Below are positions 1-64,000 of a stretch of 64,000 nucleotides of DNA, one piece after another (position 1 is the first letter of the stretch; every line of letters starts with the position of its first letter). The notes beneath the pieces were generated by a model. The model was not told the DNA's origin. It was given only the letters and a program-made list of their open reading frames with translations, and ran no database searches. Source of the DNA: Paenibacillus daejeonensis DSM 15491 (GTDB lineage Bacteria > Bacillota > Bacilli > Paenibacillales > Paenibacillaceae); assembly GCF_000378385.1 (NCBI RefSeq), contig NZ_KB899660.1, forward strand, positions 868,001 to 932,000. The letters run 5' to 3'. The position numbers were made by a program, and so were the translations under genes.

Positions 1-2022
1 AACATCCGTGTAGCTGTCTTGCTGACGCTGACTGCTCTCCCGGTCACGCACAATGATCCAATAGGAGGTCTTGCCTCCGAACTGCACCTGCGCAGCCGTC
101 AGCTCCACCTCAAGCACAGTTCCATCCAGTAACGTCAATGTCTCAGACATCGATGTGAGCTGCTCTGTGGAATGCTCCAGACGATCCAGCTCGGAGAGCA
201 GCAATGTCTCTCCCTCATTGTAAAATAATTCGTCAATTCGCTTGCCTACCATGGTGTGAGAATCCTGCGCCCGGAATAACCGGGCAGCCCGTTCGTTACA
301 GTACACAATCTCCTTGTCCGTCAAGGTAAAGAACGCGGCTGACGAAATCTCCATCAGTTGCATGTACCGCTTCTCGTTTTCCTTGATAATGCGCATATTG
401 AGCAGCGCCTTCTCCTCTGCCTGCAAGAGCTGATGCTCCGTTCGCCGGAGCATGACGCTACTAAAATCCGGCATCACACGACTCTCCATCTCACGCCATG
501 GCAGAGAAGTCGACTCCACCACCTCCCGCCATTTCTCGAACGATTTGCGAGGGGATAGACGCACCCCGTCGTTCTCCTGAATGACAGCCTTGGCGGGGTC
601 GCCGGCCCAATCCACAATCTGGATGACCTCAGGGCGGAACCAGATGATAAATTCGTTATGCTCAGTTGCAAGCGCCAAATACATGACACCCGATGCCAAA
701 TGTTTGTATTCCCGTGCGGGTTCAAATTCCTTGCTGAGTCGGGACGTATGATAGACATGGTCTACCGCCTGATCCGACAGCCAGGCTGCGAGCTCCTCTA
801 CCTCACCACGACCAGGGGTCGAGCCGAACAAGGTTAGCTCACCCTGATAACAGACGGCTGCCCCTGATGCCTTCATCAACTCAAGCAAAGCAGACTCTGA
901 GGCTTTCAGTCGCTTCATGACAGCGGCGGCTGTGGTGTTGCCAATGAAGATACTGGAGAGCTGATTGACCCTGGTCTTCAGTTCAACCTCTTCCTGATAG
1001 TCATCAAGCTGCTGTCGTTGATAGAGCTCGTTGGAGAAGAAGGCTCCCAGGAAATTGCACAGATTGCGCATCCGATGGGTCACATACTTGACCGAATTAT
1101 GATGGCATGTAATCAGTCCCCACAGCTTGCCTTCATGAATAAGAGAGATCGTCATTGTCGCCTGCACGCCCATATTGTGCAAATACTCAATGTGCAGCGG
1201 CGACACGCTTCTCAAGGTGGACAAGCTTAGATTGAGCGGTTTGCCGTTCTGGGGATGCAGCACCGGCAGAATCGGTACCGGCTGATAGCTCACATCGACA
1301 ATCGTACGCAGCCAGTTCCGCAGGTAGAGCTCTCGTGCTTGTCTGGGAATATCCGAGGCTGGATAGTGATGCCCCAGAAACGGCTCCAGTCCTTTTTTCT
1401 TGGCCTCGGCGATAACCTTGCCATTCCAGTTGTCGTCAAATTCATAAACCATCACCCGGTCATAACCAAGAATAAGACGCAGCTGCTCTGCCGTGACCTG
1501 GCTCGCCTCAAGCCTGCTGCCAGTCTGCTTAATAATATTGAAGAACGTCTGAATCCATTCAAAATCGTTCTGTTCCGTGGAAGCCTCATCGTCCCCCGCC
1601 TCCAGCTCCAGAATGAGCGTATTGTCACTCTCATGCATAATGGCGAAAAAAGGCTTGTTGCCTGAAGGCGTCTGCAGCGTCACATGCATGTAATTCAGTG
1701 CGGAGGGAATCGAGCGGTTGCGATACAGCTTGACCATATTGTCCAGCTCCTGCGCAGGGACGAGCTCGCGCAAGCTCATGCCCAGCATCAACGCATGTTC
1801 GATGCCGAGCACCTGCTCTGTATTCGTACTGCACTGAATGATTGTATAATCTTCTGTGGAAACGGCCAGCAGGACGCCATGCGGCTGTATGCTGCCTGGG
1901 ATATGGATAGGTTCCTTGTCGCAATTGGTCAGGTCGATCGGATCCTTGAGGATATAATCGCCCTCGGTGAGGAGCGTACGGTTCAGCAGCTCTTTGTTGT
2001 TCTTGTTGCTCGCATCAGACAT
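1..2022 (-). CDS. bphP: Bacteriophytochrome (photosensory protein), C-terminus cut by window edge
   Basis: Red/far-red light receptor that binds biliverdin. The 674 visible codons show the full photosensory core. The chromophore Cys34 lies in NCDKEPIHIPGSIQPHG at the start of the PAS domain. The GAF domain (about 150-320) has PASDIP (221-226), His277 in SPLHIEYLHNMGV and a second His in ITCHH. The PHY domain carries the tongue motif PRKSF (491-495). A further PAS-like domain follows from about residue 560. The output domain lies beyond base 1; a histidine kinase is usual in the family but cannot be seen here. The start ATG follows a GGAA-type ribosome site 29 bp after the heme oxygenase stop, so the two are probably co-transcribed. 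No track ORF covers it because it is open at the edge; I translated it directly. Confidence 0.93.
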   Translation of the reverse strand, partial: MSDASNKNNKELLNRTLLTEGDYILKDPIDLTNCDKEPIHIPGSIQPHGVLLAVSTEDYTIIQCSTNTEQVLGIEHALMLGMSLRELVPAQELDNMVKLYRNRSIPSALNYMHVTLQTPSGNKPFFAIMHESDNTLILELEAGDDEASTEQNDFEWIQTFFNIIKQTGSRLEASQVTAEQLRLILGYDRVMVYEFDDNWNGKVIAEAKKKGLEPFLGHHYPASDIPRQARELYLRNWLRTIVDVSYQPVPILPVLHPQNGKPLNLSLSTLRSVSPLHIEYLHNMGVQATMTISLIHEGKLWGLITCHHNSVKYVTHRMRNLCNFLGAFFSNELYQRQQLDDYQEEVELKTRVNQLSSIFIGNTTAAAVMKRLKASESALLELMKASGAAVCYQGELTLFGSTPGRGEVEELAAWLSDQAVDHVYHTSRLSKEFEPAREYKHLASGVMYLALATEHNEFIIWFRPEVIQIVDWAGDPAKAVIQENDGVRLSPRKSFEKWREVVESTSLPWREMESRVMPDFSSVMLRRTEHQLLQAEEKALLNMRIIKENEKRYMQLMEISSAAFFTLTDKEIVYCNERAARLFRAQDSHTMVGKRIDELFYNEGETLLLSELDRLEHSTEQLTSMSETLTLLDGTVLEVELTAAQVQFGGKTSYWIIVRDRESSQRQQDSYTDV

Positions 2023-2051
2023 CCGTTCCATTCCCTTCTATAATGCTAACT

Positions 2052-2663
2052 CTAATGGGCAGGTGGCAAGGTATCGGTGATCCAGCGGTCCAGCAGCACG
2101 AACGTATCCCTAGCTGCCTCAATCATCTGTGTTTCTTTTTCTGCACTGTCTGCCTCCGCTAGCAGCTCCTGGCGGAACGCTTGCCAGCGTTCCCGCGTGT
2201 CTGCACCATAGCTATTAAAATATCGTCCGTTATCCGCCGGGTCGATCGGCAGGTATTGCGACAATTTCTTCGTAATCATCTGGCCTCCCAGCGTGGAGCC
2301 CTCCAGCACGTACAAGCAGCCCAAAGCCCTGGCGCGTGTAGACACATCCGGCAAGGAATCGCATTGAGGTACCGTATCAAGTGCAGTCCGATCCAGGCCA
2401 AGTGCCATCAGGTCATGCTCCAGCCAGGCTGTTTTGTTGCGGGAAGGCTCGGTAAGTGCGCTTCCCGGGGGCTGCTCGACGTCTTCGAAACGTATCTCCA
2501 GCGGCTTGATGAATCCGTAAAATTTAACCAGATACGCTTTATATTGATCCATCGTGAGATGATTATTCATAATGGCGGTGGCATATTCATTTTCTTCAAT
2601 CTGCTCGTGCATTGGCGCCGTTTCGTCCTTGAGACGATTAAGAATAGTAGATGCCGTCGTCAT
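2052..2663 (-). CDS. bphO: Biliverdin-producing heme oxygenase
   Basis: Opens heme to biliverdin IX-alpha, iron and CO. It is a 203-residue soluble protein of the usual size for bacterial heme oxygenases. The likely proximal heme ligand is His19 in the N-terminal helix (APMHEQIEENEYA), and the distal-helix region LYVLEGSTLGGQMI is typical of the family. An AAGGAGG site lies 8 nt before the ATG. It sits directly upstream of, and reads into, the bacteriophytochrome gene, so its role here is very likely to supply that protein's chromophore rather than to scavenge iron. This pairing is known in other bacteria. Confidence 0.93.
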   Translation of the reverse strand: MTTASTILNRLKDETAPMHEQIEENEYATAIMNNHLTMDQYKAYLVKFYGFIKPLEIRFEDVEQPPGSALTEPSRNKTAWLEHDLMALGLDRTALDTVPQCDSLPDVSTRARALGCLYVLEGSTLGGQMITKKLSQYLPIDPADNGRYFNSYGADTRERWQAFRQELLAEADSAEKETQMIEAARDTFVLLDRWITDTLPPAH

Positions 2664-2784
2664 AGGTTCCGCCTCCTTTTTTTACAATACTCTAATCATA
2701 CCATTAAACCACAGTCAATAGCACTAGCACATAATCATGCAAAACGAATCGTATTTCATCCACGGGAAACTATAATATAAATGT

Positions 2785-2837
2785 AAAAAAAAGGTCCTCG
2801 CGAACGCCGGAGGTATCTTCCGACGTACGTGAGGACC
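2785..2837 (-). terminator. Rho-independent terminator of the iol/lacI transcript
   Basis: Read on the minus strand, GGTCCTC...GAGGACC forms a long stem with inner pairing, followed by a run of eight T. It lies 46 bp after the stop of the LacI-family gene. Confidence 0.85.
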
Positions 2838-2882
2838 ACGTGCACACATGTGGCTCATTAGCAAAACACTTCATTAGTATTA

Positions 2883-3884
2883 TCAGGTCACTGCCGCCGT
2901 TGACGCCCGCACGATCAGCTCGGTGCGCAGGGCAATTCGTCTCTTCACTGTCGGCTCGTGACCAAACTCCTCCATTAACAGATCTACTGCCGCCGCGCCA
3001 AGACGCGCCATGGGCTGTGCGATCGCCGTGAGCGGCGGGTCCGTCACATTGGCCAGAATCGTGTTATCAAAGCTGATGATGGAGAGCTGTCTGGGCACAT
3101 CGACCCCTGCTTCTCTGGCGGCTTGCAGCGCACCTACGGCAAGCAGATCATTACAACAGAAGAGGGCTGTGGGCCGATCAGCCGCAGCGAGCAGATGGGC
3201 AGCCTGGCGCTTGCCATCTTCAATCCGGTAGCTGCATTCACGCAAGGCGGTCTCGGGCAGCTCAACTTGAGCTTCAGCGAGTCGCTCCCGAAAGCCCCGC
3301 AGCCGTTCCCTGCTGCTGACAATACCCAGCTGCTCCACTAGTACGCCTACCCGGCGGTGACCATTGGCCAGCAGATGTTCAGCAGCGAGTCGGCCGCCGT
3401 AGCGGTCATCCGCAACCACGGTATGAACCTCTACCGAGGGAACCTCCCGCCCGATGACAACGGCAGGCGTGGTCCGGCTCAGCTCGCCGAGCACCTCAGT
3501 GCTGCTCAGCCCCGTACCGATGATGATGCCGTCAACCTGCTTCTGACGCAGCACCGCTAGGTATTGTGCAATTCGTTCGTCCCGGTTATCGGTGCTGCAG
3601 ATGATGATACTGTATCCGAGCTCGTGCCCGCGATCTTCCACGCTGCGGGCCACCTCGGCGAAGAATGGATTGGCAATGTCAGGGATCAGCAGTCCCAGCG
3701 TATACGTATGCTTGCCAGTCAGCGCCGAGGCAATCCGGCTTGGCTGGTACTGGAGTCGTTCCATAATCGCAAAGATCTCGCGTCGTTTATCTGCACTGAT
3801 CTTCCCTTTATGATTGATGACCTTGGATACCGTAGCGATGGACACACCGGCTTCCCGCGCGATGTCATAGATCGTAGCTCTCAT
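2883..3884 (-). CDS. LacI-family transcriptional regulator, likely iol repressor
   Basis: DNA-binding repressor with an N-terminal LacI helix-turn-helix (TIYDIAREAGVSIATVSKVI, residues 4-23) and a periplasmic-binding-protein-like sensor domain (about 60-333). It is the last gene of the inositol operon, 16 bp after iolB. I prefer the second in-frame ATG (3884) because the GAGGA site is too close to the ATG at 3890. A 20-bp palindrome with the LacI-type AAGCGCTT centre stands before iolD and a shorter version before the sensor gene at 19136. The simplest reading is that this protein binds them and is released by an inositol intermediate. In Bacillus subtilis the iol repressor IolR is DeoR-type, so this control differs. 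CcpA cannot be excluded for the same sites. Confidence 0.9.
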   Translation of the reverse strand: MRATIYDIAREAGVSIATVSKVINHKGKISADKRREIFAIMERLQYQPSRIASALTGKHTYTLGLLIPDIANPFFAEVARSVEDRGHELGYSIIICSTDNRDERIAQYLAVLRQKQVDGIIIGTGLSSTEVLGELSRTTPAVVIGREVPSVEVHTVVADDRYGGRLAAEHLLANGHRRVGVLVEQLGIVSSRERLRGFRERLAEAQVELPETALRECSYRIEDGKRQAAHLLAAADRPTALFCCNDLLAVGALQAAREAGVDVPRQLSIISFDNTILANVTDPPLTAIAQPMARLGAAAVDLLMEEFGHEPTVKRRIALRTELIVRASTAAVT

Positions 3885-3906
3885 CTTCATTTCCTCGCAC
3901 TGGGCG

Positions 3907-4719
3907 CTATTTGCGAACTAGCCACTCATGATCTGGATCATTGTAGAACTTCCAGGTCCGTCGCGGCCCGGCCATGACGTTGAGATAATACACCTCGTAG
4001 CCTGCAGGTGCACCAACCGGATGATAGCCGCGGGGCACCATCACGGCCTGCCTATCGCCAACCGCCAACGTCTCATCCAGTGAACGATCATCCGTATACA
4101 CCCGCTGCACAGCGAACCCCTGGGGGGGATCGACCCGGAAATAATACGTTTCCTCCAGCAAGGATTCCTGTGGCAACGCGTCCCGGTCATGCTTGTGAGG
4201 CGGATAGCTGGACCAGTTCCCTTCCGGAGTAAAGACTTCCACCACCAGCAAACTGTCTGCTGGCTCCTGCTCCGGCAAAATATTATGGACCAGCCGTTCC
4301 GTACTGCCGCTGCCCCGCTTCTCCACGCCCACCTCTGGCGGTGCAATCAGCCGGGCGGCGTGCCCGCCACCGGTGGCAGGCGCTTCACAGATCGCCAACT
4401 CTAGTGAAGTAATGGCTGTAATCCGGTAGTCTTCACCACCAGGAACATAAACCGAATAGGGCGGAATCTTCTCGAACACGTTCATCCGCTTGCCGATTCC
4501 TTCCCAGGTCTGGCCGGCAGCCGACACGTCGGCACGACCGCTGAGCAGCACCAGGCAGACCTCTTGGTCTCCCGTATGGCGTTCTAACGACTGGCCGGGC
4601 TCGAGCTGCAGGGCTTCAAACCCTACATAGGTCCACCCCGCCGATTCCGGCGTAATGCGCAGCAGACTGCCATCCCCAGCCGGCTGCTTGGCTGATGGTA
4701 CAATCAATGGATTACTCAT
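3907..4719 (-). CDS. iolB: 5-deoxy-glucuronate isomerase
   Basis: Converts 5-deoxy-D-glucuronate to 2-deoxy-5-keto-D-gluconate in myo-inositol catabolism. The 270-residue protein is of family length, with a two-cupin layout: cupin-like strands in the first half (LERHTGDQEVCLVLLSGRA) and a metal-site-like PPHKHDRDALPQESLLEETYYFR stretch, of which the His and Glu residues are the likely ligands, in the second. Its ATG directly follows the iolG stop with no gap, indicating translational coupling. Confidence 0.94.
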   Translation of the reverse strand: MSNPLIVPSAKQPAGDGSLLRITPESAGWTYVGFEALQLEPGQSLERHTGDQEVCLVLLSGRADVSAAGQTWEGIGKRMNVFEKIPPYSVYVPGGEDYRITAITSLELAICEAPATGGGHAARLIAPPEVGVEKRGSGSTERLVHNILPEQEPADSLLVVEVFTPEGNWSSYPPHKHDRDALPQESLLEETYYFRVDPPQGFAVQRVYTDDRSLDETLAVGDRQAVMVPRGYHPVGAPAGYEVYYLNVMAGPRRTWKFYNDPDHEWLVRK

Positions 4720-5772
4720 CTACATGCCTCCTTCATGCGTGGTCGCAAGCTTGCGGAGCTGTCTCGCCTCATCCAGTCTCACCGGACGATTCAGCTTCAG
4801 CGAGTGCCGGGCGGCCAATGCCATCAGCTCTGCCTGATACCCGTCCCTGCCATCGACCGGAACCGGGATGCTGCCGCCCAGGGCGGAGACGAACTGCTTC
4901 AACTCTTCAATATAAGCTTCGGTGTAGCGTTCCAGGAAAAAATGCAGCGGTTTGTCGCGCTTTACGCCGGAGGCCGTATGAACCTCCGCCGTGTTGGGAT
5001 AGTCATTGGCAACTGCCACGCTGCCACCCGACCCGAACACCTCGATACGCTGATCATAGCCGTATACGGCTTGACGGCTGTTGTCGATGACCCCAAGCGC
5101 TCCATTCTCAAAGCGGATGGTCACGATCACTGTATCTACATCATCATACTGTGCAAAAACGGGATCCACGAGCACGCTGCCAAAGGCATGGACCTCTACC
5201 GCTTCGCTGCCCGTCAAATACCGCGCCATATCGAAGTCATGGATCGTCATATCCATGAAGATGCCGCCTGACGAGCGGATGTACTCCGGACTTGGCGGAG
5301 CCGGGTCGCGGGAGGTGATCTTGACCAGGTGCGGCTGACCGACCTCTCCACTCAAGACCAGTTCTCTGGCTCTGCGGAAATTACGATCAAACCGTCGGTT
5401 AAAGCCAACCTGAAGCGTCACGTTAGCCGACCGAACAGCTTCGAGGGCTTCCGCCGTCTGCTCAATCGATAGGCTGACAGGCTTTTCGCAGAAAATGTGT
5501 TTGCCCGCCGCAGCTGCCTGCTTGATTAACGGCACATGCGTATCAGTCGGTGAACAGATCAGCACCGCGTCTATCGCGGGATGATCAAGCACCTCCTCGC
5601 TACGAGTCGTTACCAATCCGATACCCAGCTCTAGCGCCCACTTGCGCAAGCTGTCATCTGCGAACGGATCACTGATGGCGAGGACCTCAGCCTCGTGCAA
5701 TCGACCCAAATTCTCTGCGTGAATCCTGCCGATGCGTCCGGCGCCAATAATCCCGATTTTGATTTTTTCCAT
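4720..5772 (-). CDS. iolG: Inositol 2-dehydrogenase (Gfo/Idh/MocA family)
   Basis: NAD-dependent oxidation of myo-inositol to 2-keto-myo-inositol, the first step of the pathway. The N-terminal Rossmann motif is GIIGAGRIGRIHAENL (residues 8-23). The family signature EKPVSLS (about 96-102) follows, and the C-terminal alpha/beta domain contains the likely catalytic MDMTIHDFDMARYL segment with the Asp-His pair. The 350-residue length is normal. It lies between iolA and iolB in a compact operon. Substrate assignment rests on the iol neighbours; the family also oxidises other polyols and sugars. Confidence 0.92.
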   Translation of the reverse strand: MEKIKIGIIGAGRIGRIHAENLGRLHEAEVLAISDPFADDSLRKWALELGIGLVTTRSEEVLDHPAIDAVLICSPTDTHVPLIKQAAAAGKHIFCEKPVSLSIEQTAEALEAVRSANVTLQVGFNRRFDRNFRRARELVLSGEVGQPHLVKITSRDPAPPSPEYIRSSGGIFMDMTIHDFDMARYLTGSEAVEVHAFGSVLVDPVFAQYDDVDTVIVTIRFENGALGVIDNSRQAVYGYDQRIEVFGSGGSVAVANDYPNTAEVHTASGVKRDKPLHFFLERYTEAYIEELKQFVSALGGSIPVPVDGRDGYQAELMALAARHSLKLNRPVRLDEARQLRKLATTHEGGM

Positions 5773-5826
5773 GACTTGTGCTCCTTTTCTTGCTGCTATC
5801 GTATAGGAATCTTGCGATGATGTAGC

Positions 5827-7287
5827 TTACCAGCGTGCCGTAACCATTTTCTTGCGGGTGTAGAACTCGACGCCGTCGCCGCCATTGGCATGCAGATCGC
5901 CATAGAAGGATTTTTTCCAGCCCGAGAACGGGAAGAATGCCATTGGTGCAGGGACGCCAAGATTGATTCCCAGCATGCCGGCATCGATCGTTTCCCGGAA
6001 CTGCCGCACGGCGCTGCCATCCTGCGCGAACAAGCAGGCACCGTTGGCGAACTCGGAATCGTTGGCGAGCTCAATCGCTTGCTCCAGCGTCTCCGTGCGA
6101 ACAATCGAGAGAACCGGCGCAAAAATCTCATCCTGCCAGATTTTCATCTGCTGCGTCACCTCGTCGAAGATCGTTGGACCCACGAAATAGCCCTCGCCTT
6201 CAACAGCCGCATCCTGACGCCCGTCACGGACAAGCCGCGCGCCCTCTTGCTCGCCGCGATCAATATAGCCCAGCGTACGTTCCTTGTGTGGCCCCCGAAT
6301 GACCGGACCCAGGAACACATCCTTCTCCATCCCGTTGCCAATAACGATCTTGTCTGCCGCTTCCTTCAGCTTGGCGACGAGTGTATCCCCGACATCGCCT
6401 ACGGCTACAACGACCGCACAGGCCATGCAACGCTCGCCGGCTGAGCCGAATGCAGCTGCCGTGATCTGCTGGACAGCAGCATCCAGATCGGCATCAGGCA
6501 GTACGATGGAGTGATTCTTGGCTCCTGCCAGCGCTTGCACCCGCTTGCCGTGTGCGGTACCGGTTTTGTACACATACTCTGCCACCGGCTGCGAACCGAC
6601 AAATGAGATGGCCCCAACATCGGCGTGCTCCAGCAAGCCATTCACGACATCATGCGCCCCGTGTACGATGTTAAGTACGCCTTCCGGCAATCCAGCTTCA
6701 GCGAATAGCTCGGCCAGACGGTTCGCCAGCAGTGGCGTCCGCTCGGACGGCTTCAATACGAAGACATTACCGCAGGCAATGGCGAGCGGAAACATCCAGC
6801 AAGGCACCATCATCGGGAAATTGAACGGCGTGATGCCCCCTACGATGCCGACCGGGTACCGATACATGGCAGATTCCAGCGATGTAGCGATATCTGGCAG
6901 CACTTTGCCCATCATCAGCGTCGGCGCGCCAGCGGCGAACTCCACGCATTCGATGCCGCGCTGCACTTCGCCATATGCCTCTGCGTAACTCTTGCCATTC
7001 TCGCGCGTAATGATCTTGGCCAGTTCCTCCCAATGCTCGACAAGCAGCTGCTGATAACGGAACAACAGACGAGCCCTGCGCGGTACGGCGGTACGGCTCC
7101 AGCCCGGATAAGCAGCCTTGGCCGCTGCCACGGCTGCATCCAGATCGGCGCGGGTGGACAATGGGACCTCGGCGATTACTTCTCCGGTCGCAGGGTTGTA
7201 GACCGGTTCCGTCGTGCTGGATGCGGAGTCGACCCATTGGCCGCCAATGAAGTTTGTGATGACATGTGCTTGTTTGGTAGTTGTCAT
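5827..7287 (-). CDS. iolA: Methylmalonate-semialdehyde/malonate-semialdehyde dehydrogenase
   Basis: CoA-acylating aldehyde dehydrogenase converting malonate semialdehyde to acetyl-CoA at the end of inositol breakdown. The 486-residue protein has the aldehyde dehydrogenase fold. The catalytic Cys lies in GSAGERCMA (about residue 283), and the cofactor loop is [13 protein letters not shown]. The open frame extends 52 codons upstream, but those codons look like read-through. The ATG at 7287 begins [20 protein letters not shown], the normal family N-terminus, and follows a GAAGGGAG ribosome site, so I use that start. Confidence 0.93.
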
Positions 7288-7312
7288 AAGGATTGCGAAT
7301 CTCCCTTCATAG

Positions 7313-8314
7313 TTAAGCTTGCTGCATCGTATGGGTATCGATATAGTTCTGGACGGCGTCTGCCGTTGGCATGGCATCGGAGCAGCTATGGCTCGACACG
7401 ACGATCGCTGCCGCCGCGCTGCCATACTGCATGCTACGCTCAATGGACCAGCCCTGCATCAGACCATACAGGAACCCAGCCGCGTAGGAATCCCCGGCTC
7501 CGAATGTCTTGACGACTTCCGCCCGATAGCTGCCCGTGCGGTGACTGCCGCCATCGCGGGTATAGGCGATTGAGCCTTCCTTGCCATGCTTGATAATGAC
7601 GACCTGTCCCCGGTAATCGAACCATTTGGAGGCGGTGATCCGGTCTTCATGGCCGGGGTTATCCTCATGCCGCTCCATCATGTCAAACTCTTCTCTGGTT
7701 CCGATAATGATGTCGCAGTGCTCGGCTGCCAGGTTGTAGTAGGTCGCTGTTTCGTCCTGCGAGGTCCAGGTATACGGACGATAATCCAGGTCAAAGGCGA
7801 TAATGGCGCCGTGCTTGCGGGCATAAGCCAAGGCCTGGAACACCGCTTCCCGGGAAGGACTCTTGGCAAGTGCCGTGCCGGAGATGAGCAGCAGCTTGGC
7901 ACCGGCGATCAGGGATTCCTGCACTTCGCCCGTTTCCAGGAGCAGGTCGGCCACATTATCCCGGTACATCAGAATGCTGCAATCCGTCGGGCTCTTGATC
8001 TCCGTGAACGCCAGACCTGTCACTGCTCCGGTATGATCCGTGACCACACCCGATGTTTCAATGCCATTCTGCTCCAGATAACGGACGATGAAGCGGCCCA
8101 TCTGATCGTCGGCGACCTTGCCAACAAAGCCGCTCCGGAGACCCAGACGTGCCATGCCGATGCAGATATTGGCTGGCGAACCGCCAACATATTTGGTGAA
8201 GGTTACGGTATCCTCCATCGGGCGGTTGATTTCGTTGGCGTTCAGGTCAATGCACAACCGGCCGACGGCTACAAAATCAAGGGATTTCTGTTCAGGAAAT
8301 GCAATCATGTTCAT
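7313..8314 (-). CDS. iolC: 5-dehydro-2-deoxygluconokinase (PfkB family)
   Basis: Phosphorylates 2-deoxy-5-keto-D-gluconate, using ATP, before aldol cleavage. The PfkB signatures are [15 protein letters not shown] (about 45-59) and the ATP/anion-hole motif [15 protein letters not shown] with the catalytic Asp. The gene overlaps the end of iolE by 23 bp. The AAAGGAG site is only 3 nt from the first ATG but 9 nt from the third codon, so translation may begin at 8308. The protein ends after the kinase domain: the DUF2090/aldolase extension found in some IolC proteins is absent. Confidence 0.93.
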
Positions 8315-9218
8315 TGTCTCCTTTCATCAAGCCATCCAAGTAGTTGAGCGCCCGCTCAGCGTATTGACGCGGCGGATGCAGCGCGGGATCTTGCTCGCCT
8401 TCGAGCATCGCCCAACCGTCATAGCCGCGGGTATACAGCTCCCGGATAATCGGGGCAAAGTCGAGCGCTCCATCGCCTGGTAGTGTGAACACTCCTTTGC
8501 GGACACAGCCGATGAAGTCCGTCCCATCCTGGGCAGCCTGCTGCAGCACTTGCGGCCGCACATCCTTCAAGTGCACATAAGCGATGCGGTCATAATGCTT
8601 GCGCAGGACACTTAGCGGATCTGCACCTCCGAAGTAGGCATGGCCGGTATCGTAGAGCAGGTGGACATGAGCCGGATCTGTCAGCTCCATCAATCGGTCG
8701 ATCTCCTCCGGGCGTTCGACAACGGTTCCGCCATGATGATGGTATGTCAGCTTCAGACCGTATTCACCGGCAATGGCTCCAGCCTGATTCAGTCCTTCGG
8801 CCAGCGCCTGCCAGCCTGCTTCATCGAGCCTGGCCACCTCCTTCTCATGCGGTGTCCGTCTCGGGTCGAAATGCTGTGAACCACCGATCTCGGCGGTACT
8901 CACCACCTTGCAGCCCATCTCGCTCAGAAACTGTACATGGCTGCGATAGGCCGCCAGCTCTTGCTCACGATAGGACGGATCAGAGAACAGCACGGACTTC
9001 CACTGTGACACGAGCTGAATGCCGCGGGCGTCGAGCTCCCGCTTTAATGTCACGGGGTCCGTCGGATACTTGCGTCCCATCTCCGTGCCGCGCAGGCCCA
9101 AGGCCTGCAGATCATCCATAATGGTCTCAAATGTTGTATCGGCTCCATGCTCCTTCACATCTTCGCCCACCCAGTTGATCGGATGCGCTCCGATCTGAAA
9201 TGGCAATTGATTCAGCAT
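8292..9218 (-). CDS. iolE: Myo-inosose-2 dehydratase
   Basis: Dehydrates 2-keto-myo-inositol to 3D-(3,5/4)-trihydroxycyclohexane-1,2-dione. It is a TIM-barrel protein of the xylose-isomerase-like superfamily, 308 residues. The N-terminus IGAHPINWVGEDVKEHG is typical of IolE. Metal-site-like His, Glu and Asp residues occur in LTYHHHGG, LLYDTGHAYFGG and AMLEGEQDP. It starts 5 bp after the iolD stop and overlaps iolC, so all three are one operon. Confidence 0.94.
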   Translation of the reverse strand: MLNQLPFQIGAHPINWVGEDVKEHGADTTFETIMDDLQALGLRGTEMGRKYPTDPVTLKRELDARGIQLVSQWKSVLFSDPSYREQELAAYRSHVQFLSEMGCKVVSTAEIGGSQHFDPRRTPHEKEVARLDEAGWQALAEGLNQAGAIAGEYGLKLTYHHHGGTVVERPEEIDRLMELTDPAHVHLLYDTGHAYFGGADPLSVLRKHYDRIAYVHLKDVRPQVLQQAAQDGTDFIGCVRKGVFTLPGDGALDFAPIIRELYTRGYDGWAMLEGEQDPALHPPRQYAERALNYLDGLMKGDNEHDCIS

Positions 9219-9223
9219 AGCAA

Positions 9224-11107
9224 CTACTCCTTCCCGTTCAAATGATAGAGTTCACTGGCTTCATGCGACCGTTCGGCCATTTCTTGAGCCGCGGCCCGCA
9301 CCTTGTCGCTCTCGGATACCTCCGGCACACCGACGCGCCACCAGGACTCGTAGCCGGATGTGTTCGTGCCTGGCAGCACCTTGATGTCCAGCAGTGAAAC
9401 GCCAGGATAGGCCTGGGATTCATGCAGCGCCTGACGCAGCTCCTCCACTGTGCTGGCCCGCCACGTCTTGGCCCCCATACTCGCGGCGTGAGCGGCAAAA
9501 TCGATGGGCAGATAGTTGCCGGTCAGGCGGCCGCTAGCTCCATCCCTGCGTCGGAATTCATTGCCGAAGCCATCGCTGCCATGGCCGCGCTGCAGATTGT
9601 GAATGCACTGGAAGCCGTGGTTATCCAGCAGCAGTACGGTCAGTTTGACGCCTTCCTGAATCGCTGTCAGCAGCTCGGAGTGGAGCATCAGGTAACTGCC
9701 GTCGCCTACCAGCGCATAGACATTGCGGTCGGGCTCAGCGAGCGCAGCCCCAAAAGCGCCGCTTACCTCGTACCCCATACAGGAAAAGCCATATTCCATA
9801 TGGTAGGTGCCGGGCTCTGAAGGACGCCAGAGCCGCTGCAGATCCCCTGGCAGGCTGCCAGCTGCACAGACGATAACATCCGAAGGCTGCAGAGACTCAT
9901 TAATGACACCGAGTACACGAGTCTGCACCAAGCCTTCCTCCGATTCCAACGCATAGAGACGGTCCACTTCGCTCGTCCATTCCGCTTGTCGCTCTGCCAG
10001 CTCACCGGCGGCATAACCGCTGAGGTAACCGCTATCCCTAAGGGCATGCTGCAACGCCTGAATGCCTTCTTTGGCATCCGCCGTGAGTGGCACCCCCGAG
10101 AGCTTGAAGGTGTCCGCTCCGTTAATGTTCAAGTTCACGAATCGAACATCTGGGGCAAAGGCCGATTTGGATGCTGTGGTGAAGTCGGAATATCGTGTGC
10201 CGATACCGATGATCACATCGGCTTCCTTCGCCAGACGGTTAGCAGCCAGCGTACCTGTAACCCCTATCCCCCCCATGTTCAACGAATGATTCCACGGCAG
10301 AATACTCTTGCCTGCCTGGGTCTCTGTCACCGGGATTCCGAACTGTTCAGCGAAATTCGCCAGCTCCTTACCAGCATCCGCATAGTGTACGCCACCCCCG
10401 GCGACGATAAGCGGCCGCCGGCTGGCAGTGATTACGGCTGCCGCGCGGGTGACCGCATCTGCTGCAGGTGGTCTGCGCTCAATCACATGTACCCGCTTGT
10501 CAAAAAACGATAGCGGATAATCGTACGCCTCGGCCTGCACATCCTGTGGCAGCGCCAGCGTAACGGCGCCAGTCTCGGCTGGATCGGTCAGTACCCGCAT
10601 CGCCTGCAGTGCAGCGCTGATGAGCTGCTCCGGGCGGACGATCCGGTCCCAGTATCGGCTGACCGGACGAAAGGCATCTACCGCCGACATCGTATAATCG
10701 CCTGGTACCTCTAGCTGCTGGAGCACCGGATCGGGCTGACGGCAAGCAAAGTTGTCACCAGGCAGGAGCAGGACGGGAATCCGATTTACGGTAGCTGTAG
10801 CAGCGGCCGTCACCATATTGAGGGCCCCCGGACCAATGGAAGAGGTGCAAGCATAGATTTGCCGACGCTTGCGCTGCTTGGCAAAAGCAGCCGCGGCATG
10901 CACCATGCCTTGCTCGTTTTTGCCCTGGATGAAGGTGAGCGAACCCGGACTGCGCTCAAGCGCTTCCCCGAGTCCTGTCACATTGCCATGTCCGAAAATT
11001 CCCATGACCCCTTGTACAAACTTGAACTCATGGCCGTCAACCGAGACATATTGCTGGTCCAGAAACTTGAGCAGCGCCTGAGACATCGATAAGCGAATGG
11101 TCGTCAT
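9224..11107 (-). CDS. iolD: 3D-(3,5/4)-trihydroxycyclohexane-1,2-dione hydrolase (ThDP enzyme)
   Basis: Ring-opening step of inositol catabolism, giving 5-deoxy-glucuronate. The 627-residue thiamine-diphosphate enzyme has the expected N-terminal PYR domain with its conserved Glu region, a central domain, and the C-terminal ThDP/Mg motif that runs from [20 protein letters not shown] to LLLDNHGF. It is the first gene of the iolD-E-C-A-G-B-lacI run and carries an operator-like palindrome 16 bp before its ATG, so transcription can start here independently of the transporter genes upstream. Confidence 0.95.
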
Positions 11108-11122
11108 AAAGTCTCCTCTCGT

Positions 11123-11142
11123 TGGGTTAAGCGCTTAACCCA
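11123..11142. promoter_or_regulatory. Perfect 20-bp palindromic operator in front of iolD
   Basis: TGGGTTAAGCGCTTAACCCA is fully self-complementary and carries the central CG typical of LacI/GalR-family operators. It lies 16 bp upstream of the iolD ATG, where a bound repressor would block initiation or early elongation. The likely ligand is the LacI-family protein encoded at the end of the operon; CcpA is the alternative. Confidence 0.82.
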
Positions 11143-11176
11143 CATCTAAAATAAATTGCCCTGCAAGTGTTCTTGC

Positions 11177-11215
11177 CCCGGTGCAGGACGCAGGACCTAA
11201 TCCGCCTGCACCGGG
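11177..11215 (-). promoter_or_regulatory. Strong hairpin across the stop of the 592-aa gene, before iolD
   Basis: CCCGGTGCAGG pairs perfectly with CCTGCACCGGG (11 bp, 17-nt loop). The upstream arm lies within the last codons of the preceding gene. No T-run follows, so it is not a standard terminator. It could protect the 3' end of the transporter-side transcript or reduce read-through into iolD. Confidence 0.55.
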
Positions 11216-12975
11216 CTTGTGGCCGGTAGTACTGGATCTGCCGGGGACAGCGTAATCCGGAAGGTGTGATCATACGGCGTAAGCAAATTGACCAGGACCG
11301 TACGGCATTGCTCGGGATACACCGTTCGCAGTGACGGAGCCAAATGGTCTTGTGAGCCGCCATCGATTGCAATCCAGTCGTCTCCCGCACTTAATTTCAC
11401 ACTGCCTTGCGTCAGCATGAAGCGGTTCGGAGCTTGCTCCACCAGATGCTCCCCTGCCAGTTCACCCTCGCTACTGAGCAAAAAGGACACCTGGGTCATC
11501 AGCAGCTCCGGCTCGTCGCAGCGGATCCGAATGAGCCACCCCTCCCCGTCCTCGGTTAGATCAACCTGCAGACGATGCTCCTGTTCATGCGTAATTTCCC
11601 GCAAATGATGCGGCAGCAAATACCAGGGGCTGCATGGTGTGGTAGCGGTCTCAGGAAGCAGATCGCCTCCCAGAGGGCCGTAATAACCCTTGGTTTCCCG
11701 GGCGCTAAGCCGATAGCCCTGCTCCGCCACTTCTAGCTGCTGGAGCTTGACGAAGCCCGGCTCGAAGGCAGTAGCGACCTGAACACCAAGCAGACGGGCT
11801 GAGCCATGACGCAGGGAGAAAAAGGACTGGCTCTCCGTCATCACGGTAGCGCTCGTACGGCCTTCGCGGTGCCGGGCCACCGCTGCCCCAAATTCCGTAT
11901 GCATGCGGCTATGATAGATGACTCCAGCATGGCCTGCATGCTTCATGTCCTGCAAATAGCGGGCCCGTGGCACATCGGCATTAAAAACGATCCGGTAACG
12001 CTCCGGCAGTGGAGCGGAGGCGGCCTGGATCTGCAGCAGATCCGGATATCGCAGCACGCCTGTCAGGGTGTGGTTTGGCAGGCCCCCCGGTAGGGTTAGC
12101 GCTTTCCCTGCATGCGCAGCGAGTGCTGCAATTTCGGGAGTTGCCCCCTCCCTGCTCATAAGCGATGCGATGAGAAAGTAGGTTGAGGCCTGGGCTGCTG
12201 TTCCAAAATCCTGCCGGCCTGAGTAGTCAGTGACCACTTCACCGTCCGGATGAATCATGTACGTCATCATCTGCAGATTGCGCCGGACAGGATCCAGCAG
12301 CTCCGGCATGTCGAACTGTTCAGCCGTGTAATACAGGGATAAATCGCTGACGGAATTGTAAATGCCGTTGCTGCGCTCTGTCCACTCTCCGTCGGCCGTA
12401 CAATCCATTCCCTCGGCGAGCCATTCCCCAGCCCGCTGTCGGAGCGCCATGTCTCCGGTAAGCCGGTAGAGAAACCCTAATGCGGCAGTCAGTACCCAAC
12501 GGTGATTGGGCGTATGGCAGCCGCCCGTAAGCATCGCTGGAACTGTGCGTTCCAGAAACTGCCGAATCGTTCCGGCTGCCGCCTCCAGAGGCTCCCAGTC
12601 GCTGGCGGTCAGCAATTCATAGATCTGCGCCAGACCGCTGATGACAAAAGCCGTATCCGGCGGCGAATGCATGTTGGTAAACCCTGGTGAAATTGTACCA
12701 TCGCGATGCTGAGACCGCAACTGAAAGCTTGCAGCGAGTGCCAGCCGCTCTGCCAGCTGTTCGTCCCGATAGTACCGCGAATCCTTACACAGCAAGGCAG
12801 TTGCCCATGTTGCAATATACGTCGGTGCCCCGCTCACGTGACTGGGCCAGGCCACGCCCGTCAGCGGATCCCGAATTCCGCCATAGAAGCGGCTGCCCGG
12901 CTCCAATACTTGTCGCTCCATCCCGATCTGAGCCCACTCATCGTTGATGGCGACGATTTTCTCGTACGCTTGCAT
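11197..12975 (-). CDS. Unassigned cytosolic protein, possible (alpha/alpha)-toroid lyase/heparinase-like
   Basis: Function not recognised with certainty. The 592-residue protein has no signal peptide or membrane segment, so it should act in the cytosol. The first ~330 residues are helical with repeated Trp/Tyr/His-rich loops (NHRWVLTAALGFLYRLTGD; GIYNSVSDLSLYYTAEQFD; HPDGEVVTDYSGRQDFG), as in (alpha/alpha)6 toroids of heparinase/alginate-lyase type. The rest is beta-rich, like the C-terminal sandwich of such lyases. It lies 41 bp after the permease gene and 89 bp before iolD. The context suggests it processes an imported inositol- or uronate-containing compound into iol substrates; this is inference. 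Confidence 0.6.
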   Translation of the reverse strand: MQAYEKIVAINDEWAQIGMERQVLEPGSRFYGGIRDPLTGVAWPSHVSGAPTYIATWATALLCKDSRYYRDEQLAERLALAASFQLRSQHRDGTISPGFTNMHSPPDTAFVISGLAQIYELLTASDWEPLEAAAGTIRQFLERTVPAMLTGGCHTPNHRWVLTAALGFLYRLTGDMALRQRAGEWLAEGMDCTADGEWTERSNGIYNSVSDLSLYYTAEQFDMPELLDPVRRNLQMMTYMIHPDGEVVTDYSGRQDFGTAAQASTYFLIASLMSREGATPEIAALAAHAGKALTLPGGLPNHTLTGVLRYPDLLQIQAASAPLPERYRIVFNADVPRARYLQDMKHAGHAGVIYHSRMHTEFGAAVARHREGRTSATVMTESQSFFSLRHGSARLLGVQVATAFEPGFVKLQQLEVAEQGYRLSARETKGYYGPLGGDLLPETATTPCSPWYLLPHHLREITHEQEHRLQVDLTEDGEGWLIRIRCDEPELLMTQVSFLLSSEGELAGEHLVEQAPNRFMLTQGSVKLSAGDDWIAIDGGSQDHLAPSLRTVYPEQCRTVLVNLLTPYDHTFRITLSPADPVLPATSPVQAD

Positions 12976-13016
12976 TCCATCTTCACCTCCCAGCCCGGTA
13001 GCGGGCTGTTGCTGGA

Positions 13017-13892
13017 CTATCCTTTCACTGCTCCCAACATGACACCATTAACAAAGAAGCGCTGCAGCCACGGATACACGAGCAGAATCGGCACCGTTGC
13101 GAAGATAACGCTTGCAGCCTTCAAACTTTCGGGTACAAGCAACATGTTACGCTGGCCGCCTTCATTTTTCAATAAGTCTGTGATCATGGAATTCTGGACC
13201 ATCTGATACAATTTGAGCTGAAGCGGATACAATTCGGGACTGGTAATATACATCAGTGTATCCTGGAATCCATTCCAACGGCCAACTGCGTAGAACAGAC
13301 TAAGGGTCGCCAAAACCGGCAGCGACAGCGGCAGCATAATGCTTATGAGCGTCCGGAAATGGCTGCTGCCATCAATTTCTGCAGATTCTTCGAGACTTTC
13401 TGGTATGTTGTTAAAAAACGAGACCATGATGATCAGATAAAACGGATTAATGAGGCCCGGCAAAACCAGTGCCCAAATGGAATCAAGCATGCCCAGATTA
13501 CGGACCAGAATATATTCAGGGATAATGCCCCCGCTGAAGAACATGGTAATCACGACGATCAACATCATCGTTTTGCGTCCTTTTAGCTTTTTGCGGGAGA
13601 GCGGATAGCCCAAGATAATCGTCATGAGCATGCACATCACGGTAAACAACAGGGTTAAGGCAATGGTAAAGAACATCGAGCGAATCATGGAGGCGTCAGA
13701 GAATACTTTGGCATAGGCTTCCATCGTAAAATCAACCGGGATCAGACTAACCTTGCCTGAGGTGATCGGACCTGCCGAGCTAAGGGATATCGCTATCAAA
13801 TGCACAAATGGAGCCAGGCATAACAAGGTAGTTACGGTTAGAATGATGACAGTGGTCATGTCGAACCAGCGGCTAGCAGTCTGTTCTTTCAT
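13017..13892 (-). CDS. Carbohydrate ABC transporter permease (LplC/YtcP type)
   Basis: Inner-membrane subunit of a CUT1 sugar importer. It has 291 residues and about six membrane segments. The MalG-type EAA loop (ESLEESAEIDGSSHFRTLISIMLPLSLP, about 184-211) docks to the shared ATPase. The C-terminal ending FFVNGVMLGAVKG is characteristic of LplC-like permeases. It follows its partner permease by 25 bp. No ATP-binding gene is nearby; such systems usually share an MsmX-type ATPase encoded elsewhere. Confidence 0.92.
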   Translation of the reverse strand: MKEQTASRWFDMTTVIILTVTTLLCLAPFVHLIAISLSSAGPITSGKVSLIPVDFTMEAYAKVFSDASMIRSMFFTIALTLLFTVMCMLMTIILGYPLSRKKLKGRKTMMLIVVITMFFSGGIIPEYILVRNLGMLDSIWALVLPGLINPFYLIIMVSFFNNIPESLEESAEIDGSSHFRTLISIMLPLSLPVLATLSLFYAVGRWNGFQDTLMYITSPELYPLQLKLYQMVQNSMITDLLKNEGGQRNMLLVPESLKAASVIFATVPILLVYPWLQRFFVNGVMLGAVKG

Positions 13893-13917
13893 AGGGAGAT
13901 GCTCCTTTCATGGTTGA

Positions 13918-14820
13918 TTAAAGAATGCTCTCGTCGGTCAGTTTCTTGGAGGTATAGTTAGCTCCCAGAACAAAGATCATGCCGACAACGGCTTGGAACA
14001 GGCCGACGACTGTAGCCATTGTATATTGTCCGGATTGTAATCCGACGCGATATACAAACGTACTGAGCACATCCGAGTACTCCCTTACCGCCAAGTTACC
14101 GATGACATAGGGACGATCAAAACCGATGGAAATCATGTTGCCCAGATTGATAATGAGCAGGATGACAATAGTCGATTTCAAACCAGGCAAGGTGATATGC
14201 CAGATTCGTTTCAGTCGACCGGCGCCGTCAATGCTGGCTGCCTCAAACAACTCCTTGTTAATACCCGTCAGCGCTGCAAGGTAAATGATGGTTCCCCAGC
14301 CTGCGCTCTGCCATACACCGACAAGCAGGTACGTAACGAGCCACTCATTCTTGCTAGTTAGGAACGGAATCGCTTCAAAGCCGATGCTAGTAATCAGGTT
14401 GTTAATCATGCCCGACTGCGTACCGAACACCTGATAGACAATCCCGCCAATAATAACCCAAGAGATAAAATGCGGAATATACAGGACGGTTTGCGAGAGA
14501 CGCTTGAACCAGACGATCTTCATCTCATACAGCAGGATCGCAAGAATGAGCGGTGCCGGGAAGGAAACCAGCAAATCCAGGAAATTCAGCATGAGTGTAT
14601 TCCGGAGCGCAAGATAAAAATCCCGCATCCCAAAAACTTCTCTGAAGGCATCAAATCCAATCCACTGACTTCCAAGAATACCTTGAAAGAAGTTGAAATC
14701 CTTGAAGGCAATCTGGATCCCGTACATCGGACCATATCGGAAGATGAGAAAATATGCCAGTGGAAGTACAACGAGCGCGTACAATTGCCAATAACGAGTG
14801 AAATAACTTTTAAAGCTCAT
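13918..14820 (-). CDS. Carbohydrate ABC transporter permease (LplB type)
   Basis: Partner membrane subunit of the importer, 300 residues with about six membrane helices and the EAA loop (ELFEAASIDGAGRLKRIWHITLPGLK, about 189-214). The N-terminal PLAYFLIFRYGPMYGIQIAFKDF is typical of LplB/YteP proteins. It is separated from the binding-protein gene by 183 bp holding a repeat with two hairpins. Confidence 0.92.
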   Translation of the reverse strand: MSFKSYFTRYWQLYALVVLPLAYFLIFRYGPMYGIQIAFKDFNFFQGILGSQWIGFDAFREVFGMRDFYLALRNTLMLNFLDLLVSFPAPLILAILLYEMKIVWFKRLSQTVLYIPHFISWVIIGGIVYQVFGTQSGMINNLITSIGFEAIPFLTSKNEWLVTYLLVGVWQSAGWGTIIYLAALTGINKELFEAASIDGAGRLKRIWHITLPGLKSTIVILLIINLGNMISIGFDRPYVIGNLAVREYSDVLSTFVYRVGLQSGQYTMATVVGLFQAVVGMIFVLGANYTSKKLTDESIL

Positions 14821-14835
14821 GACTACCCCTCCTAA

Positions 14836-14915
14836 AAGTTTTCCGAAGGAAAACTCACTTCGGAAGCCTACGCTTAAGTTTTCCGAAGGAAAACTAACTT
14901 CGAAAGCATATGCTT
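14836..14915. repeat. Two tandem 40-bp units, each with a hairpin, between binding protein and permease
   Basis: Unit 1 is 14836-14875 and unit 2 is 14876-14915; they differ at only a few positions. Each contains the self-complementary AGTTTTCCGAAGGAAAACT (8-bp stem, 3-nt loop). A third weaker inverted repeat (GGAAAG...CTTTCC, about 14951-14990) follows towards the binding-protein gene. Their position suggests mRNA stabilisation or partial termination to keep the binding protein in excess. Confidence 0.75.
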
Positions 14916-15003
14916 ACGTATCCTGTACCGAAGGTCGTAAAGTTGATGTGGGAAAGCAGCGATCGCGAATAAACGATCACTACTTTCCATCACATTTGGT
15001 TCC

Positions 15004-16623
15004 TTAACCGTTCAGTTCTGCGTACAACTGCGTCCGCTCATCCAGGATCGCCTGACCGCCATTTGTCATGTAATCATTCAACATGTTTTCAAAGACGGTA
15101 TCGAATTGGTCGGGGGAAGCCATGGTCGATTTCACAATCAGCTCGTTAAACTTGTCTTGCAGGGTCGTTGCATATTTGGTTTGTGCTTCAATCGGTCTGC
15201 CGGTAACGACCATTTCAACGGTATCGCGATTCGCAATCTCTTGAGCCAGGGCAACATCTTCCTGATAACGTGTCGGGAATTGCAGTTTACGCGCTTTCAT
15301 ATTGTCCTCTTCACTGCCCAGTTGCTTGCCGTTGGAGATAATCGCCATGTCACCACTGATGAACATGCGGTCGATGGCTTCTTGGCTTGGGTTTTCGAGC
15401 GCAACCGGAATCCCGTCTTCCAGCGTGAAGTTTTCGCCTTCTACGCCGTTCTGAATATGGAACAAGTGATCATCAGAAGCCATCCACTCCAGGTACTTCA
15501 TAGCCTCCACCGAACGCTGGCTGGATTTTGGAATCATAATGTACATGCCGTTTGGTGCATATTTAGGCTTCACATATTTGCCTTCCGAATTGGTAAATAC
15601 ATCGATAGGCAGCACATTGGCGTTCGCTTCATTTGCTTTGAGAATATCGTAGGTCCCGTTTTCGTAATACAAATTGACATCATCTTCGGAGAAAAATCCT
15701 GTCTTGCCGCTGGAAATGTCCTCGTAGAATTTCTTCTTGTCCTCATCCAGGCCGAAATCTTTACTAATCAAGCCTTCGTTGTACAGCTTATTCATAAAGG
15801 CCAGACCCTCTTTGAAACCTGGCAGCAGCGTTGGATAGTCATTGGAGCCGAGCTGCTGTGTCAACGTGAATCTCTCTTCATCGCTAAGCGGCTCAATAAA
15901 GGACCACAGCATCGTCTCATACTGCGCAGAAGCAATGGTCATGCCGAATGGGATGACTTGGCCGCCAGTTTGCCCAGGATCCTGTTCTTTAAAGGCTTTC
16001 AACGTTTCATACAGCTCATCCGTTGTTGTCGGAACCGGCATGCCCAGCGCATCGAGCCAGTCTTGACGGATAAAGGATGAATACTTACCTGTGTTAGAGC
16101 GTTTGGCTGGAATGGAGAATTGTGTGCCTTCAAACTTACCGTATTCCAGAACGTCATCGCCCAGGAATGCCTTCAGGTTGGGGGCATGCTCATCCAGCAA
16201 CGGGCCGACATCTGTCAATCCTCCTTGGCTCGCATAGCGGTTGAACGTGTTGGGATCATACGTAAATACAATATCGGGAACGTTACTGCCGCTGGACATC
16301 AGGACGTTCAACTTCTCGATTTCTTCAGAGCGCGGGACAGGAACAAACTCGACATCGATATTATTGGGATCGCCGAAGCTTTCTTGAACATAACGCGTCA
16401 TATAGTTATCTTGAATGGTCATGCCCGTCGGCGTATTGCCCCGGTCAAACACCTCAATCTTCAGCGTTACGCGTTCGCCGTTCCCACCCTCAGCTGCGCC
16501 TCCCGGGTTGCTCTGTCCATTATTAGAAGAACATGCTGATACGAAGAGTGTGCTGAGTACGACCGCCGACACCAGTGCTTTGGAAGACATGCGACGTTTG
16601 TTATGCGTGTGTTGTCTGTTCAT
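15004..16623 (-). CDS. Extracellular solute-binding lipoprotein of the CUT1 importer (LplA type)
   Basis: Captures the sugar outside the membrane for the two permeases downstream. The 539-residue protein has a lipoprotein signal with lipobox LFVSAC (Cys about residue 31), then a Gly/Asn-rich spacer and a family 1/LplA-like binding fold (DGIPVALENPSQEAIDRMF; WMASDDHLFHIQNG). A GGGGTAGGA ribosome site precedes the ATG. A palindrome 44 bp upstream suggests shared regulation with iolD. The ligand cannot be read from sequence; inositol derivatives or uronides fit the neighbourhood. Confidence 0.92.
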   Translation of the reverse strand: MNRQHTHNKRRMSSKALVSAVVLSTLFVSACSSNNGQSNPGGAAEGGNGERVTLKIEVFDRGNTPTGMTIQDNYMTRYVQESFGDPNNIDVEFVPVPRSEEIEKLNVLMSSGSNVPDIVFTYDPNTFNRYASQGGLTDVGPLLDEHAPNLKAFLGDDVLEYGKFEGTQFSIPAKRSNTGKYSSFIRQDWLDALGMPVPTTTDELYETLKAFKEQDPGQTGGQVIPFGMTIASAQYETMLWSFIEPLSDEERFTLTQQLGSNDYPTLLPGFKEGLAFMNKLYNEGLISKDFGLDEDKKKFYEDISSGKTGFFSEDDVNLYYENGTYDILKANEANANVLPIDVFTNSEGKYVKPKYAPNGMYIMIPKSSQRSVEAMKYLEWMASDDHLFHIQNGVEGENFTLEDGIPVALENPSQEAIDRMFISGDMAIISNGKQLGSEEDNMKARKLQFPTRYQEDVALAQEIANRDTVEMVVTGRPIEAQTKYATTLQDKFNELIVKSTMASPDQFDTVFENMLNDYMTNGGQAILDERTQLYAELNG

Positions 16624-16663
16624 TCCTACCCCTTCTTTCCTTCAGAAATGTTTCCGGTCTGGA

Positions 16664-16679
16664 GCGAAAGCGCTTTTAC
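16664..16679. promoter_or_regulatory. LacI/CcpA-type operator before the binding-protein gene
   Basis: The core AAAGCGCTTT is palindromic and shares the AAGCGCTT centre with the site before iolD. The flanks only partly match the cre consensus, so either the local LacI protein or CcpA could bind. Confidence 0.55.
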
Positions 16680-16862
16680 CAAGCTGTCGATCGTGTGTGA
16701 TCCGGATTGACCACAGTATGGCATAGCCGAAAAGCAGGCAGCAATAAACCAGTTTCGAATGCATAAACTTCAGACGAAAACATGCAATATCTGGAACAAT
16801 AAACTGTCTTCGCATGCTAAACCAAATTCCCGAAACCCTGATCTGGCGCGGGTTTCCGCGTG

Positions 16863-19136
16863 CTAGCGTGACGAGTTGGGCTTCATCTGCAGCTTGCGAT
16901 AATCCCCCGGCGTGACCCCGATAATCCGTTTAAACACCCGTCCGAAGGTAATCGCATTGGCGTACCCCACTTGAAGAGCGATCGTTCCAATCGGATCGGT
17001 TGTCTCCGAGAGCAAGTGCTCGGCACGCTCCATTCGGAGCTGAACGATGAAGTCGACAAATTTCATATTGAATTCCTCTTTGAACAGATAGCTGGCATAT
17101 TTGCCGGATATATTAAACCGGTCGCTCAAATGCTTGAGAGAAAGATCCGGGTTTTCAAAGTTCTCTTCAATGTAGGCTCTAATCTCGGTTATCATTGCCC
17201 GGTGATTCTTGGATTCGCTGTGGGCCACATAGGTACGATAAATGTCTGTCAACTGTTCCAAATATAAGTCATTGAGCTGGTCTAACGTATCCTTGGTCTC
17301 CGCCTGCCTGTTTAATTCCTGCATGACTTCCGGCGTGAAACGCTCCTGCAGCTCTTCCGAGATTTCGGATAATTCGCTGCTGAGCATATCCATCATCGTT
17401 CCCAGAATCATCCGGATTTCCTCATCCTTGAGACGATCTCGCCTCAGCTCTTCAAACAGTCGATCGATGGCTTCCCGCCAGTCGCCGCTTAGCAGCCGGA
17501 ATGCCTTGACCAGCTCGGCGCTCAGCTGCATATATTTGTACCAGGTTTTATTACTGTTGCCGGGTAGCTCCTCGCTCATGATGATGGAATGCTCGCCCAT
17601 GGCCAAACGATGTTCCAATGCCAGCATTGCGGCTTTGTAGGATGCCTGCAATCCTTCCATCCCTTGGTCGAACGAGCCTACCCCGAATCGCAGCGTCATA
17701 CGCAGATTGGATTGAATCCAGCCGCCACCCGTATCCACAAACGAACGGACACGGGCCTTGGCATCCGCATCGGCCTCACTGAAGCCCAGAATCAACCCCA
17801 TCCGATTTTCCCCAATCCACTCCGGCCAACCATGCATACCTCGATCCTGGCTTAGCTCTTGAATCACATTCATGAGGGCGAATTTCAGCGTATGCTGGTC
17901 GCGGATGGAATAATCGCTGCGGAAATGTCCGTATTGGGCAATCTCGACGACGACAAAAACGGACTGGACAATCTTCGTATCTTGCGGGAGGATTTTCAAC
18001 CTGTGCATGCGCGTGTTAATCTCTGCTGCTTCCGGCTCTCCCTGGATTAGATCATAAAATAACTGCCTTCTGCTTGCTTGCAGGCTCTCGTTCTGCCGCT
18101 TCTCAAAATCCGCACTTTGCTCGATCAGGCTCTCCAGCGTACGATCAATCATGGACAGTTCATCCATTTTGCGTCCGACCTCTCCCCGATTCATCTGAAT
18201 CGACTCAATGCGATTCAACATGATGCGGATCGGTCGATAGTTCTTGCGTGTAATGTAGATGATGTACAATATCGCGAGTAGTACCGTGACGATGCCTATG
18301 ACAATCCACACATAAGAAATGACAGAAACCCAGAGGAACAGCTGGCCAGCCGTGCTGCCGCTGACGAACTCCCATCCGAGCGTATCAAACTGCTGACGAT
18401 TCAATACTCTTCCGTCGGGCTCATCCTTCTCAAAGCTGCTGGCCCCATGGGTTGAAAAAATCGGCTCTCCATGACGATCCATAATACTGAGGAATGACAG
18501 CTCATTGTTGTTCATCGTCCGAATCATCTGCTCAATGGCGTACATATCGAGATTGATTACAACAAGGCCCCCATTGCCAAAAGGCAGCGGTTGTCTTTTA
18601 TACATGGACAAGACCTGCTTCACGCGGTTCGGCGAACGCTCTTGATAATCCCTTAGCTCCGACCACCCATCGAAGGCTGGATTCTCCAGCGCTTGCAGAA
18701 TAAACGCTCGGTCCGAGTAAAATGCCAGCGGAAACAAGCCGTCCTGAGTTAACACTGTTTCGTCTTCCGCCCGATACAAGTAGACTGAATCGATAAGTGT
18801 CTCTCCTGCCGCCAACGTGCGCAGACTATCCGCAACATCGTAGATGATCTCAACATCCTGTTCGGTCTGGGAGACACTCAGGAATTGTTGAAAGCGATTA
18901 TTTTTTTGGACGACCTCGAGCAGGTTCATTTCAATATCTACCAAAGATCTGGATAAGCGATCAATTGTATATTCCGTTGTAATTCGGTCGGCTTTGACCG
19001 TTTCTTTGTGAGAAATATCCGTTACTATGATAAACGATAGAAAAATCAGGATCGTCACAGTGATCAGGAAGATCGGAAAATAAGAAAACAGCATCTGGCG
19101 GTACCAGTTGTTCTTCAGCAAGTGAATCCCCCTCAT
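16863..19136 (-). CDS. Membrane-bound AraC-family sensor-regulator of the importer
   Basis: One-component membrane regulator of 757 residues. Membrane segment 1 (about 13-38) and segment 2 (about 275-300) flank an extracellular sensor domain of about 240 residues. A cytoplasmic linker follows, then a C-terminal AraC helix-turn-helix pair (about 655-757: PDLSLKHLSDRFNISGKYAS and a second half ending GVTPGDYRKLQ). Such proteins stand next to LplABC importers in Paenibacillus and probably activate them on sensing extracellular sugar. It is transcribed towards the binding-protein gene with a 239-bp gap. Its own promoter overlaps the iol-type operator, suggesting a hierarchy with the LacI-family repressor. 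Confidence 0.9.
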   Translation of the reverse strand: MRGIHLLKNNWYRQMLFSYFPIFLITVTILIFLSFIIVTDISHKETVKADRITTEYTIDRLSRSLVDIEMNLLEVVQKNNRFQQFLSVSQTEQDVEIIYDVADSLRTLAAGETLIDSVYLYRAEDETVLTQDGLFPLAFYSDRAFILQALENPAFDGWSELRDYQERSPNRVKQVLSMYKRQPLPFGNGGLVVINLDMYAIEQMIRTMNNNELSFLSIMDRHGEPIFSTHGASSFEKDEPDGRVLNRQQFDTLGWEFVSGSTAGQLFLWVSVISYVWIVIGIVTVLLAILYIIYITRKNYRPIRIMLNRIESIQMNRGEVGRKMDELSMIDRTLESLIEQSADFEKRQNESLQASRRQLFYDLIQGEPEAAEINTRMHRLKILPQDTKIVQSVFVVVEIAQYGHFRSDYSIRDQHTLKFALMNVIQELSQDRGMHGWPEWIGENRMGLILGFSEADADAKARVRSFVDTGGGWIQSNLRMTLRFGVGSFDQGMEGLQASYKAAMLALEHRLAMGEHSIIMSEELPGNSNKTWYKYMQLSAELVKAFRLLSGDWREAIDRLFEELRRDRLKDEEIRMILGTMMDMLSSELSEISEELQERFTPEVMQELNRQAETKDTLDQLNDLYLEQLTDIYRTYVAHSESKNHRAMITEIRAYIEENFENPDLSLKHLSDRFNISGKYASYLFKEEFNMKFVDFIVQLRMERAEHLLSETTDPIGTIALQVGYANAITFGRVFKRIIGVTPGDYRKLQMKPNSSR

Positions 19137-19161
19137 CCAAATGACAGATGGCGCCAGTAGG

Positions 19162-19205
19162 GTAAGCGCTTACTCTAGTGTAAAACAATTAAGGGGAAGA
19201 AGCAA
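19162..19205 (-). promoter_or_regulatory. Promoter with LacI-type operator for the AraC sensor gene
   Basis: On the minus strand a -35 TTGCTT (19200-19205) and a -10 TACACT (19177-19182) are 17 bp apart. The palindrome GTAAGCGCTTAC (19162-19173) follows directly downstream of the -10, at the expected transcript start. It shares TAAGCGCTTA with the iolD operator. Confidence 0.65.
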
Positions 19206-19363
19206 CCAGGAGACGTGAGGTTTTTTTACGGGGCCGGGTCACGGCGATTATAGCAGAACGAGGGAACGGGGCTCAACCCCCGAAATATGGTAGGGGCGGG
19301 CGGAAGGTCAAGTTTAGGTGCTAAGGCTTCGGTAAAGCGTTAGCGCCGCATAATATTACCATG

Positions 19364-19389
19364 AAAAAAGCGGTGCTGAATAGCACCGC
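19364..19389 (-). terminator. Terminator of the 455-aa secreted protein gene
   Basis: A perfect 8-bp stem (GCGGTGCT/AGCACCGC) with a 4-nt loop is followed on the minus strand by six T. It lies 16 bp after the stop. Confidence 0.92.
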
Positions 19390-19404
19390 CTGATTGGTAT
19401 GAGA

Positions 19405-20772
19405 TTACAGGGATTCACCATGCAGGTAGTTGAAGAACGGCTTGTCTACCCAGAATTGGTAAGGTGTGATGATTGCTTCCGGATCAATTGCTTTGAAGCC
19501 TTCCACGACGCGCTCGGAGTCTTCATTTAGCGAGAACGGATGCACGCTGTATGTGCTGTCTGGATCAGTAATCAGGTTATTGGTGATCACTTCGTAGTCC
19601 GCCAGCTCGGTTTCGGAGAAATAGAGCGGCTGCCACCACGATCCATGAATCAGACCTTGCTGATCTGCAGCATTCTTCTTGGCATACGTAAGGATGACAT
19701 CTTGGAACGCCGCTTTATCAGCCGCATTGTCAAATTCGAATACCAGATCATACTCCAGCGAGAAGGCAATGTAGTTTCCATTTTCGATTTGTATAACGTT
19801 TGGACCCGGGTCGCCCCACTCTGCCAAATGCAGGAATGCAGAGGTTTTTGGCTCATATTGCACTTTGGCATTCAGGTGCTCACTCTTCAGCAGACCCACC
19901 AGTTGGATGGCATGCTTCAGATTGGAATGACCATAAGTCAGAGTCAGCTCAGGAATAAAGTTAGCATCATAGCGGGAATCTTTGATATTGTAGCCGGTAA
20001 CCAGCTCTTGCTCGAGTGCTTCGTTCACCAAAGCTTGCAGCTTCGGTGCTTCGAACAGATCTGCTGTTTTGTTAGCCGTCTGAAGCTTCGCTGCAATGTC
20101 TTGGTCATATACATAACCAATGTACTGCTTGTACAGGCCTTTGTTGATCAGTACTTGACCAAGCAAGCTGTTGACCAGGGATTCGCTAGCTGTATGATGA
20201 GGTTTGTAGTTGGCATGCCATGTCGCAGGTAGCAGGCCAGTATCCACTGCTGCAGCCAACTCTTGCGCCATGTTCTTGCTCAGCTCGCCGCTTTTCACAC
20301 CCAGTTTCGCCAAGACTTGATTCACTTTCGCATCCGGATACGAGTAAGCCAACTCCTTGAGACCAGCTGCACGGATCGCAATCGAAACCGCTACGCTGTT
20401 CGTCAGTGTCTGGTTGGCTTGGATAGCCGGGCCAGAGAGGATGCCCTGCTGGTACAGTGCAGCTGCATCAGCAAAAAGCGGATGGGTCGATGTCAAATCC
20501 GAGAAGACCGCTTCTTCGCCAGACGGAGTCAAGCTCAGAATATCAGCGACAGCAGCAATGAACTGGCCTTTGGTGACCGTGCCTTGCAGGCTAACGTCAT
20601 ATTTGGATTGCAGGAACTGCTGGTACTGCGATGGTCCTTCGGCATAAGCCTGCTGCGAAGCGTGAATTGCCACTGGCTCGGCGGCAAATGCAGCGGTGGA
20701 AGAGAACATCAGGGTTGCGGAGAGTGCGACAGCGGTGAGCCATTTTGGTGAGAAACGCGGTGAATGAGTCAA
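19405..20772 (-). CDS. Secreted protein with degenerate SLH-like repeats, function unknown
   Basis: 455 residues with a clear signal peptide (cleavage near AAFAAEP, about residue 30). Residues ~50-200 show degenerate SLH-like units (VTKGQFIAAVADILSL; VFSDLTSTHPLFADAAALYQQGILSG), suggesting wall or S-layer association. The C-terminal ~230 residues (SLEYDLVFEFDNAADKAAFQDVI; GSWWQPLYFSETELADYEVI) match no family I know. It is a single-gene unit with its own terminator. Confidence 0.75.
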   Translation of the reverse strand: MTHSPRFSPKWLTAVALSATLMFSSTAAFAAEPVAIHASQQAYAEGPSQYQQFLQSKYDVSLQGTVTKGQFIAAVADILSLTPSGEEAVFSDLTSTHPLFADAAALYQQGILSGPAIQANQTLTNSVAVSIAIRAAGLKELAYSYPDAKVNQVLAKLGVKSGELSKNMAQELAAAVDTGLLPATWHANYKPHHTASESLVNSLLGQVLINKGLYKQYIGYVYDQDIAAKLQTANKTADLFEAPKLQALVNEALEQELVTGYNIKDSRYDANFIPELTLTYGHSNLKHAIQLVGLLKSEHLNAKVQYEPKTSAFLHLAEWGDPGPNVIQIENGNYIAFSLEYDLVFEFDNAADKAAFQDVILTYAKKNAADQQGLIHGSWWQPLYFSETELADYEVITNNLITDPDSTYSVHPFSLNEDSERVVEGFKAIDPEAIITPYQFWVDKPFFNYLHGESL

Positions 20773-20969
20773 CTAGGATACCCCCATCATCATGTAATAA
20801 TCCCGATCCTTTTCGTCGGATAAAGATAATAATGAAGTATATGATGAATCTGGAAGGGTGTCAATGGCAATAAAATGCCATTGGTTTGGTCGAAATGGAT
20901 GGGTGCGTTTACAAAACCTAAACTTAGGGTATGCTGCGCAAAAACAGCACACATACAATTATGAATCCC

Positions 20970-21250
20970 GCCTGGTGGCATGGGAACGCTCATTTAGGTG
21001 CACATTGGCACTTATTTCCCGCCTATTGGTGGGGGAACGCTCATTCAGGTGCACTTTGTTACTTATTTCGCGCCTGATGGTGAGATCGAGCTCATTCAGG
21101 TGCACTTTGTTACTTATTTCGCGCCTGATGGCGGGATCGAGCTCATTCAGATGCACTTTGTTACTTATTTCGCGCCTGATGGCGGGATCGAGCTCATTCA
21201 GGTGCACTTTGTTACTTATTTCGCGCCTGGTGGCGGGGGACGCTCAATAG
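20970..21250. repeat. 51-bp tandem repeat array (about 5.5 copies)
   Basis: The marker AGGTGCAC (AGATGCAC in one copy) recurs at 20996, 21047, 21098, 21149 and 21200, exactly 51 bp apart, with partial units at both ends. Inner units are nearly identical and the left-most ones diverge. The last unit runs into the stop codon of the ABC ATPase gene (21244). Because 51 is a multiple of three, long frames open on both strands with a 17-residue repeat, but no ribosome site precedes them. I regard this as non-coding. Confidence 0.9.
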
Positions 21251-21969
21251 CTGTCCTCCAGAAAGCGCTGGATCCGCTCATCATTGCGTCCGGAGGATTC
21301 GGCTAGCAGCTCGGTCAAGCTACCGCCCTGCTCGCGGAGCTCGTCGATCTGTACATCCGCCTTCAACCGGCCGTGATGGAGAACGATGGCACGGTCGATG
21401 ACATTCTCGATTTCGCTGATCAGATGGGTGGCAATGAGAAGGGTCTGGTCTTCACGCAGACCCGATACGGCCAGCTGTATGAATTCTTTGCGGCTCAACA
21501 GATCCTTGCCCTGGAAGGGTTCATCCATTAGAATAAGCCGGGCGGATTTGGCGAGGCCCGCGCTGATCTCCACCTTCAGCTTTTGTCCCTTGGAGAAGGT
21601 ACGCAGCTTGCGGGTTTCGGGAATCTCATAAAATGCTAGCAAACGATCGTAACGAACCAGATCGAAGCGTGGAAAAAAACCTGCCAGATAGGCGCCGTAT
21701 TCCCTCGGGGTCATGTGCGGAAAAAAGCTGCCCTCTTCACTAATGTAGGCCATCTCACTATAGTGCTCCTGTGGACTGCCGCCCAGCACCTTGATCTCTC
21801 CACTGCTCAGCTCGGTGATACCCATGATCGTCTTGAGCAAGGTCGTTTTCCCGCTTCCGTTTGCGCCGAGCACCCCAACGATTTCGCCTGCACCAATATT
21901 CAGCTGCTCCAAATAAAACGCGACACCTGTACCTGGATATCGTTTCTCCATATAGCTTCCTTGAATCAT
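21244..21969 (-). CDS. ABC transporter ATP-binding protein
   Basis: Drives the GntR-controlled ABC system upstream. 241 residues with Walker A GANGSGKTT, a signature-like LRTFSKGQKLKVEISAGL and Walker B LILMDEPFQG followed by the H-loop region ATHLISEI. It is similar in kind to YtrB/EcsA-type exporters. Its ATG overlaps the stop of the preceding gene (ATGA), indicating coupling. The stop lies in the first unit of the 51-bp repeat array. Confidence 0.92.
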   Translation of the reverse strand: MIQGSYMEKRYPGTGVAFYLEQLNIGAGEIVGVLGANGSGKTTLLKTIMGITELSSGEIKVLGGSPQEHYSEMAYISEEGSFFPHMTPREYGAYLAGFFPRFDLVRYDRLLAFYEIPETRKLRTFSKGQKLKVEISAGLAKSARLILMDEPFQGKDLLSRKEFIQLAVSGLREDQTLLIATHLISEIENVIDRAIVLHHGRLKADVQIDELREQGGSLTELLAESSGRNDERIQRFLEDSY

Positions 21970-23285
21970 GGTCTTCCCTCCTCTCCCGCCTTCTGAATGT
22001 CAATCCGCTCCAGCGTACGATTGGAAGACGTGTCGCCGACAAGCCCCCGATCGGGCATCTGATAGACGGTTTGGAAGCTGTCTCCGATTACTTTACCCGT
22101 CAGTTCACCGGAATAGATACGCTCACCAGATTCGTAGACATAGATAGCGACTTGATGAGGTTGACCGTGAATACTCATAACTCCCGGTATGCCGGATTCG
22201 ATAGCCTCATAGCGAATCAGGTACTGTCTGCCATGATGCCAGCTCATGTGGGCCACTGCCTTGGTAGCGAATTGTCGCTCAGGCTTCATTTCCTCAGTAG
22301 ACAGCCCTAATAATGAAATGCCGTCCGATACATCCAGACTGATCACGGTCGTATCCAACAGTCCAGCATCTCTGCCATTCGTAATAAAATAAAGATGCAG
22401 CATGTCCGCCGATTCATCAGCAACAACTTCATAGTTATATCGATAGCTGAAGCCGCTTGGTGCAGTTTCGCCAAACCGGACGGCGTCAATTGTTGCCTTG
22501 CCCAATTCCTGGCCGGTAGCTGGATCATATCCTGTTGCAGTCAGTACGCCATTCTCCGAGGTTATCAGCACGAGTTGATCCCCAACGGCTTCAAGACCGA
22601 TGATTTCAACGGTAGTACCATTACTGGAATCTGCTGCATTACCATCCAACACAATCTCAGCCACCTTGCGGTTTTCTGCTGATTCTCCTCGGCGCACCAT
22701 ATCTTCTGTAATAAAAGCCAATTCATAAATAGACGTGGAACCAGTATAGTCTATCGTTGTCGGTAAAATATAATAAACACTTTCTCCGATATGCGTAATC
22801 CCATACTCAACCGGGTTCGTAAAAGTCCGCCCCATGACAGCTCCTTTAATTGGCGTATATCGCATTTCTGGTCTAATAGTCGCTGTTCCATAGGAAATCC
22901 CATTTAATTGATCCTCACGCGTGATAATATGCTCATCAATATAGTCCTGCACACGAATCTGAGAATTCCCCATCCAATAGGTGAAAAAACTCGTCCCATA
23001 ACGCCAAGGCTCCAGTGCCCTTGCCAGCGGATAAATCTCCGTCGATGCCGTACTTCCATAATTCGAGATGGTGAAGTCCGTCTTGTGATAGCTGTCGCCA
23101 AACGTTCCGTTTATCACCAGCCCCTCTAGCACTTCCGGGTCCCCAGACAAGTGGCGGATTGTGACCATCGGACGCTCCCGGTCCGCTTGGAGTGGAAAGT
23201 ATAGCAGGGCTGAACCCAATCCAATGGCTAGCAAAACGATGAGTACAAGGTGAAACTTAAGGTGCTGTTTTATGGTGTCCATCAT
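21966..23285 (-). CDS. Membrane-anchored extracytoplasmic protein of the ABC operon, family unknown
   Basis: 439 residues with one N-terminal membrane segment (about 9-30), then a large beta-rich domain outside the cell. Repeated segments (GDQLVLITSENGVLTATGYDP; DTTVISLDVSDGISLLGLS) look like propeller blades. Ribosome site AAGGAGGGA. It sits between permease and ATPase genes and overlaps the ATPase start, so it is probably a ligand-sensing or accessory subunit of that transporter. I do not recognise the family. Confidence 0.7.
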   Translation of the reverse strand: MMDTIKQHLKFHLVLIVLLAIGLGSALLYFPLQADRERPMVTIRHLSGDPEVLEGLVINGTFGDSYHKTDFTISNYGSTASTEIYPLARALEPWRYGTSFFTYWMGNSQIRVQDYIDEHIITREDQLNGISYGTATIRPEMRYTPIKGAVMGRTFTNPVEYGITHIGESVYYILPTTIDYTGSTSIYELAFITEDMVRRGESAENRKVAEIVLDGNAADSSNGTTVEIIGLEAVGDQLVLITSENGVLTATGYDPATGQELGKATIDAVRFGETAPSGFSYRYNYEVVADESADMLHLYFITNGRDAGLLDTTVISLDVSDGISLLGLSTEEMKPERQFATKAVAHMSWHHGRQYLIRYEAIESGIPGVMSIHGQPHQVAIYVYESGERIYSGELTGKVIGDSFQTVYQMPDRGLVGDTSSNRTLERIDIQKAGEEGRP

Positions 23286-23311
23286 GACTTATCTCCCTCC
23301 TTGATGTGGCC

Positions 23312-24088
23312 TCATGCAATTGCACGTCTGCGGACAAGCCTGCTGCCCAGTATGATGAATAGAACCGCTAGCCCTAACAAGACCAAGCTTCCCAAGTATA
23401 CCCGGCTGAAGCCAATCTCCCCGTAGAAGGGGTCGGAAGTCCGGACACGAATTTCACGGACAAAAAAGAACAAGGCTGGCAGAAGCAGCGGCAGTCCGCC
23501 GAACCGCCTGCTCCGCTCGCACAACAGAACATAGAACAAGCCTGATAACAGGACGAGCGCCAGACTCACACTGGAGAGTACGCCCTCCCACGTCATGGGC
23601 AGGAGCAAGCGCAAGAAGGAGGAGCGAATGACAGCCATCAACCAGCCGCCCGCCCATGTCCAATCCTCGCTGCTATATCGCTGGATCGCCCCCTGGACCA
23701 GACTGTAACCCAGTCGCATCCCCAGAACATAAGACACCACAAATAGCATTAGGGCCACCGCATAGGCTGTCAGCTTGCTCCAATAGACGGCAGAAGCTCG
23801 TATCGGCAAGGTCAGTAAAGTATAGATGCTTTTGCTTCCCCAATAGTTGCCGTACAGATTAAGTGCGAATAATCCCATCAACAAGATCAGCAGCATGGCA
23901 AAAGCAACAACGCTCCCCGAGGCGGCGTACAGCTCCTCAAAACGCATCAGCGCAGTTTCGCGTGACATGGAGCTCACGGTAAGCTGCAGCAATAACAGCT
24001 GAATGCCGACGCCTAACCCGCAGAGGAAAAGTAACCCCCACATCATCGATTGCAGTTCTGTATTTAGCAGCCGATAGTATCCCTTCAT
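23312..24088 (-). CDS. ABC transporter membrane subunit (YtrC/D-like)
   Basis: 258 residues with about six hydrophobic segments (LLFLCGLGVGIQLLLLQLTV; VVAFAMLLILLMGLFALNLYG; others). I use the second start (MKGYYRLLNTELQSMM): it has a GAAGAAGGG site 6-7 nt upstream, while the earlier in-frame ATG lies in the operator-like sequence and has no site. It is the membrane part of the GntR-regulated exporter. Confidence 0.82.
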   Translation of the reverse strand: MKGYYRLLNTELQSMMWGLLFLCGLGVGIQLLLLQLTVSSMSRETALMRFEELYAASGSVVAFAMLLILLMGLFALNLYGNYWGSKSIYTLLTLPIRASAVYWSKLTAYAVALMLFVVSYVLGMRLGYSLVQGAIQRYSSEDWTWAGGWLMAVIRSSFLRLLLPMTWEGVLSSVSLALVLLSGLFYVLLCERSRRFGGLPLLLPALFFFVREIRVRTSDPFYGEIGFSRVYLGSLVLLGLAVLFIILGSRLVRRRAIA

Positions 24089-24106
24089 GAACGAACCCTT
24101 CTTCCA

Positions 24107-24126
24107 TGTATTATATAAGTAGTACA
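24107..24126. promoter_or_regulatory. Second GntR-type operator between regulator and permease genes
   Basis: TGTATTA and TAGTACA, separated by 6 bp, match the operator at 24621-24644 (same half-sites and spacing, one mismatch). It lies just upstream of the permease ribosome site. Confidence 0.55.
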
Positions 24127-24187
24127 CGTTAGTCATACAAATAAAAATGCAGATCGGCAGTGGTTTGTTGCGTCACCGCATCAGTGA

Positions 24188-24592
24188 TTACTCCTTGCGA
24201 CCTGCATCGTCTTCTCTCTCACGGTCCCACAGCTCGCTGACCAGTTCAACAACCCGCTTGAAGGAGAGGTTAATTTCCTGGGCAGACTGTATAAATTCTG
24301 TCACCAGCTCGTGCGTTAACTCATTCTCGATGGTTTCTCTGATTTGTTCATCTACATAGATGACACTGCCTTGATTGCCTACCGTATGTACATAGCCTTC
24401 GTCCTCCATCAGCTTGAACGCTTTTTGCACCGTATTGGGATTGATCTGCAGCTGAGCGGCAATCTCCCGCCTGGAGGGCAGCCGGTCACCAGACTGTGCC
24501 TCACCAAGCAGAATCTGTCGCTTCACGTGCAGAGCAGCCTGCAGATAGACCGGATCCCGTGTATTCAACTTTAGACCATAAAAGCTAAGCAT
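24188..24592 (-). CDS. GntR-family regulator (YtrA type)
   Basis: Short GntR repressor of 134 residues from the ATG at 24592; a GTG 12 bp earlier is possible. The winged helix (DPVYLQAALHVKRQILLGEAQ ... LPSRREIAAQLQINPNTVQKAFKLMEDEGYV) is followed by a short helical tail, as in YtrA proteins that control ABC exporters induced by cell-wall stress. It is the first gene of the operon and has a near-perfect palindrome over its own promoter, so autorepression is likely. Confidence 0.9.
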   Translation of the reverse strand: MLSFYGLKLNTRDPVYLQAALHVKRQILLGEAQSGDRLPSRREIAAQLQINPNTVQKAFKLMEDEGYVHTVGNQGSVIYVDEQIRETIENELTHELVTEFIQSAQEINLSFKRVVELVSELWDREREDDAGRKE

Positions 24593-24620
24593 CCGAGCTA
24601 TCACCTGCTTTCATCCTATG

Positions 24621-24655
24621 CGTGTATTATCACAGTAATACACGAGGTTTGTCAA
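24621..24655 (-). promoter_or_regulatory. Promoter and GntR operator of the ABC operon
   Basis: On the minus strand a consensus TTGACA (24650-24655) and GATAAT (24626-24631) are 18 bp apart. The inverted repeat CGTGTATTA-6 bp-TAATACACG (24621-24644) covers the -10 and spacer, the usual position for repression by YtrA-type regulators. Confidence 0.8.
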
Positions 24656-24661
24656 GCATGC

Positions 24662-24700
24662 AAAAAAGGCCCGGACTTCCCGCATGAGGAAATCTGAGCC
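24662..24700 (-). terminator. Terminator of the CBS-domain gene
   Basis: A 13-bp imperfect stem with G-U pairs (GGCTCAGATTTCC with GGAAGTCCGGGCC on the minus strand) is followed by six T, 19 bp after the stop. Confidence 0.75.
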
Positions 24701-24718
24701 AGTAGCAGCGATAACCGC

Positions 24719-25150
24719 CTAGTGGAATGTAGAATTGTGATGCTCGGAAATTTCATTCAGCGCCTGACCGGCTTCATTGACGAAAATCTCGCGTACCGCC
24801 AAGTCGCCCAGTGAAACAACACCCAGCAGATGGCCATTCTCCACGATTGGCAGACGGCGGATTTGCTCGGATGCCATGATGGAAGCCGCTTCGTCAACGC
24901 TTAGGCTTGGTTCAGCAGTTCGGATGTCCTTGGACACGAATTCACCGATCGCCTTGCTTGGGTCGTGACTCTCGGCACAACAGCGGATGACCAAATCACG
25001 GTCAGTGATGACGCCAATCAGCTTGGACTGATCCGTTACGGGAATAAATCCGATGTCGTGGGATTTCATTAATTGTGCCACTTCCTGAATGGAACTGTTC
25101 ATTGAGGCGGTTACGCACTCTTGAGACATAATATCAGCGATTGTACGCAT
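24719..25150 (-). CDS. CBS-domain pair protein
   Basis: 143 residues made of two CBS motifs (about 8-60 and 73-125) and little else; such stand-alone pairs bind adenine nucleotides or NADH and modulate partners. Typical features are VTDQSKLIGVITDRDLVIR and IVENGHLLGVVSLGDLAVR. It resembles the stress-related YkuL/YhcV group. Single gene with its own terminator, divergent from the DUF2905 gene. Confidence 0.9.
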   Translation of the reverse strand: MRTIADIMSQECVTASMNSSIQEVAQLMKSHDIGFIPVTDQSKLIGVITDRDLVIRCCAESHDPSKAIGEFVSKDIRTAEPSLSVDEAASIMASEQIRRLPIVENGHLLGVVSLGDLAVREIFVNEAGQALNEISEHHNSTFH

Positions 25151-25282
25151 ACTAAATTCCTCCTTCTCGTTTTGACCTGTTTAGGCTGTCCGCCCCCATG
25201 CGGTTTTATGCAGGGCAACCCTCAGCATGACAAGAGAAGGGTAATCTTGGTACAATGACAGGAAAACGGAGGTGAAGCAGCA

Positions 25283-25504
25283 GTGAATTCATTCCCGAAG
25301 CTTCTGATCGGTGCCGGGGTCATCCTCGTCGTTATTGGGCTGATCTGGATGGTAGGCGGCCGTTTCTTCAACCTCGGACGGCTACCCGGAGATGTTGCAT
25401 ACGAAAAAGGCAACGTTCGGTTCTACTTTCCGATCGTTACCTGTATCGTCATTAGTGTCGTATTGTCCCTCATCTTTTACGTCGTGCGGTTGTTCAATAA
25501 GTGA
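25283..25504 (+). CDS. DUF2905 small membrane protein
   Basis: 73 residues, starting with GTG after a good GGAGGTG site. Two membrane segments (about 8-27 and 46-69) flank the conserved LGRLPGDVAYEKGNVRFYFP loop that defines the family. Function is unknown. It converges on chrA with a 3-bp gap. Confidence 0.88.
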   Translation: MNSFPKLLIGAGVILVVIGLIWMVGGRFFNLGRLPGDVAYEKGNVRFYFPIVTCIVISVVLSLIFYVVRLFNK

Positions 25505-25507
25505 ATC

Positions 25508-26713
25508 TTAAATCATTGTCAACAGCATGCCGCCCCCTGCCCCCGCGAGCACGACCAGCCAAGGCGGCAATTTCCATATAGCGAGAAACAAGTATAACAG
25601 AATGGCCAATGCTGCGTCTGCAGGCTGCAAGATCGCACTAGTGAAGATAGGGTTGTACCACGCGGCAATCAGCAGCCCTACGACAGCGGGACCCACGCCT
25701 GCCAGAGCAGACTGAATGGCGGGCTGCTGGCGCCAGCTATGCCAGAAGGGCAACGCGCCAATGACCAGCAGCAATCCCGGCAGGAAGATCGCCAGAGTGG
25801 CAAGGACAGCACCGCTCCATCCTCCCCAAATGCCCCCCAGATATGAGGCAAAGGTAAACAAGGGTCCGGGAACCGCTTGGGCAGCCGCATAACCAGCCAG
25901 GAACTGCTCTTCGCTAACCCATCCCGCCGGCACAACTTCGCGCTCTAGCAACGGCAGAACGACATGTCCACCACCAAATACGAGTGAGCCTGAACGATAA
26001 AAGCTGTCCGCAATAGCCAACCAGCCCATCTCGTAGAAGGAAGCCAGCAGCGGCAGTAGCAGGAACAAGCCAAAAGCAAGCCCCAATGCCACCCGCCCCG
26101 TCGCACGGCTGACCGGAACTAGCATCTCAGTTGTCGGGGGAAGGTCGTCGCGTTTGCCCAGCCACAGCCAGCCGCATAGTCCCGCCAAGACCAGCAGAAC
26201 AAGTTGGATGGAGGCAGACGGCCAGAGCAGCATAACACCTGCGGTAAACGCCGCTATGGCACCGCGCATCGGACCTCTTGCCAATTGTCCGCCCATACCC
26301 AGCACCGCATGCGCAACGATGACAACGGCTGTGATCTTCAACCCATGAAGCCACCCAGCCCCTGACAGATCACCACTGACCAGCAGCATCGCAAACAAGG
26401 CCATCACGACCGCCGACGGCAGCGTAAAGCCTACCCAGGCTGCAACGCCTCCCCATAGACCGGCACGGACAACGCCGATCGCCGCTCCTGCCTGACTGCT
26501 AGCCGGTCCTGGCAGCAGTTGACACAAGGAGATCAGTTCAGCATACGCACGCTCGTCGATCCAGCGGCGACGCTTGACGTATTCCTGATGAAAATAGCCC
26601 AAATGCGCCGCGGGTCCCCCAAAAGAACTTAAACCCAGCATAAGCGCCGTTACAAACACTTCCCAAATCCGTGTGAAGGAGTGGCGTTGACTTGTAGCAG
26701 ATGTCGGTTTCAT
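25508..26713 (-). CDS. chrA: Chromate transporter (CHR family, long form)
   Basis: 401-residue inner-membrane protein with two homologous halves. The first has SSFGGPAAHLGYFHQEYVK and QLLPGPASSQAGAAIG; the second has FGGGHVVLPLLEREVV and QAVPGPLFTFASYLGG. These FGG/PGP motifs are diagnostic of ChrA. The family exports chromate, although physiological substrates are often uncertain. It is divergent from the alcohol dehydrogenase gene. Confidence 0.92.
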   Translation of the reverse strand: MKPTSATSQRHSFTRIWEVFVTALMLGLSSFGGPAAHLGYFHQEYVKRRRWIDERAYAELISLCQLLPGPASSQAGAAIGVVRAGLWGGVAAWVGFTLPSAVVMALFAMLLVSGDLSGAGWLHGLKITAVVIVAHAVLGMGGQLARGPMRGAIAAFTAGVMLLWPSASIQLVLLVLAGLCGWLWLGKRDDLPPTTEMLVPVSRATGRVALGLAFGLFLLLPLLASFYEMGWLAIADSFYRSGSLVFGGGHVVLPLLEREVVPAGWVSEEQFLAGYAAAQAVPGPLFTFASYLGGIWGGWSGAVLATLAIFLPGLLLVIGALPFWHSWRQQPAIQSALAGVGPAVVGLLIAAWYNPIFTSAILQPADAALAILLYLFLAIWKLPPWLVVLAGAGGGMLLTMI

Positions 26714-26898
26714 GCCCTACCTTTTCTCTAATGAGGGGGTAGATTCCTTCTTGTGCTTCACACCGGAAGTTCTATTTACACAAGTTTAATATTGGGATCC
26801 GTTCTAAATTCCAGTTTTCTGACAGGGATGCAATTCCACTTTTTATCTCCTGCATATTAGGGTAATCCTAAGAAACCCAACAACAAGGAGGTACTATC

Positions 26899-28038
26899 AT
26901 GAAAGCTGTCACGTATCAGGGAATCAAAAATATCGAAGTCAAGCAAGTGGAAGACCCCTCCATCCGCAAAGCCGATGATATTATTGTTCGTATTACCTCG
27001 ACTGCGATTTGCGGCTCTGACCTCCATATTTATCAAGGCGCATTGCCGGCGAGTAAAGACTATGTCATCGGTCACGAACCGATGGGCATTGTCGAAGAAA
27101 CCGGTCCGGAAGTGACCCGAGTCAAGAAAGGCGACCGTGTTGTCCTGCCGTTCAACGTATCCTGTGGACATTGTTTTTATTGCAATCATCAGATGGAGAG
27201 CCAATGTGACAATTCCAATGGCAATCCGGATGTTCATACAGGCGGTTACCTGGGCTTTACTGACCGTTATGGCGATTTCCCGGGCGGACAAGCCGAGCTG
27301 CTTCGGGTTCCTTATGGCAATTTCATGCCCTTCGTCGTTCCGCAATCCTGTGAGCTGGAGGACGAGGCACTCTTGTTTCTCTCTGACGTGCTCCCTACAG
27401 CTTATTGGAGTGTCGAGAATGCCGGCGTGAAGCCAGGAGACACCGTCACCGTCCTGGGCTGCGGTCCCATTGGCCTGATGACGCAGAAGTTCGCCTGGAT
27501 GAAAGGCGCTTCACGGGTCATTGCAGTGGACAGATTGCCCTACCGCCTGCAGAAGGCCAAGCAGATGAATGATGTGGAAATTTACAATTTTGAAGAGTAT
27601 GACAATATGGGCGCTTCCATTCGAGAAATGACCAGTGGCGGGACCGATGTCGTGATCGATTGTGTAGGCATGGACGGCAAGAAAACCACACTGGAGGAAA
27701 TCGGCCAGAAACTGAAGCTGCATGGCGGTTCCTTGGGTCCGCTGGAGATCGCCTCGCAGGCGGTGCGCAAGTTCGGGACCATTCATATGACCGGCGTATA
27801 CGGCTCCTCCTACAATGCGTTCCCGCTCGGCGATTTCTTCGAACGCAATATCAACCTGAAGATGGGACAAGCACCGGTTATTCATTATATGCCAGAGCTC
27901 TACCAGATGATTACGGATGGCAAAATCGATCCGACCGCTATTATCTCGCACCGGATTCCACTGGATCAGGCTGCGGATGCCTACCGTATTTTCAACGACC
28001 ATGAGGACGAGTGTACGAAGGTTGTGCTGAAGCCATAA
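26899..28038 (+). CDS. Zinc-dependent alcohol dehydrogenase (formaldehyde-dehydrogenase-like)
   Basis: NAD(P)-dependent medium-chain dehydrogenase of 379 residues. Catalytic zinc ligands are in ICGSDLH (Cys38) and GHEPMG; the four-Cys structural zinc site CGHCFYCNHQMESQC spans about 91-105; the nucleotide fold has VLGCGPIGLM (about 185-194). The length and C-terminal half resemble glutathione-independent formaldehyde dehydrogenases. An AAGGAGG site lies before the ATG. Substrate uncertain. Confidence 0.9.
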   Translation: MKAVTYQGIKNIEVKQVEDPSIRKADDIIVRITSTAICGSDLHIYQGALPASKDYVIGHEPMGIVEETGPEVTRVKKGDRVVLPFNVSCGHCFYCNHQMESQCDNSNGNPDVHTGGYLGFTDRYGDFPGGQAELLRVPYGNFMPFVVPQSCELEDEALLFLSDVLPTAYWSVENAGVKPGDTVTVLGCGPIGLMTQKFAWMKGASRVIAVDRLPYRLQKAKQMNDVEIYNFEEYDNMGASIREMTSGGTDVVIDCVGMDGKKTTLEEIGQKLKLHGGSLGPLEIASQAVRKFGTIHMTGVYGSSYNAFPLGDFFERNINLKMGQAPVIHYMPELYQMITDGKIDPTAIISHRIPLDQAADAYRIFNDHEDECTKVVLKP

Positions 28039-28054
28039 TAATCTATTACACAGC

Positions 28055-28087
28055 AAAGAAGCCTGTTTCTGCAGCAGGCTTCTTTTG
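28055..28087 (+). terminator. Terminator after the alcohol dehydrogenase gene
   Basis: AGAAGCCTG pairs with CAGGCTTCT across a 9-nt loop and is followed by TTTT. The other side also has a short A-run, so it may also serve the opposing PH-domain gene. Confidence 0.85.
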
Positions 28088-28098
28088 CTATATTCTTT

Positions 28099-28536
28099 TC
28101 AGTGTGATATCTCTCCGTCGCTCTGCAAGCCAGGGCACCGTCGTCTCAACTCCTCGATAAAACGTGCCTCCTCCAGGGGCGAGACGTGAACGTCATCAAA
28201 ACGGCCATAGCGAATCTCCAGTCTATCAATGGAAGTTGCCGCAGAGGACATGACCGAGCGGGTGGGACGAACCGATTGCACACTCTCGTATGGAATGCGC
28301 TTCACAAATGGACCCGATTTGAGCACGAGTTGCTCCTGCGTAAAGGTATACCGCATATCCAGCCAGATCCAGGCAACGAACGCAGCACACCCCCAGCAAA
28401 TGATTAGAGCAATCACCAATCCACTCGGATGCGGATTTTCTTCAAGCATGGGCGTCAGTCCAACCACTGTCATCAGTAGAATCGTGCCCCAGATTAAAAT
28501 GGACAACCAGCGGTCCCGTTTGGGTCGAAAGGTCAT
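28099..28536 (-). CDS. Bacterial PH-domain membrane protein
   Basis: 145 residues with two N-terminal membrane segments (about 12-28 and 40-60), then a small beta domain (YTFTQEQLVLKSGPFVKRIPYESVQSVRPTRS; a C-terminal helix ARFIEELRRRCPGL) typical of bacterial PH-like domains. Function unknown. It follows the ECF S-component gene by 72 bp on the same strand, so it might belong to the B12 transcript, but nothing else links it. Confidence 0.75.
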   Translation of the reverse strand: MTFRPKRDRWLSILIWGTILLMTVVGLTPMLEENPHPSGLVIALIICWGCAAFVAWIWLDMRYTFTQEQLVLKSGPFVKRIPYESVQSVRPTRSVMSSAATSIDRLEIRYGRFDDVHVSPLEEARFIEELRRRCPGLQSDGEISH

Positions 28537-28608
28537 TGTTCCTCCTTATGGTAATAAGGTTGGTTTACCACTCCTTTCCTTTCTACGAAACACAAGCTCC
28601 CTCGGTTT

Positions 28609-29313
28609 CTAAGACTTCTCTTGAATCAGTCCATACTTTGTCTTGACCCGCTCCAGCTTCTCCAGCATGGGTCGTGCCAATACCAGCAGGAAGAAGACCG
28701 TCGCCGCGGCATGAACCAGATCGAACCAGAAGCCGGAAATGTAAACCGTGGCCAGGATCTCCCAGGAAAACTGGGGACTGAACATCAGATGCGAGCCAAA
28801 ATTAATGATGCCGCCATAGATGACTAAGGTCGCCAGCCCGCCGAAAACGCACAACACGGAACGAGTAGGCAGCTTATCCCGGCGCCGAAAGATGAGACCC
28901 GCCAGAAAACCAATTAACCCGAAACAGAACATCTGCCAAGGCGTCCATGGCCCTTGACCGAAGAAGAAGTTGGATACGAAACCTGCAAGTGCGCCAACCA
29001 GAAAACCTGCTTCCGCACCCAGGCTGACCCCGGCAATGATTACAATCGCGGTCACCGGCTTGAACTGCGGCAGCATGAAAAAAGCCGCCCGTCCGGCTAC
29101 CGCAAGCGAAGCCATCACAGCAATGGCGATGAGCTCCCTCGCTTGCGGCTTGCGCCGTTCGAAGATAAGCGCAAACGGGATCATGGTGTAGAGAATAATT
29201 AGCAGGCTAACAAAATAATAGCGGCGGTCATTTAAGAGATAGATGCCAGCCCAGATGGTGGCCGGGATAATCACCAGAATAATGGCTGCAGACCATAGCG
29301 TGCGGCGGCTCAT
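28609..29313 (-). CDS. ECF transporter substrate-binding (S) component, probably cobalamin
   Basis: Membrane substrate-capture subunit, 234 residues and about six helices; GVSLGAEAGFLVGALAGFVSNFFFGQGPWTPWQM is the S-component region shared by CbrT/CblT-like proteins. The correct start is the ATG at 29313, which has an AGGAGGAG site and overlaps the stop of the ATPase gene (ATGA); the open frame upstream is read-through. It is the last transport gene of an operon under a cobalamin riboswitch, which is the main ground for assigning vitamin B12 as substrate. Confidence 0.88.
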   Translation of the reverse strand: MSRRTLWSAAIILVIIPATIWAGIYLLNDRRYYFVSLLIILYTMIPFALIFERRKPQARELIAIAVMASLAVAGRAAFFMLPQFKPVTAIVIIAGVSLGAEAGFLVGALAGFVSNFFFGQGPWTPWQMFCFGLIGFLAGLIFRRRDKLPTRSVLCVFGGLATLVIYGGIINFGSHLMFSPQFSWEILATVYISGFWFDLVHAAATVFFLLVLARPMLEKLERVKTKYGLIQEKS

Positions 29314-31055
29314 CGGGTGGTCTCCTCCTGACAGTGGCGAATGACATCCTCCACACTCACTGCTTCCCGCCACAGGTCGCGGGCGATCCGGTTGGCCGCT
29401 GTTGTATAGAAGCTGCTCCCCGCAAAAAACTCCCGCACCGCGCCCTCAGCGATCATCGCACCGTCAAAACAAAGCGCGCACCGATCGGCATAGCTGGCGC
29501 AGAACTCAATATCATGCGAGACGAGGACAACCGTTACCCCCTTGGCCTGCAACCGCCGGAGCAGGTCCGCCAGTTTCTCCTTGAAAAACGCATCCAGTCC
29601 CTTGGTCGGCTCATCCAGCAGCAAGATCTTAGGCTCTAGCAATAGCACCTTCGCCAGCGCTGCACGCTGCTGCTCGCCTCCACTTAGGTCGTAGGGATGC
29701 TGATCCAGCAAGTCTTCCAGCTCAGCGAAAGCAATTACCTCCTGAATGCGGTCTTGCCGCGCCTGTTCATCCAGCTTGCTGTCACGCAGCATATCCGTAA
29801 GCTCCAGGGCAACCGTCTTCTGAACGAAGAGCGTCTGCGGCTGTTGGGGAAGCACCGCAAGTCCACCGTGGAACAGCTCCTTGGGACGAACCTTGGCAGG
29901 ATCTCGTCCCTCTACTCGGACTTGGCCACGATAAGGTCTGAGCAATCCTGCCGCCAGTGACAAGGTCGTTGATTTACCCGCACCGTTACCGCCCAGGATG
30001 GCATATAGCTGCCCAGGCTGAACATCGAATGAAAGTCTCTTGAGAACGTCAGCACCATGCTTCTCATAGCGGAACCATACGTCACGGAATCGCAGCGCTG
30101 GAACTAGCGCTTGTTTCGCTACCACGCCAGCGTCCGGGTTCACGTCCCTCGCAGCTGCCGTCTCCGAGCGGGTTTGTGAAGAAGCCCCTTCGTGCTGCCC
30201 GCTTCCGGCTGGAGCCACCTGCTCTTCAGCCAGGTGCGCCAGGAGCCAGCCGCGCCCGTCCCGTACCGTTAGTGGAGTAACCAGCTTGCTGCCTACTCCA
30301 GCATGGATCCGCACAGCGGATGGCATGGCCCGGAACATCGGATGCTGGAGCCGTCGAAGCTCTTCTGCCGCCTTCAGCGGCGCACCATCCGCTACAATGC
30401 GGCCATGCTCCATCACTACCAGCCGATCCGTAATCGGCAGCACTTCTTCCAGCCGATGCTCGGTCAGAATAATCGTGGTGCCCAGTTCACGGTTGATACG
30501 GGCCAGCGTGCCCAGGAAATCCAGCGCCGCAATCGGATCCAGTTGGGACGTGGGTTCGTCAAGAATAAGCACAGACGGCTGCATTGCCATGACCGAAGCC
30601 AGCTGCAGCAGCTGACGCTGGCCGCCGGACAATTCCGAAACCGCTGCGTGAAACCAGTGCTGGATGCCGAAGAAGCTGGCCATCTCCGCCACCCGCAGCC
30701 GGATCGTCTGTTGGTCTATACCCAGACTCTCCAGGCCAAAGGCAAGTTCATGCCATACCTTGTCCGTTACGACACTGTTGTCAGCACTCTGCTGGACAAA
30801 GCCAATCTCGGCTGCCTGGCGCCGCGCATCCACCGATGCTAAGGGTTCACCAGCATACAGTATTTCCCCTTCGCGCCTGCCATGGGGAGTCAAGACCGGC
30901 TTCAGCTGGCGTAGAAGTGTGCTCTTGCCGCTGCCGGAGCGGCCACACAGGGTCAGGAACTCCCCGGTCATGATATTTAAATCAATGTGTGCCAAGGCAG
31001 GAGCTCCCTGCTCTGGGAAGCTGAAGCTCAGCTCGCGGATACGGTAGATCGCCAT
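29310..31055 (-). CDS. ECF transporter energy-coupling ATPase, two ABC domains fused
   Basis: Powers the ECF transporter. 581 residues join the A and A' ATPases that many Firmicutes encode separately. Domain 1 (about 5-240): Walker A GRSGSGKS, signature LSGGQRQ, Walker B SVLILDEPTSQLD. Domain 2 (about 335-560): Walker A GGNGAGKS, signature LSGGEQQR, Walker B ILLLDEPTKGLD. A Ser/Gly/Ala-rich linker separates them. I start at the ATG at 31055 because of the GGGAGG site 7 nt upstream. It overlaps the T-component end by 28 bp. Confidence 0.93.
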   Translation of the reverse strand: MAIYRIRELSFSFPEQGAPALAHIDLNIMTGEFLTLCGRSGSGKSTLLRQLKPVLTPHGRREGEILYAGEPLASVDARRQAAEIGFVQQSADNSVVTDKVWHELAFGLESLGIDQQTIRLRVAEMASFFGIQHWFHAAVSELSGGQRQLLQLASVMAMQPSVLILDEPTSQLDPIAALDFLGTLARINRELGTTIILTEHRLEEVLPITDRLVVMEHGRIVADGAPLKAAEELRRLQHPMFRAMPSAVRIHAGVGSKLVTPLTVRDGRGWLLAHLAEEQVAPAGSGQHEGASSQTRSETAAARDVNPDAGVVAKQALVPALRFRDVWFRYEKHGADVLKRLSFDVQPGQLYAILGGNGAGKSTTLSLAAGLLRPYRGQVRVEGRDPAKVRPKELFHGGLAVLPQQPQTLFVQKTVALELTDMLRDSKLDEQARQDRIQEVIAFAELEDLLDQHPYDLSGGEQQRAALAKVLLLEPKILLLDEPTKGLDAFFKEKLADLLRRLQAKGVTVVLVSHDIEFCASYADRCALCFDGAMIAEGAVREFFAGSSFYTTAANRIARDLWREAVSVEDVIRHCQEETTR

Positions 31056-31918
31056 CGCCATTCCTCCCATCCGTTAAGCAGTAGCGGTAGTGAACAGAGC
31101 AATCCATAGGCGGTGTAAACTGTCATGGAGCGCCAAGTTATGTCCGGGTATAGAATGGAGGGAAAGAACCGGATCGTATTCTCCCCCGCCGCCGCTCCGA
31201 GCCCAACGATACCGAGCAGCAGCAGCAGGGTTAGCAGTAGTCGGCTATCCCGTGTCCCCCAGCGGAACAGTGAGAAGCTGGTGCGCCCGGGTAATCCATA
31301 GCCTCTCGCCTTCATACTGTCAGCTGTCTCCATGGCGTTCTCCAAGGCCCAGGTCGTTAGAATCGAGAGAATGGTCATGCCGTTTCTGGCTCGCACCAGC
31401 CAATTTCCCTGCGTCACATCCCTGCCAATACAGCGCTGGGCAGCCGAGATTCGCTTCGCTTGCTCCACATAGCGAGGCACAAATCGCAGCGACATCGTGA
31501 GCAGCAAGGATAGTGCCGGCAGTATGCGCCCCAGTAAGTAGACCCATTTGTCCGAGGTCATGACAACATGCAGACAAGAGAACCAAATGATGACCGTGAC
31601 GAACGTACATGCTGCTGCCACGCCGTACAGCAAGGATTCCAGCGTCACCGGATTTCCACTTCGCAGATAGAACAGGATGGTAACCCCCGCGTGGTTAAAA
31701 GCCGGATTCAACACAGCAGCAAGAAGCAGCAGGGGGACCATGCCGAGCAGCAGAAAACGAACGGCCCGCCTCCCCTTGAGCAGTAGGACGTAGGCTGCCG
31801 CAGCTGTTAGAGCCAGAAGCTGAAAAACCGGATGCATGAACAGCATGCTAAATATCAGCACCGCGACAAAATAGATGGCTTGGATCAAAGGATGGCTGGA
31901 GCTAAAGTGATCCCTCAT
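31028..31918 (-). CDS. ECF transporter transmembrane (T) component
   Basis: Scaffold subunit linking S component and ATPases. 296 residues with about five to six membrane segments. The coupling-helix signatures are present: AQRCIGRDV before the cytoplasmic helices and the conserved A-R-G motif in ADSMKARGYGLPGRTS. The upstream frame extension is low-complexity read-through. The ATG at 31918 overlaps the stop of the DUF4430 gene (ATGA), so the two are translationally coupled. Confidence 0.93.
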   Translation of the reverse strand: MRDHFSSSHPLIQAIYFVAVLIFSMLFMHPVFQLLALTAAAAYVLLLKGRRAVRFLLLGMVPLLLLAAVLNPAFNHAGVTILFYLRSGNPVTLESLLYGVAAACTFVTVIIWFSCLHVVMTSDKWVYLLGRILPALSLLLTMSLRFVPRYVEQAKRISAAQRCIGRDVTQGNWLVRARNGMTILSILTTWALENAMETADSMKARGYGLPGRTSFSLFRWGTRDSRLLLTLLLLLGIVGLGAAAGENTIRFFPSILYPDITWRSMTVYTAYGLLCSLPLLLNGWEEWRWRSTVSAS

Positions 31919-32943
31919 CCTCCATTGCCTCCAGCAGCGCCATCGCCCCCGACATCCCGGCCAAGATCCGTCGTATAGACCCACTCGACCACATCCCCGT
32001 CCTCCAGGGCGTAGCGACTGCTGCCATAGTTGGGAAACCAGCCGTTCACCTTGTACATCCATCCGCTGAGCTCACCTGCATCGAATTCATAGAGGTTGTT
32101 AATCCCCTCGATATAATTGCTGTTATAAAGGGGAGTCATGACGAATTCCATGTGGATCTTGTGCTTCTTCATCTCACGCAGCAGCACATCGAACACGGAT
32201 TCTCCCTCATAGAACGTGACTTTCTGCGATTTGAAAATGATACCGTCCTGCGGAAGCACCTCCAGCTTGTTCGGATCCAGCCGGTCCAGCTTATCCAGCA
32301 GTGTCGTTGCGGAGACAGACAAGGTGGCGGTCAACGCCTTGTTCTTGTCCACCTCGGCTTCCTGCCATTCGACTGGCGGGGCTTTGCCCTCCGGCACTGG
32401 ATCCGTCTGATACTTGTCCTTGCTACCCGCTGCTGGTGCTTCTGGAGTCTTGACAGGTGGCTTGGCCGTCTCCGGTGCAGACGCCTTGGGCGGTGTAGTA
32501 GCGGGCTGTTCAGAAGGAGCTGCTGAGTTACCCGGGGTCTCAGGAGTTGTTGGTTGAGTCTCTAGGTCAGACGATGCCGTTGAACCGGATTCGTCTGCCG
32601 CAGGAGTTTCTGGGGCTGTAGCCTCTCCAGCCCCGCTTTCGCCTTCATGTTCGTCAGCGTCAACTCCCGAATTCCCGGCTGCATCCAGTCCAGTCCCGGC
32701 TGCGTCCGCGGCTGAGCCCTCGGCTGCATCCGGCTCTAACTCTCCGTCTGTCATGCCACCTGCTATCGAGATCGAATCCCGATTCCCACTGTCAGCTGAG
32801 TTTGTCTCTTGCGTGTTCTCTATAGCGGCACTCTCGCTTAACGGCTCGGAGGGTTGGGACTGCCCCCGACCCTCCCAGATGAAGACCACCACCAGAATCA
32901 AGACGATGACGGCCGCTACGATCCAGCGATTGCGTGTATTCAT
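31915..32943 (-). CDS. Membrane-tethered DUF4430 (transcobalamin C-terminal-like) protein
   Basis: 342 residues: one N-terminal membrane anchor (RWIVAAVIVLILVVVFIW, about 6-23), then a ~170-residue Ser/Pro/Ala/Glu-rich stalk long enough to cross part of the wall. A C-terminal DUF4430 domain follows (about 210-330: SVFDVLLREMKKHKI; ELSGWMYKVNGWFPNYGSS; DVVEWVYTTDLGRDVG). This domain is the one named for similarity to the C-terminal domain of transcobalamin. It lies between the large surface protein and the ECF genes, consistent with a relay of cobalamin from the surface to the transporter (inference). Confidence 0.88.
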   Translation of the reverse strand: MNTRNRWIVAAVIVLILVVVFIWEGRGQSQPSEPLSESAAIENTQETNSADSGNRDSISIAGGMTDGELEPDAAEGSAADAAGTGLDAAGNSGVDADEHEGESGAGEATAPETPAADESGSTASSDLETQPTTPETPGNSAAPSEQPATTPPKASAPETAKPPVKTPEAPAAGSKDKYQTDPVPEGKAPPVEWQEAEVDKNKALTATLSVSATTLLDKLDRLDPNKLEVLPQDGIIFKSQKVTFYEGESVFDVLLREMKKHKIHMEFVMTPLYNSNYIEGINNLYEFDAGELSGWMYKVNGWFPNYGSSRYALEDGDVVEWVYTTDLGRDVGGDGAAGGNGG

Positions 32944-33009
32944 TACTTATGCACCACCTAACAATAGCAAAAGCAAGGGCAATACTTGCCCCTGCCGTCG
33001 CTTCGAGAA

Positions 33010-36000
33010 TTAGCTTGCATCGGATAGATCATACAAACGGCTCTTGCCTGTCGCAAAACGCTCATAAGCCACCAGAGCATACAATGCCTGATCGGTCGCC
33101 ATCACATCGACTTCCCCTGGCTTGGCCCCACCATTATCCGGTCCTCCGGGGAGGATATGATAGAAGCCGCCACCGGTAGCGGCGAAACCTAGCAGCGCCT
33201 CCAGCAACGAGTGACCATTTTTAATAAAACGTGGATCCGTGTGTGGATCGATGGACAGCCCGGTCAAGGCTACGACCACTTGCGCGGCACTCTCTGAATT
33301 GGAGGCGTTCCAGCTGAGGTAGCCGCCGTCTGCCCCTTGCGCGCCAGAGAGCCAGGCGATGCCGCGATCGATAGCTGCTTTGACTCGTGCTTGACCCGTG
33401 TAGTAAGGCGTTAAGGCCTGAATCGCCATTGCAGTAACGTCCGGATCTGCCTCGCTTGAGCTGCTATCCAGGGTCCATCCGCCGCCCGTAATCTCCCGGT
33501 TCAGAATAAAATCAACCAATTGTTGACGGCTGGTTTGTGTCCCGCTACCCGAATGCGCAGGAATTTCGTATCCCCTGCTGTCCAGTGCGATGAGAGCGAA
33601 GATCGGACCGTTGATCCCCTGTTTGATCAATGTGTCATAGTCAGCCAGCGGCTGCAGCAGATTATAGCCCGCTACATCATCTACAGGCTGTCCCAGTGCG
33701 GTCAGCGCCAGAATGACACGGTCGTACTCGGTATATTTTAAGCGGTGCAGGACCCCGTCCTTCTCCTTCAGGGTCTGCTCCAGGTTAGTCAGATAACGAT
33801 CATAATAAGCGGATGGTACTTGCTCCTGCGAACGTGCCAGCCCGAACACTGTCCACTCCCCACCTACACTGGTAACGATGGGATTGGTGACGGTGCGCTG
33901 CAGATAAGCAGCGGCTTCGGCGATGGTGCGCTGGGTCTGTTGCAACATAGCATCCGGTGCCGGGACCTCTGGCTCGGGAGCTGGAGGGAGCGGCGCCCCC
34001 TCCAGGTAATCAAACGCCCGTACCGCTACAACGGCAGCCATCTCACGGCTCACCTGCTGCTGCGGGTGGAAGCGATTGGCGTCGCCAGTCATTAGTCCGG
34101 CAGCGTAGACAGCTAGCACTTCCGAACGGGCCCATGTAGCAATTTGTGCCGCGTCCGTCAGAATGGTGCTACCGGATGCAGCAGGCAACTCCAAGGCTCT
34201 GGCGATCATGACCGCCATCTGCTCGCGGGTAATGGTCTGCTGCGGTTCAAAGCGGTTGCCGTAGCCGTTGACCAGATCCGCTTCATACGCGGCTTGGACA
34301 TAAGGGTGGAACCATTGGCCTGCACGCACATCGTCAAATGCACTCGCAGAAGACGAGGACAGCGGCAGTTCCAGCAGCTCGCTCAACAGCTTGGTGAACT
34401 CAGCACGCGTGATGCTGGCCTGCGGACGGAACAGCCCTTCGCTGCCTTGCAGCCAACCATATTCCGTGGCGCGGGCAATGCCCTCATAAGCCCAGGCAGC
34501 CATGCTGGCCCGGTCATCGTAGATGGCATTGGCATCGGTTGGTTCGGGTTGCGGCTCCGGCGCAGTAATCGACTCCACCGTATAGGTAATAAATGCGGTA
34601 GCCGAGGTGGTACGCAGCACCAGGTCCTGGCCCTGCACGAAACCATATACCGCTCCTGGCTGCGACGCTTGTGCCGCTTGCTGACTTGCATAGACGCGCA
34701 GCTGCTGCCACTCGTCGCCCGCTTGGTAAGCTGCCTGTTGCTTGGCGCCGCCTTTAATCGTTACGCTGAGCGGCTGATCAAACGCAGCACGTTGCTCGCC
34801 TTGGTTCAGCGTGAACGCACGACTGAGCTTCGTTTGTTCGTTCTCTTGTGCGAGAATGGCGGCTTCGCGTTGCTCTAACGTTGGTTCAATGGCATGCAGC
34901 AAACGAATGGCTGGACCACCAGCCGTCAGTTTGGTACCCTCCGCAATATGAAGCGTCAGCTCCCCGCGTGTCGCTGTCAGCTGTGGAATGCTGGAAGCAA
35001 CAGCCGCCAGGTCCAACAGTACAGCGTGCGTGGATGACGGGACGTTGACCGTCAAATGCTTGGCTTTCTTATGCTCCTCTGTCAGCTTGATCGTATAATC
35101 TGCTGTCAGCGTGGAAGGAACAGTGAGCGCTTGTTGCTCGGAAGCTCCGCCTCCGCCAGGAATGCCTCCGCCAGTTCCAGGATTGGTACCTGGGCCTGGT
35201 GGGTCCGTACCAGGCCAAGGCGCTTGTCCCAGGTCAGCGCCAAGGTTGGTTGTGTATCGCCACTGGATACTGTCACCGCTCTTAACGATATAGGCACTCG
35301 CACCAACATTCGGATACGTTCCGTTGACATTGTACATCCAGCCGCTGCCTTCACCATGGTCGAATTCACCGTCACCGGCAATCGACTCCACATAGACACT
35401 ACCGAATTCACCGCTAAATCTACTCTCATAAGGGATATTACGTGCATCCAGCGTCCGCTGCAATACACTCCAGGCCGTATCGCCCGCTTGCAGGGTAACA
35501 GTGGTTGGCGCGAGTACAGTACCTTTGCCAATCGTTTGTTTGTCTACCGAAACCGTAACGGTTTGTGTAGCTGGAGGCGTTCCAGGATTGGTTCCGGGAT
35601 CACCGCCACCCCCGCCGCCTGACGAATCTTCAGGAGACAGCTTATAGACGACGAAATCAGTAAAATGCTTCGTCTGGATGACCAGGCTGCCAGCCGCATC
35701 GTAGGAGAAGACATCTGCTCCGCTTGCTTCTCCGGCAGCTTGACTATCGAAGTGCTGGATCAACGTCAGCTCATCCTGCTCGGCAAATGCAGCGCCATGC
35801 TCGGCAAGGCCCGGATAGGTCAAGGTCACATAGCTGTCAAACGCCATGCGGCTCTCGCCGCCCAAGGCAAACTGGCGGACAATCGCTTCCAGCTCCTGTC
35901 CTTCGGCCAGCTTGTCCGTTATCTGAGCTGCTGTAATTGAGGCCGGACCGAATAGTGTCAGCGCTTGGTCTGAGCCTGAAGTCACTTCACTGCCTTGCGG

Positions 36001-37896
36001 CAGAACTACGGTTACACCGCCTTGATTTACCTCGATGCGCGGCAGTTCACCAGCTGGCAGCTGGAGACGAACCGCTGCGGTACGGCCCTCCGCAAGCTCG
36101 ATGCGGACATCCTTGTCGCGATCTGCCGCTTGCACTGCAATGACATACGCCCGCTGATCGTTCGGCACTGTGATGACCGGCTGTTCACCTGTCGGCAGTG
36201 TCAGCTCAATCGGCGGCAGACCGCCCGGCAGGCTATCCGGCGCATCGCTCATATCATAGAGACGATTCTGACCTTTGAGGAAACGGTCATAGGCGACCAG
36301 GGCGTAGGTGCACTGGTCGGTTGCCATACCATCAGGTCTTGTTTGAGTCGAAGAATGAACGAACCCCCCGCCTTCTACCGCAAACCCCATCATAGCATCT
36401 AGTGGAGAATTTCCATTCTTTATAAAGCGTCGATCTGTATGAGGATCAATACCCAGGCTAGTTAAAGCAACAATAACCTGGGCTGGGCTCTCGGGATTTT
36501 TTACGTTCCAGCTCTCGTATCCACCATCTGACTTCTGATTATCCGATAACCAAACTAGCGCTCTGTCTACCGCAGCCTTTACATTAGGGTGAGTTTCATA
36601 ATAAGGAGCAAGACTCTGAATAGCCATTCCTGTCATATCAGGGTCTGGCCCGTTTACACCAGATCCGAATGCCCATCCTGCGGCGGCTTCTGTCCCCCTT
36701 TTAACTTCTCTAGACAAAACACCTTCGATTAACATTTCTCTTGTAGCCTGCTTCTCACCTTCATGGAGAACAGGCAGATCATAGTTACGTGTATCTAATG
36801 CAATGAGGGTAAAAACGTAAGCATTAATTCCTTGTTTGTAATTTGTGCTATCTGCCATAAAGACTCTTAAATCATAGCCCCCGAGATCTCTAAAATCGGC
36901 ACCAATTGCCGAAAGGGTTAAGGCCCGTCTAGCGTATTCTGTGTTTGTAGTACCAAAACTGCCAGATTGTAAAATTGCTTTGGCTTCTATACTTTTATAA
37001 TAGTTCTGGTAGTATCCCTCTGGAACCTGATATCCCGAGCGAGCCAATGTGAAGACAGACCATTCTTGTTCGTCTATCGGCGTAGGCTTACTACTTACTA
37101 AGTACGCTAGACTGTTCTCAAGATGACGCTCTATTCGCTCTCTCTCATCGGAGTGATGCTTGGCCAGCGCCGCACTTAGTTTTGCCAGAGCACTGCCTAT
37201 GCTTTCAGCCGAGCTCTCGATATTTACGGCAACTGCCATCGCTTCCTCATACGAGGTCCGCAGCTCGGCATTCTCCATCAGCTTTATATATTTCGCATCG
37301 CTATTGATTTCCGCAAGCTTGGAAGTCAGCTCATCCTTATCTGCGGGCTCAATATAGTTTTCTTCATAGCCAAACCCTATATCAGCCCCCCATCCGTGCA
37401 CCGTATATTGGTAACGAATCACATCACCGTTTTGAGGCTGATAGGCTGCCATGCCTACTGATGGCAGAACATGATTCACCGTGTACATCCAGCCCGACAT
37501 ATCCGTATAATCGAAATCGCTCAGCCATGCTTCGTTCTGACGCGTTCCGATCGTGTTGGCGTGTTCCAGGATGTAAGCCGGAATTTGCACCGCCCCTGCA
37601 TTGGGATCATGAACAGCTCTCAAATAAAATCCATTGCTGGCATTTCCCATATAGGTTAATTTTTCATCGCCAATCGCCCGCAGCAGCACATGAGCTGCCG
37701 TCTCCCCAGCATAATAGGGGACTTGAATTGGCACTTGAATATAGCCTTGGCCAAGGGTGAATTTCTCCACCGCAACTGTTACATAACCTGTCGCCGCGAC
37801 CTCTGCTGCTTGTACATTTCCTGAGGATACTCCCGGCAACACTAGCGACCAGATCATACTCAGCATTAAAAATAAAGCTAGAAATTTGCGTTTCAT
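33010..37896 (-). CDS. 1628-aa SLH surface protein with two DUF4430 domains and two alpha/alpha-barrel modules; candidate B12-capture protein
   Basis: Signal peptide ends near NVQAAEVAA (about 31). DUF4430 domain 1 is at 36-175 (DMSGWMYTVNHVLPSVG) and alpha/alpha-barrel module 1 at about 255-550 (WSVFTLARSGYQVPEGYY; DPDMTGMAIQSLAPYY). A beta region follows to about 757, a poly-Gly/Pro linker, then DUF4430 domain 2 at 777-890 (SGWMYNVNGTYPNVGAS). A second Pro/Gly linker and beta region run to about 1110. Three SLH units at about 1120-1300 anchor the protein. Barrel module 2 is at 1315-1628 (WTVFGLARSQEQVPSAYY; DPDVTAMAIQALTPYY) and closely matches module 1. Prenyltransferase-like barrel plus DUF4430 is the layout of animal intrinsic factor/transcobalamin. 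It is the first gene after the cobalamin riboswitch. SLH domains in the interior are unusual. Ligand binding itself is inferred. Confidence 0.88.
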   Translation of the reverse strand: MKRKFLALFLMLSMIWSLVLPGVSSGNVQAAEVAATGYVTVAVEKFTLGQGYIQVPIQVPYYAGETAAHVLLRAIGDEKLTYMGNASNGFYLRAVHDPNAGAVQIPAYILEHANTIGTRQNEAWLSDFDYTDMSGWMYTVNHVLPSVGMAAYQPQNGDVIRYQYTVHGWGADIGFGYEENYIEPADKDELTSKLAEINSDAKYIKLMENAELRTSYEEAMAVAVNIESSAESIGSALAKLSAALAKHHSDERERIERHLENSLAYLVSSKPTPIDEQEWSVFTLARSGYQVPEGYYQNYYKSIEAKAILQSGSFGTTNTEYARRALTLSAIGADFRDLGGYDLRVFMADSTNYKQGINAYVFTLIALDTRNYDLPVLHEGEKQATREMLIEGVLSREVKRGTEAAAGWAFGSGVNGPDPDMTGMAIQSLAPYYETHPNVKAAVDRALVWLSDNQKSDGGYESWNVKNPESPAQVIVALTSLGIDPHTDRRFIKNGNSPLDAMMGFAVEGGGFVHSSTQTRPDGMATDQCTYALVAYDRFLKGQNRLYDMSDAPDSLPGGLPPIELTLPTGEQPVITVPNDQRAYVIAVQAADRDKDVRIELAEGRTAAVRLQLPAGELPRIEVNQGGVTVVLPQGSEVTSGSDQALTLFGPASITAAQITDKLAEGQELEAIVRQFALGGESRMAFDSYVTLTYPGLAEHGAAFAEQDELTLIQHFDSQAAGEASGADVFSYDAAGSLVIQTKHFTDFVVYKLSPEDSSGGGGGGDPGTNPGTPPATQTVTVSVDKQTIGKGTVLAPTTVTLQAGDTAWSVLQRTLDARNIPYESRFSGEFGSVYVESIAGDGEFDHGEGSGWMYNVNGTYPNVGASAYIVKSGDSIQWRYTTNLGADLGQAPWPGTDPPGPGTNPGTGGGIPGGGGASEQQALTVPSTLTADYTIKLTEEHKKAKHLTVNVPSSTHAVLLDLAAVASSIPQLTATRGELTLHIAEGTKLTAGGPAIRLLHAIEPTLEQREAAILAQENEQTKLSRAFTLNQGEQRAAFDQPLSVTIKGGAKQQAAYQAGDEWQQLRVYASQQAAQASQPGAVYGFVQGQDLVLRTTSATAFITYTVESITAPEPQPEPTDANAIYDDRASMAAWAYEGIARATEYGWLQGSEGLFRPQASITRAEFTKLLSELLELPLSSSSASAFDDVRAGQWFHPYVQAAYEADLVNGYGNRFEPQQTITREQMAVMIARALELPAASGSTILTDAAQIATWARSEVLAVYAAGLMTGDANRFHPQQQVSREMAAVVAVRAFDYLEGAPLPPAPEPEVPAPDAMLQQTQRTIAEAAAYLQRTVTNPIVTSVGGEWTVFGLARSQEQVPSAYYDRYLTNLEQTLKEKDGVLHRLKYTEYDRVILALTALGQPVDDVAGYNLLQPLADYDTLIKQGINGPIFALIALDSRGYEIPAHSGSGTQTSRQQLVDFILNREITGGGWTLDSSSSEADPDVTAMAIQALTPYYTGQARVKAAIDRGIAWLSGAQGADGGYLSWNASNSESAAQVVVALTGLSIDPHTDPRFIKNGHSLLEALLGFAATGGGFYHILPGGPDNGGAKPGEVDVMATDQALYALVAYERFATGKSRLYDLSDAS

Positions 37897-37962
37897 TTCT
37901 TGTTTTCCATTCCTCTCTCACACGCTTGTAGTTGTTCCTGCCGCCAGTGGTCCTGCAAACGC

Positions 37963-37994
37963 AAAAATCCCCGCATTCTCTCAAGAACGCGGGG
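37963..37994 (-). terminator. Expression-platform terminator of the cobalamin riboswitch
   Basis: On the minus strand CCCCGCGTTCT pairs with AGAATGCGGGG across a short loop and is followed by ATTTTT. It lies between the aptamer and the first gene, as expected for transcription attenuation when cobalamin is bound. Confidence 0.85.
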
Positions 37995-38059
37995 TGTCGC
38001 AGCAAACCTGACGGGTTGCATACCAAATAAACACCTTCCTATCCATCGTAGAATTGTGT

Positions 38060-38240
38060 ACTGCAAGCTGACAGGCAGGTCTTCTGGCTCAAGCGTCATC
38101 ATCCGTACCGCCTTCCCGGTTACCCAGTGGCATTTGGCACGAACTCTTCTTTTACAGCGGCGGGACCGCGCGGGAGTTACACCCGCTTCCCTTTTAACCA
38201 GTCCATGATCTCAATATCATCCCTGGCACCTGTAGCTATA
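38060..38240 (-). promoter_or_regulatory. Cobalamin (adenosylcobalamin-class) riboswitch
   Basis: Read on the minus strand, all hallmark blocks occur in order: GGTGCCAGGG at the 5' side, GGAAGCGGGTGTAACTCCCG, the GCCGCTG loop, GCCACTG, GGGAAGGCG, and the B12 box AGCCAGAAGACCTGCC (38074-38089). A terminator follows. It controls the surface protein and probably the DUF4430 and ECF genes, switching them off when B12 is plentiful. Confidence 0.97.
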
Positions 38241-38361
38241 TACGATTCAATTGTCTTGCCTATCATAACGAATGTAGCAAGATTTGTCATGTACTTTTGG
38301 TCACAAGAGAGGAGGCATTAATGTGTCTTGAACGCAAGAAAGTAACTCATTGGCATGCTTA

Positions 38362-38802
38362 TTATTTTTTATCTCTTAAAAAATCAGCAGGAATAATCAA
38401 CCCATTGATCGAAACCATATTGTTTAATGGGTTGCTTTGTTGCGTAGACTTTGTGGCAAACTCACCATCAAAATAACTCATCTTAAACATTTCACGTAAT
38501 GTATTGGATTTTTGCGAAGTCGTACTTTGAGCCGTAGCGAAGTACTCACAAATGTCATGTACCGATACATAAGGCTCAGAATTTTTATCAAACAAAAAAT
38601 TTACTGTACCGATCGCATGAATGATACCAGCAGCCCAAATCTCAAGCTTGCCTCGCATAAATGGAACTGTCCGTTTTCTCCCTAGCTTTTCTACCATTTT
38701 ACATGCTAGCTGCTCATAATCTTCATCGAGATATTTTTCACAAAATCCTTTGACTAATTGTAACAACTGCTCTTTTTTCTCTAGCATTTTGGGATCCTTC
38801 AT
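38362..38802 (-). CDS. DUF6398 domain protein
   Basis: 146 residues from the ATG at 38802, which follows TTGGAGGAG. The core KLEIWAAGIIHAIGTVNFLFD and DICEYFATAQSTTSQKSNTLREMF match the DUF6398 domain, which elsewhere occurs alone or attached to plasmid pRiA4b-like proteins. It looks helical and soluble. Function unknown; it converges on nothing and stands alone. Confidence 0.75.
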   Translation of the reverse strand: MKDPKMLEKKEQLLQLVKGFCEKYLDEDYEQLACKMVEKLGRKRTVPFMRGKLEIWAAGIIHAIGTVNFLFDKNSEPYVSVHDICEYFATAQSTTSQKSNTLREMFKMSYFDGEFATKSTQQSNPLNNMVSINGLIIPADFLRDKK

Positions 38803-38868
38803 ACTCTCCTCCAATTCACTTTTTCTCTACTATTTAAATTAGCTCCATTGTCATATATTCTCAAGGGT

Positions 38869-39747
38869 TTAGGATAAATTTTTGAGTGTTTTCATGAGGT
38901 ACCCATGCACTATCCCCACCACCTCATCCGGCTTCTCCTTGTGCGGCCAGTGTCGGGCCTCTTCAACGAGGAACAGCTCCGAACCGGGAATTAACTCATG
39001 CGCCTTATGAGCATGGGCGACTGGCACCGTCCGATCCTCCGTGCCATGTACGATAAAGGTAGGCACGGTTATGTCAGGCATCCGCGATCTGAAATCGCTC
39101 CTCAGTCCCTGCTTTCCCAGATACTCGCTTTTTTGCCATATCGCAAAGGCTCTTCCGGCATTCGGGATGCGCGCCGCCTCCTGTACCTCATCCATCAGCC
39201 CTTCCGTCACATTCTGGGGATCATAGAATAAGCCGGAGACGACAATCGAGCGGGCAAACATGCGGTTCTTGGCCATCCATTTATAGGAGAGGGTGTTGAG
39301 CGGCGTATTGACATAGAAATGATAAGTGAACGCATGGTACTCCCAACGATCCAGAATGCCATTGGAATTAATCAGTCCTAGCGCTTGCAAGTGGTTGGGG
39401 TAGGTCAATGCAAATTCGAGAACGATGCCTCCGCCCATGGACAACCCTATCACAACCGGACGATCGAGCTGCAACTCGTGAATAAAGTCTCGTAGAACCT
39501 GCGTATAGAACGTGTTGGTATACTCCACACCTTCCTTGTAGCCCGTCAATCCATAGCCTGGCATATCCGGTGCATAGACGCGGTAATGCTGCGCCAAGAG
39601 CGGGATAACCTCACGCCAGGACAACATCGCCGAGTCGACGCCTGCTCCGTGTACTAACACAACGACAGGCCCACTGTCGCCTGCAGTATAGTAGTTCATT
39701 TCGAAACCCTGAATGTTCGCCTTCCGATTCACCATATTCCGACTCAT
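38869..39747 (-). CDS. Alpha/beta-hydrolase
   Basis: 292-residue soluble hydrolase. The nucleophile elbow is GLSMGG (Ser about 102), the oxyanion region VLVHGAGVDS, the acid Asp lies in VHGTEDRTVP and the catalytic His in EEARHWPHKEKP. Relatives cleave C-C bonds or esters; the substrate is not evident. Its ATG overlaps the stop of the TetR gene (ATGA), so it is probably the regulator's target. Confidence 0.9.
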   Translation of the reverse strand: MSRNMVNRKANIQGFEMNYYTAGDSGPVVVLVHGAGVDSAMLSWREVIPLLAQHYRVYAPDMPGYGLTGYKEGVEYTNTFYTQVLRDFIHELQLDRPVVIGLSMGGGIVLEFALTYPNHLQALGLINSNGILDRWEYHAFTYHFYVNTPLNTLSYKWMAKNRMFARSIVVSGLFYDPQNVTEGLMDEVQEAARIPNAGRAFAIWQKSEYLGKQGLRSDFRSRMPDITVPTFIVHGTEDRTVPVAHAHKAHELIPGSELFLVEEARHWPHKEKPDEVVGIVHGYLMKTLKNLS

Positions 39748-40340
39748 GATGGTGACCTCCCTTCAACCAGATAGGGACCGAGCACGACGTCCATACAATC
39801 GTTGATCCAGTCTTCGGGGGGATCTTCGCCATTCGTTGCCCACATGAGCAAAGCCCCGGTGACTGCCGACTGCAGCACCCGGCTCAATTGAGGGACGGGG
39901 CAGGACGTTAACTCACCGGTCTGAACCGCTTTGTACAGCAGCTCTTGAATTCCTTGGTCCACCATAATCAAGCGCTGTTTAGCCTTCTCCCGCAGTTCGG
40001 GCTCGCTAATACAATCCGTGTAGAACGAAGCAATATTCGCACAGTGAATCGGATCCCCATCAGCAGTAATCCATAGATAAGCTAGTGCACGAATGCCCTC
40101 TAATCCGGACGGCAACTGCTTGGCCTCCTGGATGGCTTGCTCGGATACTGTATTCAAATCATCAAAAAAAGCCACGAACAGGTCGTTCTTCGTTTGAAAT
40201 CGTTGGATCAGCGCCGCCGGTGATACGCCAATTCGCTTAGCAATCGTACTAAGTGTGAGCTTGGCATACCCCACTTCGCTTAATGCCGTGAGTACGCCGC
40301 GGAAAATTTTTTCGTCTGAGAACGCCTTAGGTCGAGCCAT
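39744..40340 (-). CDS. TetR-family regulator
   Basis: 198 residues from the ATG at 40340, placed by a GATGAGGTG ribosome site; the GTG three codons earlier overlaps that site. The N-terminal helix-turn-helix is LTLSTIAKRIGVSPAALIQRFQTKNDLFVAFF; the rest is a helical ligand domain. A perfect 34-bp palindrome lies 15 bp upstream. Likely an autorepressor that also controls the coupled hydrolase. Confidence 0.92.
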   Translation of the reverse strand: MARPKAFSDEKIFRGVLTALSEVGYAKLTLSTIAKRIGVSPAALIQRFQTKNDLFVAFFDDLNTVSEQAIQEAKQLPSGLEGIRALAYLWITADGDPIHCANIASFYTDCISEPELREKAKQRLIMVDQGIQELLYKAVQTGELTSCPVPQLSRVLQSAVTGALLMWATNGEDPPEDWINDCMDVVLGPYLVEGRSPS

Positions 40341-40355
40341 ACGTTTCACCTCATC

Positions 40356-40389
40356 ATTATTAATTAATAAACGTTTATTAATTAATAAT
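40356..40389. promoter_or_regulatory. Perfect 34-bp palindrome, likely TetR operator
   Basis: Both 17-bp arms match exactly around the centre AAACGTTT (40369-40376). The arms are AT-only apart from the central CG, and the sequence repeats ATTAATTAATAA. It lies just upstream of the tetR-hydrolase pair. Confidence 0.85.
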
Positions 40390-40425
40390 ATATCCCACTA
40401 AGAAGGAAGCGTCAACCTCCCCCGA

Positions 40426-40968
40426 TTAACGCCTTACATAGAGGTTATGAACACGTGCCAGATCAGTGACTTTCTTCAAATCCAGCTCTTCCAATGAAAA
40501 CACGGGAAAACATAATTCCCAATTCCCTTGAATCAGCGTCTTTAAATACGGGAAATAGAAATCTGAAAAAAGCAGCTCTCTTGTAGCCAGTCTGACGAAA
40601 AGTTGCAAATACTTAACCTCCGTTACTCTAAAAACGGTTGTTTGTAAATTGGAGATATCTTCGTCAATAATCTCATCCAGTAGATGAATTTTGGGGCAGC
40701 TAACAATGACTTCTTTATTATTTGCCAAATATATAGCACTCATAACGTTCAAAAAGTTTGATTCATACTTTAAGTTATGTTCTTCGAAAGAGGATAGCAA
40801 CTTCTCTGATTCGCTTGCTGATAAGCAATAAGGATACACGTCTAAAATTCCGCAATGACTACTTGTTATTTCACTTTCGGATGCAATCCTACGTACCCAG
40901 GAGTCCATAATTTCTACTTCACTTGGGCTAGCCTTGCTAATGCCTCGATCCACATTGTTATCCGCCAT
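40426..40968 (-). CDS. Hypothetical protein
   Basis: 180 residues from the ATG at 40968, chosen for an AGAGGTGG site 6 nt upstream; a frame extension of 21 codons has no such support. No signal peptide or membrane segment. The middle is rich in Ile/Leu/Val (FRVTEVKYLQLFVRLATRELLFSDFYFPYLKTLI). I do not recognise the family. It is divergent from the glycosyltransferase gene. Confidence 0.6.
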   Translation of the reverse strand: MADNNVDRGISKASPSEVEIMDSWVRRIASESEITSSHCGILDVYPYCLSASESEKLLSSFEEHNLKYESNFLNVMSAIYLANNKEVIVSCPKIHLLDEIIDEDISNLQTTVFRVTEVKYLQLFVRLATRELLFSDFYFPYLKTLIQGNWELCFPVFSLEELDLKKVTDLARVHNLYVRR

Positions 40969-41066
40969 CTCTTCCACCTCTTGATCTCTATTTTGCACCC
41001 ACCGCCCGAACCTCCCTCTAAACCCCTTCATAGGTTAAACCAATGAGAATAAAGGAGGCATGACCG

Positions 41067-41789
41067 TTGAACAGTGGAGCAGGCAGGAGTCCGGGTGTCT
41101 CCATCATCACCGCTACGCATCGTCCGCAGTTTATCAAGAATTTGCTGGCCAATTATGCAAGACAACAATATCGCACGAAAGAATTGATTATCATCTTAAA
41201 TAACGACAGCGAGAAGCTGCACCGTTACCGCCAAATGGCTAAGGGCTTGCCCCATGTGCGAATCTATCAAGTATCAGAAAAACTCTCCCTCGGCCAATGT
41301 CTCAATTGCGGAATCGCCAAAGCCAAGCACCCGCTCATTGCCAAGTTCGACGATGATGACTATTATTCCCCCTTCTACCTGCAGGAGCAAGTTAATGCGC
41401 TCATCCGCACGAGGAGCGACGTCATCGGCAAACACGCCTGCCTGGTCTACTTAGAAGCTACCAAGGAGCTCATCATTCGCTCGCCCAAACATACCAATCG
41501 TCCAGAGTGGTTCGTTCAGGGTGGAACGATACTTTTTCACCGCAGGGTGCTAAAGAAGCACTGGTTTTCCGATCGCTCGCTTGGAGAGGATACCAAATTT
41601 CTGAGAGACTGCATCCATGCAGGCTATCGTGTCTATTCGACCTCCACGTATAATTATGTCTACATTCGCAGATCCGATAAGAAAAGCCATACCTGGCGGG
41701 TGAAGGATGCCTTCTACAAAAAGGGAAGTATCCCGGTAGCTAAAGGGAAGCCCTACCGGCCTTTTGCAGATCGGAAGCTGCCCCTGTAA
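41067..41789 (+). CDS. Family 2 glycosyltransferase, CgeD-like
   Basis: 240-residue GT-A enzyme. The nucleotide-sugar site shows VSIITATHRPQFIKNLLANY, LNNDS and the metal motif FDDDDYYSP (about 92-100); LGEDTKFLRD (about 173-182) supplies the acidic base region. No membrane segment. The start is a TTG 9 nt after AAAGGAGG. Similar proteins act in spore-coat or surface glycosylation. The stop codon TAA is the first bases of the repeat element that follows. Confidence 0.85.
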   Translation: MNSGAGRSPGVSIITATHRPQFIKNLLANYARQQYRTKELIIILNNDSEKLHRYRQMAKGLPHVRIYQVSEKLSLGQCLNCGIAKAKHPLIAKFDDDDYYSPFYLQEQVNALIRTRSDVIGKHACLVYLEATKELIIRSPKHTNRPEWFVQGGTILFHRRVLKKHWFSDRSLGEDTKFLRDCIHAGYRVYSTSTYNYVYIRRSDKKSHTWRVKDAFYKKGSIPVAKGKPYRPFADRKLPL

Positions 41790-41971
41790 CGGCCACAGGC
41801 GCACTTATTTCCGACTTTTCGGAGGGTTCATTCCCCTAACGGCCACAGATGCAGTTATTTTAACCATCACACACGAAAATAGGTCCCCTCATGCACAATA
41901 ACCGCCTATATGTCCGTTAGAATTCCAGATCGCTCATTTTGGACAAAATAAGGGCTCTGTTGTCCGTTAGA
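41787..41971. repeat. Intergenic F-F-R-R repeat element A (185 bp)
   Basis: Four related 24-26 bp units: forward at 41787-41810 and 41836-41860 (e.g. CTAACGGCCACAGATGCAG followed by TTATTT), inverted at 41897-41921 and 41946-41971 (ending GTCCGTTAGA). Spacing between like units is 49-50 bp. The element can fold into a long imperfect hairpin. The remaining bases to 42056 show nothing else. Confidence 0.85.
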
Positions 41972-42056
41972 GCAAGACGTCCCAGAGCAATAACGTCACA
42001 TGTCACCGAGGAAGGATACTTCACCTTGAAACTATCGCCCACCTGCTGCTGACTCG

Positions 42057-42316
42057 CTATATAGGAATATAAATCACAATCCGTGTCGTTGCCAACTCCG
42101 TGCCAGTCTGGCCGATCCAGTGCTCGAAATCAAACGAGCGCGGCTGCTCGTCATAGCCGTTCTCGACCAACCAAGCCTGAATCTCTTCATACAATCCGTC
42201 TATCTCTGACTCCGCGCCATCATGTGTTCCTGTTCGATGTCCTCGTTAAGACTTGCGTCAGCGGCATACCCCGCTAAACGAATGCTATGCGATAGCGTCA
42301 CTGGAGTAGCTTTCAC
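42057..42316 (-). pseudogene. Remnant of a GyrI-like/AraC effector-binding-domain gene
   Basis: From a GTG at 42316 the frame reads KATPVTLSHSIRLAGYAADA, then meets a stop near residue 39. A shifted frame then continues TGTHDGAESEIDGLYEEIQ and ends RIVIYIPI at 42057. Start and end match the two ends of a GyrI-like small-molecule-binding domain (about 155 residues), but the middle is missing and the frame is broken. Confidence 0.7.
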
Positions 42317-42409
42317 CGTAATTCCTCTTTTCTACACAAAAATAGCCTTCAGACTGACAGCGGCCATCTTAGGCCGCGTTGCCCTTCTCGAAAGCTACTT
42401 CCGTTGGCA

Positions 42410-42781
42410 TTATTTCACTTTTACCCGGAGTTGGGGCTGTGTGACGGTTCTGGATTGCGGATTTGCTTCTTGTGTCGTCCGGGTGGTTGCCTTTTTCACC
42501 GAATCGGTGACATTCTGCAAGACCTCTCCCACATCATGAACCGATTCCAACAATGGATCAATCGTCTCCATTTTCCCCTTCACTTCCGTGCTAATCTCGT
42601 TGGCCGTGTGAATGAATTGCCCTGCTTCCTTGGTCAAACCATGTACCGCATTCCGGACTTCTGTCAAGGTCTTATTGGTCTCGCTAAGCGTAGACATTCC
42701 CTTGTTCAGAATCTGAATGACGTAGTACACCAAGCAACTAAAAGCAAGGACTGCAACGACTACGCTGATCTCGATTACCAT
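42410..42781 (-). CDS. DUF948 membrane protein (YtxG-like)
   Basis: 123 residues from the ATG at 42781: one N-terminal membrane segment (ISVVVAVLAFSCLVYYVIQIL), then a helical coiled-coil-like region (LSETNKTLTEVRNAVHGLTKEAG) and a polar tail. This is the DUF948 layout, seen in general-stress-associated proteins. Function unknown. Confidence 0.82.
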   Translation of the reverse strand: MVIEISVVVAVLAFSCLVYYVIQILNKGMSTLSETNKTLTEVRNAVHGLTKEAGQFIHTANEISTEVKGKMETIDPLLESVHDVGEVLQNVTDSVKKATTRTTQEANPQSRTVTQPQLRVKVK

Positions 42782-42858
42782 GTTTGCTCCACTCTCCCTC
42801 ATCACAAATGTATGTGCGAGCAAGGGTGGACATTCCTAACTGGACAAACTTCTTGGCG

Positions 42859-43197
42859 TTAGGCTTTTTTAACAAACTCCGATTTCAATTTCATTGCACC
42901 AAAACCGTCGATTTTGCAATCAATATCGTGGTCGCCTTCGACTAAGCGTATGTTTTTAACTTTGGTTCCGATTTTAATGACAGACGAGCTGCCCTTTACT
43001 TTGAGATCCTTGATGACTGTGATCGTATCTCCATTTTGCAATGGATGACCGTTCGCATCCCGGAAGATTCGTTCTTCCTCGAGTTCAGCCGTGGCGCTGT
43101 CACTCCATTCATGGGCACATTCCGGACAGATCAGCAAGGCTCCGTCTTCATAGGTGTACGGGGATTCGCATACGGGACAATTCGGTAATTCAGACAT
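42859..43197 (-). CDS. PhnA/YjdM-family zinc-ribbon protein
   Basis: 112 residues. An N-terminal zinc ribbon ([21 protein letters not shown]) is followed by the PhnA C-terminal domain ([31 protein letters not shown]). Often annotated as an alkylphosphonate protein because of its old gene name, but no phosphonate genes are near and its role is unclear. Confidence 0.92.
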
Positions 43198-43271
43198 TGG
43201 GACAATCCTCCATTCTAGTTCAATGCCAGTATAGAGGAATTAATAGTATCTGGCTACCACAACCCTAACGG

Positions 43272-43454
43272 TTATTCATAGTAGGCCTGCATCAGGGTCT
43301 GCGTTTCATTGGCTTCACCAATTTCTGTTCCGAGCAAACCGTGCTCCAGCCAGCACTGACGGCACGCCTCCTCGGTCAGGCAGAATCCTGCGTCATCACA
43401 AGTGTAGCAGTGGTGTAACAGGTTTCGGGTGATGTCTACTTGTTCGGCTCTCAT
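43272..43454 (-). CDS. Small Cys-rich protein
   Basis: 60 residues from the ATG at 43454, placed by a GGAG site 10 nt upstream. The segment HCYTCDDAGFCLTEEACRQC holds five Cys plus nearby His, suggesting a bound zinc or Fe-S centre. Family not recognised. Confidence 0.6.
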   Translation of the reverse strand: MRAEQVDITRNLLHHCYTCDDAGFCLTEEACRQCWLEHGLLGTEIGEANETQTLMQAYYE

Positions 43455-43560
43455 CGCGTTCACGCTCCATTCGTTTTGTTGCTTTTAGTATAACGGAGCG
43501 TGATCGTGAGGTATGTGATTATTTTCACATTGTTTATCTTTATGCAATAATTTGAGTCTC

Positions 43561-43947
43561 CTATCCCTGCTGCACGATTTGCAGCAAATTTCCACAGGTG
43601 TCTTCAAAGACAGCAATCGTCACGTTCCCCATCTGAGTCGGCTCCATGGTGAAGGTAACCCCCAGCTCACTCAAGCGCTTATACTCCTCCTGAATGTCCT
43701 TTACCCCGAACATCGTTGCCGGAATACCGTCCGCTCGGATGCGCTCCTGGTAGTCGCTTGCAGCCGGGTGTTCATTGGGCTCCAACAAGAGCTCGGTACC
43801 GCTCTCCTCCTCCGGAGAAACAAGTGTGATCCATCTGTGTTTGCCCATTGGAATGTCATGTTTCTTAATGAAGCCAAGCTTCTCCGTATAAAAAGCCAAC
43901 GCTTTGTCCTGATCCTCCACAAAAATACTGGTCACAATGATTTTCAT
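43561..43947 (-). CDS. VOC-family (glyoxalase-like) protein
   Basis: 128-residue vicinal-oxygen-chelate fold: IIVTSIFVEDQDKALAFYTEKLGF at the N-terminus and GVTFTMEPTQMGNVTIAVFEDTCGN at the C-terminus are typical. Members detoxify or bind small molecules. Its ATG overlaps the ArsR stop (ATGA), so it is the regulator's co-expressed partner. Confidence 0.9.
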   Translation of the reverse strand: MKIIVTSIFVEDQDKALAFYTEKLGFIKKHDIPMGKHRWITLVSPEEESGTELLLEPNEHPAASDYQERIRADGIPATMFGVKDIQEEYKRLSELGVTFTMEPTQMGNVTIAVFEDTCGNLLQIVQQG

Positions 43948-44228
43948 GAATCACCCAGCCATCCTCTCATCAAATGTTTAAGCGGTTCGTTGTGAAACAT
44001 TAACACGCGATACTTCCCTTTTTTCTCCGATTTAACGAGTGCAGCCTCTTCCAGGACAGCAAGATGCTTCGCAATACCTTGTCGGGTAATGGAGAGCTCA
44101 TGGTTTGAAATGAGTCGCACGGTTAGCTCGTACAAGGTCTGGCCGTTTCGCTCAGATAACTCATCCAGGATAATCCTTCGTGTCGGATCACCTAGCGCCT
44201 TAAAAATCGCATCTCTAGCATCACTCAT
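43944..44228 (-). CDS. ArsR-family regulator
   Basis: 94-residue winged-helix repressor (LGDPTRRIILDELSERNGQTLYEL; LSITRQGIAKHLAVLEEAALVKSEKKGKYRVLMF). No Cys metal site, so it probably belongs to the non-metal SdpR-like group that accompanies VOC or SRPBCC genes. A perfect palindrome lies between its -35 and -10. Confidence 0.92.
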   Translation of the reverse strand: MSDARDAIFKALGDPTRRIILDELSERNGQTLYELTVRLISNHELSITRQGIAKHLAVLEEAALVKSEKKGKYRVLMFHNEPLKHLMRGWLGDS

Positions 44229-44234
44229 AGCTTG

Positions 44235-44264
44235 ATTATAGGCAACCTATAGGTTGCATGTCAA
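44235..44264 (-). promoter_or_regulatory. arsR-VOC promoter with operator in the spacer
   Basis: Consensus TTGACA (44259-44264) and TATAAT (44235-44240) are 18 bp apart. The perfect 16-bp palindrome GCAACCTATAGGTTGC (44242-44257) fills the spacer, so ArsR binding would exclude RNA polymerase. Confidence 0.9.
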
Positions 44265-44269
44265 CAAAC

Positions 44270-44308
44270 AAAAAAGCAACGCCTTGTGTCATCAAGCGTC
44301 GCTTCTTT
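44270..44308 (-). terminator. Terminator of the YebC-like gene
   Basis: AAGCGACGCTTG pairs with CAAGGCGTTGCTT on the minus strand and is followed by a T-run. Its A/T flanks on both sides allow use in both directions. Confidence 0.8.
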
Positions 44309-44316
44309 TGTTGGTC

Positions 44317-45036
44317 TTACTCCGGCAACTCCACATTATGATACACCTGCTGAACATCGTCATGGTCCTCGAGCGTATCGATCAGCTTCTCGAACTGAGC
44401 GAGTGCATCGCCGTCCAGCGTCACATAGTTCTGGGCAATCATCGACAGCTCGGCGATTGCGAACTCCTCAATTCCGGCACCCCGCAGCGCTTCTTGTACG
44501 GTATGGAACTGATCTGGCTCCGCGTAGACGATAGCGACGTCATCCTCTTCCTGAATGTCACGTACATCAGCGTCGGCTTCCAGAATAATATCCATGACCT
44601 CATCAGCTGTCTTGTCGTTCACACCAACAACAGCAGTGGCATCGAACATATAGGAGACCGATCCGCTGACGCCCATATTGCCGCCATTCTTGTTGAAGAT
44701 CGACCGCACATCGGGAGCTGTCCGGTTGACATTGTTCGTGAGTGCATCCACGATAATCATCGAGCCGCTTGGTCCGAAGCCCTCGTAACGAAGCTCTACA
44801 TAGTTCTCGTCACCGCTGCCTTTGGCCTTGTCCAATGCACGATCGATAATCGCCTTCGGCACATTGTAGGTCTTGGCGCGCTCCAGTACGACCTTGAGCG
44901 CCCGGTTGGACTCGGGGTCCGGCTCGCCTTTCTTGGCGGCTACATAGATTTCCACGCCGAATTTGGCGTAGATCCGACTTGTATTGGCGTCCTTGGACGC
45001 TTTCTTTTCCTTGATATTATTCCATTTACGACCCAT
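44317..45036 (-). CDS. YebC/PmpR-family protein (YeeN type)
   Basis: 239 residues with the family N-terminus [20 protein letters not shown] and the core [23 protein letters not shown]. YebC-type proteins have been described as transcriptional regulators and more recently as ribosome-associated factors that help translation of proline stretches. This member is the short-start YeeN variant. Monocistronic. Confidence 0.93.
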
Positions 45037-45149
45037 CTGGTTCCACTTCTTTCCTCATTACTCTGGTACAACGATAGGTATTCCGACTTTAATCCTAGTG
45101 GAAAAACCCAGGCTTTGTCAAGCTCGTCTGGCCATTAGACATGCTGCGC

Positions 45150-45183
45150 AAAAAAGAAACTGGCGCCGATCGACATCGGCGCC
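45150..45183 (-). terminator. Terminator of the GLUG/SLH protein gene
   Basis: A perfect 9-bp GC-rich stem GGCGCCGAT/ATCGGCGCC with a 4-nt loop, followed on the minus strand by AGTTTCTTTTTT. Confidence 0.9.
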
Positions 45184-45200
45184 AAATACAACAATTCAGG

Positions 45201-48200
45201 TTAGGAATGAAGCTGCAGAGCACGCATCACAATGACAGCCGCTTCAGCACGTGTCGCCCCTTGTTTCGGGAGAAAGCGGCGATCCGAGTATCCCGTCAAA
45301 ACACCTTGTTGAGCGAGTGCATTCACGGCTTCGATTGCCCATGGAGAGACGTCCGATTGATCCATGAAACTCGACGAAGAATCCTCCGATCTCTGAATCT
45401 GGAACGCCTGCTGAAGAATCCGCGCGATCTGCTCCCTCGTGATTGGGTCATTTGGACCGAAGTGAGTATCGGAATAGCCATTTATCAAGCCATGCTCATG
45501 GGCTGTGGATATAGCCTCAGCTGCCCAATGCTGCTCCGTATCCGTGAATGTACGTCCTACCCTGGCTTCCAGCTTCAATGCCTTCACCAACACCGTAACA
45601 AACTCAGCTCTCGTGATCCCTGCATTAGGCCGGAAGGTATGATCCGGATAGCCGCTAATAGCGCCTAGTGCAATCAGTCTGCGTACACTGTCTGCCGCCC
45701 AATGTCCCGCCATATCCATCGGTTCAAATACGGGCTGGGGTGTGGGTACTTCCGGCTGCTCAGGCTCTTGAGGTGGCGGATTTGTTCCGCTATCCGTACC
45801 ATTAGACGAATCTCCATCTGGCGAACCTTCATCCGGCGTGTTGCCTCCAGGATTGCCAGGGCCCGGAGAAGGCGGCCCCGGTTGTACAAGGATTGGGCCA
45901 GGCTGCTCTACTCTAGCTTGAACCGTCACACTCACGTGTACTCGCAGGGTAGCTGGTAGCCCCAAAGCCGGATCTGGTCTAAACACACCTTCGAATCTAT
46001 AGGTTCCGGGTTGCTGCCTGTTATAGGTTGGTGTACCGTCGTCCCAAGTTACGTCTACACTTATTGTCTCTCCATTCTCCCCAGTGCCTTCTAACTGATT
46101 CGGCAAGGGCAGCGCACTGCGTTCGGTGCCGAAGGGTACTTCAATCGCTGGCAGTTCCATAAGAGGAAGGACAATTACTAAGACTTCCGCCTTGGCCCCT
46201 GAAGCATTCACAACCCCCAGCGGCAGCGACAATTCCCCGGTGAATCGATAGTTTCTAGCTTCCAGTCCACTATATTCCGGCTCCCCGGTATCCCAGGTCA
46301 CATCCGTCTCTACGATTTCACCCCCGCTTAGGGTGATCTCTACCTGCTCTGGCAGCGTTAGATCACTTCGTTCGGTTCCATACTCCACTACGATTGGTGT
46401 CAACCGGGATACATCTACAACTGTATCCACCTGGACGGTCAAGTCGATGGTGTTCTCTTCACCCGATACGATGACGGTTATGACAGCCTCACCAGCCGTT
46501 TTGGCGGTCACTTCTCCATGGCTATCCACCTCAACGACATCTTGACCATCTGTCACCTCGTAGCGGGCCGTTTGTGTTGCGCCATACGACGCGCCGCTCT
46601 GATGATGGGCCTGGACATTTAATTGGGCCATAGGATCTCTCAGCGTGAGCTGCGTGCGAGCTGCGTTGACTTCCACTTCAATAAGTGGGTCCATCCATTG
46701 CAGGAAGGGTTCTTTGCCCGGATAGGCGTACCATACGGTATCGAAATCCCATCCTGCAAACGTAGAGGGCTGGTTCAACGCCTCTGCGGTCACCGCTACG
46801 CCAACCTCGTTGTCCGGAGCGTCAGCGGCATACGCATTCTCATTCCAGTAAGAAGTCTCTACGTTGCCATAGTTCCTCCCGATCAATCCACCGACAGCAA
46901 TTTCTCCGCTAGCCGACCCCAAAGCATAGGACGATTCAACCCCAGCTGTGCCGGAGTGAAAACCGGCCAGGCCACCTACAGCTTCACTTCCTTGTACAGT
47001 AACCTCTGAAAAAGAGTCATGAATGGCTCCTGTAAAATTGAATCCGACCAGTCCCCCTGAGTGTTGCTCCCCTATAACAGTACCTCGGGCGAAGGATTGG
47101 GTGATTCGTCCTCGATTGTCCCCAACAAGACCACCGATGTTATTCTCCCCTGAGAGCTGAATCTTCGCAGACGAGGCCGTAATTGTGCCTGTGTTCACAG
47201 CTACAAGCCCTCCTACAGAGCTGTCGCCGTGAATCTGTCCTGTGACATGAACATCATGGATCATGCCCTCGTTTCTTGCAGCCAGTCCGGCAATGCTATC
47301 TCCAAATTCCGGTGATAGATCTACATCCTCCAAATAAAGGTGGCTGACGCTGCCTTGCGGACCGATATGACCGAACAAAGCCTGATTACTGCCAGGTAAC
47401 GAGATCGTCAGTCCGCTGATCGTGAATCCCTGCCCGTCTAACGCGCCTTCAAACCCGCCTTCAAAGACGTCCCCAATCGGTTCCCATCCCCTGCCCTCTA
47501 GATTGATATCCTCCACAATCCGATACTGGGCATTCAGGTCCTCCCGGATATTGTGCAAATGCCTTGCCGTTGCAATCAAATATGGATCGTCCTCTTCGCC
47601 ACTGCCTCCAGCAAAAGGAAGGGGGTCAAATAGCGTGTAATAGCCTTCCTCGCCATAGGGTCCATAAACCGCTGTATCCGACTGCAGGTTAACTGCAGCA
47701 CGAACGTGGTTCGTGGCGACATGAGTCCCAGTGAAGTTTAAGTGACCGCTGCCAAAGCCATCGGCGTAGTAAAAGTAAATCGTCATTGGATTAAAAGCGG
47801 AGCGTGTCCAATATGACTCATGATTGTGAAGGTAAGCATCAACACCCTCAATTTTGCTACCATGATCTGTGGCAGGTGGCGTGTTGCCTGAATACAAATG
47901 CTCATACCCCAATTCGGCCAGAGATAAGATAAAAACCGTTTCGTCCGAATTCATTTCATTATCTGTGTGGGTCGTTGAGGACATGATGCTATCTTGAAAT
48001 CTTGCTGACAAGTTGTTGTAAAACTCCGTACGCAAATACTGCCTCATTTCCGACTGACTCCAGCTTAAGACAAACGTGGCCGTAAACGCTCTGGCGATCC
48101 GGGTCTCTTGCTCCCATAATAATGTGCGATTCGCTCCAAAGTGAGACTGGGATAGAACAATCCACGGAGCCGTATACCCATTCTGATCCCGGACAACGGT

Positions 48201-48365
48201 TCCCACTGGCAGATTGCCAAGGGTCGTCTCTTGCTCGACCCAAGTATCGGGCGAATCACTTATAGCAGTTACACTGCCCTGAGGCACGATCCCCAATAAG
48301 AGCGTCAGACACATCAAGAACGATAGATATCTTTTTGCAATTTGCGTTTTTTTCTTTGGCTTCAC
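45201..48365 (-). CDS. Secreted SLH surface protein with DUF6273-like, GLUG and Ig-like domains
   Basis: 1054 residues. A signal peptide (to about 34) precedes a DUF6273-like domain (about 45-235: PWIVLSQSHFGANRTLLWEQE). GLUG-type beta-helix repeats follow (about 250-510: IGGLVGDNRGRITQSFARG and similar units), then a Big_2-like domain (about 560-640) and two Ig-like units with the motif VxYGTERSxLxLPxQ (about 650-820). A Pro/Gly/Asn linker and three SLH domains (about 865-1054) anchor it to the wall. Probably an adhesion or surface-structure protein; no catalytic motif seen. Confidence 0.88.
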   Translation of the reverse strand: MKPKKKTQIAKRYLSFLMCLTLLLGIVPQGSVTAISDSPDTWVEQETTLGNLPVGTVVRDQNGYTAPWIVLSQSHFGANRTLLWEQETRIARAFTATFVLSWSQSEMRQYLRTEFYNNLSARFQDSIMSSTTHTDNEMNSDETVFILSLAELGYEHLYSGNTPPATDHGSKIEGVDAYLHNHESYWTRSAFNPMTIYFYYADGFGSGHLNFTGTHVATNHVRAAVNLQSDTAVYGPYGEEGYYTLFDPLPFAGGSGEEDDPYLIATARHLHNIREDLNAQYRIVEDINLEGRGWEPIGDVFEGGFEGALDGQGFTISGLTISLPGSNQALFGHIGPQGSVSHLYLEDVDLSPEFGDSIAGLAARNEGMIHDVHVTGQIHGDSSVGGLVAVNTGTITASSAKIQLSGENNIGGLVGDNRGRITQSFARGTVIGEQHSGGLVGFNFTGAIHDSFSEVTVQGSEAVGGLAGFHSGTAGVESSYALGSASGEIAVGGLIGRNYGNVETSYWNENAYAADAPDNEVGVAVTAEALNQPSTFAGWDFDTVWYAYPGKEPFLQWMDPLIEVEVNAARTQLTLRDPMAQLNVQAHHQSGASYGATQTARYEVTDGQDVVEVDSHGEVTAKTAGEAVITVIVSGEENTIDLTVQVDTVVDVSRLTPIVVEYGTERSDLTLPEQVEITLSGGEIVETDVTWDTGEPEYSGLEARNYRFTGELSLPLGVVNASGAKAEVLVIVLPLMELPAIEVPFGTERSALPLPNQLEGTGENGETISVDVTWDDGTPTYNRQQPGTYRFEGVFRPDPALGLPATLRVHVSVTVQARVEQPGPILVQPGPPSPGPGNPGGNTPDEGSPDGDSSNGTDSGTNPPPQEPEQPEVPTPQPVFEPMDMAGHWAADSVRRLIALGAISGYPDHTFRPNAGITRAEFVTVLVKALKLEARVGRTFTDTEQHWAAEAISTAHEHGLINGYSDTHFGPNDPITREQIARILQQAFQIQRSEDSSSSFMDQSDVSPWAIEAVNALAQQGVLTGYSDRRFLPKQGATRAEAAVIVMRALQLHS

Positions 48366-48483
48366 GATAATCCTCTTTTCCTATGAGTTGAATAGGTCTC
48401 AGCGTACCATAGCAACTTTAAGACTAGTTTAAATGAATTCCAGATTCTTGCATTTATAAAAATAATGTCGAATGCTGTGGATG

Positions 48484-48525
48484 AAAAAGAAGCCCACCCC
48501 ATCTAGTAAAGACGGAGTGGACTTC
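48484..48525 (-). terminator. Terminator of the second importer operon
   Basis: GAAGTCCACTCC pairs with GGGGTGGGCTTC (with G-U pairs) across a 13-nt loop and is followed by TTTTT on the minus strand. Confidence 0.85.
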
Positions 48526-48557
48526 TGGATTAATAGCAAAACCTTTTATCCGATATT

Positions 48558-49445
48558 CTACTCTTTAACCGAACCCATGACGAGCCCCTTTACGAAGAAA
48601 CGCTGCAGAAACGGATAAACTAGCAGGATAGGGAGAGCACCAATGAATATTTGCGCCGATTTCACCGTCTTCTGAGAGATAAGAGCCATCTCGGCCGGAT
48701 TAATGCTCATCGAGCTCATATCGCGTTGAATGATGACCGTCTGCAGGAAGGTGGCCAGCGGATAGCGGCTGGGATCGCCAATGTAGAGCAAGCCGTCAAA
48801 CCATGAGTTCCAGTGGAAGACCATGCTGAACAACGAAATCGTAGCGATCGCAGGCAACGACACCGGCAGGTAGATGCTGAATAGGGTCCGGAAGTGTCCA
48901 GCTCCATCGATTAGCGATGCTTCCTCCATTTCCTTGGGGATCCCGCGGAAGAAGTTCAGCATGAGGATGGTCAAGAACACATTGACTGCCCCTGGCAGCA
49001 CCAGCACCCAGAAGCTATCCATGAGGCCCAGACGTTGAATGACCATGTAGAATGGGACCAGACCGCCATTGAACAACATGGTAAAAACGAACAGCCACGC
49101 ATACACATTGCGTCCACGGAACGCCGACGTCTCCTTGGAGAGCGGGTAGGCCGCCAAAAAGGCCAGAGCCAGTGTTAATGCCGTGCCAATTATCGTACGT
49201 TGTACGGAAACCCACATCGAGCTCAGGAAGACCGGATTATTGGTTGTTTTTTTATAGGCTTCCAGAGTAAAATCGACGGGCCATAAGCCGATAATATTGG
49301 CATCGGCTGCGACTTTGGAGCTGAGGGATACTGCAAGCACGTGAATCAACGGAATGATGCAGAGCAGCGCCAGCGTCACCAGTAGGATGATGTTAAAAAT
49401 ATTGAAGATTTTATAGGTTGGCGATTTGTAGTACATCCAGGCCAC
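48558..49445 (-). CDS. Carbohydrate ABC transporter permease (LplC/YtcP type), second importer
   Basis: 295 residues, about six membrane helices; EAA loop KEMEEASLIDGAGHFRTLFSIYLPVSLP (about 188-215) and C-terminal FFVKGLVMGSVKE. It follows its partner by 6 bp. As in the first cluster, no ATPase gene is near. Confidence 0.92.
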   Translation of the reverse strand: MAWMYYKSPTYKIFNIFNIILLVTLALLCIIPLIHVLAVSLSSKVAADANIIGLWPVDFTLEAYKKTTNNPVFLSSMWVSVQRTIIGTALTLALAFLAAYPLSKETSAFRGRNVYAWLFVFTMLFNGGLVPFYMVIQRLGLMDSFWVLVLPGAVNVFLTILMLNFFRGIPKEMEEASLIDGAGHFRTLFSIYLPVSLPAIATISLFSMVFHWNSWFDGLLYIGDPSRYPLATFLQTVIIQRDMSSMSINPAEMALISQKTVKSAQIFIGALPILLVYPFLQRFFVKGLVMGSVKE

Positions 49446-49451
49446 CCCCTT

Positions 49452-50423
49452 CTAGAAGATTCTGTAGTTCGCAAGTTTGTAAGCCATCCGATAGGACATA
49501 ACGACCAAGACGAAGCTGATGACGGATTTGAACAAGCCGATGGCTGTTCCGAAGCCCATCTCCCCGTTAAGAATCGCGGCCCTGTAGACGAAGGTGTCGA
49601 TGATATCGCCCTTGGCATAGACTAGCGGATTGTACAGATTGAAGATTTGGTCGAAGCCCGCATTGAGTACATTGCCGAGCGCCAGTGTGCCGACGACAAT
49701 GGCAATGGGCAGCATGGCCGGGATCGTAATATGGAGCGTCTGCTTCCAGCGGTTGGCTCCATCTACCTCAGCCGCTTCGTAGAGCGCCGGATTGACGCCG
49801 GCCAGCGCCGCCAGGAAGACCACGGTGCCGAACCCGAATTCTTTCCACACGTCCGAGACAATAACGGTAAACCGGAACCAATCGCCATTCCCGAGGAAGA
49901 AAATCGGCTCCATGCCGAACACACCGGTCAGTATGCGGTTGACCAACCCGCCTTCAGTCGACAGCAGGTCGGTTAGAATGCCTCCGAGGATGACCCAGGA
50001 CAGAAAGTGGGGCAGATAAACCAAGGTCTGCACGAAGCGCTTTAACAGCTGCTTGCGGATTTCGTTGAGCAGGATGGCAAATCCGAAGGGCGCCAACAGA
50101 TTGAGCACCATCTTGAAGACAGCGATAACCAGCGTATTCCAGATGACCTGGAGGGAATCCTCTCTTTCGAACAAGTAGCGGAACTGATCCAGTCCCACCC
50201 ACTCTGAGCCGGTAAGTCCAAGCCATGGTTTGAAATCCTGAAATGCCATAACCAAGCCGCCCATTGGCAAATAGGCAAACAAAATCAAAAACACCAAGGC
50301 GGGCAGGACCATCACGTGAAATGGCCATTGCTTGGCCAGATAATAGAAGAATGATTGGCGTGGCGGGCGGTTTCCCCGCGTCTGCTTGCCGGCTTTGACA
50401 GCCGGTGTCTGTGTCTGCTCCAT
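49452..50423 (-). CDS. Carbohydrate ABC transporter permease (LplB type), second importer
   Basis: 323 residues from the ATG at 50423 (MEQTQTPAVKAGKQ), chosen because upstream codons are read-through and a GGGGGAAGAGG site precedes it. EAA loop ALYEAAEVDGANRWKQTLHITIPAML. Six membrane segments follow a polar N-terminal stretch. Confidence 0.92.
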   Translation of the reverse strand: MEQTQTPAVKAGKQTRGNRPPRQSFFYYLAKQWPFHVMVLPALVFLILFAYLPMGGLVMAFQDFKPWLGLTGSEWVGLDQFRYLFEREDSLQVIWNTLVIAVFKMVLNLLAPFGFAILLNEIRKQLLKRFVQTLVYLPHFLSWVILGGILTDLLSTEGGLVNRILTGVFGMEPIFFLGNGDWFRFTVIVSDVWKEFGFGTVVFLAALAGVNPALYEAAEVDGANRWKQTLHITIPAMLPIAIVVGTLALGNVLNAGFDQIFNLYNPLVYAKGDIIDTFVYRAAILNGEMGFGTAIGLFKSVISFVLVVMSYRMAYKLANYRIF

Positions 50424-50574
50424 GTGCCTCTTCCCCCTGCGAAGTTGTATTGTATACCTCAAGTATAGCAATGCTGCATTCGGCTCATAAGCAGGCAAAA
50501 AGCAACATATAGGGTACAAATACAACTATTTTTAAACCTTGAACATGGAGCGCTAGCAGCGGCCCTGAACCTAA

Positions 50575-50603
50575 TGAAAGACCCCCGCACCGAGTTGCGG
50601 GGG
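50575..50603 (-). terminator. Hairpin between binding-protein and permease genes (partial terminator)
   Basis: A perfect 8-bp stem CCCCCGCA/TGCGGGGG with a 6-nt loop, followed on the minus strand by TCTTTCATT, a weak U-tract. It lies 15 bp after the binding-protein stop and 150 bp before the permease start. Confidence 0.75.
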
Positions 50604-50617
50604 CCTGACTCTACCCT

Positions 50618-52318
50618 TTACTTAATCGTGTTGTACCATTCATTGACTTCGCTTGTAATATCATCACCGCCTGAGGATTTCCAGGTGGCCACGAACTGGT
50701 CAAACGCTTCAGCTGGCTTTTCACCAAAAATAATCTCGTTAAAGGTCTGGGCCTCGATTTTCTTCAAATAATCCATGCGTGACTTCATCGTACTCGTTGG
50801 CGGACCAACAAACATTTCCTTCTTAGAAATCTCCTCCTGCTCCATTACTACCGTAGCCGCCAATGCCGTTTCCGGACCATAGCTGGAGACAAGCTCCTTC
50901 TCCCGGTAAGTCGTCGGCTCTTTGCCATCAGCCAGATTCATAAGAGCCTGGAACTGCACATCCGGGATCCGCGCACCGTCGCGAACCAGGAAGTAGCGCA
51001 GCGGTGCCGTGATTGTACCTCCCGGCACATCGTCGAGATAGAGCGGGTTGCCGTTGGCATCCAGCGCGTAATCATACCCTTCAAACACACCGTATTCGAA
51101 CGGACTGCCCTCTTGCGGATCCGCAAGATTGTCGAACAAGTAATTTTGATACGTAAAGAAAGCTTCGGGATGCGCCATGTCTTTATTAATCAAGGTTACG
51201 CCCTTGAAGAAATGTGTGCCATGCCGCATCGCTGTACCGTCTTCTCCCGTAGGAATCGGATAGGGCTTCCATACGGCCCCCTCCACATTCTTCTCGGTAT
51301 CCAGAAGCGGCCATCCACTCATCCAGTAAGGTCCAGGGATGATCCCTGCGGTGCCGGCTACGGCAGGCTCCGAGGTTTTATTCTCATCCCAGAGCGCCGC
51401 TTCTTTAGGAATATACCCTTTGTCGCGCCACTCCTTGAGTTTGAGCAATCCTTCCTTCATCCCCTCATGAACAGAGCCATACATTAGAGAGCCGTCCTCG
51501 GCTTCGTTCCATTGAGATGGTATTGTCCCATAAGCACCGAATACCCAGGATGGATCGCCCATCCATGTATTCATAGATGATTTGAACCCTACACTAAGCG
51601 GAGTTACTTGCTCTGGGCTCAATCCTTGGGGATTATTGTTGCGGAATGCCTCCATCATCTCCTCCAGGTCCGCAATGGTCTCCGGTGCGTCCAGACCCAG
51701 CGCATCCATCCAGTCCTGGCGGATCCAGAGCAGGTAGTCGTTATTGTAAGCGTAGTCGAGAACCGGGATGCCCATACGGACGCCATCCTTCGTATAGGCA
51801 TTCCATACATTGGGGTCAAGGCTCATCGCAGCTTTCCATTTCTCATTCGCATATTGATCGAACAAGGCACCGGCATCCTGGAATCGGCCGGAATCAATCA
51901 GATCCTGTGCAAGCAGCTGATCATTGACGGTAATAATATCGGGCATTTGTTGTCCAGAGGACATCGCCAGACGGACCTTGGTAACAAAAGCATTGTTGGT
52001 GTCCGTAACCGACCACAGCGATTTCACCTCGATACCCAGCGTCTCCAGCGCCCAACGGGTTGCTACGCTGTTTTCAATCGACTCCCCATCCCGGAACGTC
52101 AGCGCCGGATCAACACCCCATACGGTTGAGATGGCAACTGGCGGATCGTATTTGTCCTTGTAAGGGTTTTCTTCAGTCGTGCCGGCCGTGCCGCCGTTGG
52201 TTGACGCCCCCGGATTTGCCGGTTCATTGCCTCCACCGCTGTTGGAGCAAGCTGCCAGCATGGACACAATCAGCAGCATGCACAAGGTGTGAGCGAACCC
52301 TCTTTTTTTGACTATCAT
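50618..52318 (-). CDS. Extracellular solute-binding lipoprotein (LplA type), second importer
   Basis: 566 residues with lipobox SMLAAC (Cys about 24), a Gly/Asn-rich spacer and an LplA-like binding fold (DYLLWIRQDWMDALGLDAPETI; SLGYHRNN-like region absent). Ribosome site GGGGGA precedes the ATG. Located directly after the YesMN genes that probably regulate it. Ligand unknown. Confidence 0.92.
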   Translation of the reverse strand: MIVKKRGFAHTLCMLLIVSMLAACSNSGGGNEPANPGASTNGGTAGTTEENPYKDKYDPPVAISTVWGVDPALTFRDGESIENSVATRWALETLGIEVKSLWSVTDTNNAFVTKVRLAMSSGQQMPDIITVNDQLLAQDLIDSGRFQDAGALFDQYANEKWKAAMSLDPNVWNAYTKDGVRMGIPVLDYAYNNDYLLWIRQDWMDALGLDAPETIADLEEMMEAFRNNNPQGLSPEQVTPLSVGFKSSMNTWMGDPSWVFGAYGTIPSQWNEAEDGSLMYGSVHEGMKEGLLKLKEWRDKGYIPKEAALWDENKTSEPAVAGTAGIIPGPYWMSGWPLLDTEKNVEGAVWKPYPIPTGEDGTAMRHGTHFFKGVTLINKDMAHPEAFFTYQNYLFDNLADPQEGSPFEYGVFEGYDYALDANGNPLYLDDVPGGTITAPLRYFLVRDGARIPDVQFQALMNLADGKEPTTYREKELVSSYGPETALAATVVMEQEEISKKEMFVGPPTSTMKSRMDYLKKIEAQTFNEIIFGEKPAEAFDQFVATWKSSGGDDITSEVNEWYNTIK

Positions 52319-52419
52319 AGGAATCCCCCTTCAGTAATGTCTACATATATAATTATAGGCGGGGGGCTTGCTCTGGCCTATGTCACAATCCGAACATATC
52401 TGCACCTTTTGCAACCTGT

Positions 52420-54060
52420 TTAATGATCTCTAAATTCCTGCGGGGTCGCGCCATAGTATTTTTTGAAGGTCTTGCTGAAATACTGCGGGTTTTGATAGCC
52501 CAGTTCACTTGTAATCTCATAAATTTTCTTATTGGTATGCTTGAGCAGATAAAGCGCCCGCTCCATCTTGTAGCCAATGATCCAATCGCTCAGGCTCTCG
52601 CCCGTCTCGGCCTTAAATACTTTGGATAGATAAACAGGGTGCAAGAACACCCGGTCTGCGATGGTTTTTACCGTGGTATCCTGGCTCAGGTTATTGGCAA
52701 CAATTTCATGTACTTGCTTAACGATAAAGCTCTTGGTGCTCTCGTCCTTCTGCGCCAGCTCCATCTCCAGCTTCACCAATACTCCGTCCGACCAGGCCTT
52801 CAGCCGCTCTGGCGAGAGCACAACGGTCTGATCCAGGATAAAATCAATCCCCAGCTCCTCTATCTGCGTCACGTAGTGGCCCTGGCGATGGGCAATGTAG
52901 AGGTAGGCGTTGGTCAGGGCCAGGTACACCTCATAGAGATGCTCCCGAGAGTAGCCCGTCTTGGTCAGATCGCCCAACACCTCGCCAATTTTCTCACGGA
53001 CCGCTTCCCACCGTTTCGACTCTAACAGAGTGATCAGCGTAGGCGGCTTGTAGAGGCTCTCCAATGACTTGACATGGATACGGTCCCGCCCGGCGCGTTC
53101 CTCCAGATAATGAATCGTGTGCTGATCCTCCTGTGCAATCATGAACATTGTTCCTAGGCCAGAACGGTAAGCCGCCGAGAGCGCGTCAGGAAACTGGAAC
53201 CATTCAGTCACCACAATGGAGATATCCCCTTTAAGATAACTACTCACATTGGTCCGAAACGTCTTGGCCCGCTCTGCCAGCAGCGCCTGGCGTTTGTTCC
53301 GGCCATCCGTACTATATTGTACGCTCGGAGGTGCGTCACTTAGGGGTTGAATGAGTAGAATCAGGTACTCATGCGGCGCTTTGCCATGCCACACCCGGAA
53401 CTCTCCATCAAACGATTCCTCTGCAATATTGCCGACAGCAAATTCCATTAAGGCGATTGAATTGTAATCCAGATGTGAGAATTGACGCCCAAGCTGAACA
53501 AGCATCAGCACAGTAGGCTTATCCGCTACCAGCGGAATCTCGTATTGCAGCAACTTCTCCTGAAGGGTCTTGGGAGATAGTTGCCGGCCAAGCACCAAGT
53601 CCATTAGTAGATTGGCTCGAAGCACCTTGAAATCTGATTTACGGCTATATTGCAGCTGATGCATCTTCTCCGCTTGCGCCCATTCATCCTTGAGCGCGTC
53701 GATGGCACCGGAAAGAATCTGGACAAACTCCTCGTCATTCAGCGGCTTTAGAATATAGTCAAACGCCTGTAATTGGACGGCCTTGCGCGCATACTGAAAA
53801 TCCGAATGGCCGGTGAGCAATATGCTTTTGATATGCGGCCAGCGCTCACCGATGACCTGCAGCAGCGCCAAGCCGTCCATCTCGGGCATTGCAATATCCG
53901 TAACAACAATATCCACAGGCGTCTCCTCCAGAAGCGCTAGAGCCTCTGATGCAGAAGCGGCCTGGTATACGTGACGGATCCCCATCGCAGCCCAGGGAAT
54001 GGTTTTGGCCAAACTGGAGGTCACATACACTTCATCATCCACCAATAAAATATCAATCAT
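52420..54060 (-). CDS. Response regulator with AraC output (YesN type)
   Basis: 546 residues from the ATG at 54060, which overlaps the kinase stop (ATGA); the longer frame is read-through. Receiver domain 1-120: acidic pair DDE (8-10), phospho-Asp in VVTDIAMPEMDG (about 55) and Lys in YILKPLND. A central ~300-residue region follows, then two AraC helix-turn-helix motifs at the C-terminus (VKTIADRVFLHPVYLSKVFKAE; EITSELGYQNPQYFSKTFKKYYG). Likely activates the importer genes downstream. Confidence 0.94.
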   Translation of the reverse strand: MIDILLVDDEVYVTSSLAKTIPWAAMGIRHVYQAASASEALALLEETPVDIVVTDIAMPEMDGLALLQVIGERWPHIKSILLTGHSDFQYARKAVQLQAFDYILKPLNDEEFVQILSGAIDALKDEWAQAEKMHQLQYSRKSDFKVLRANLLMDLVLGRQLSPKTLQEKLLQYEIPLVADKPTVLMLVQLGRQFSHLDYNSIALMEFAVGNIAEESFDGEFRVWHGKAPHEYLILLIQPLSDAPPSVQYSTDGRNKRQALLAERAKTFRTNVSSYLKGDISIVVTEWFQFPDALSAAYRSGLGTMFMIAQEDQHTIHYLEERAGRDRIHVKSLESLYKPPTLITLLESKRWEAVREKIGEVLGDLTKTGYSREHLYEVYLALTNAYLYIAHRQGHYVTQIEELGIDFILDQTVVLSPERLKAWSDGVLVKLEMELAQKDESTKSFIVKQVHEIVANNLSQDTTVKTIADRVFLHPVYLSKVFKAETGESLSDWIIGYKMERALYLLKHTNKKIYEITSELGYQNPQYFSKTFKKYYGATPQEFRDH

Positions 54061-55805
54061 TGCTTCAGCTCCTCTCCAGGCAGCCCCGGCTGCCATCGGA
54101 TCGTGACACGTACGCCGCCGAGCGGCGATGCTTCGAAGATCAGTCCTGCGCCTTCACGGAAGCGCAGCAGCATCCGTTGGTGCACATTCCACAGTCCGCA
54201 TCCCATCTCTTCATCCATCTGCTTGTGCATCTTATGCTGCAGCGACTGCATGGCATCCGGCGTCATGCCCTTGCCGTCGTCCTCAACCGTTAATTCCGCG
54301 CCGGTTGCTGTCCACATCCCTGTAATTCGTATGATGGACGCGCTAGCGCTGGATTCAATTCCATGCAGTACGGCATTCTCAACCAATGGCTGCAGCATGA
54401 GCGGCGGTACTTCCAATAGGAGCATATCGGGTGGGATATCCAGTTGATAATCCAGCCTTGGCATCCGCATCTTTTGAATTTCCAGATAACTTGTGACAAA
54501 ATGAACCTCCTCCGAGAGCGTGACCAGCTCGCGTTCCTGTCTCGTGGTGTACCGGTAATAAACGGATAGATGGTGCGACATGGCCACTACCGCCCCGTTC
54601 TGCTCCAGCTTGGCCATGCTGGAGATGAAGGAGAAGCAATTATAGAAGAAATGCGGATTAATCTGCGACTGCAGCTGCTTCAAGCGGGCCTCCCGGACAT
54701 GAATGCGCTCCAGATAGACGGTCTCGAAGAGCTCCTGAATTTGTGCAACCATCAGATTAAATCGGGTGTACAAAAAGCCAAACTCACTGGACCCCTTTGG
54801 CTTGATCCGTACGGAGTAATCGCCATTCTTGAGACGTTGGAAACCGATGACCAGCCGTTTGATGGGGACCTGCACTTGCGCATATAACAGGTATGCTCCG
54901 ATACTGCACAGCAGCAGCAGACCCGCGATGGAAATATAAAATAGCCGGTTTGCCTGCTCAATTGGACGTAAAATCTCTGTTATCGGAATGTAATCAATCA
55001 GATGCCAACCGAGCACTTCGGACTGAACCCTGTTAACCAAATAGTCCTGATTGCCGAGATGCACCGTACGACTTTCTTGCGTGGAAAGCGAACGATTCGC
55101 TAACGACTGAATAACCTCGCCAATCAGCTCACGATCAGCCGTGCGGTTATAGATAGCCCCCGTATCTGGATGGTAATAGAACGGATCGGAACGGCCGCCG
55201 CTTTTGAATTGATCCAACATATCAATAATATTACTGCCGCTAAACCGCACCTCGATGATCAGGTTGAAATTGCCGGGATCCTCGTAGCTCGAATACGGGG
55301 TCACCGCGAACCGAGAGAAGGTATACTGGGGCTGCTCAGCCGAACCCGTGTTGCTCACCTGCCAGCCCGGTCGCAGTCGCTGCTTGAGCTGCTCGCTATC
55401 ATAGACGGTCACATCCAGGGCGGAAATGTCCCGCTGCAGCACTGGCGAATAGATATGCAGCGTATTGCGCCATTTGAGCGAGCTCTCTTGAATCGCGAGC
55501 TTGGTCTGAATGCGGCGAATCAGGGTCGTGGTCCGCAGATCGAGCTCTGGCATCTCGTTAAAGATATCCCGTAGGGAAGAAATGTCCGGGTCTTGGATGA
55601 GCAGGTCCGGCCATAGAGCAATGGCGTCGATACTGGCATCGACTTCATTTTGAAAGAAAAGCAATTGACTGGCATTCGATTTATTTAATTCCTCGCCGAT
55701 AATATCCGTACTTGTCCGATTCGAATAAAAATACAACGTCAGAATCGGAATCAGCATAATCAAGGCAAGGCCGATAATTTTCGTAAACAGGTTCACTTTA
55801 GGCAT
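54057..55805 (-). CDS. Sensor histidine kinase (YesM type)
   Basis: 582 residues. Membrane segments at about 8-26 and 285-305 flank an extracellular Cache-like sensor domain. Then come a HAMP domain (about 306-360), the His_kinase motif QINPHFFYNCFSFIS (phospho-His in NPHFF) and an ATPase domain with ENAVLHGIE and DDGKGM. Forms a two-component pair with the overlapping YesN gene and probably senses the sugar carried by the adjacent importer. Confidence 0.94.
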   Translation of the reverse strand: MPKVNLFTKIIGLALIMLIPILTLYFYSNRTSTDIIGEELNKSNASQLLFFQNEVDASIDAIALWPDLLIQDPDISSLRDIFNEMPELDLRTTTLIRRIQTKLAIQESSLKWRNTLHIYSPVLQRDISALDVTVYDSEQLKQRLRPGWQVSNTGSAEQPQYTFSRFAVTPYSSYEDPGNFNLIIEVRFSGSNIIDMLDQFKSGGRSDPFYYHPDTGAIYNRTADRELIGEVIQSLANRSLSTQESRTVHLGNQDYLVNRVQSEVLGWHLIDYIPITEILRPIEQANRLFYISIAGLLLLCSIGAYLLYAQVQVPIKRLVIGFQRLKNGDYSVRIKPKGSSEFGFLYTRFNLMVAQIQELFETVYLERIHVREARLKQLQSQINPHFFYNCFSFISSMAKLEQNGAVVAMSHHLSVYYRYTTRQERELVTLSEEVHFVTSYLEIQKMRMPRLDYQLDIPPDMLLLEVPPLMLQPLVENAVLHGIESSASASIIRITGMWTATGAELTVEDDGKGMTPDAMQSLQHKMHKQMDEEMGCGLWNVHQRMLLRFREGAGLIFEASPLGGVRVTIRWQPGLPGEELKQ

Positions 55806-56064
55806 CCGGCAAGACTCCTAGTTGTTATGATGGGGCAAGCCAGGCAGTCCAGATAATTGACCGGAATCAAACACAGGCCGCCCTCTCCATCATACGGACT
55901 CCAGGGTCATGAGACAATCCATCATTTTGCAACATATCGGATGTTTTGACAGCTAGAATAGGAAAAGTACAGGGGGGAAATTCATCATCGTTACAGCAAA
56001 GAGAGGCAGAAATAGGGGAATAACGAAAAGTAAAACGAATCCTTAGATTTTAGGGATGCTGACC

Positions 56065-56418
56065 TTATTTCTTCTTCTCTTTAAGGAAACGCCTCACAAC
56101 CTCCATCATCCGGCTGGAAACGGTACCGAATTTGTCCTTGGCACTCTGTGTATTCTTGAAAAACACCAGGGAACGCTGTTCGTCGAAGGATTCGATTTCA
56201 CGGAGATTGACCAGATTCGTGCGGTCCAGCCGTTTAAAGCCGTAAGATTTCAGGTGATGCTCGTACGTGGACAGACTGGGGACGAGCGAATAGTACCGCC
56301 CTGACGTCGTGTGCAGAAGGACGGTACGCTCGTAATTCTCAATATAGAGGACATCTTTCAAATCAAGGGTGAGGAGCTCACCCAGGTTTCTCGGATCTCG
56401 GGTCACATGTAACTTCAT
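56065..56418 (-). CDS. Stand-alone LytTR DNA-binding protein of the agr-like cassette
   Basis: 117 residues from the ATG at 56418 (a GTG four codons earlier is possible). Nearly the whole protein is a LytTR domain (LLTLDLKDVLYIENYERTVLLHT; FKRLDRTNLVNLREIESFD). The receiver domain that precedes LytTR in AgrA is absent, and no receiver gene is nearby. It follows agrD by 72 bp on the same strand. Likely binds direct repeats in target promoters, perhaps including its own operon. Confidence 0.9.
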   Translation of the reverse strand: MKLHVTRDPRNLGELLTLDLKDVLYIENYERTVLLHTTSGRYYSLVPSLSTYEHHLKSYGFKRLDRTNLVNLREIESFDEQRSLVFFKNTQSAKDKFGTVSSRMMEVVRRFLKEKKK

Positions 56419-56490
56419 GTCGCGTACCACTCCAGTAACAAGGTATGGGCTGACGGGCTTGTCCGACAGCCCTCCTTCACTACGCCATCC

Positions 56491-56613
56491 TTACTTCTTC
56501 AGCTCTTCGGGCAGCTCGGGGCGATGGATTGCTGATGGAGATGCAGTCGTTGCGAAATAAGCGGCAATCCCCTTCAAAACAGTTGAAGCTTGTTTGGCAA
56601 GCCATGGTTTCAT
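56491..56613 (-). CDS. agrD: AgrD-like cyclic-peptide precursor (40 aa)
   Basis: Too short for ordinary ORF calling; found by reading. GGAGGTGAGAACT ribosome site before the ATG. Layout: amphipathic leader (MKPWLAKQASTVLKGIAAYF), core around ATTASPSAI, then the diagnostic charged tail HRPELPEELKK. There is no Cys. By alignment with Clostridium perfringens AgrD (core followed by HQPEEP), the ring would be the five residues Ser25-Pro-Ser-Ala-Ile29, closed as a Ser lactone rather than a thiolactone; this is inference. It starts 5 bp after the agrB stop. Confidence 0.85.
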   Translation of the reverse strand: MKPWLAKQASTVLKGIAAYFATTASPSAIHRPELPEELKK

Positions 56614-56618
56614 AGTTC

Positions 56619-57140
56619 TCACCTCCTTTTATTAGGAATGCATAACGAGATGCCTTGCAATAGAAATATGATAGCTAGCGTCGGAGATTCTAGAATTAAA
56701 TTGCTACCGACCAATACGAGAGAAATCAATTTCATAAGTGGAAAATACTTTTCTGGCATACGCGCATATCCTCTAATATTAGCGGGGGCTAAGATAGCAA
56801 ACAGGAGAAGACTGAACAATGAGGTATAGAGAATTCCATCTTGGGGAAACGGAAGATGCGGCGGCAGAGCAACAACCAATAATGTTGCGACCATACACCA
56901 TGTCGACGATTGCAGATGGTACCCTCCGGAGACCGATCGAACGAGAACAAAAGCTGCGATTGATAGCAGAGTCTCTGTCAAGCGCCCCGTCAGTAAGCCC
57001 ACTAATGCAGCCGCCGAGTACGGAATCAAAAAATTAATGACGATAATCAAGGCATATTGCATGACTGCGACGCTGCCGGTCTGTTTTTCATTGGAGTTTT
57101 TGATGGACACTGCCAGTTTTTCAGCCCATGCTTCGATCAT
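56619..57140 (-). CDS. agrB: AgrB-like peptide-processing membrane protease
   Basis: Cuts the AgrD tail and cyclises the peptide. 173 residues with about five membrane segments and the catalytic His and Cys in RSVSGGYHLQSSTWC (His about 75, Cys about 82), spaced as in AgrB. GGAGGGAG ribosome site. Overlaps the end of the upstream receptor-like gene by 20 bp. Confidence 0.92.
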   Translation of the reverse strand: MIEAWAEKLAVSIKNSNEKQTGSVAVMQYALIIVINFLIPYSAAALVGLLTGRLTETLLSIAAFVLVRSVSGGYHLQSSTWCMVATLLVVALPPHLPFPQDGILYTSLFSLLLFAILAPANIRGYARMPEKYFPLMKLISLVLVGSNLILESPTLAIIFLLQGISLCIPNKRR

Positions 57141-57786
57141 CTATATACTCCCTCCGTTGCGCCACGTATAATAACACGCCTAATATGATGATAAAATTCA
57201 GGATCGCCAGGGTAGGTGTGCTTTTGGAAAAGGCAATAAAATTGGTAATGGATATGACACCATAGCCTCCTAATATTAAAAAGAACAGTTTGAGATTTAA
57301 CCCCCTCATGGTTAAGGGAGCATATTCATAATCCGGAACAAATGTATAACCTATACGAAACCTATAAAGCAATCCTACAATCACCAAAGTAGTCATAACG
57401 GATAAAGATTGAAGAACGTAGGCCTGATTAGTATGTGGCATTAATACCTCTAACGGTATATCCATCCATATCATTAAGATTAAGAAGAAATATTGAATAA
57501 AAAGATATCCCATATATCCATAAACTGTCATCAGTGCAGCATAAAAAATATGAACGCGAAACATTTGCCACAAGATAAGAAAGATTACCGGCGGCTGAAG
57601 TAGAGTCGCAATAACACGTAACTCCAAAACTTCAAATATAAAATGTGAAAGCAGCGCCATAATCGCGGATGCAAAAAGGATTTGGCCCCGGAAACCTTTC
57701 AGAGGAAACTTGAACATCGCAAACGTTAGCAAAATGAGAGCCAGCCACTCGATCCCAGAGAATAAGAAATACAGTACAGTACCCAT
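57121..57786 (-). CDS. AgrC-like membrane receptor domain lacking a kinase
   Basis: 221 residues with six to seven membrane helices (about 4-25, 34-54, 58-78, 80-108, 129-146, 169-190, 196-216), the layout of the AgrC/ComD sensor region. The protein ends right after the last helix (LYVAQRREYIDDRSMG): no phospho-acceptor His or ATPase domain follows, and none exists in other frames because agrB overlaps. It is the first gene of the cassette with a GGGAG site. Either a true kinase-less receptor, an inhibitor of LytTR, or a relic; intact frame and tight overlap favour function. Confidence 0.78.
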   Translation of the reverse strand: MGTVLYFLFSGIEWLALILLTFAMFKFPLKGFRGQILFASAIMALLSHFIFEVLELRVIATLLQPPVIFLILWQMFRVHIFYAALMTVYGYMGYLFIQYFFLILMIWMDIPLEVLMPHTNQAYVLQSLSVMTTLVIVGLLYRFRIGYTFVPDYEYAPLTMRGLNLKLFFLILGGYGVISITNFIAFSKSTPTLAILNFIIILGVLLYVAQRREYIDDRSMG

Positions 57787-57835
57787 CAGTACACTCCCGG
57801 TTTCCCTGAATCCTTCGGAAAAAGAATTTGACTCT

Positions 57836-57841
57836 ATTATA
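57836..57841 (-). promoter_or_regulatory. Probable -10 box of the agr-like operon
   Basis: Consensus TATAAT in GTAGTATAATAG, 50 bp upstream of the receptor start. No good -35 is seen at 17 bp, which fits an activator-dependent promoter. A short inverted repeat GACAA/TTGTC lies further upstream at about 57906. Confidence 0.5.
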
Positions 57842-58047
57842 CTACATGAAAATTAGAAAAGTGAGAAAATTTTACAAGATTTATATAATATTTTCATTCA
57901 TATTTCGACAAAAATTGTCAAGTTTCACATTTGGATAAGGTAAACTGACTGCCGCCGTCCTTTAGTGCGCTGTCTTTCAGTTCCTCCGCAGTCTGAATTC
58001 CTACGAAACCTCTTTATGGCGACATGTGCCTCGTGCGCTTTCTCCAC

Positions 58048-58232
58048 TCTAACGGCCGTAGCTGCGCTTATTCGGACAATTTCTGGGAGTCTAGAAGTCT
58101 AACGGCCACTGGCACCGTTATTCGGCCATTCTACAGCGCTCAGAAGCAAAAAACGTAGAAATAACTGCACCCATGCCCGTTAGAATGGAAAACATCGTTT
58201 TGTAGCCCGAATAACTGCGGTGGTGTCCGTTA
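58048..58232. repeat. Intergenic F-F-R-R repeat element B (185 bp)
   Basis: Forward units at 58048-58072 and 58098-58122 (TCTAACGGCCnnnnGCnC-type cores ending TTATT), inverted units at 58159-58184 and 58210-58232. Length and unit spacing (48-50 bp) equal those of element A at 41787-41971, although the loop sequences differ. It lies between the agr-like operon promoter and the terminator of the surface peptidase gene; nothing else is seen in this gap. Confidence 0.85.
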
Positions 58233-58290
58233 AAAAGAACGTTGGTGGGTGCCACTACCTTTGCAGCGGCCCAATTAAGGAAAGGCCAGT

Positions 58291-58332
58291 AAAAAAAACT
58301 GCCCCTCCAGGTTTCAAAACCCGGAGAGGCAG
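58291..58332 (-). terminator. Terminator of the M28/M14 surface peptidase gene
   Basis: CTGCCTCTCCGGGTTT pairs with AAACCTGGAGGGGCAG (few mismatches) and is followed by eight T on the minus strand. Confidence 0.92.
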
Positions 58333-58361
58333 CCAAAAAGCCAACTGTTTAACGATAGAGA

Positions 58362-61300
58362 TTAGTCGTTCAAGTGCAGCATACGGCTAATGATAACGGC
58401 CGCTTGCGCACGGTTGGCAATGCCTTTTGGACCATAGGTCGTTGCGGTCATGCCTTGGATGACGCCTTCTTCGGTCAAGAGAGCAATTGCCTCTCTGGCA
58501 TAGGAAGCAATGGTGCCTCTGTCCGTAAACTTCGCCAGTGCGCCATCTACATCATCAATGGATGCATCCTGGGTCAGCTTCAGTACATTGGCGGCCATGA
58601 TGGCCATCTCTTCACGTGTGATCGCACGGTTCGGCTCGAAGCGGTTGCCGCCCACACCTTGGACCAGACCTGCTTCTACCGCAGATGCAACATACGTGTA
58701 ATGCCAGTTTGAGGTTTGAACGTCCGAGAACGATACCGATGCATTCTCATCCACCAGATCAAACGCACGAACGATCATCGTCAGGAACTCAGCACGCGTC
58801 ACTTGCTTCAGTGGCGCGAATTGGTTCTCTGCCACACCGTTGATGATACCCAGACCAGCAAGCTCACGAATCGCTTGACCTGCCCAAGCCTCAACGCCAC
58901 CCAGATCTCCGAACTCAGGCGTTGGCACACCTGGCTCTTCCGGATCTACCGGAGTCCCTGGTTCAGTCGGATCGGTCGGATCGGTCGGATCCGTAGGATC
59001 AGTTGGGTCCGTTGGATCTGTAGGATCGGTTGGGTCCGTTGGATCTGTGCCAGGGCCTGGACCAGGAATCGGTGTTCCAGGTTCAGGAGTAGGTCCAACA
59101 AACGCTTCACCAGGTCCTGCATTAAAGATTGCGTTCGTAAGCAGACGGTACTGATGCTGCGTATGCGCACGGTTCACTAACTCATTGGAGAAGATAGTCA
59201 GATTTTTGTTGTCTTCTGTATACGTGAACGCCAATACTTTTCCTTTGGCTCTATCATGGTTTGGCCACCAGCCAGCTTTGAAGAAATCATCGCCATCGCT
59301 TGTAGTCGCCAATACTTTAGCCGCTTCAGGAACAGCAGTAATGTACGATCCCGATACGGTGTAGAAATATTCTTGCTCATCATAAACGCTAGTTATAACA
59401 TTATCTTGTGTTACATTGGTTAGGAACACACCTTCGTGACTGTTGCCCGTTGTAGCAAAGTTAAAGCCCGGGATGACACCTGCTGTTCTAATAGTGTTCA
59501 TTGATACCCGGCCAAATCCGATGTACGGCTTGCCATCATTAATCAACGTCGTTGACCCTGACGTATTAACCAATACATCCGCTGCCGCTTGATCTGTCGT
59601 TACCTCAAAGCCAAGCGATCTCAGGACGTAAGCCGGAACACCACTGGCAGCAATTGTAGACGCCTCAAGTACTTTGCCGCTAGGTCTAGTGTTGCTAAAG
59701 GCTCTCATATCGAGATAGTACTTGGAGGCAATCGGATTCAAATCGCGATAATCAACTACAAAGTCACCTGCTTCATGAATCACACCGCTTTGAGTAAGCA
59801 TTGTAACAGTTTTTCCAGAAGCAAGCAGTTCATTGACTACTTTAGTTGCGTCATTATTATTATTACGAATGAGAACATAAGATGCGTTTACCGGCACTTG
59901 CGGCGACGGAATCGTTACCGAAGTCACAGGAGCCGTTTTTCCAGTAAATGCACCCTCTTGTCTAATTACATACCGATCAAAGCCGCGCATATCGTGGAAA
60001 TTCTGAATAATGTCAGCGTACATTGCACTAAAGTCGGAAACGTTGATTCCATCATAAAGTACAAGATTTGCAAGTCCACGTTTTGCTTGATGCATATTAA
60101 CGATATAAGATCCTGCCGGATAGGTTATACCTGCAACAGTTACAGCCTCTGTAGAGATTTCTACCTTTACACCGTTACGAATCAGATACTGCAACATGCG
60201 ATAGCTCTCCAGGGCATTCTTTTGTACACTGCTGTCCACAGGAAGTACATAATACTCTGGGAAGAAGTTTTCGTTACCCTGACGAGGGCGTCCGACAACT
60301 TCATTCTTGCTATCAATCAAGTACTTATCTACGGAATCTCCGGCATCTATGCCATCAATTCCCCGCTCATAAATCTTGAGTTGGTTCAGGAACAACTTTT
60401 CTTTGTTGTCAACTACATAAGTTGTTGCAGCAGCAGCTGTGTAGTATAGCGCTTTTTGCGATTCTTCGTTCAAATGCGGCATCTCAAGCGTATGGCCAAG
60501 CGCACCATGATGCATGGCGAATACAGCTGTGTAAGCAGGAGAGGCGTCATCCCATCCGTCAGCATAGCCAACTGGACGGTAATTTGGATCTGCAGCCAGC
60601 TTACGATGCTCTTCATAAGGAATGTGGTAAGTGGTATAAGATGTATTGGCAATACCAGCTTCACCCATTGCATAAGCCTGTTCAACCATGCTGTCGATCA
60701 ACAAGTCAAACTCATGATTCGGGTCATGCGGTGGTGTACAAGGTTCAATAAGGAAACTACCGACAAAACCGTGCATGTCTAGGAAGGACAACGGCGACCA
60801 TTTTGCGATTTGTGCCGTAACCGCTTGGGTTTCCGGCTGTGTTTGATACGAGTTGTCACGGTTCAGGTCGAAGCCTTCCACGTTTGCACGTGTGTTATGA
60901 ACACGTCCGTCAGGATTATTTGTGTATACAAAGATAAAGATGGCATTATCTAATGCTTCTTCCATGTTCAATGAAACAGTTGTATCTTCACCCTGAACTT
61001 TTGTCTCGTATTGAATGCTATCTTCAAGAGCCATAGTTTCAAAGTAATTCAAAATCACATCAACGCCTGGCGCTTCATCCGGGTGAATGTTGTTCAGCCA
61101 GATTGGCACTTTGTAATCGGTGATTACACCATTTGTAATATCAGCTGCCAATTTCTTCGGATCGTTCAACATAGCAGGGTGTGTCACATCTTGATAGTAG
61201 TCCACCGAAGCTTTGTCCTTGGCCAGAACTGTGAAGTAAATGTCTCGGCCTTCAACCGATTTACCAATAACGGAAGTATCGATGTAACGCCCCGTTGTCG

Positions 61301-62948
61301 ATGCCGCTTCACTGGTGATGCGGTCAATCTCAGGTTTCAGCTCAGCATAACTGCGGTAACTATCATATGGGGTCAGCTTAATAGGCGCATAAGCAACCGC
61401 TTGTCCATTGGTTACAGCAGCAAGTTCAAATGTACCAATCAACGATGGATACAAGCGACGAGGAGTTCCCGAAAGATTAGTAGTTCCATAAGGAAGATCG
61501 AAAGTGATTGTTGCAGTAACTTCACCATCGTTCTCTTCAACACTGTCCACTCTGATGAACGGTGCACCATTGTACCCAGGTGTAACACCTTGACCAGAAA
61601 CATAGGTTTTCCACTCTGACAGCGGTTTGCCGTCGTATGTCCAGCTCAGGTTGTTGACATCGACGCCTTGTGGGAGGTCAAATTTGGCTTCAAATGTTCT
61701 TACCTCAGTCATGGATGCAACATCTTTATCCAATTCAAGAGCTTGCGGTTCTTGAACTTGAATCAAAATCTCAGTCAGCAAATGTGTAAATGTGGACAGA
61801 TGCTTCTCAATCCGGCCAGGGAAAGCTTGGCTGATATATGCAATGCTGTCTTTGTATGTGTGGAATACTCTGCCTTCTTGAACAGTCTGGGTGTAACCGT
61901 CGAGGTCGCCGATGTCCCAGTTCGTGGCTTCAAGATATGCATATGGAATGCCAGCACGCTTGAATGGTGCGTGGTCGCTCCAATCGCCCGTTGTTCCTTT
62001 TGGATAGTCTGGATTTTTGCCTTCGTTTGTAATTACGTCAAGAGCATCGTTCTTTACAATTTCAAGGCCGAGGTCACGGATGAAACCGGCATTGCCGCCG
62101 CTTCCGTAGATGTACATGAAGTCACCTGCAGCAAGGCTGTCCAGGTTAATCATGGCCACCGTGTTTGCTTTGGCTTCTTCGCTCATGGCTCTTACATAAG
62201 CATTGGAGCCTTGGAGCCCTTGCTCTTCTGCACCAAATGCAATAAAGCGAACAGTGTAAGGACGCTCATCCACTGTCAATTCAGACAATGCTTTTGCTGT
62301 CTCCAGCATAACGGCTACGCCAGATGCATTATCGTCTGAACCTTTGCCAGTATAAGCTACGCCTCCAACAGTTGTTGTATTGGTACGAACCGAGTCATAG
62401 TGAGCACCTACGATAATTTCACGGGTAGATGCACCAGGCAGAACAGCAATGATGTTGTTGCTGTTTACGGCGTTTCCGCTTCTCACATAGGAAAAAGGTA
62501 CTTTGGAAGGAGTCATGCCCAGCGCAGTGAACTGGTCCATAATGTAGTTGCCGGCTGCTACTTCTTCGGCGCTGCCTGCAACACGAGTACCAATCACATT
62601 CGTGAAATGAGCGAGATGCTCATAAGCTACGAATCCCGTGGCATCCGGAGCCAGCAGAGTTTCAGCCAGCGTTTCTTCCAAGGCCTCTTCCTCTACTGCT
62701 GGTTCTTCTTCAACAGGTGTCTCTGAATCTAGAACCGGCTCTTCTACTCCCTCTTGAGGGGACGCTGGCTCTTCAGCCTCTTGCGCCGGATCTGGTGTCG
62801 TGCCATCCGTTTGTGGAGTTGACGGAGCAGTGATCTCCGTATCCTGCACAACTTCTGCCATCGCGATGCCTGGAGCAATCGCCCCCAGCAGCATGGTCAA
62901 CGACAAGACCAACGCCAGATACTGTTTTGTAATGGATCGTTTAAACAT
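58362..62948 (-). CDS. SLH-anchored surface protein fusing M28 aminopeptidase and M14 carboxypeptidase domains
   Basis: 1528 residues. A signal peptide (to about 31) and an acidic Pro/Glu linker precede an M28 peptidase (about 105-400). Its zinc/catalytic residues appear in VGAHYDSV, GSDDNASG, FGAEEQGLQGS, NLDS and WSDHAPF. A beta region follows, then an M14 carboxypeptidase domain (about 540-870) with zinc motif NIHPDEAPG, substrate motifs NNPDGR and GFDLNRDN, LDMHGF (third zinc ligand) and a possible catalytic Glu in HTLEMPH. After a further domain come a (PTD)n linker and three SLH domains (about 1335-1528). Likely degrades peptides at the cell surface from both ends. Both active sites look intact. 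Confidence 0.9.
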   Translation of the reverse strand: MFKRSITKQYLALVLSLTMLLGAIAPGIAMAEVVQDTEITAPSTPQTDGTTPDPAQEAEEPASPQEGVEEPVLDSETPVEEEPAVEEEALEETLAETLLAPDATGFVAYEHLAHFTNVIGTRVAGSAEEVAAGNYIMDQFTALGMTPSKVPFSYVRSGNAVNSNNIIAVLPGASTREIIVGAHYDSVRTNTTTVGGVAYTGKGSDDNASGVAVMLETAKALSELTVDERPYTVRFIAFGAEEQGLQGSNAYVRAMSEEAKANTVAMINLDSLAAGDFMYIYGSGGNAGFIRDLGLEIVKNDALDVITNEGKNPDYPKGTTGDWSDHAPFKRAGIPYAYLEATNWDIGDLDGYTQTVQEGRVFHTYKDSIAYISQAFPGRIEKHLSTFTHLLTEILIQVQEPQALELDKDVASMTEVRTFEAKFDLPQGVDVNNLSWTYDGKPLSEWKTYVSGQGVTPGYNGAPFIRVDSVEENDGEVTATITFDLPYGTTNLSGTPRRLYPSLIGTFELAAVTNGQAVAYAPIKLTPYDSYRSYAELKPEIDRITSEAASTTGRYIDTSVIGKSVEGRDIYFTVLAKDKASVDYYQDVTHPAMLNDPKKLAADITNGVITDYKVPIWLNNIHPDEAPGVDVILNYFETMALEDSIQYETKVQGEDTTVSLNMEEALDNAIFIFVYTNNPDGRVHNTRANVEGFDLNRDNSYQTQPETQAVTAQIAKWSPLSFLDMHGFVGSFLIEPCTPPHDPNHEFDLLIDSMVEQAYAMGEAGIANTSYTTYHIPYEEHRKLAADPNYRPVGYADGWDDASPAYTAVFAMHHGALGHTLEMPHLNEESQKALYYTAAAATTYVVDNKEKLFLNQLKIYERGIDGIDAGDSVDKYLIDSKNEVVGRPRQGNENFFPEYYVLPVDSSVQKNALESYRMLQYLIRNGVKVEISTEAVTVAGITYPAGSYIVNMHQAKRGLANLVLYDGINVSDFSAMYADIIQNFHDMRGFDRYVIRQEGAFTGKTAPVTSVTIPSPQVPVNASYVLIRNNNNDATKVVNELLASGKTVTMLTQSGVIHEAGDFVVDYRDLNPIASKYYLDMRAFSNTRPSGKVLEASTIAASGVPAYVLRSLGFEVTTDQAAADVLVNTSGSTTLINDGKPYIGFGRVSMNTIRTAGVIPGFNFATTGNSHEGVFLTNVTQDNVITSVYDEQEYFYTVSGSYITAVPEAAKVLATTSDGDDFFKAGWWPNHDRAKGKVLAFTYTEDNKNLTIFSNELVNRAHTQHQYRLLTNAIFNAGPGEAFVGPTPEPGTPIPGPGPGTDPTDPTDPTDPTDPTDPTDPTDPTDPTEPGTPVDPEEPGVPTPEFGDLGGVEAWAGQAIRELAGLGIINGVAENQFAPLKQVTRAEFLTMIVRAFDLVDENASVSFSDVQTSNWHYTYVASAVEAGLVQGVGGNRFEPNRAITREEMAIMAANVLKLTQDASIDDVDGALAKFTDRGTIASYAREAIALLTEEGVIQGMTATTYGPKGIANRAQAAVIISRMLHLND

Positions 62949-63421
62949 CTTTCTCCTCCTTATTGCCCCGTAGGTCAGACCTCTAAGGCTTATCTATCTA
63001 CTACTTGATACAGTACTGCAAGGTGGATCTTACCATGACATAATCCGACTTACGAAATATGACCCATGCACCATCTCCCAGCTCGGCCGCCTTCAATGCC
63101 AAGGATTGTGACCACATGAAAAACCAGCCAATTATGTATACAGTATACTTAATATAATATACTATATTTGTGGAATCTATTATAACACCAGCCTGTCAGT
63201 TGAACAATGCTATTTTTAAAGATTTCTTCATAATTGCTAGAAACGTCAATCCATAGCAAGCGGGCCACCGCCATAGCTAACATCACAATCACACAAGTTC
63301 GTTTTTAAGCACCCGATTTTGATATCCCGCGCTCAAACGAACCACAATTAGTTAAAAGCAGCATACCAGCATACAACACCACAAGATACCCGCACCTCTT
63401 CTCCCCCAACAACTAGTGATC
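62949..63421. other. Gene-free upstream region of the surface peptidase
   Basis: No coding region seen. An AT-rich block at about 63134-63175 contains the inverted repeat GTATACAGTATAC and TATA-like boxes, the likely promoter/operator zone for the minus-strand peptidase gene, giving a long leader. No other structure recognised. Confidence 0.4.
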
Positions 63422-63604
63422 TCTAACGCTCGTCACGTGATCTTAGCGGCCTTTTTACCAGCCGTTTTAATTCTAACGCTTGTGGGCTGAAGTTAGCAGC
63501 GAAGAATTAGCAGTGTCGATTTACTCTTCCAAGAGCTCGTGGCGAGCGTTAGCGCGTGGATCCTGCTCAAATTAGGTCGCTTAGAGCGGATCACAAGCGT
63601 TAGC
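63422..63604. repeat. Intergenic F-F-R-R repeat element C (about 183 bp), variant sequence
   Basis: Forward units begin TCTAACGCTCGT at 63422 and TCTAACGCTTGT at 63472 (50 bp apart). Inverted units end GAGCGTTAGC near 63553 and AAGCGTTAGC near 63604 (51 bp apart). Same architecture and size as elements A and B, but with CTAACGCT in place of CTAACGGC and TTAGC in place of TTATT. Confidence 0.8.
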
Positions 63605-63741
63605 GGAATGCCTCCCCTTCCCCTAGGCCAATTGATCCCTACCAATGCTCCCTACCGACGCTGCCCATAAAATCACAAATTTCATCATCAGCAGCATCCC
63701 ACAGAATATTTCCCTGCCAAGCAAACTCACATTTTATATGC

Positions 63742-63767
63742 AAAAAAGCAAACCCTCACAGGTTTGC
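63742..63767 (-). terminator. Isolated terminator-like hairpin
   Basis: A perfect 7-bp stem GCAAACC/GGTTTGC with a 6-nt loop, followed on the minus strand by six T. No gene ends next to it inside the window; it may end a transcript entering from the right. Confidence 0.6.
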
Positions 63768-63802
63768 TTTGTATCCGGCCACGTTATGCTACCGAACAAC
63801 GC

Positions 63803-64000
63803 TATGTTGCGCCACTCGCGCGCAGATCGCAGCTGAGGGGTCAATATTGGCCAACCACCAACCGCGCACCTACATCACCCAGTTCTAACGGCCATATGCG
63901 CTTATTTATGTTGCGCCACTCGTGCGCAGATCGAAGCTGAGACGCCAACACCGGCCAACCCCAACCGTGCAACTACCTCACCCAGTTCTAACGGCCATAT
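63803..64000. repeat. 104-bp tandem repeat running off the right edge
   Basis: The block starting TATGTTGCGCCACTCG at 63803 recurs at 63907; the block ending GTTCTAACGGCCATAT recurs 103 bp on, at the window end. Each unit includes one forward core of the element A/B type (63884-63907). At least two units are present. Confidence 0.85.

Follow-up and report, generated by a model that had tools for sequence, protein, structure and literature searches.

Through in silico analysis of a 64 kb stretch of the Paenibacillus daejeonensis DSM 15491 genome (hereafter the window), an operon preceded by a cobalamin riboswitch has been identified, which probably serves B12-repressed corrinoid scavenging by surface capture, tethered hand-over and ECF import. 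Its five genes lie on the minus strand in the order: SLH protein, 342-aa DUF4430 protein, EcfT, EcfAA and EcfS (Table 1). The cobalamin riboswitch class usually lets transcription through at low cobalamin, and low intracellular cobalamin would here allow transcription past the terminator. The S-layer-anchored protein, with two DUF4430 and alpha6-alpha6 barrel pairs, would then bind corrinoid extracellularly; next to the transporter, the membrane-tethered DUF4430 protein would pass it to the CbrT-like EcfS, and a dedicated EcfAA-T module would power the import. The import function of the ECF part is the firmest element of this reading and is highly probable. Extracellular corrinoid binding by the DUF4430/barrel modules is likely, and both domains may hold the corrinoid jointly, in a putative cobalamin-sized cleft. 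For an ordered relay from surface protein to tethered protein to EcfS the chances are about even, the hand-over presumably running in that direction.

Table 1. Features of the corrinoid operon in the window; residue numbers refer to the 1628-aa protein.
Feature	Position	Strand	Basis
Cobalamin riboswitch aptamer RF00174	38057..38248	-	cmscan 111.1 bits, E 5.7e-27, full model 1-189
Terminator-like hairpin, 11 pairs and T tail	37969..37994	-	Hairpin scan; presumed expression platform
SLH surface protein, 1628 aa (gene 1)	33010..37896	-	Pfam DUF4430, SLH x3, SQHop_cyclase_C
DUF4430-1	residues about 36-175		Pfam; followed by a helical linker
Barrel 1	residues about 255-555		Pfam, structure model
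DUF4430-2	residues 805-882		Pfam
SLH x3	residues about 1134-1292		Pfam
Barrel 2	residues about 1313-1622		Pfam
Second terminator-like hairpin, between genes 1 and 2	32972..32996	-	Hairpin scan
Membrane-anchored DUF4430 protein, 342 aa (gene 2)	31915..32943	-	Pfam DUF4430 at residues 247-324
EcfT (CbiQ-like)	31028..31918	-	TIGR02454 E 0.049, below cut-off; counterparts match PF02361
EcfA-EcfA' fused ATPases	29310..31055	-	TIGR04520 E 2.1e-99, 332 bits vs cut-off 315; two ABC stretches
EcfS substrate-binding subunit, CbrT homolog	28609..29313	-	PF07155, PF12822; phmmer to 6fnp_A

The sequence-only reading had placed a cobalamin riboswitch with a terminator ahead of the operon; the riboswitch and a terminator-like hairpin were recovered. 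The aptamer scores far over the gathering cut-off of 31.5 bits, and nothing else in the whole window reaches an Rfam gathering threshold. The hairpin scan found nine candidates in the window against a mean of 9.9 in shuffles, i.e. no excess, and the leader (38060-37955) gave a folding z of -2.95. The genes had also been described as a co-directional, overlapping set. Their common strand stands, as do the ATGA overlaps at the starts of EcfT (ATG at 31918, on the gene 2 stop) and EcfS (29313), but a gap of 66 bases lies between genes 1 and 2. This gap holds the second hairpin (32996-32972), possibly an attenuator. From the junction sequences, coupled starts are the more likely ones for EcfT (31918), EcfAA (31055) and EcfS (29313).

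The proposal of an ECF importer with a CbrT-homologous S subunit was borne out by a phmmer match of EcfS to 6fnp_A (E 2.3e-13; residues 75-250 of a 254-aa reading), a chain of 182 aa in PDB 6FNP that we take, by its length, to be CbrT. EcfT itself matched nothing in Pfam at E up to 1; its counterparts in two other loci (L071 and L136) match PF02361 CbiQ over the cut-off (E 5.2e-9 and 1.5e-9). By sequence, the operon appears to resemble ECF-CbrT of Lactobacillus delbrueckii and the predicted CbrUVT in its homologous EcfS, in its A, A' and putative T subunits and in a predicted role in B12 transport. The available text of PMC5997447 describes CbrT as a transporter of cobalamin and cobinamide, whose ECF module serves FolT2 too. 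In contrast to that common module, the operon in the window has its own AA and T genes, together with two extracellular DUF4430 proteins.

The host apparently lacks its own synthesis of vitamin B12; CbiC had no match in the genome, which holds a salvage operon for the late pathway, starting at cobyric acid synthase. A corrinoid precursor or other cobalt species (cobinamide, cobyrinate diamide or cobalt) is worth weighing as the cargo in place of cobalamin, although it is unlikely. The salvage operon and the CbiQ-type T subunit agree with it. In the portions available of PMC6593275 and PMC8123684, CbrUVT is a B12 transporter in metabolic reconstructions and, in one review, serves cobyrinate diamide uptake, which also favours a precursor. 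Against such a cargo, the characterised homolog CbrT takes cobalamin as well as cobinamide (PMC5997447, available text), and a cobalt-only role would hardly need large extracellular transcobalamin-type folds. A cobalt-only CbiMNQO system was rejected, as EcfS matches CbrT and the Pfam and TIGR searches yielded no CbiM family.

A search for the same gene order behind B12 riboswitches in other genomes, suggested with the sequence-only reading, was carried out and found the same gene set there. The full gene set is present on one strand in 56 of 75 named loci, a count of presence made with profiles built from hits in the same 75 loci, and the cassette also occurs in Ruminococcus bromii, Clostridium and gut bins of Lachnospiraceae and Oscillospiraceae. 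Tallies of EcfS and barrels across genomes include weak or broken matches (e.g. G100, G114, G124 and G138). The computation links parts of the cassette to B12 riboswitches across the phylum of the host. With Rfam at gathering, applied to 16 of the 75 loci, a cobalamin/AdoCbl riboswitch was found upstream in 10; in L075 it lies downstream of the cassette, in L103 the stretch has no upstream space for one, and none was found in L109, L112, L129 or L136. The riboswitch core motif occurs in 54/75 loci, or in 46/66 after removal of nine loci that supplied 11 of the 13 riboswitches in the motif profile; in 8 of the 21 loci lacking a counted motif, the first cassette ORF starts less than 400 bases from the start of the analysed stretch. 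By distance and strand only, 87 of 93 domains were linked to a riboswitch in 40 chosen genomes, 32 of them picked for an EcfS match; riboswitch rows under the Rfam cut-off make up 7/104 in this count and 3/129 in a second one, likewise based on distance and strand only. On this linkage, the idea that DUF4430 is a generic S-layer domain with no relation to B12 was rejected.

Some loci depart from the pattern. In G047 and G058, two DUF4430/barrel loci had no cobalamin riboswitch within the 15 and 14 kb taken, and none was found for a 329-aa SLH+DUF4430 gene at the C9 locus. One domain counted as linked (G000, C9:262222) is separated from its riboswitch by opposite-strand genes. In the paralogous C9 protein (L009), the N-terminal domain was considered as a DUF4465-type B12 binder; this guess is unsupported because the domain matches nothing in Pfam, and nothing in the PDB with an E below 0.026.

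The description of gene 1 as encoding an SLH surface protein with DUF4430 and alpha/alpha-barrel modules agrees with the Pfam matches. Its SLH part matches the S-layer protein Sap in a PDB sequence search, and in its first DUF4430 the Pfam match is confined to the C-terminal half of the model. The gene 2 protein shows an N-terminal hydrophobic segment, recognised by eye in the translation, a long linker and a C-terminal DUF4430. A simple scan of 61 comparable small ORFs from the 75 loci found 50 with a TM-like N-terminus, seven with a lipobox and four with neither clearly.

The likeness to intrinsic factor and transcobalamin, also proposed earlier, holds in predicted fold, whereas the searches gave no sequence match to the animal family and the domain order is reversed. 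A structure model of residues 30-556 (DUF4430-1 and barrel 1) matches the transcobalamin beta domain 5np4 (E 5.6e-4, TM 0.60 by target), a domain solved with cyanocobalamin bound. As the match row carries no model range, it was assigned to DUF4430 because this is the strand-rich part of the model. The modelled barrel matches the intrinsic-factor/transcobalamin barrel and has a predicted alpha6-alpha6 fold. According to the model, the module would combine in one protein the barrel and same-fold beta domain of transcobalamin, intrinsic factor and haptocorrin. On the other side, PF01122, which we take to be the animal intrinsic factor/transcobalamin family, matched neither the whole 1628-aa protein (E up to 1) nor its two module stretches (E up to 10), and is absent among 25 of 36 families listed for 26 relatives. 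Profiles of DUF4430 (A4, A5) and of the barrel (A1, A6) did not find the animal carriers in the PDB, and terpene cyclases are closer to the barrel than these carriers, both in sequence and in Z. Module 1 has DUF4430 first, the reverse of the animal order; both orders occur in relatives. Unlike the animal carriers, the window protein is S-layer-anchored, with two modules, and the gene 2 protein is membrane-anchored.

The extracellular proteins might instead be co-regulated adhesins or scaffolds for a B12-bearing partner (cell, polysaccharide or carrier protein) that bind no corrinoid, while the ECF part imports B12. Cadherin-like domain matches in 11/26 module stretches, the large size of the proteins and their variable number and order of DUF4430 and barrels fit this improbable alternative, but in 54 of the 56 full loci it is the small DUF4430 gene that separates the barrel gene from the transporter, and the module model matches the cyanocobalamin-bound domain. 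An enzymatic barrel, whether like class II terpene cyclases or of some other alpha/alpha-barrel kind, e.g. modifying corrinoids or lipids extracellularly, is very improbable. In its favour, the barrel is nearest to squalene-hopene and drimenyl diphosphate cyclases in sequence and fold, and two Asp of the DXDD region align with near-invariant Asp residues (D166 in 56/56, D164 in 54/56). Against it, the last DXDD Asp is missing in all 56 aligned barrels, on which ground an ordinary terpene cyclase was rejected, and the predicted site is extracellular and S-layer-bound behind a B12 riboswitch. The barrels also differ from these cyclases in being joined to DUF4430 and SLH domains.

Returning to corrinoid capture, the cassette can be regarded, tentatively and at slightly less than even odds, as a widespread Gram-positive, B12-riboswitch-controlled counterpart of intrinsic factor and transcobalamin, in which S-layer DUF4430 and barrel modules sandwich corrinoids for the tethered DUF4430 protein and a dedicated CbrT-type ECF importer. 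If so, the animal carriers would either descend from this two-domain design by rearrangement or re-use it by convergence. The cassette, whose genes are conserved and easy to test, raises a testable question on the origin of animal B12 carriers. It also suggests a role for DUF4430, which is listed in Pfam as a domain of unknown function. The literature searched, which held few subscription-journal papers, yielded no account of a transcobalamin-like system for B12 capture in bacteria. Surface B12 capture ahead of a transporter is likewise the role of the Bacteroidetes lipoproteins BtuG, BtuH and BtuJ (DUF4465), systems under B12 riboswitch control as well. These differ in their folds, BtuG being a beta-propeller and DUF4465 a beta-jellyroll in the available text of PMC6977713 and PMC13398666, and in their outer-membrane partner BtuB. 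According to the part available of PMC8941943, an ECF-like transporter is found close to one btuH homolog from Firmicutes.

In silico analysis of the window revealed five genes on one strand, located downstream of a cobalamin riboswitch, the sole Rfam match of the 64 kb at gathering thresholds, and a terminator-like hairpin.

Features of the cobalamin-riboswitch operon
Feature	Position	Strand	Description
Cobalamin riboswitch RF00174	38248-38057	-	111.1 bits, E 5.7e-27
Terminator-like hairpin	37994-37969	-	11 pairs; 3' of riboswitch, 5' of gene 1
Gene 1	37896-33010	-	1628 aa: two DUF4430, three SLH, two squalene-cyclase-like barrels
Gene 2	32943-31915	-	342 aa: N-terminal hydrophobic segment, C-terminal DUF4430
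Gene 3	31918-31028	-	EcfT
Gene 4	31055-29310	-	Fused EcfAA
Gene 5	29313-28609	-	EcfS

The sequence-only reading had described a co-directional, overlapping gene set. The shared strand is correct, and the junctions of gene 2/EcfT and EcfAA/EcfS read as ATGA overlaps, as in translationally coupled operons, but genes 1 and 2 lie 66 bases apart. This gap contains a second hairpin, which may lower transporter expression relative to the surface protein. A bacterial PH-domain gene (28536-28099, minus strand) starts about 70 bases past the EcfS stop; the window hairpin scan predicted no terminator between them, and this may be the final gene of the operon transcript.

The EcfS protein has a single significant PDB match, chain 6fnp_A (E 2.3e-13; runner-up E 0.14), taken to be CbrT as judged by its 182-aa length. 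PMC5997447 describes 6FNP as ECF-CbrT of Lactobacillus delbrueckii, with ATP-dependent uptake of cobalamin and cobinamide. The window T subunit has no Pfam match, but CbiQ is matched above its cut-off by the counterparts from Tissierella (locus L071) and from Ruminococcus bromii (L136). CbrUVT already appears as a B12 transporter in metabolic reconstructions (PMC6593275, PMC8123684), one of them, a review, also assigning it cobyrinate diamide uptake. The importer itself is therefore of a known kind. In loci L103, L112, L123, L131, L134-L137, L139, L141 and L143 the EcfAA and EcfS matches share one open frame, which suggests that those Clostridia and one Coriobacteriales bin have the two ATPases and the S subunit fused.

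This gene set recurs behind B12 riboswitches in other genomes, a check proposed in the sequence-only reading. A barrel alignment searched against a contig database of 84,980 species returned at least 582 related stretches, the best 80 representing 75 distinct loci. The full set of barrel, small DUF4430 protein, T, AA and S was encoded on one strand in 56 of these 75; all but two of the 56 have the small DUF4430 ORF placed between a barrel ORF on one side and T or AA on the other (54 loci). A riboswitch core motif occurs within 1.2 kb upstream of a DUF4430 or barrel ORF in 54/75 loci (46/66 without loci contributing to the motif profile), and Rfam placed a cobalamin or AdoCbl riboswitch upstream in 10 of 16 loci scanned. 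The 75 loci include Paenibacillus, Cohnella, Lysinibacillus, Tissierella, Lutispora, Clostridium, Terrisporobacter, Ruminococcus bromii, Lachnospiraceae and Oscillospiraceae, together with metagenome bins named Coriobacteriales (full set) and Bifidobacteriaceae (contig ending after T). By a simple scan, 50 of 61 small DUF4430 ORFs carry a hydrophobic N-terminus, seven a lipobox and four neither clearly; a membrane-tethered DUF4430 protein beside the transporter is thus the rule. In Clostridium tagluense (L106 1793-5320, plus strand) three cobalamin riboswitches lie within 3.6 kb upstream of the cassette.

Across 148 genomes from the host's family, 62 have both barrel 1 and EcfS, three have only the barrel, three have only EcfS and 80 have neither. 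In 40 selected genomes (32 with an EcfS match, eight without), 87 of 93 DUF4430 domains follow a same-strand cobalamin riboswitch at a distance of no more than 12 kb (expected about 0.25%), and the eight lacking EcfS contain no DUF4430. A less biased test used 119 genomes drawn across the host's phylum, 37 with DUF4430; with two already counted set aside, 62 of 76 domains (29/35 genomes) lie at most 12 kb downstream of RF00174 (expected about 0.9%). Several of the 14 misses are close to a contig start. Three of the genomes concerned (G195, G204, G240), however, lack any RF00174 match, so the tie between DUF4430 and B12 does not hold everywhere. The five DUF4430 matches of the host genome fall in two loci only, three in the window operon and two on contig C9, where an AdoCbl riboswitch (RF01482, 69.1 bits, cut-off 50) directly precedes one SLH-DUF4430 gene, while a search ahead of the second gene gave none. 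The riboswitch-led gene (C9:265000-267200; L009 10025-12170, minus strand) encodes a 633-aa SLH-DUF4430 protein; for its N-terminal domain (residues 30-262), Pfam gave no match and the PDB none that convinces. In the relative G068, two DUF4430 genes have AdoCbl riboswitches (84.9 bits and 57.2 bits), and a layout like that of C9 is seen at L153 10397-12528.

Alignment places part of the barrel opposite the DXDD region that marks class II terpene cyclases. In 56 barrels the second Asp is retained in all and the first in 54, and the final Asp is always replaced, chiefly by Ile or Met; this replacement and the predicted extracellular location argue against an ordinary cyclase, without excluding other chemistry. 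Stand-alone DUF4430-barrel proteins of about 1740 aa occur in G047 (C10; L150 8004-13259), with an SLH region seen by eye, and G058 (C1:1751000-1755600; L151), with no cobalamin riboswitch near either gene in the stretches taken.

The host genome comprises 7.46 Mb in 36 contigs, and its closest named matches point to a Paenibacillus relative. It has no CbiC match (search control positive in 7/14 genomes), which makes de novo synthesis of the corrin ring improbable. Four ORFs contain a B12-binding domain. A second RF00174 riboswitch (70.4 bits) heads an operon at C1:400000-410000 (L010), encoding CobT, CobU-type, CbiB, CobS, CobD and CobQ proteins, each over cut-off, and an ABC importer. The binding protein and permease resemble BtuF and BtuC, both under equivalog cut-offs, and the ATPase exceeds the cut-off of a heme-transporter model. 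This is consistent with late-pathway corrinoid salvage with a BtuFC-type importer, a possible second route for B12 or precursor uptake. The host probably has to import B12 or a late precursor.

The most likely scheme runs from capture to import. At low B12 the riboswitch would open; corrinoid would be gathered on the cell surface by the S-layer protein and concentrated at the membrane by its tethered DUF4430 partner, and EcfS would accept it for import powered by EcfAA-T. Computed results support the class of regulation, the identity of the importer and the folds; that the modules bind corrinoid, and in which order it is handed over, is inferred. What appears to be new is the joining of transcobalamin-like capture modules to a CbrT-type importer; no earlier description of the combined system was found in the literature searched, which under-represents subscription journals, so a prior mention is possible. 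Functionally, the surface proteins ahead of the importer parallel BtuG, BtuH and BtuJ ahead of BtuB in Bacteroidetes, although the folds of BtuG and the DUF4465 protein, as given in PMC6977713, PMC8941943 and PMC13398666, differ from those of the window modules. In G068 (L153 2753-9512, plus strand) an AdoCbl riboswitch (57.4 bits) precedes genes for two repeat proteins, one with RCC1 repeats (422 aa) and one with RHS repeats (1692 aa); a likely beta-propeller in this position, behind a B12 riboswitch, recalls BtuG.
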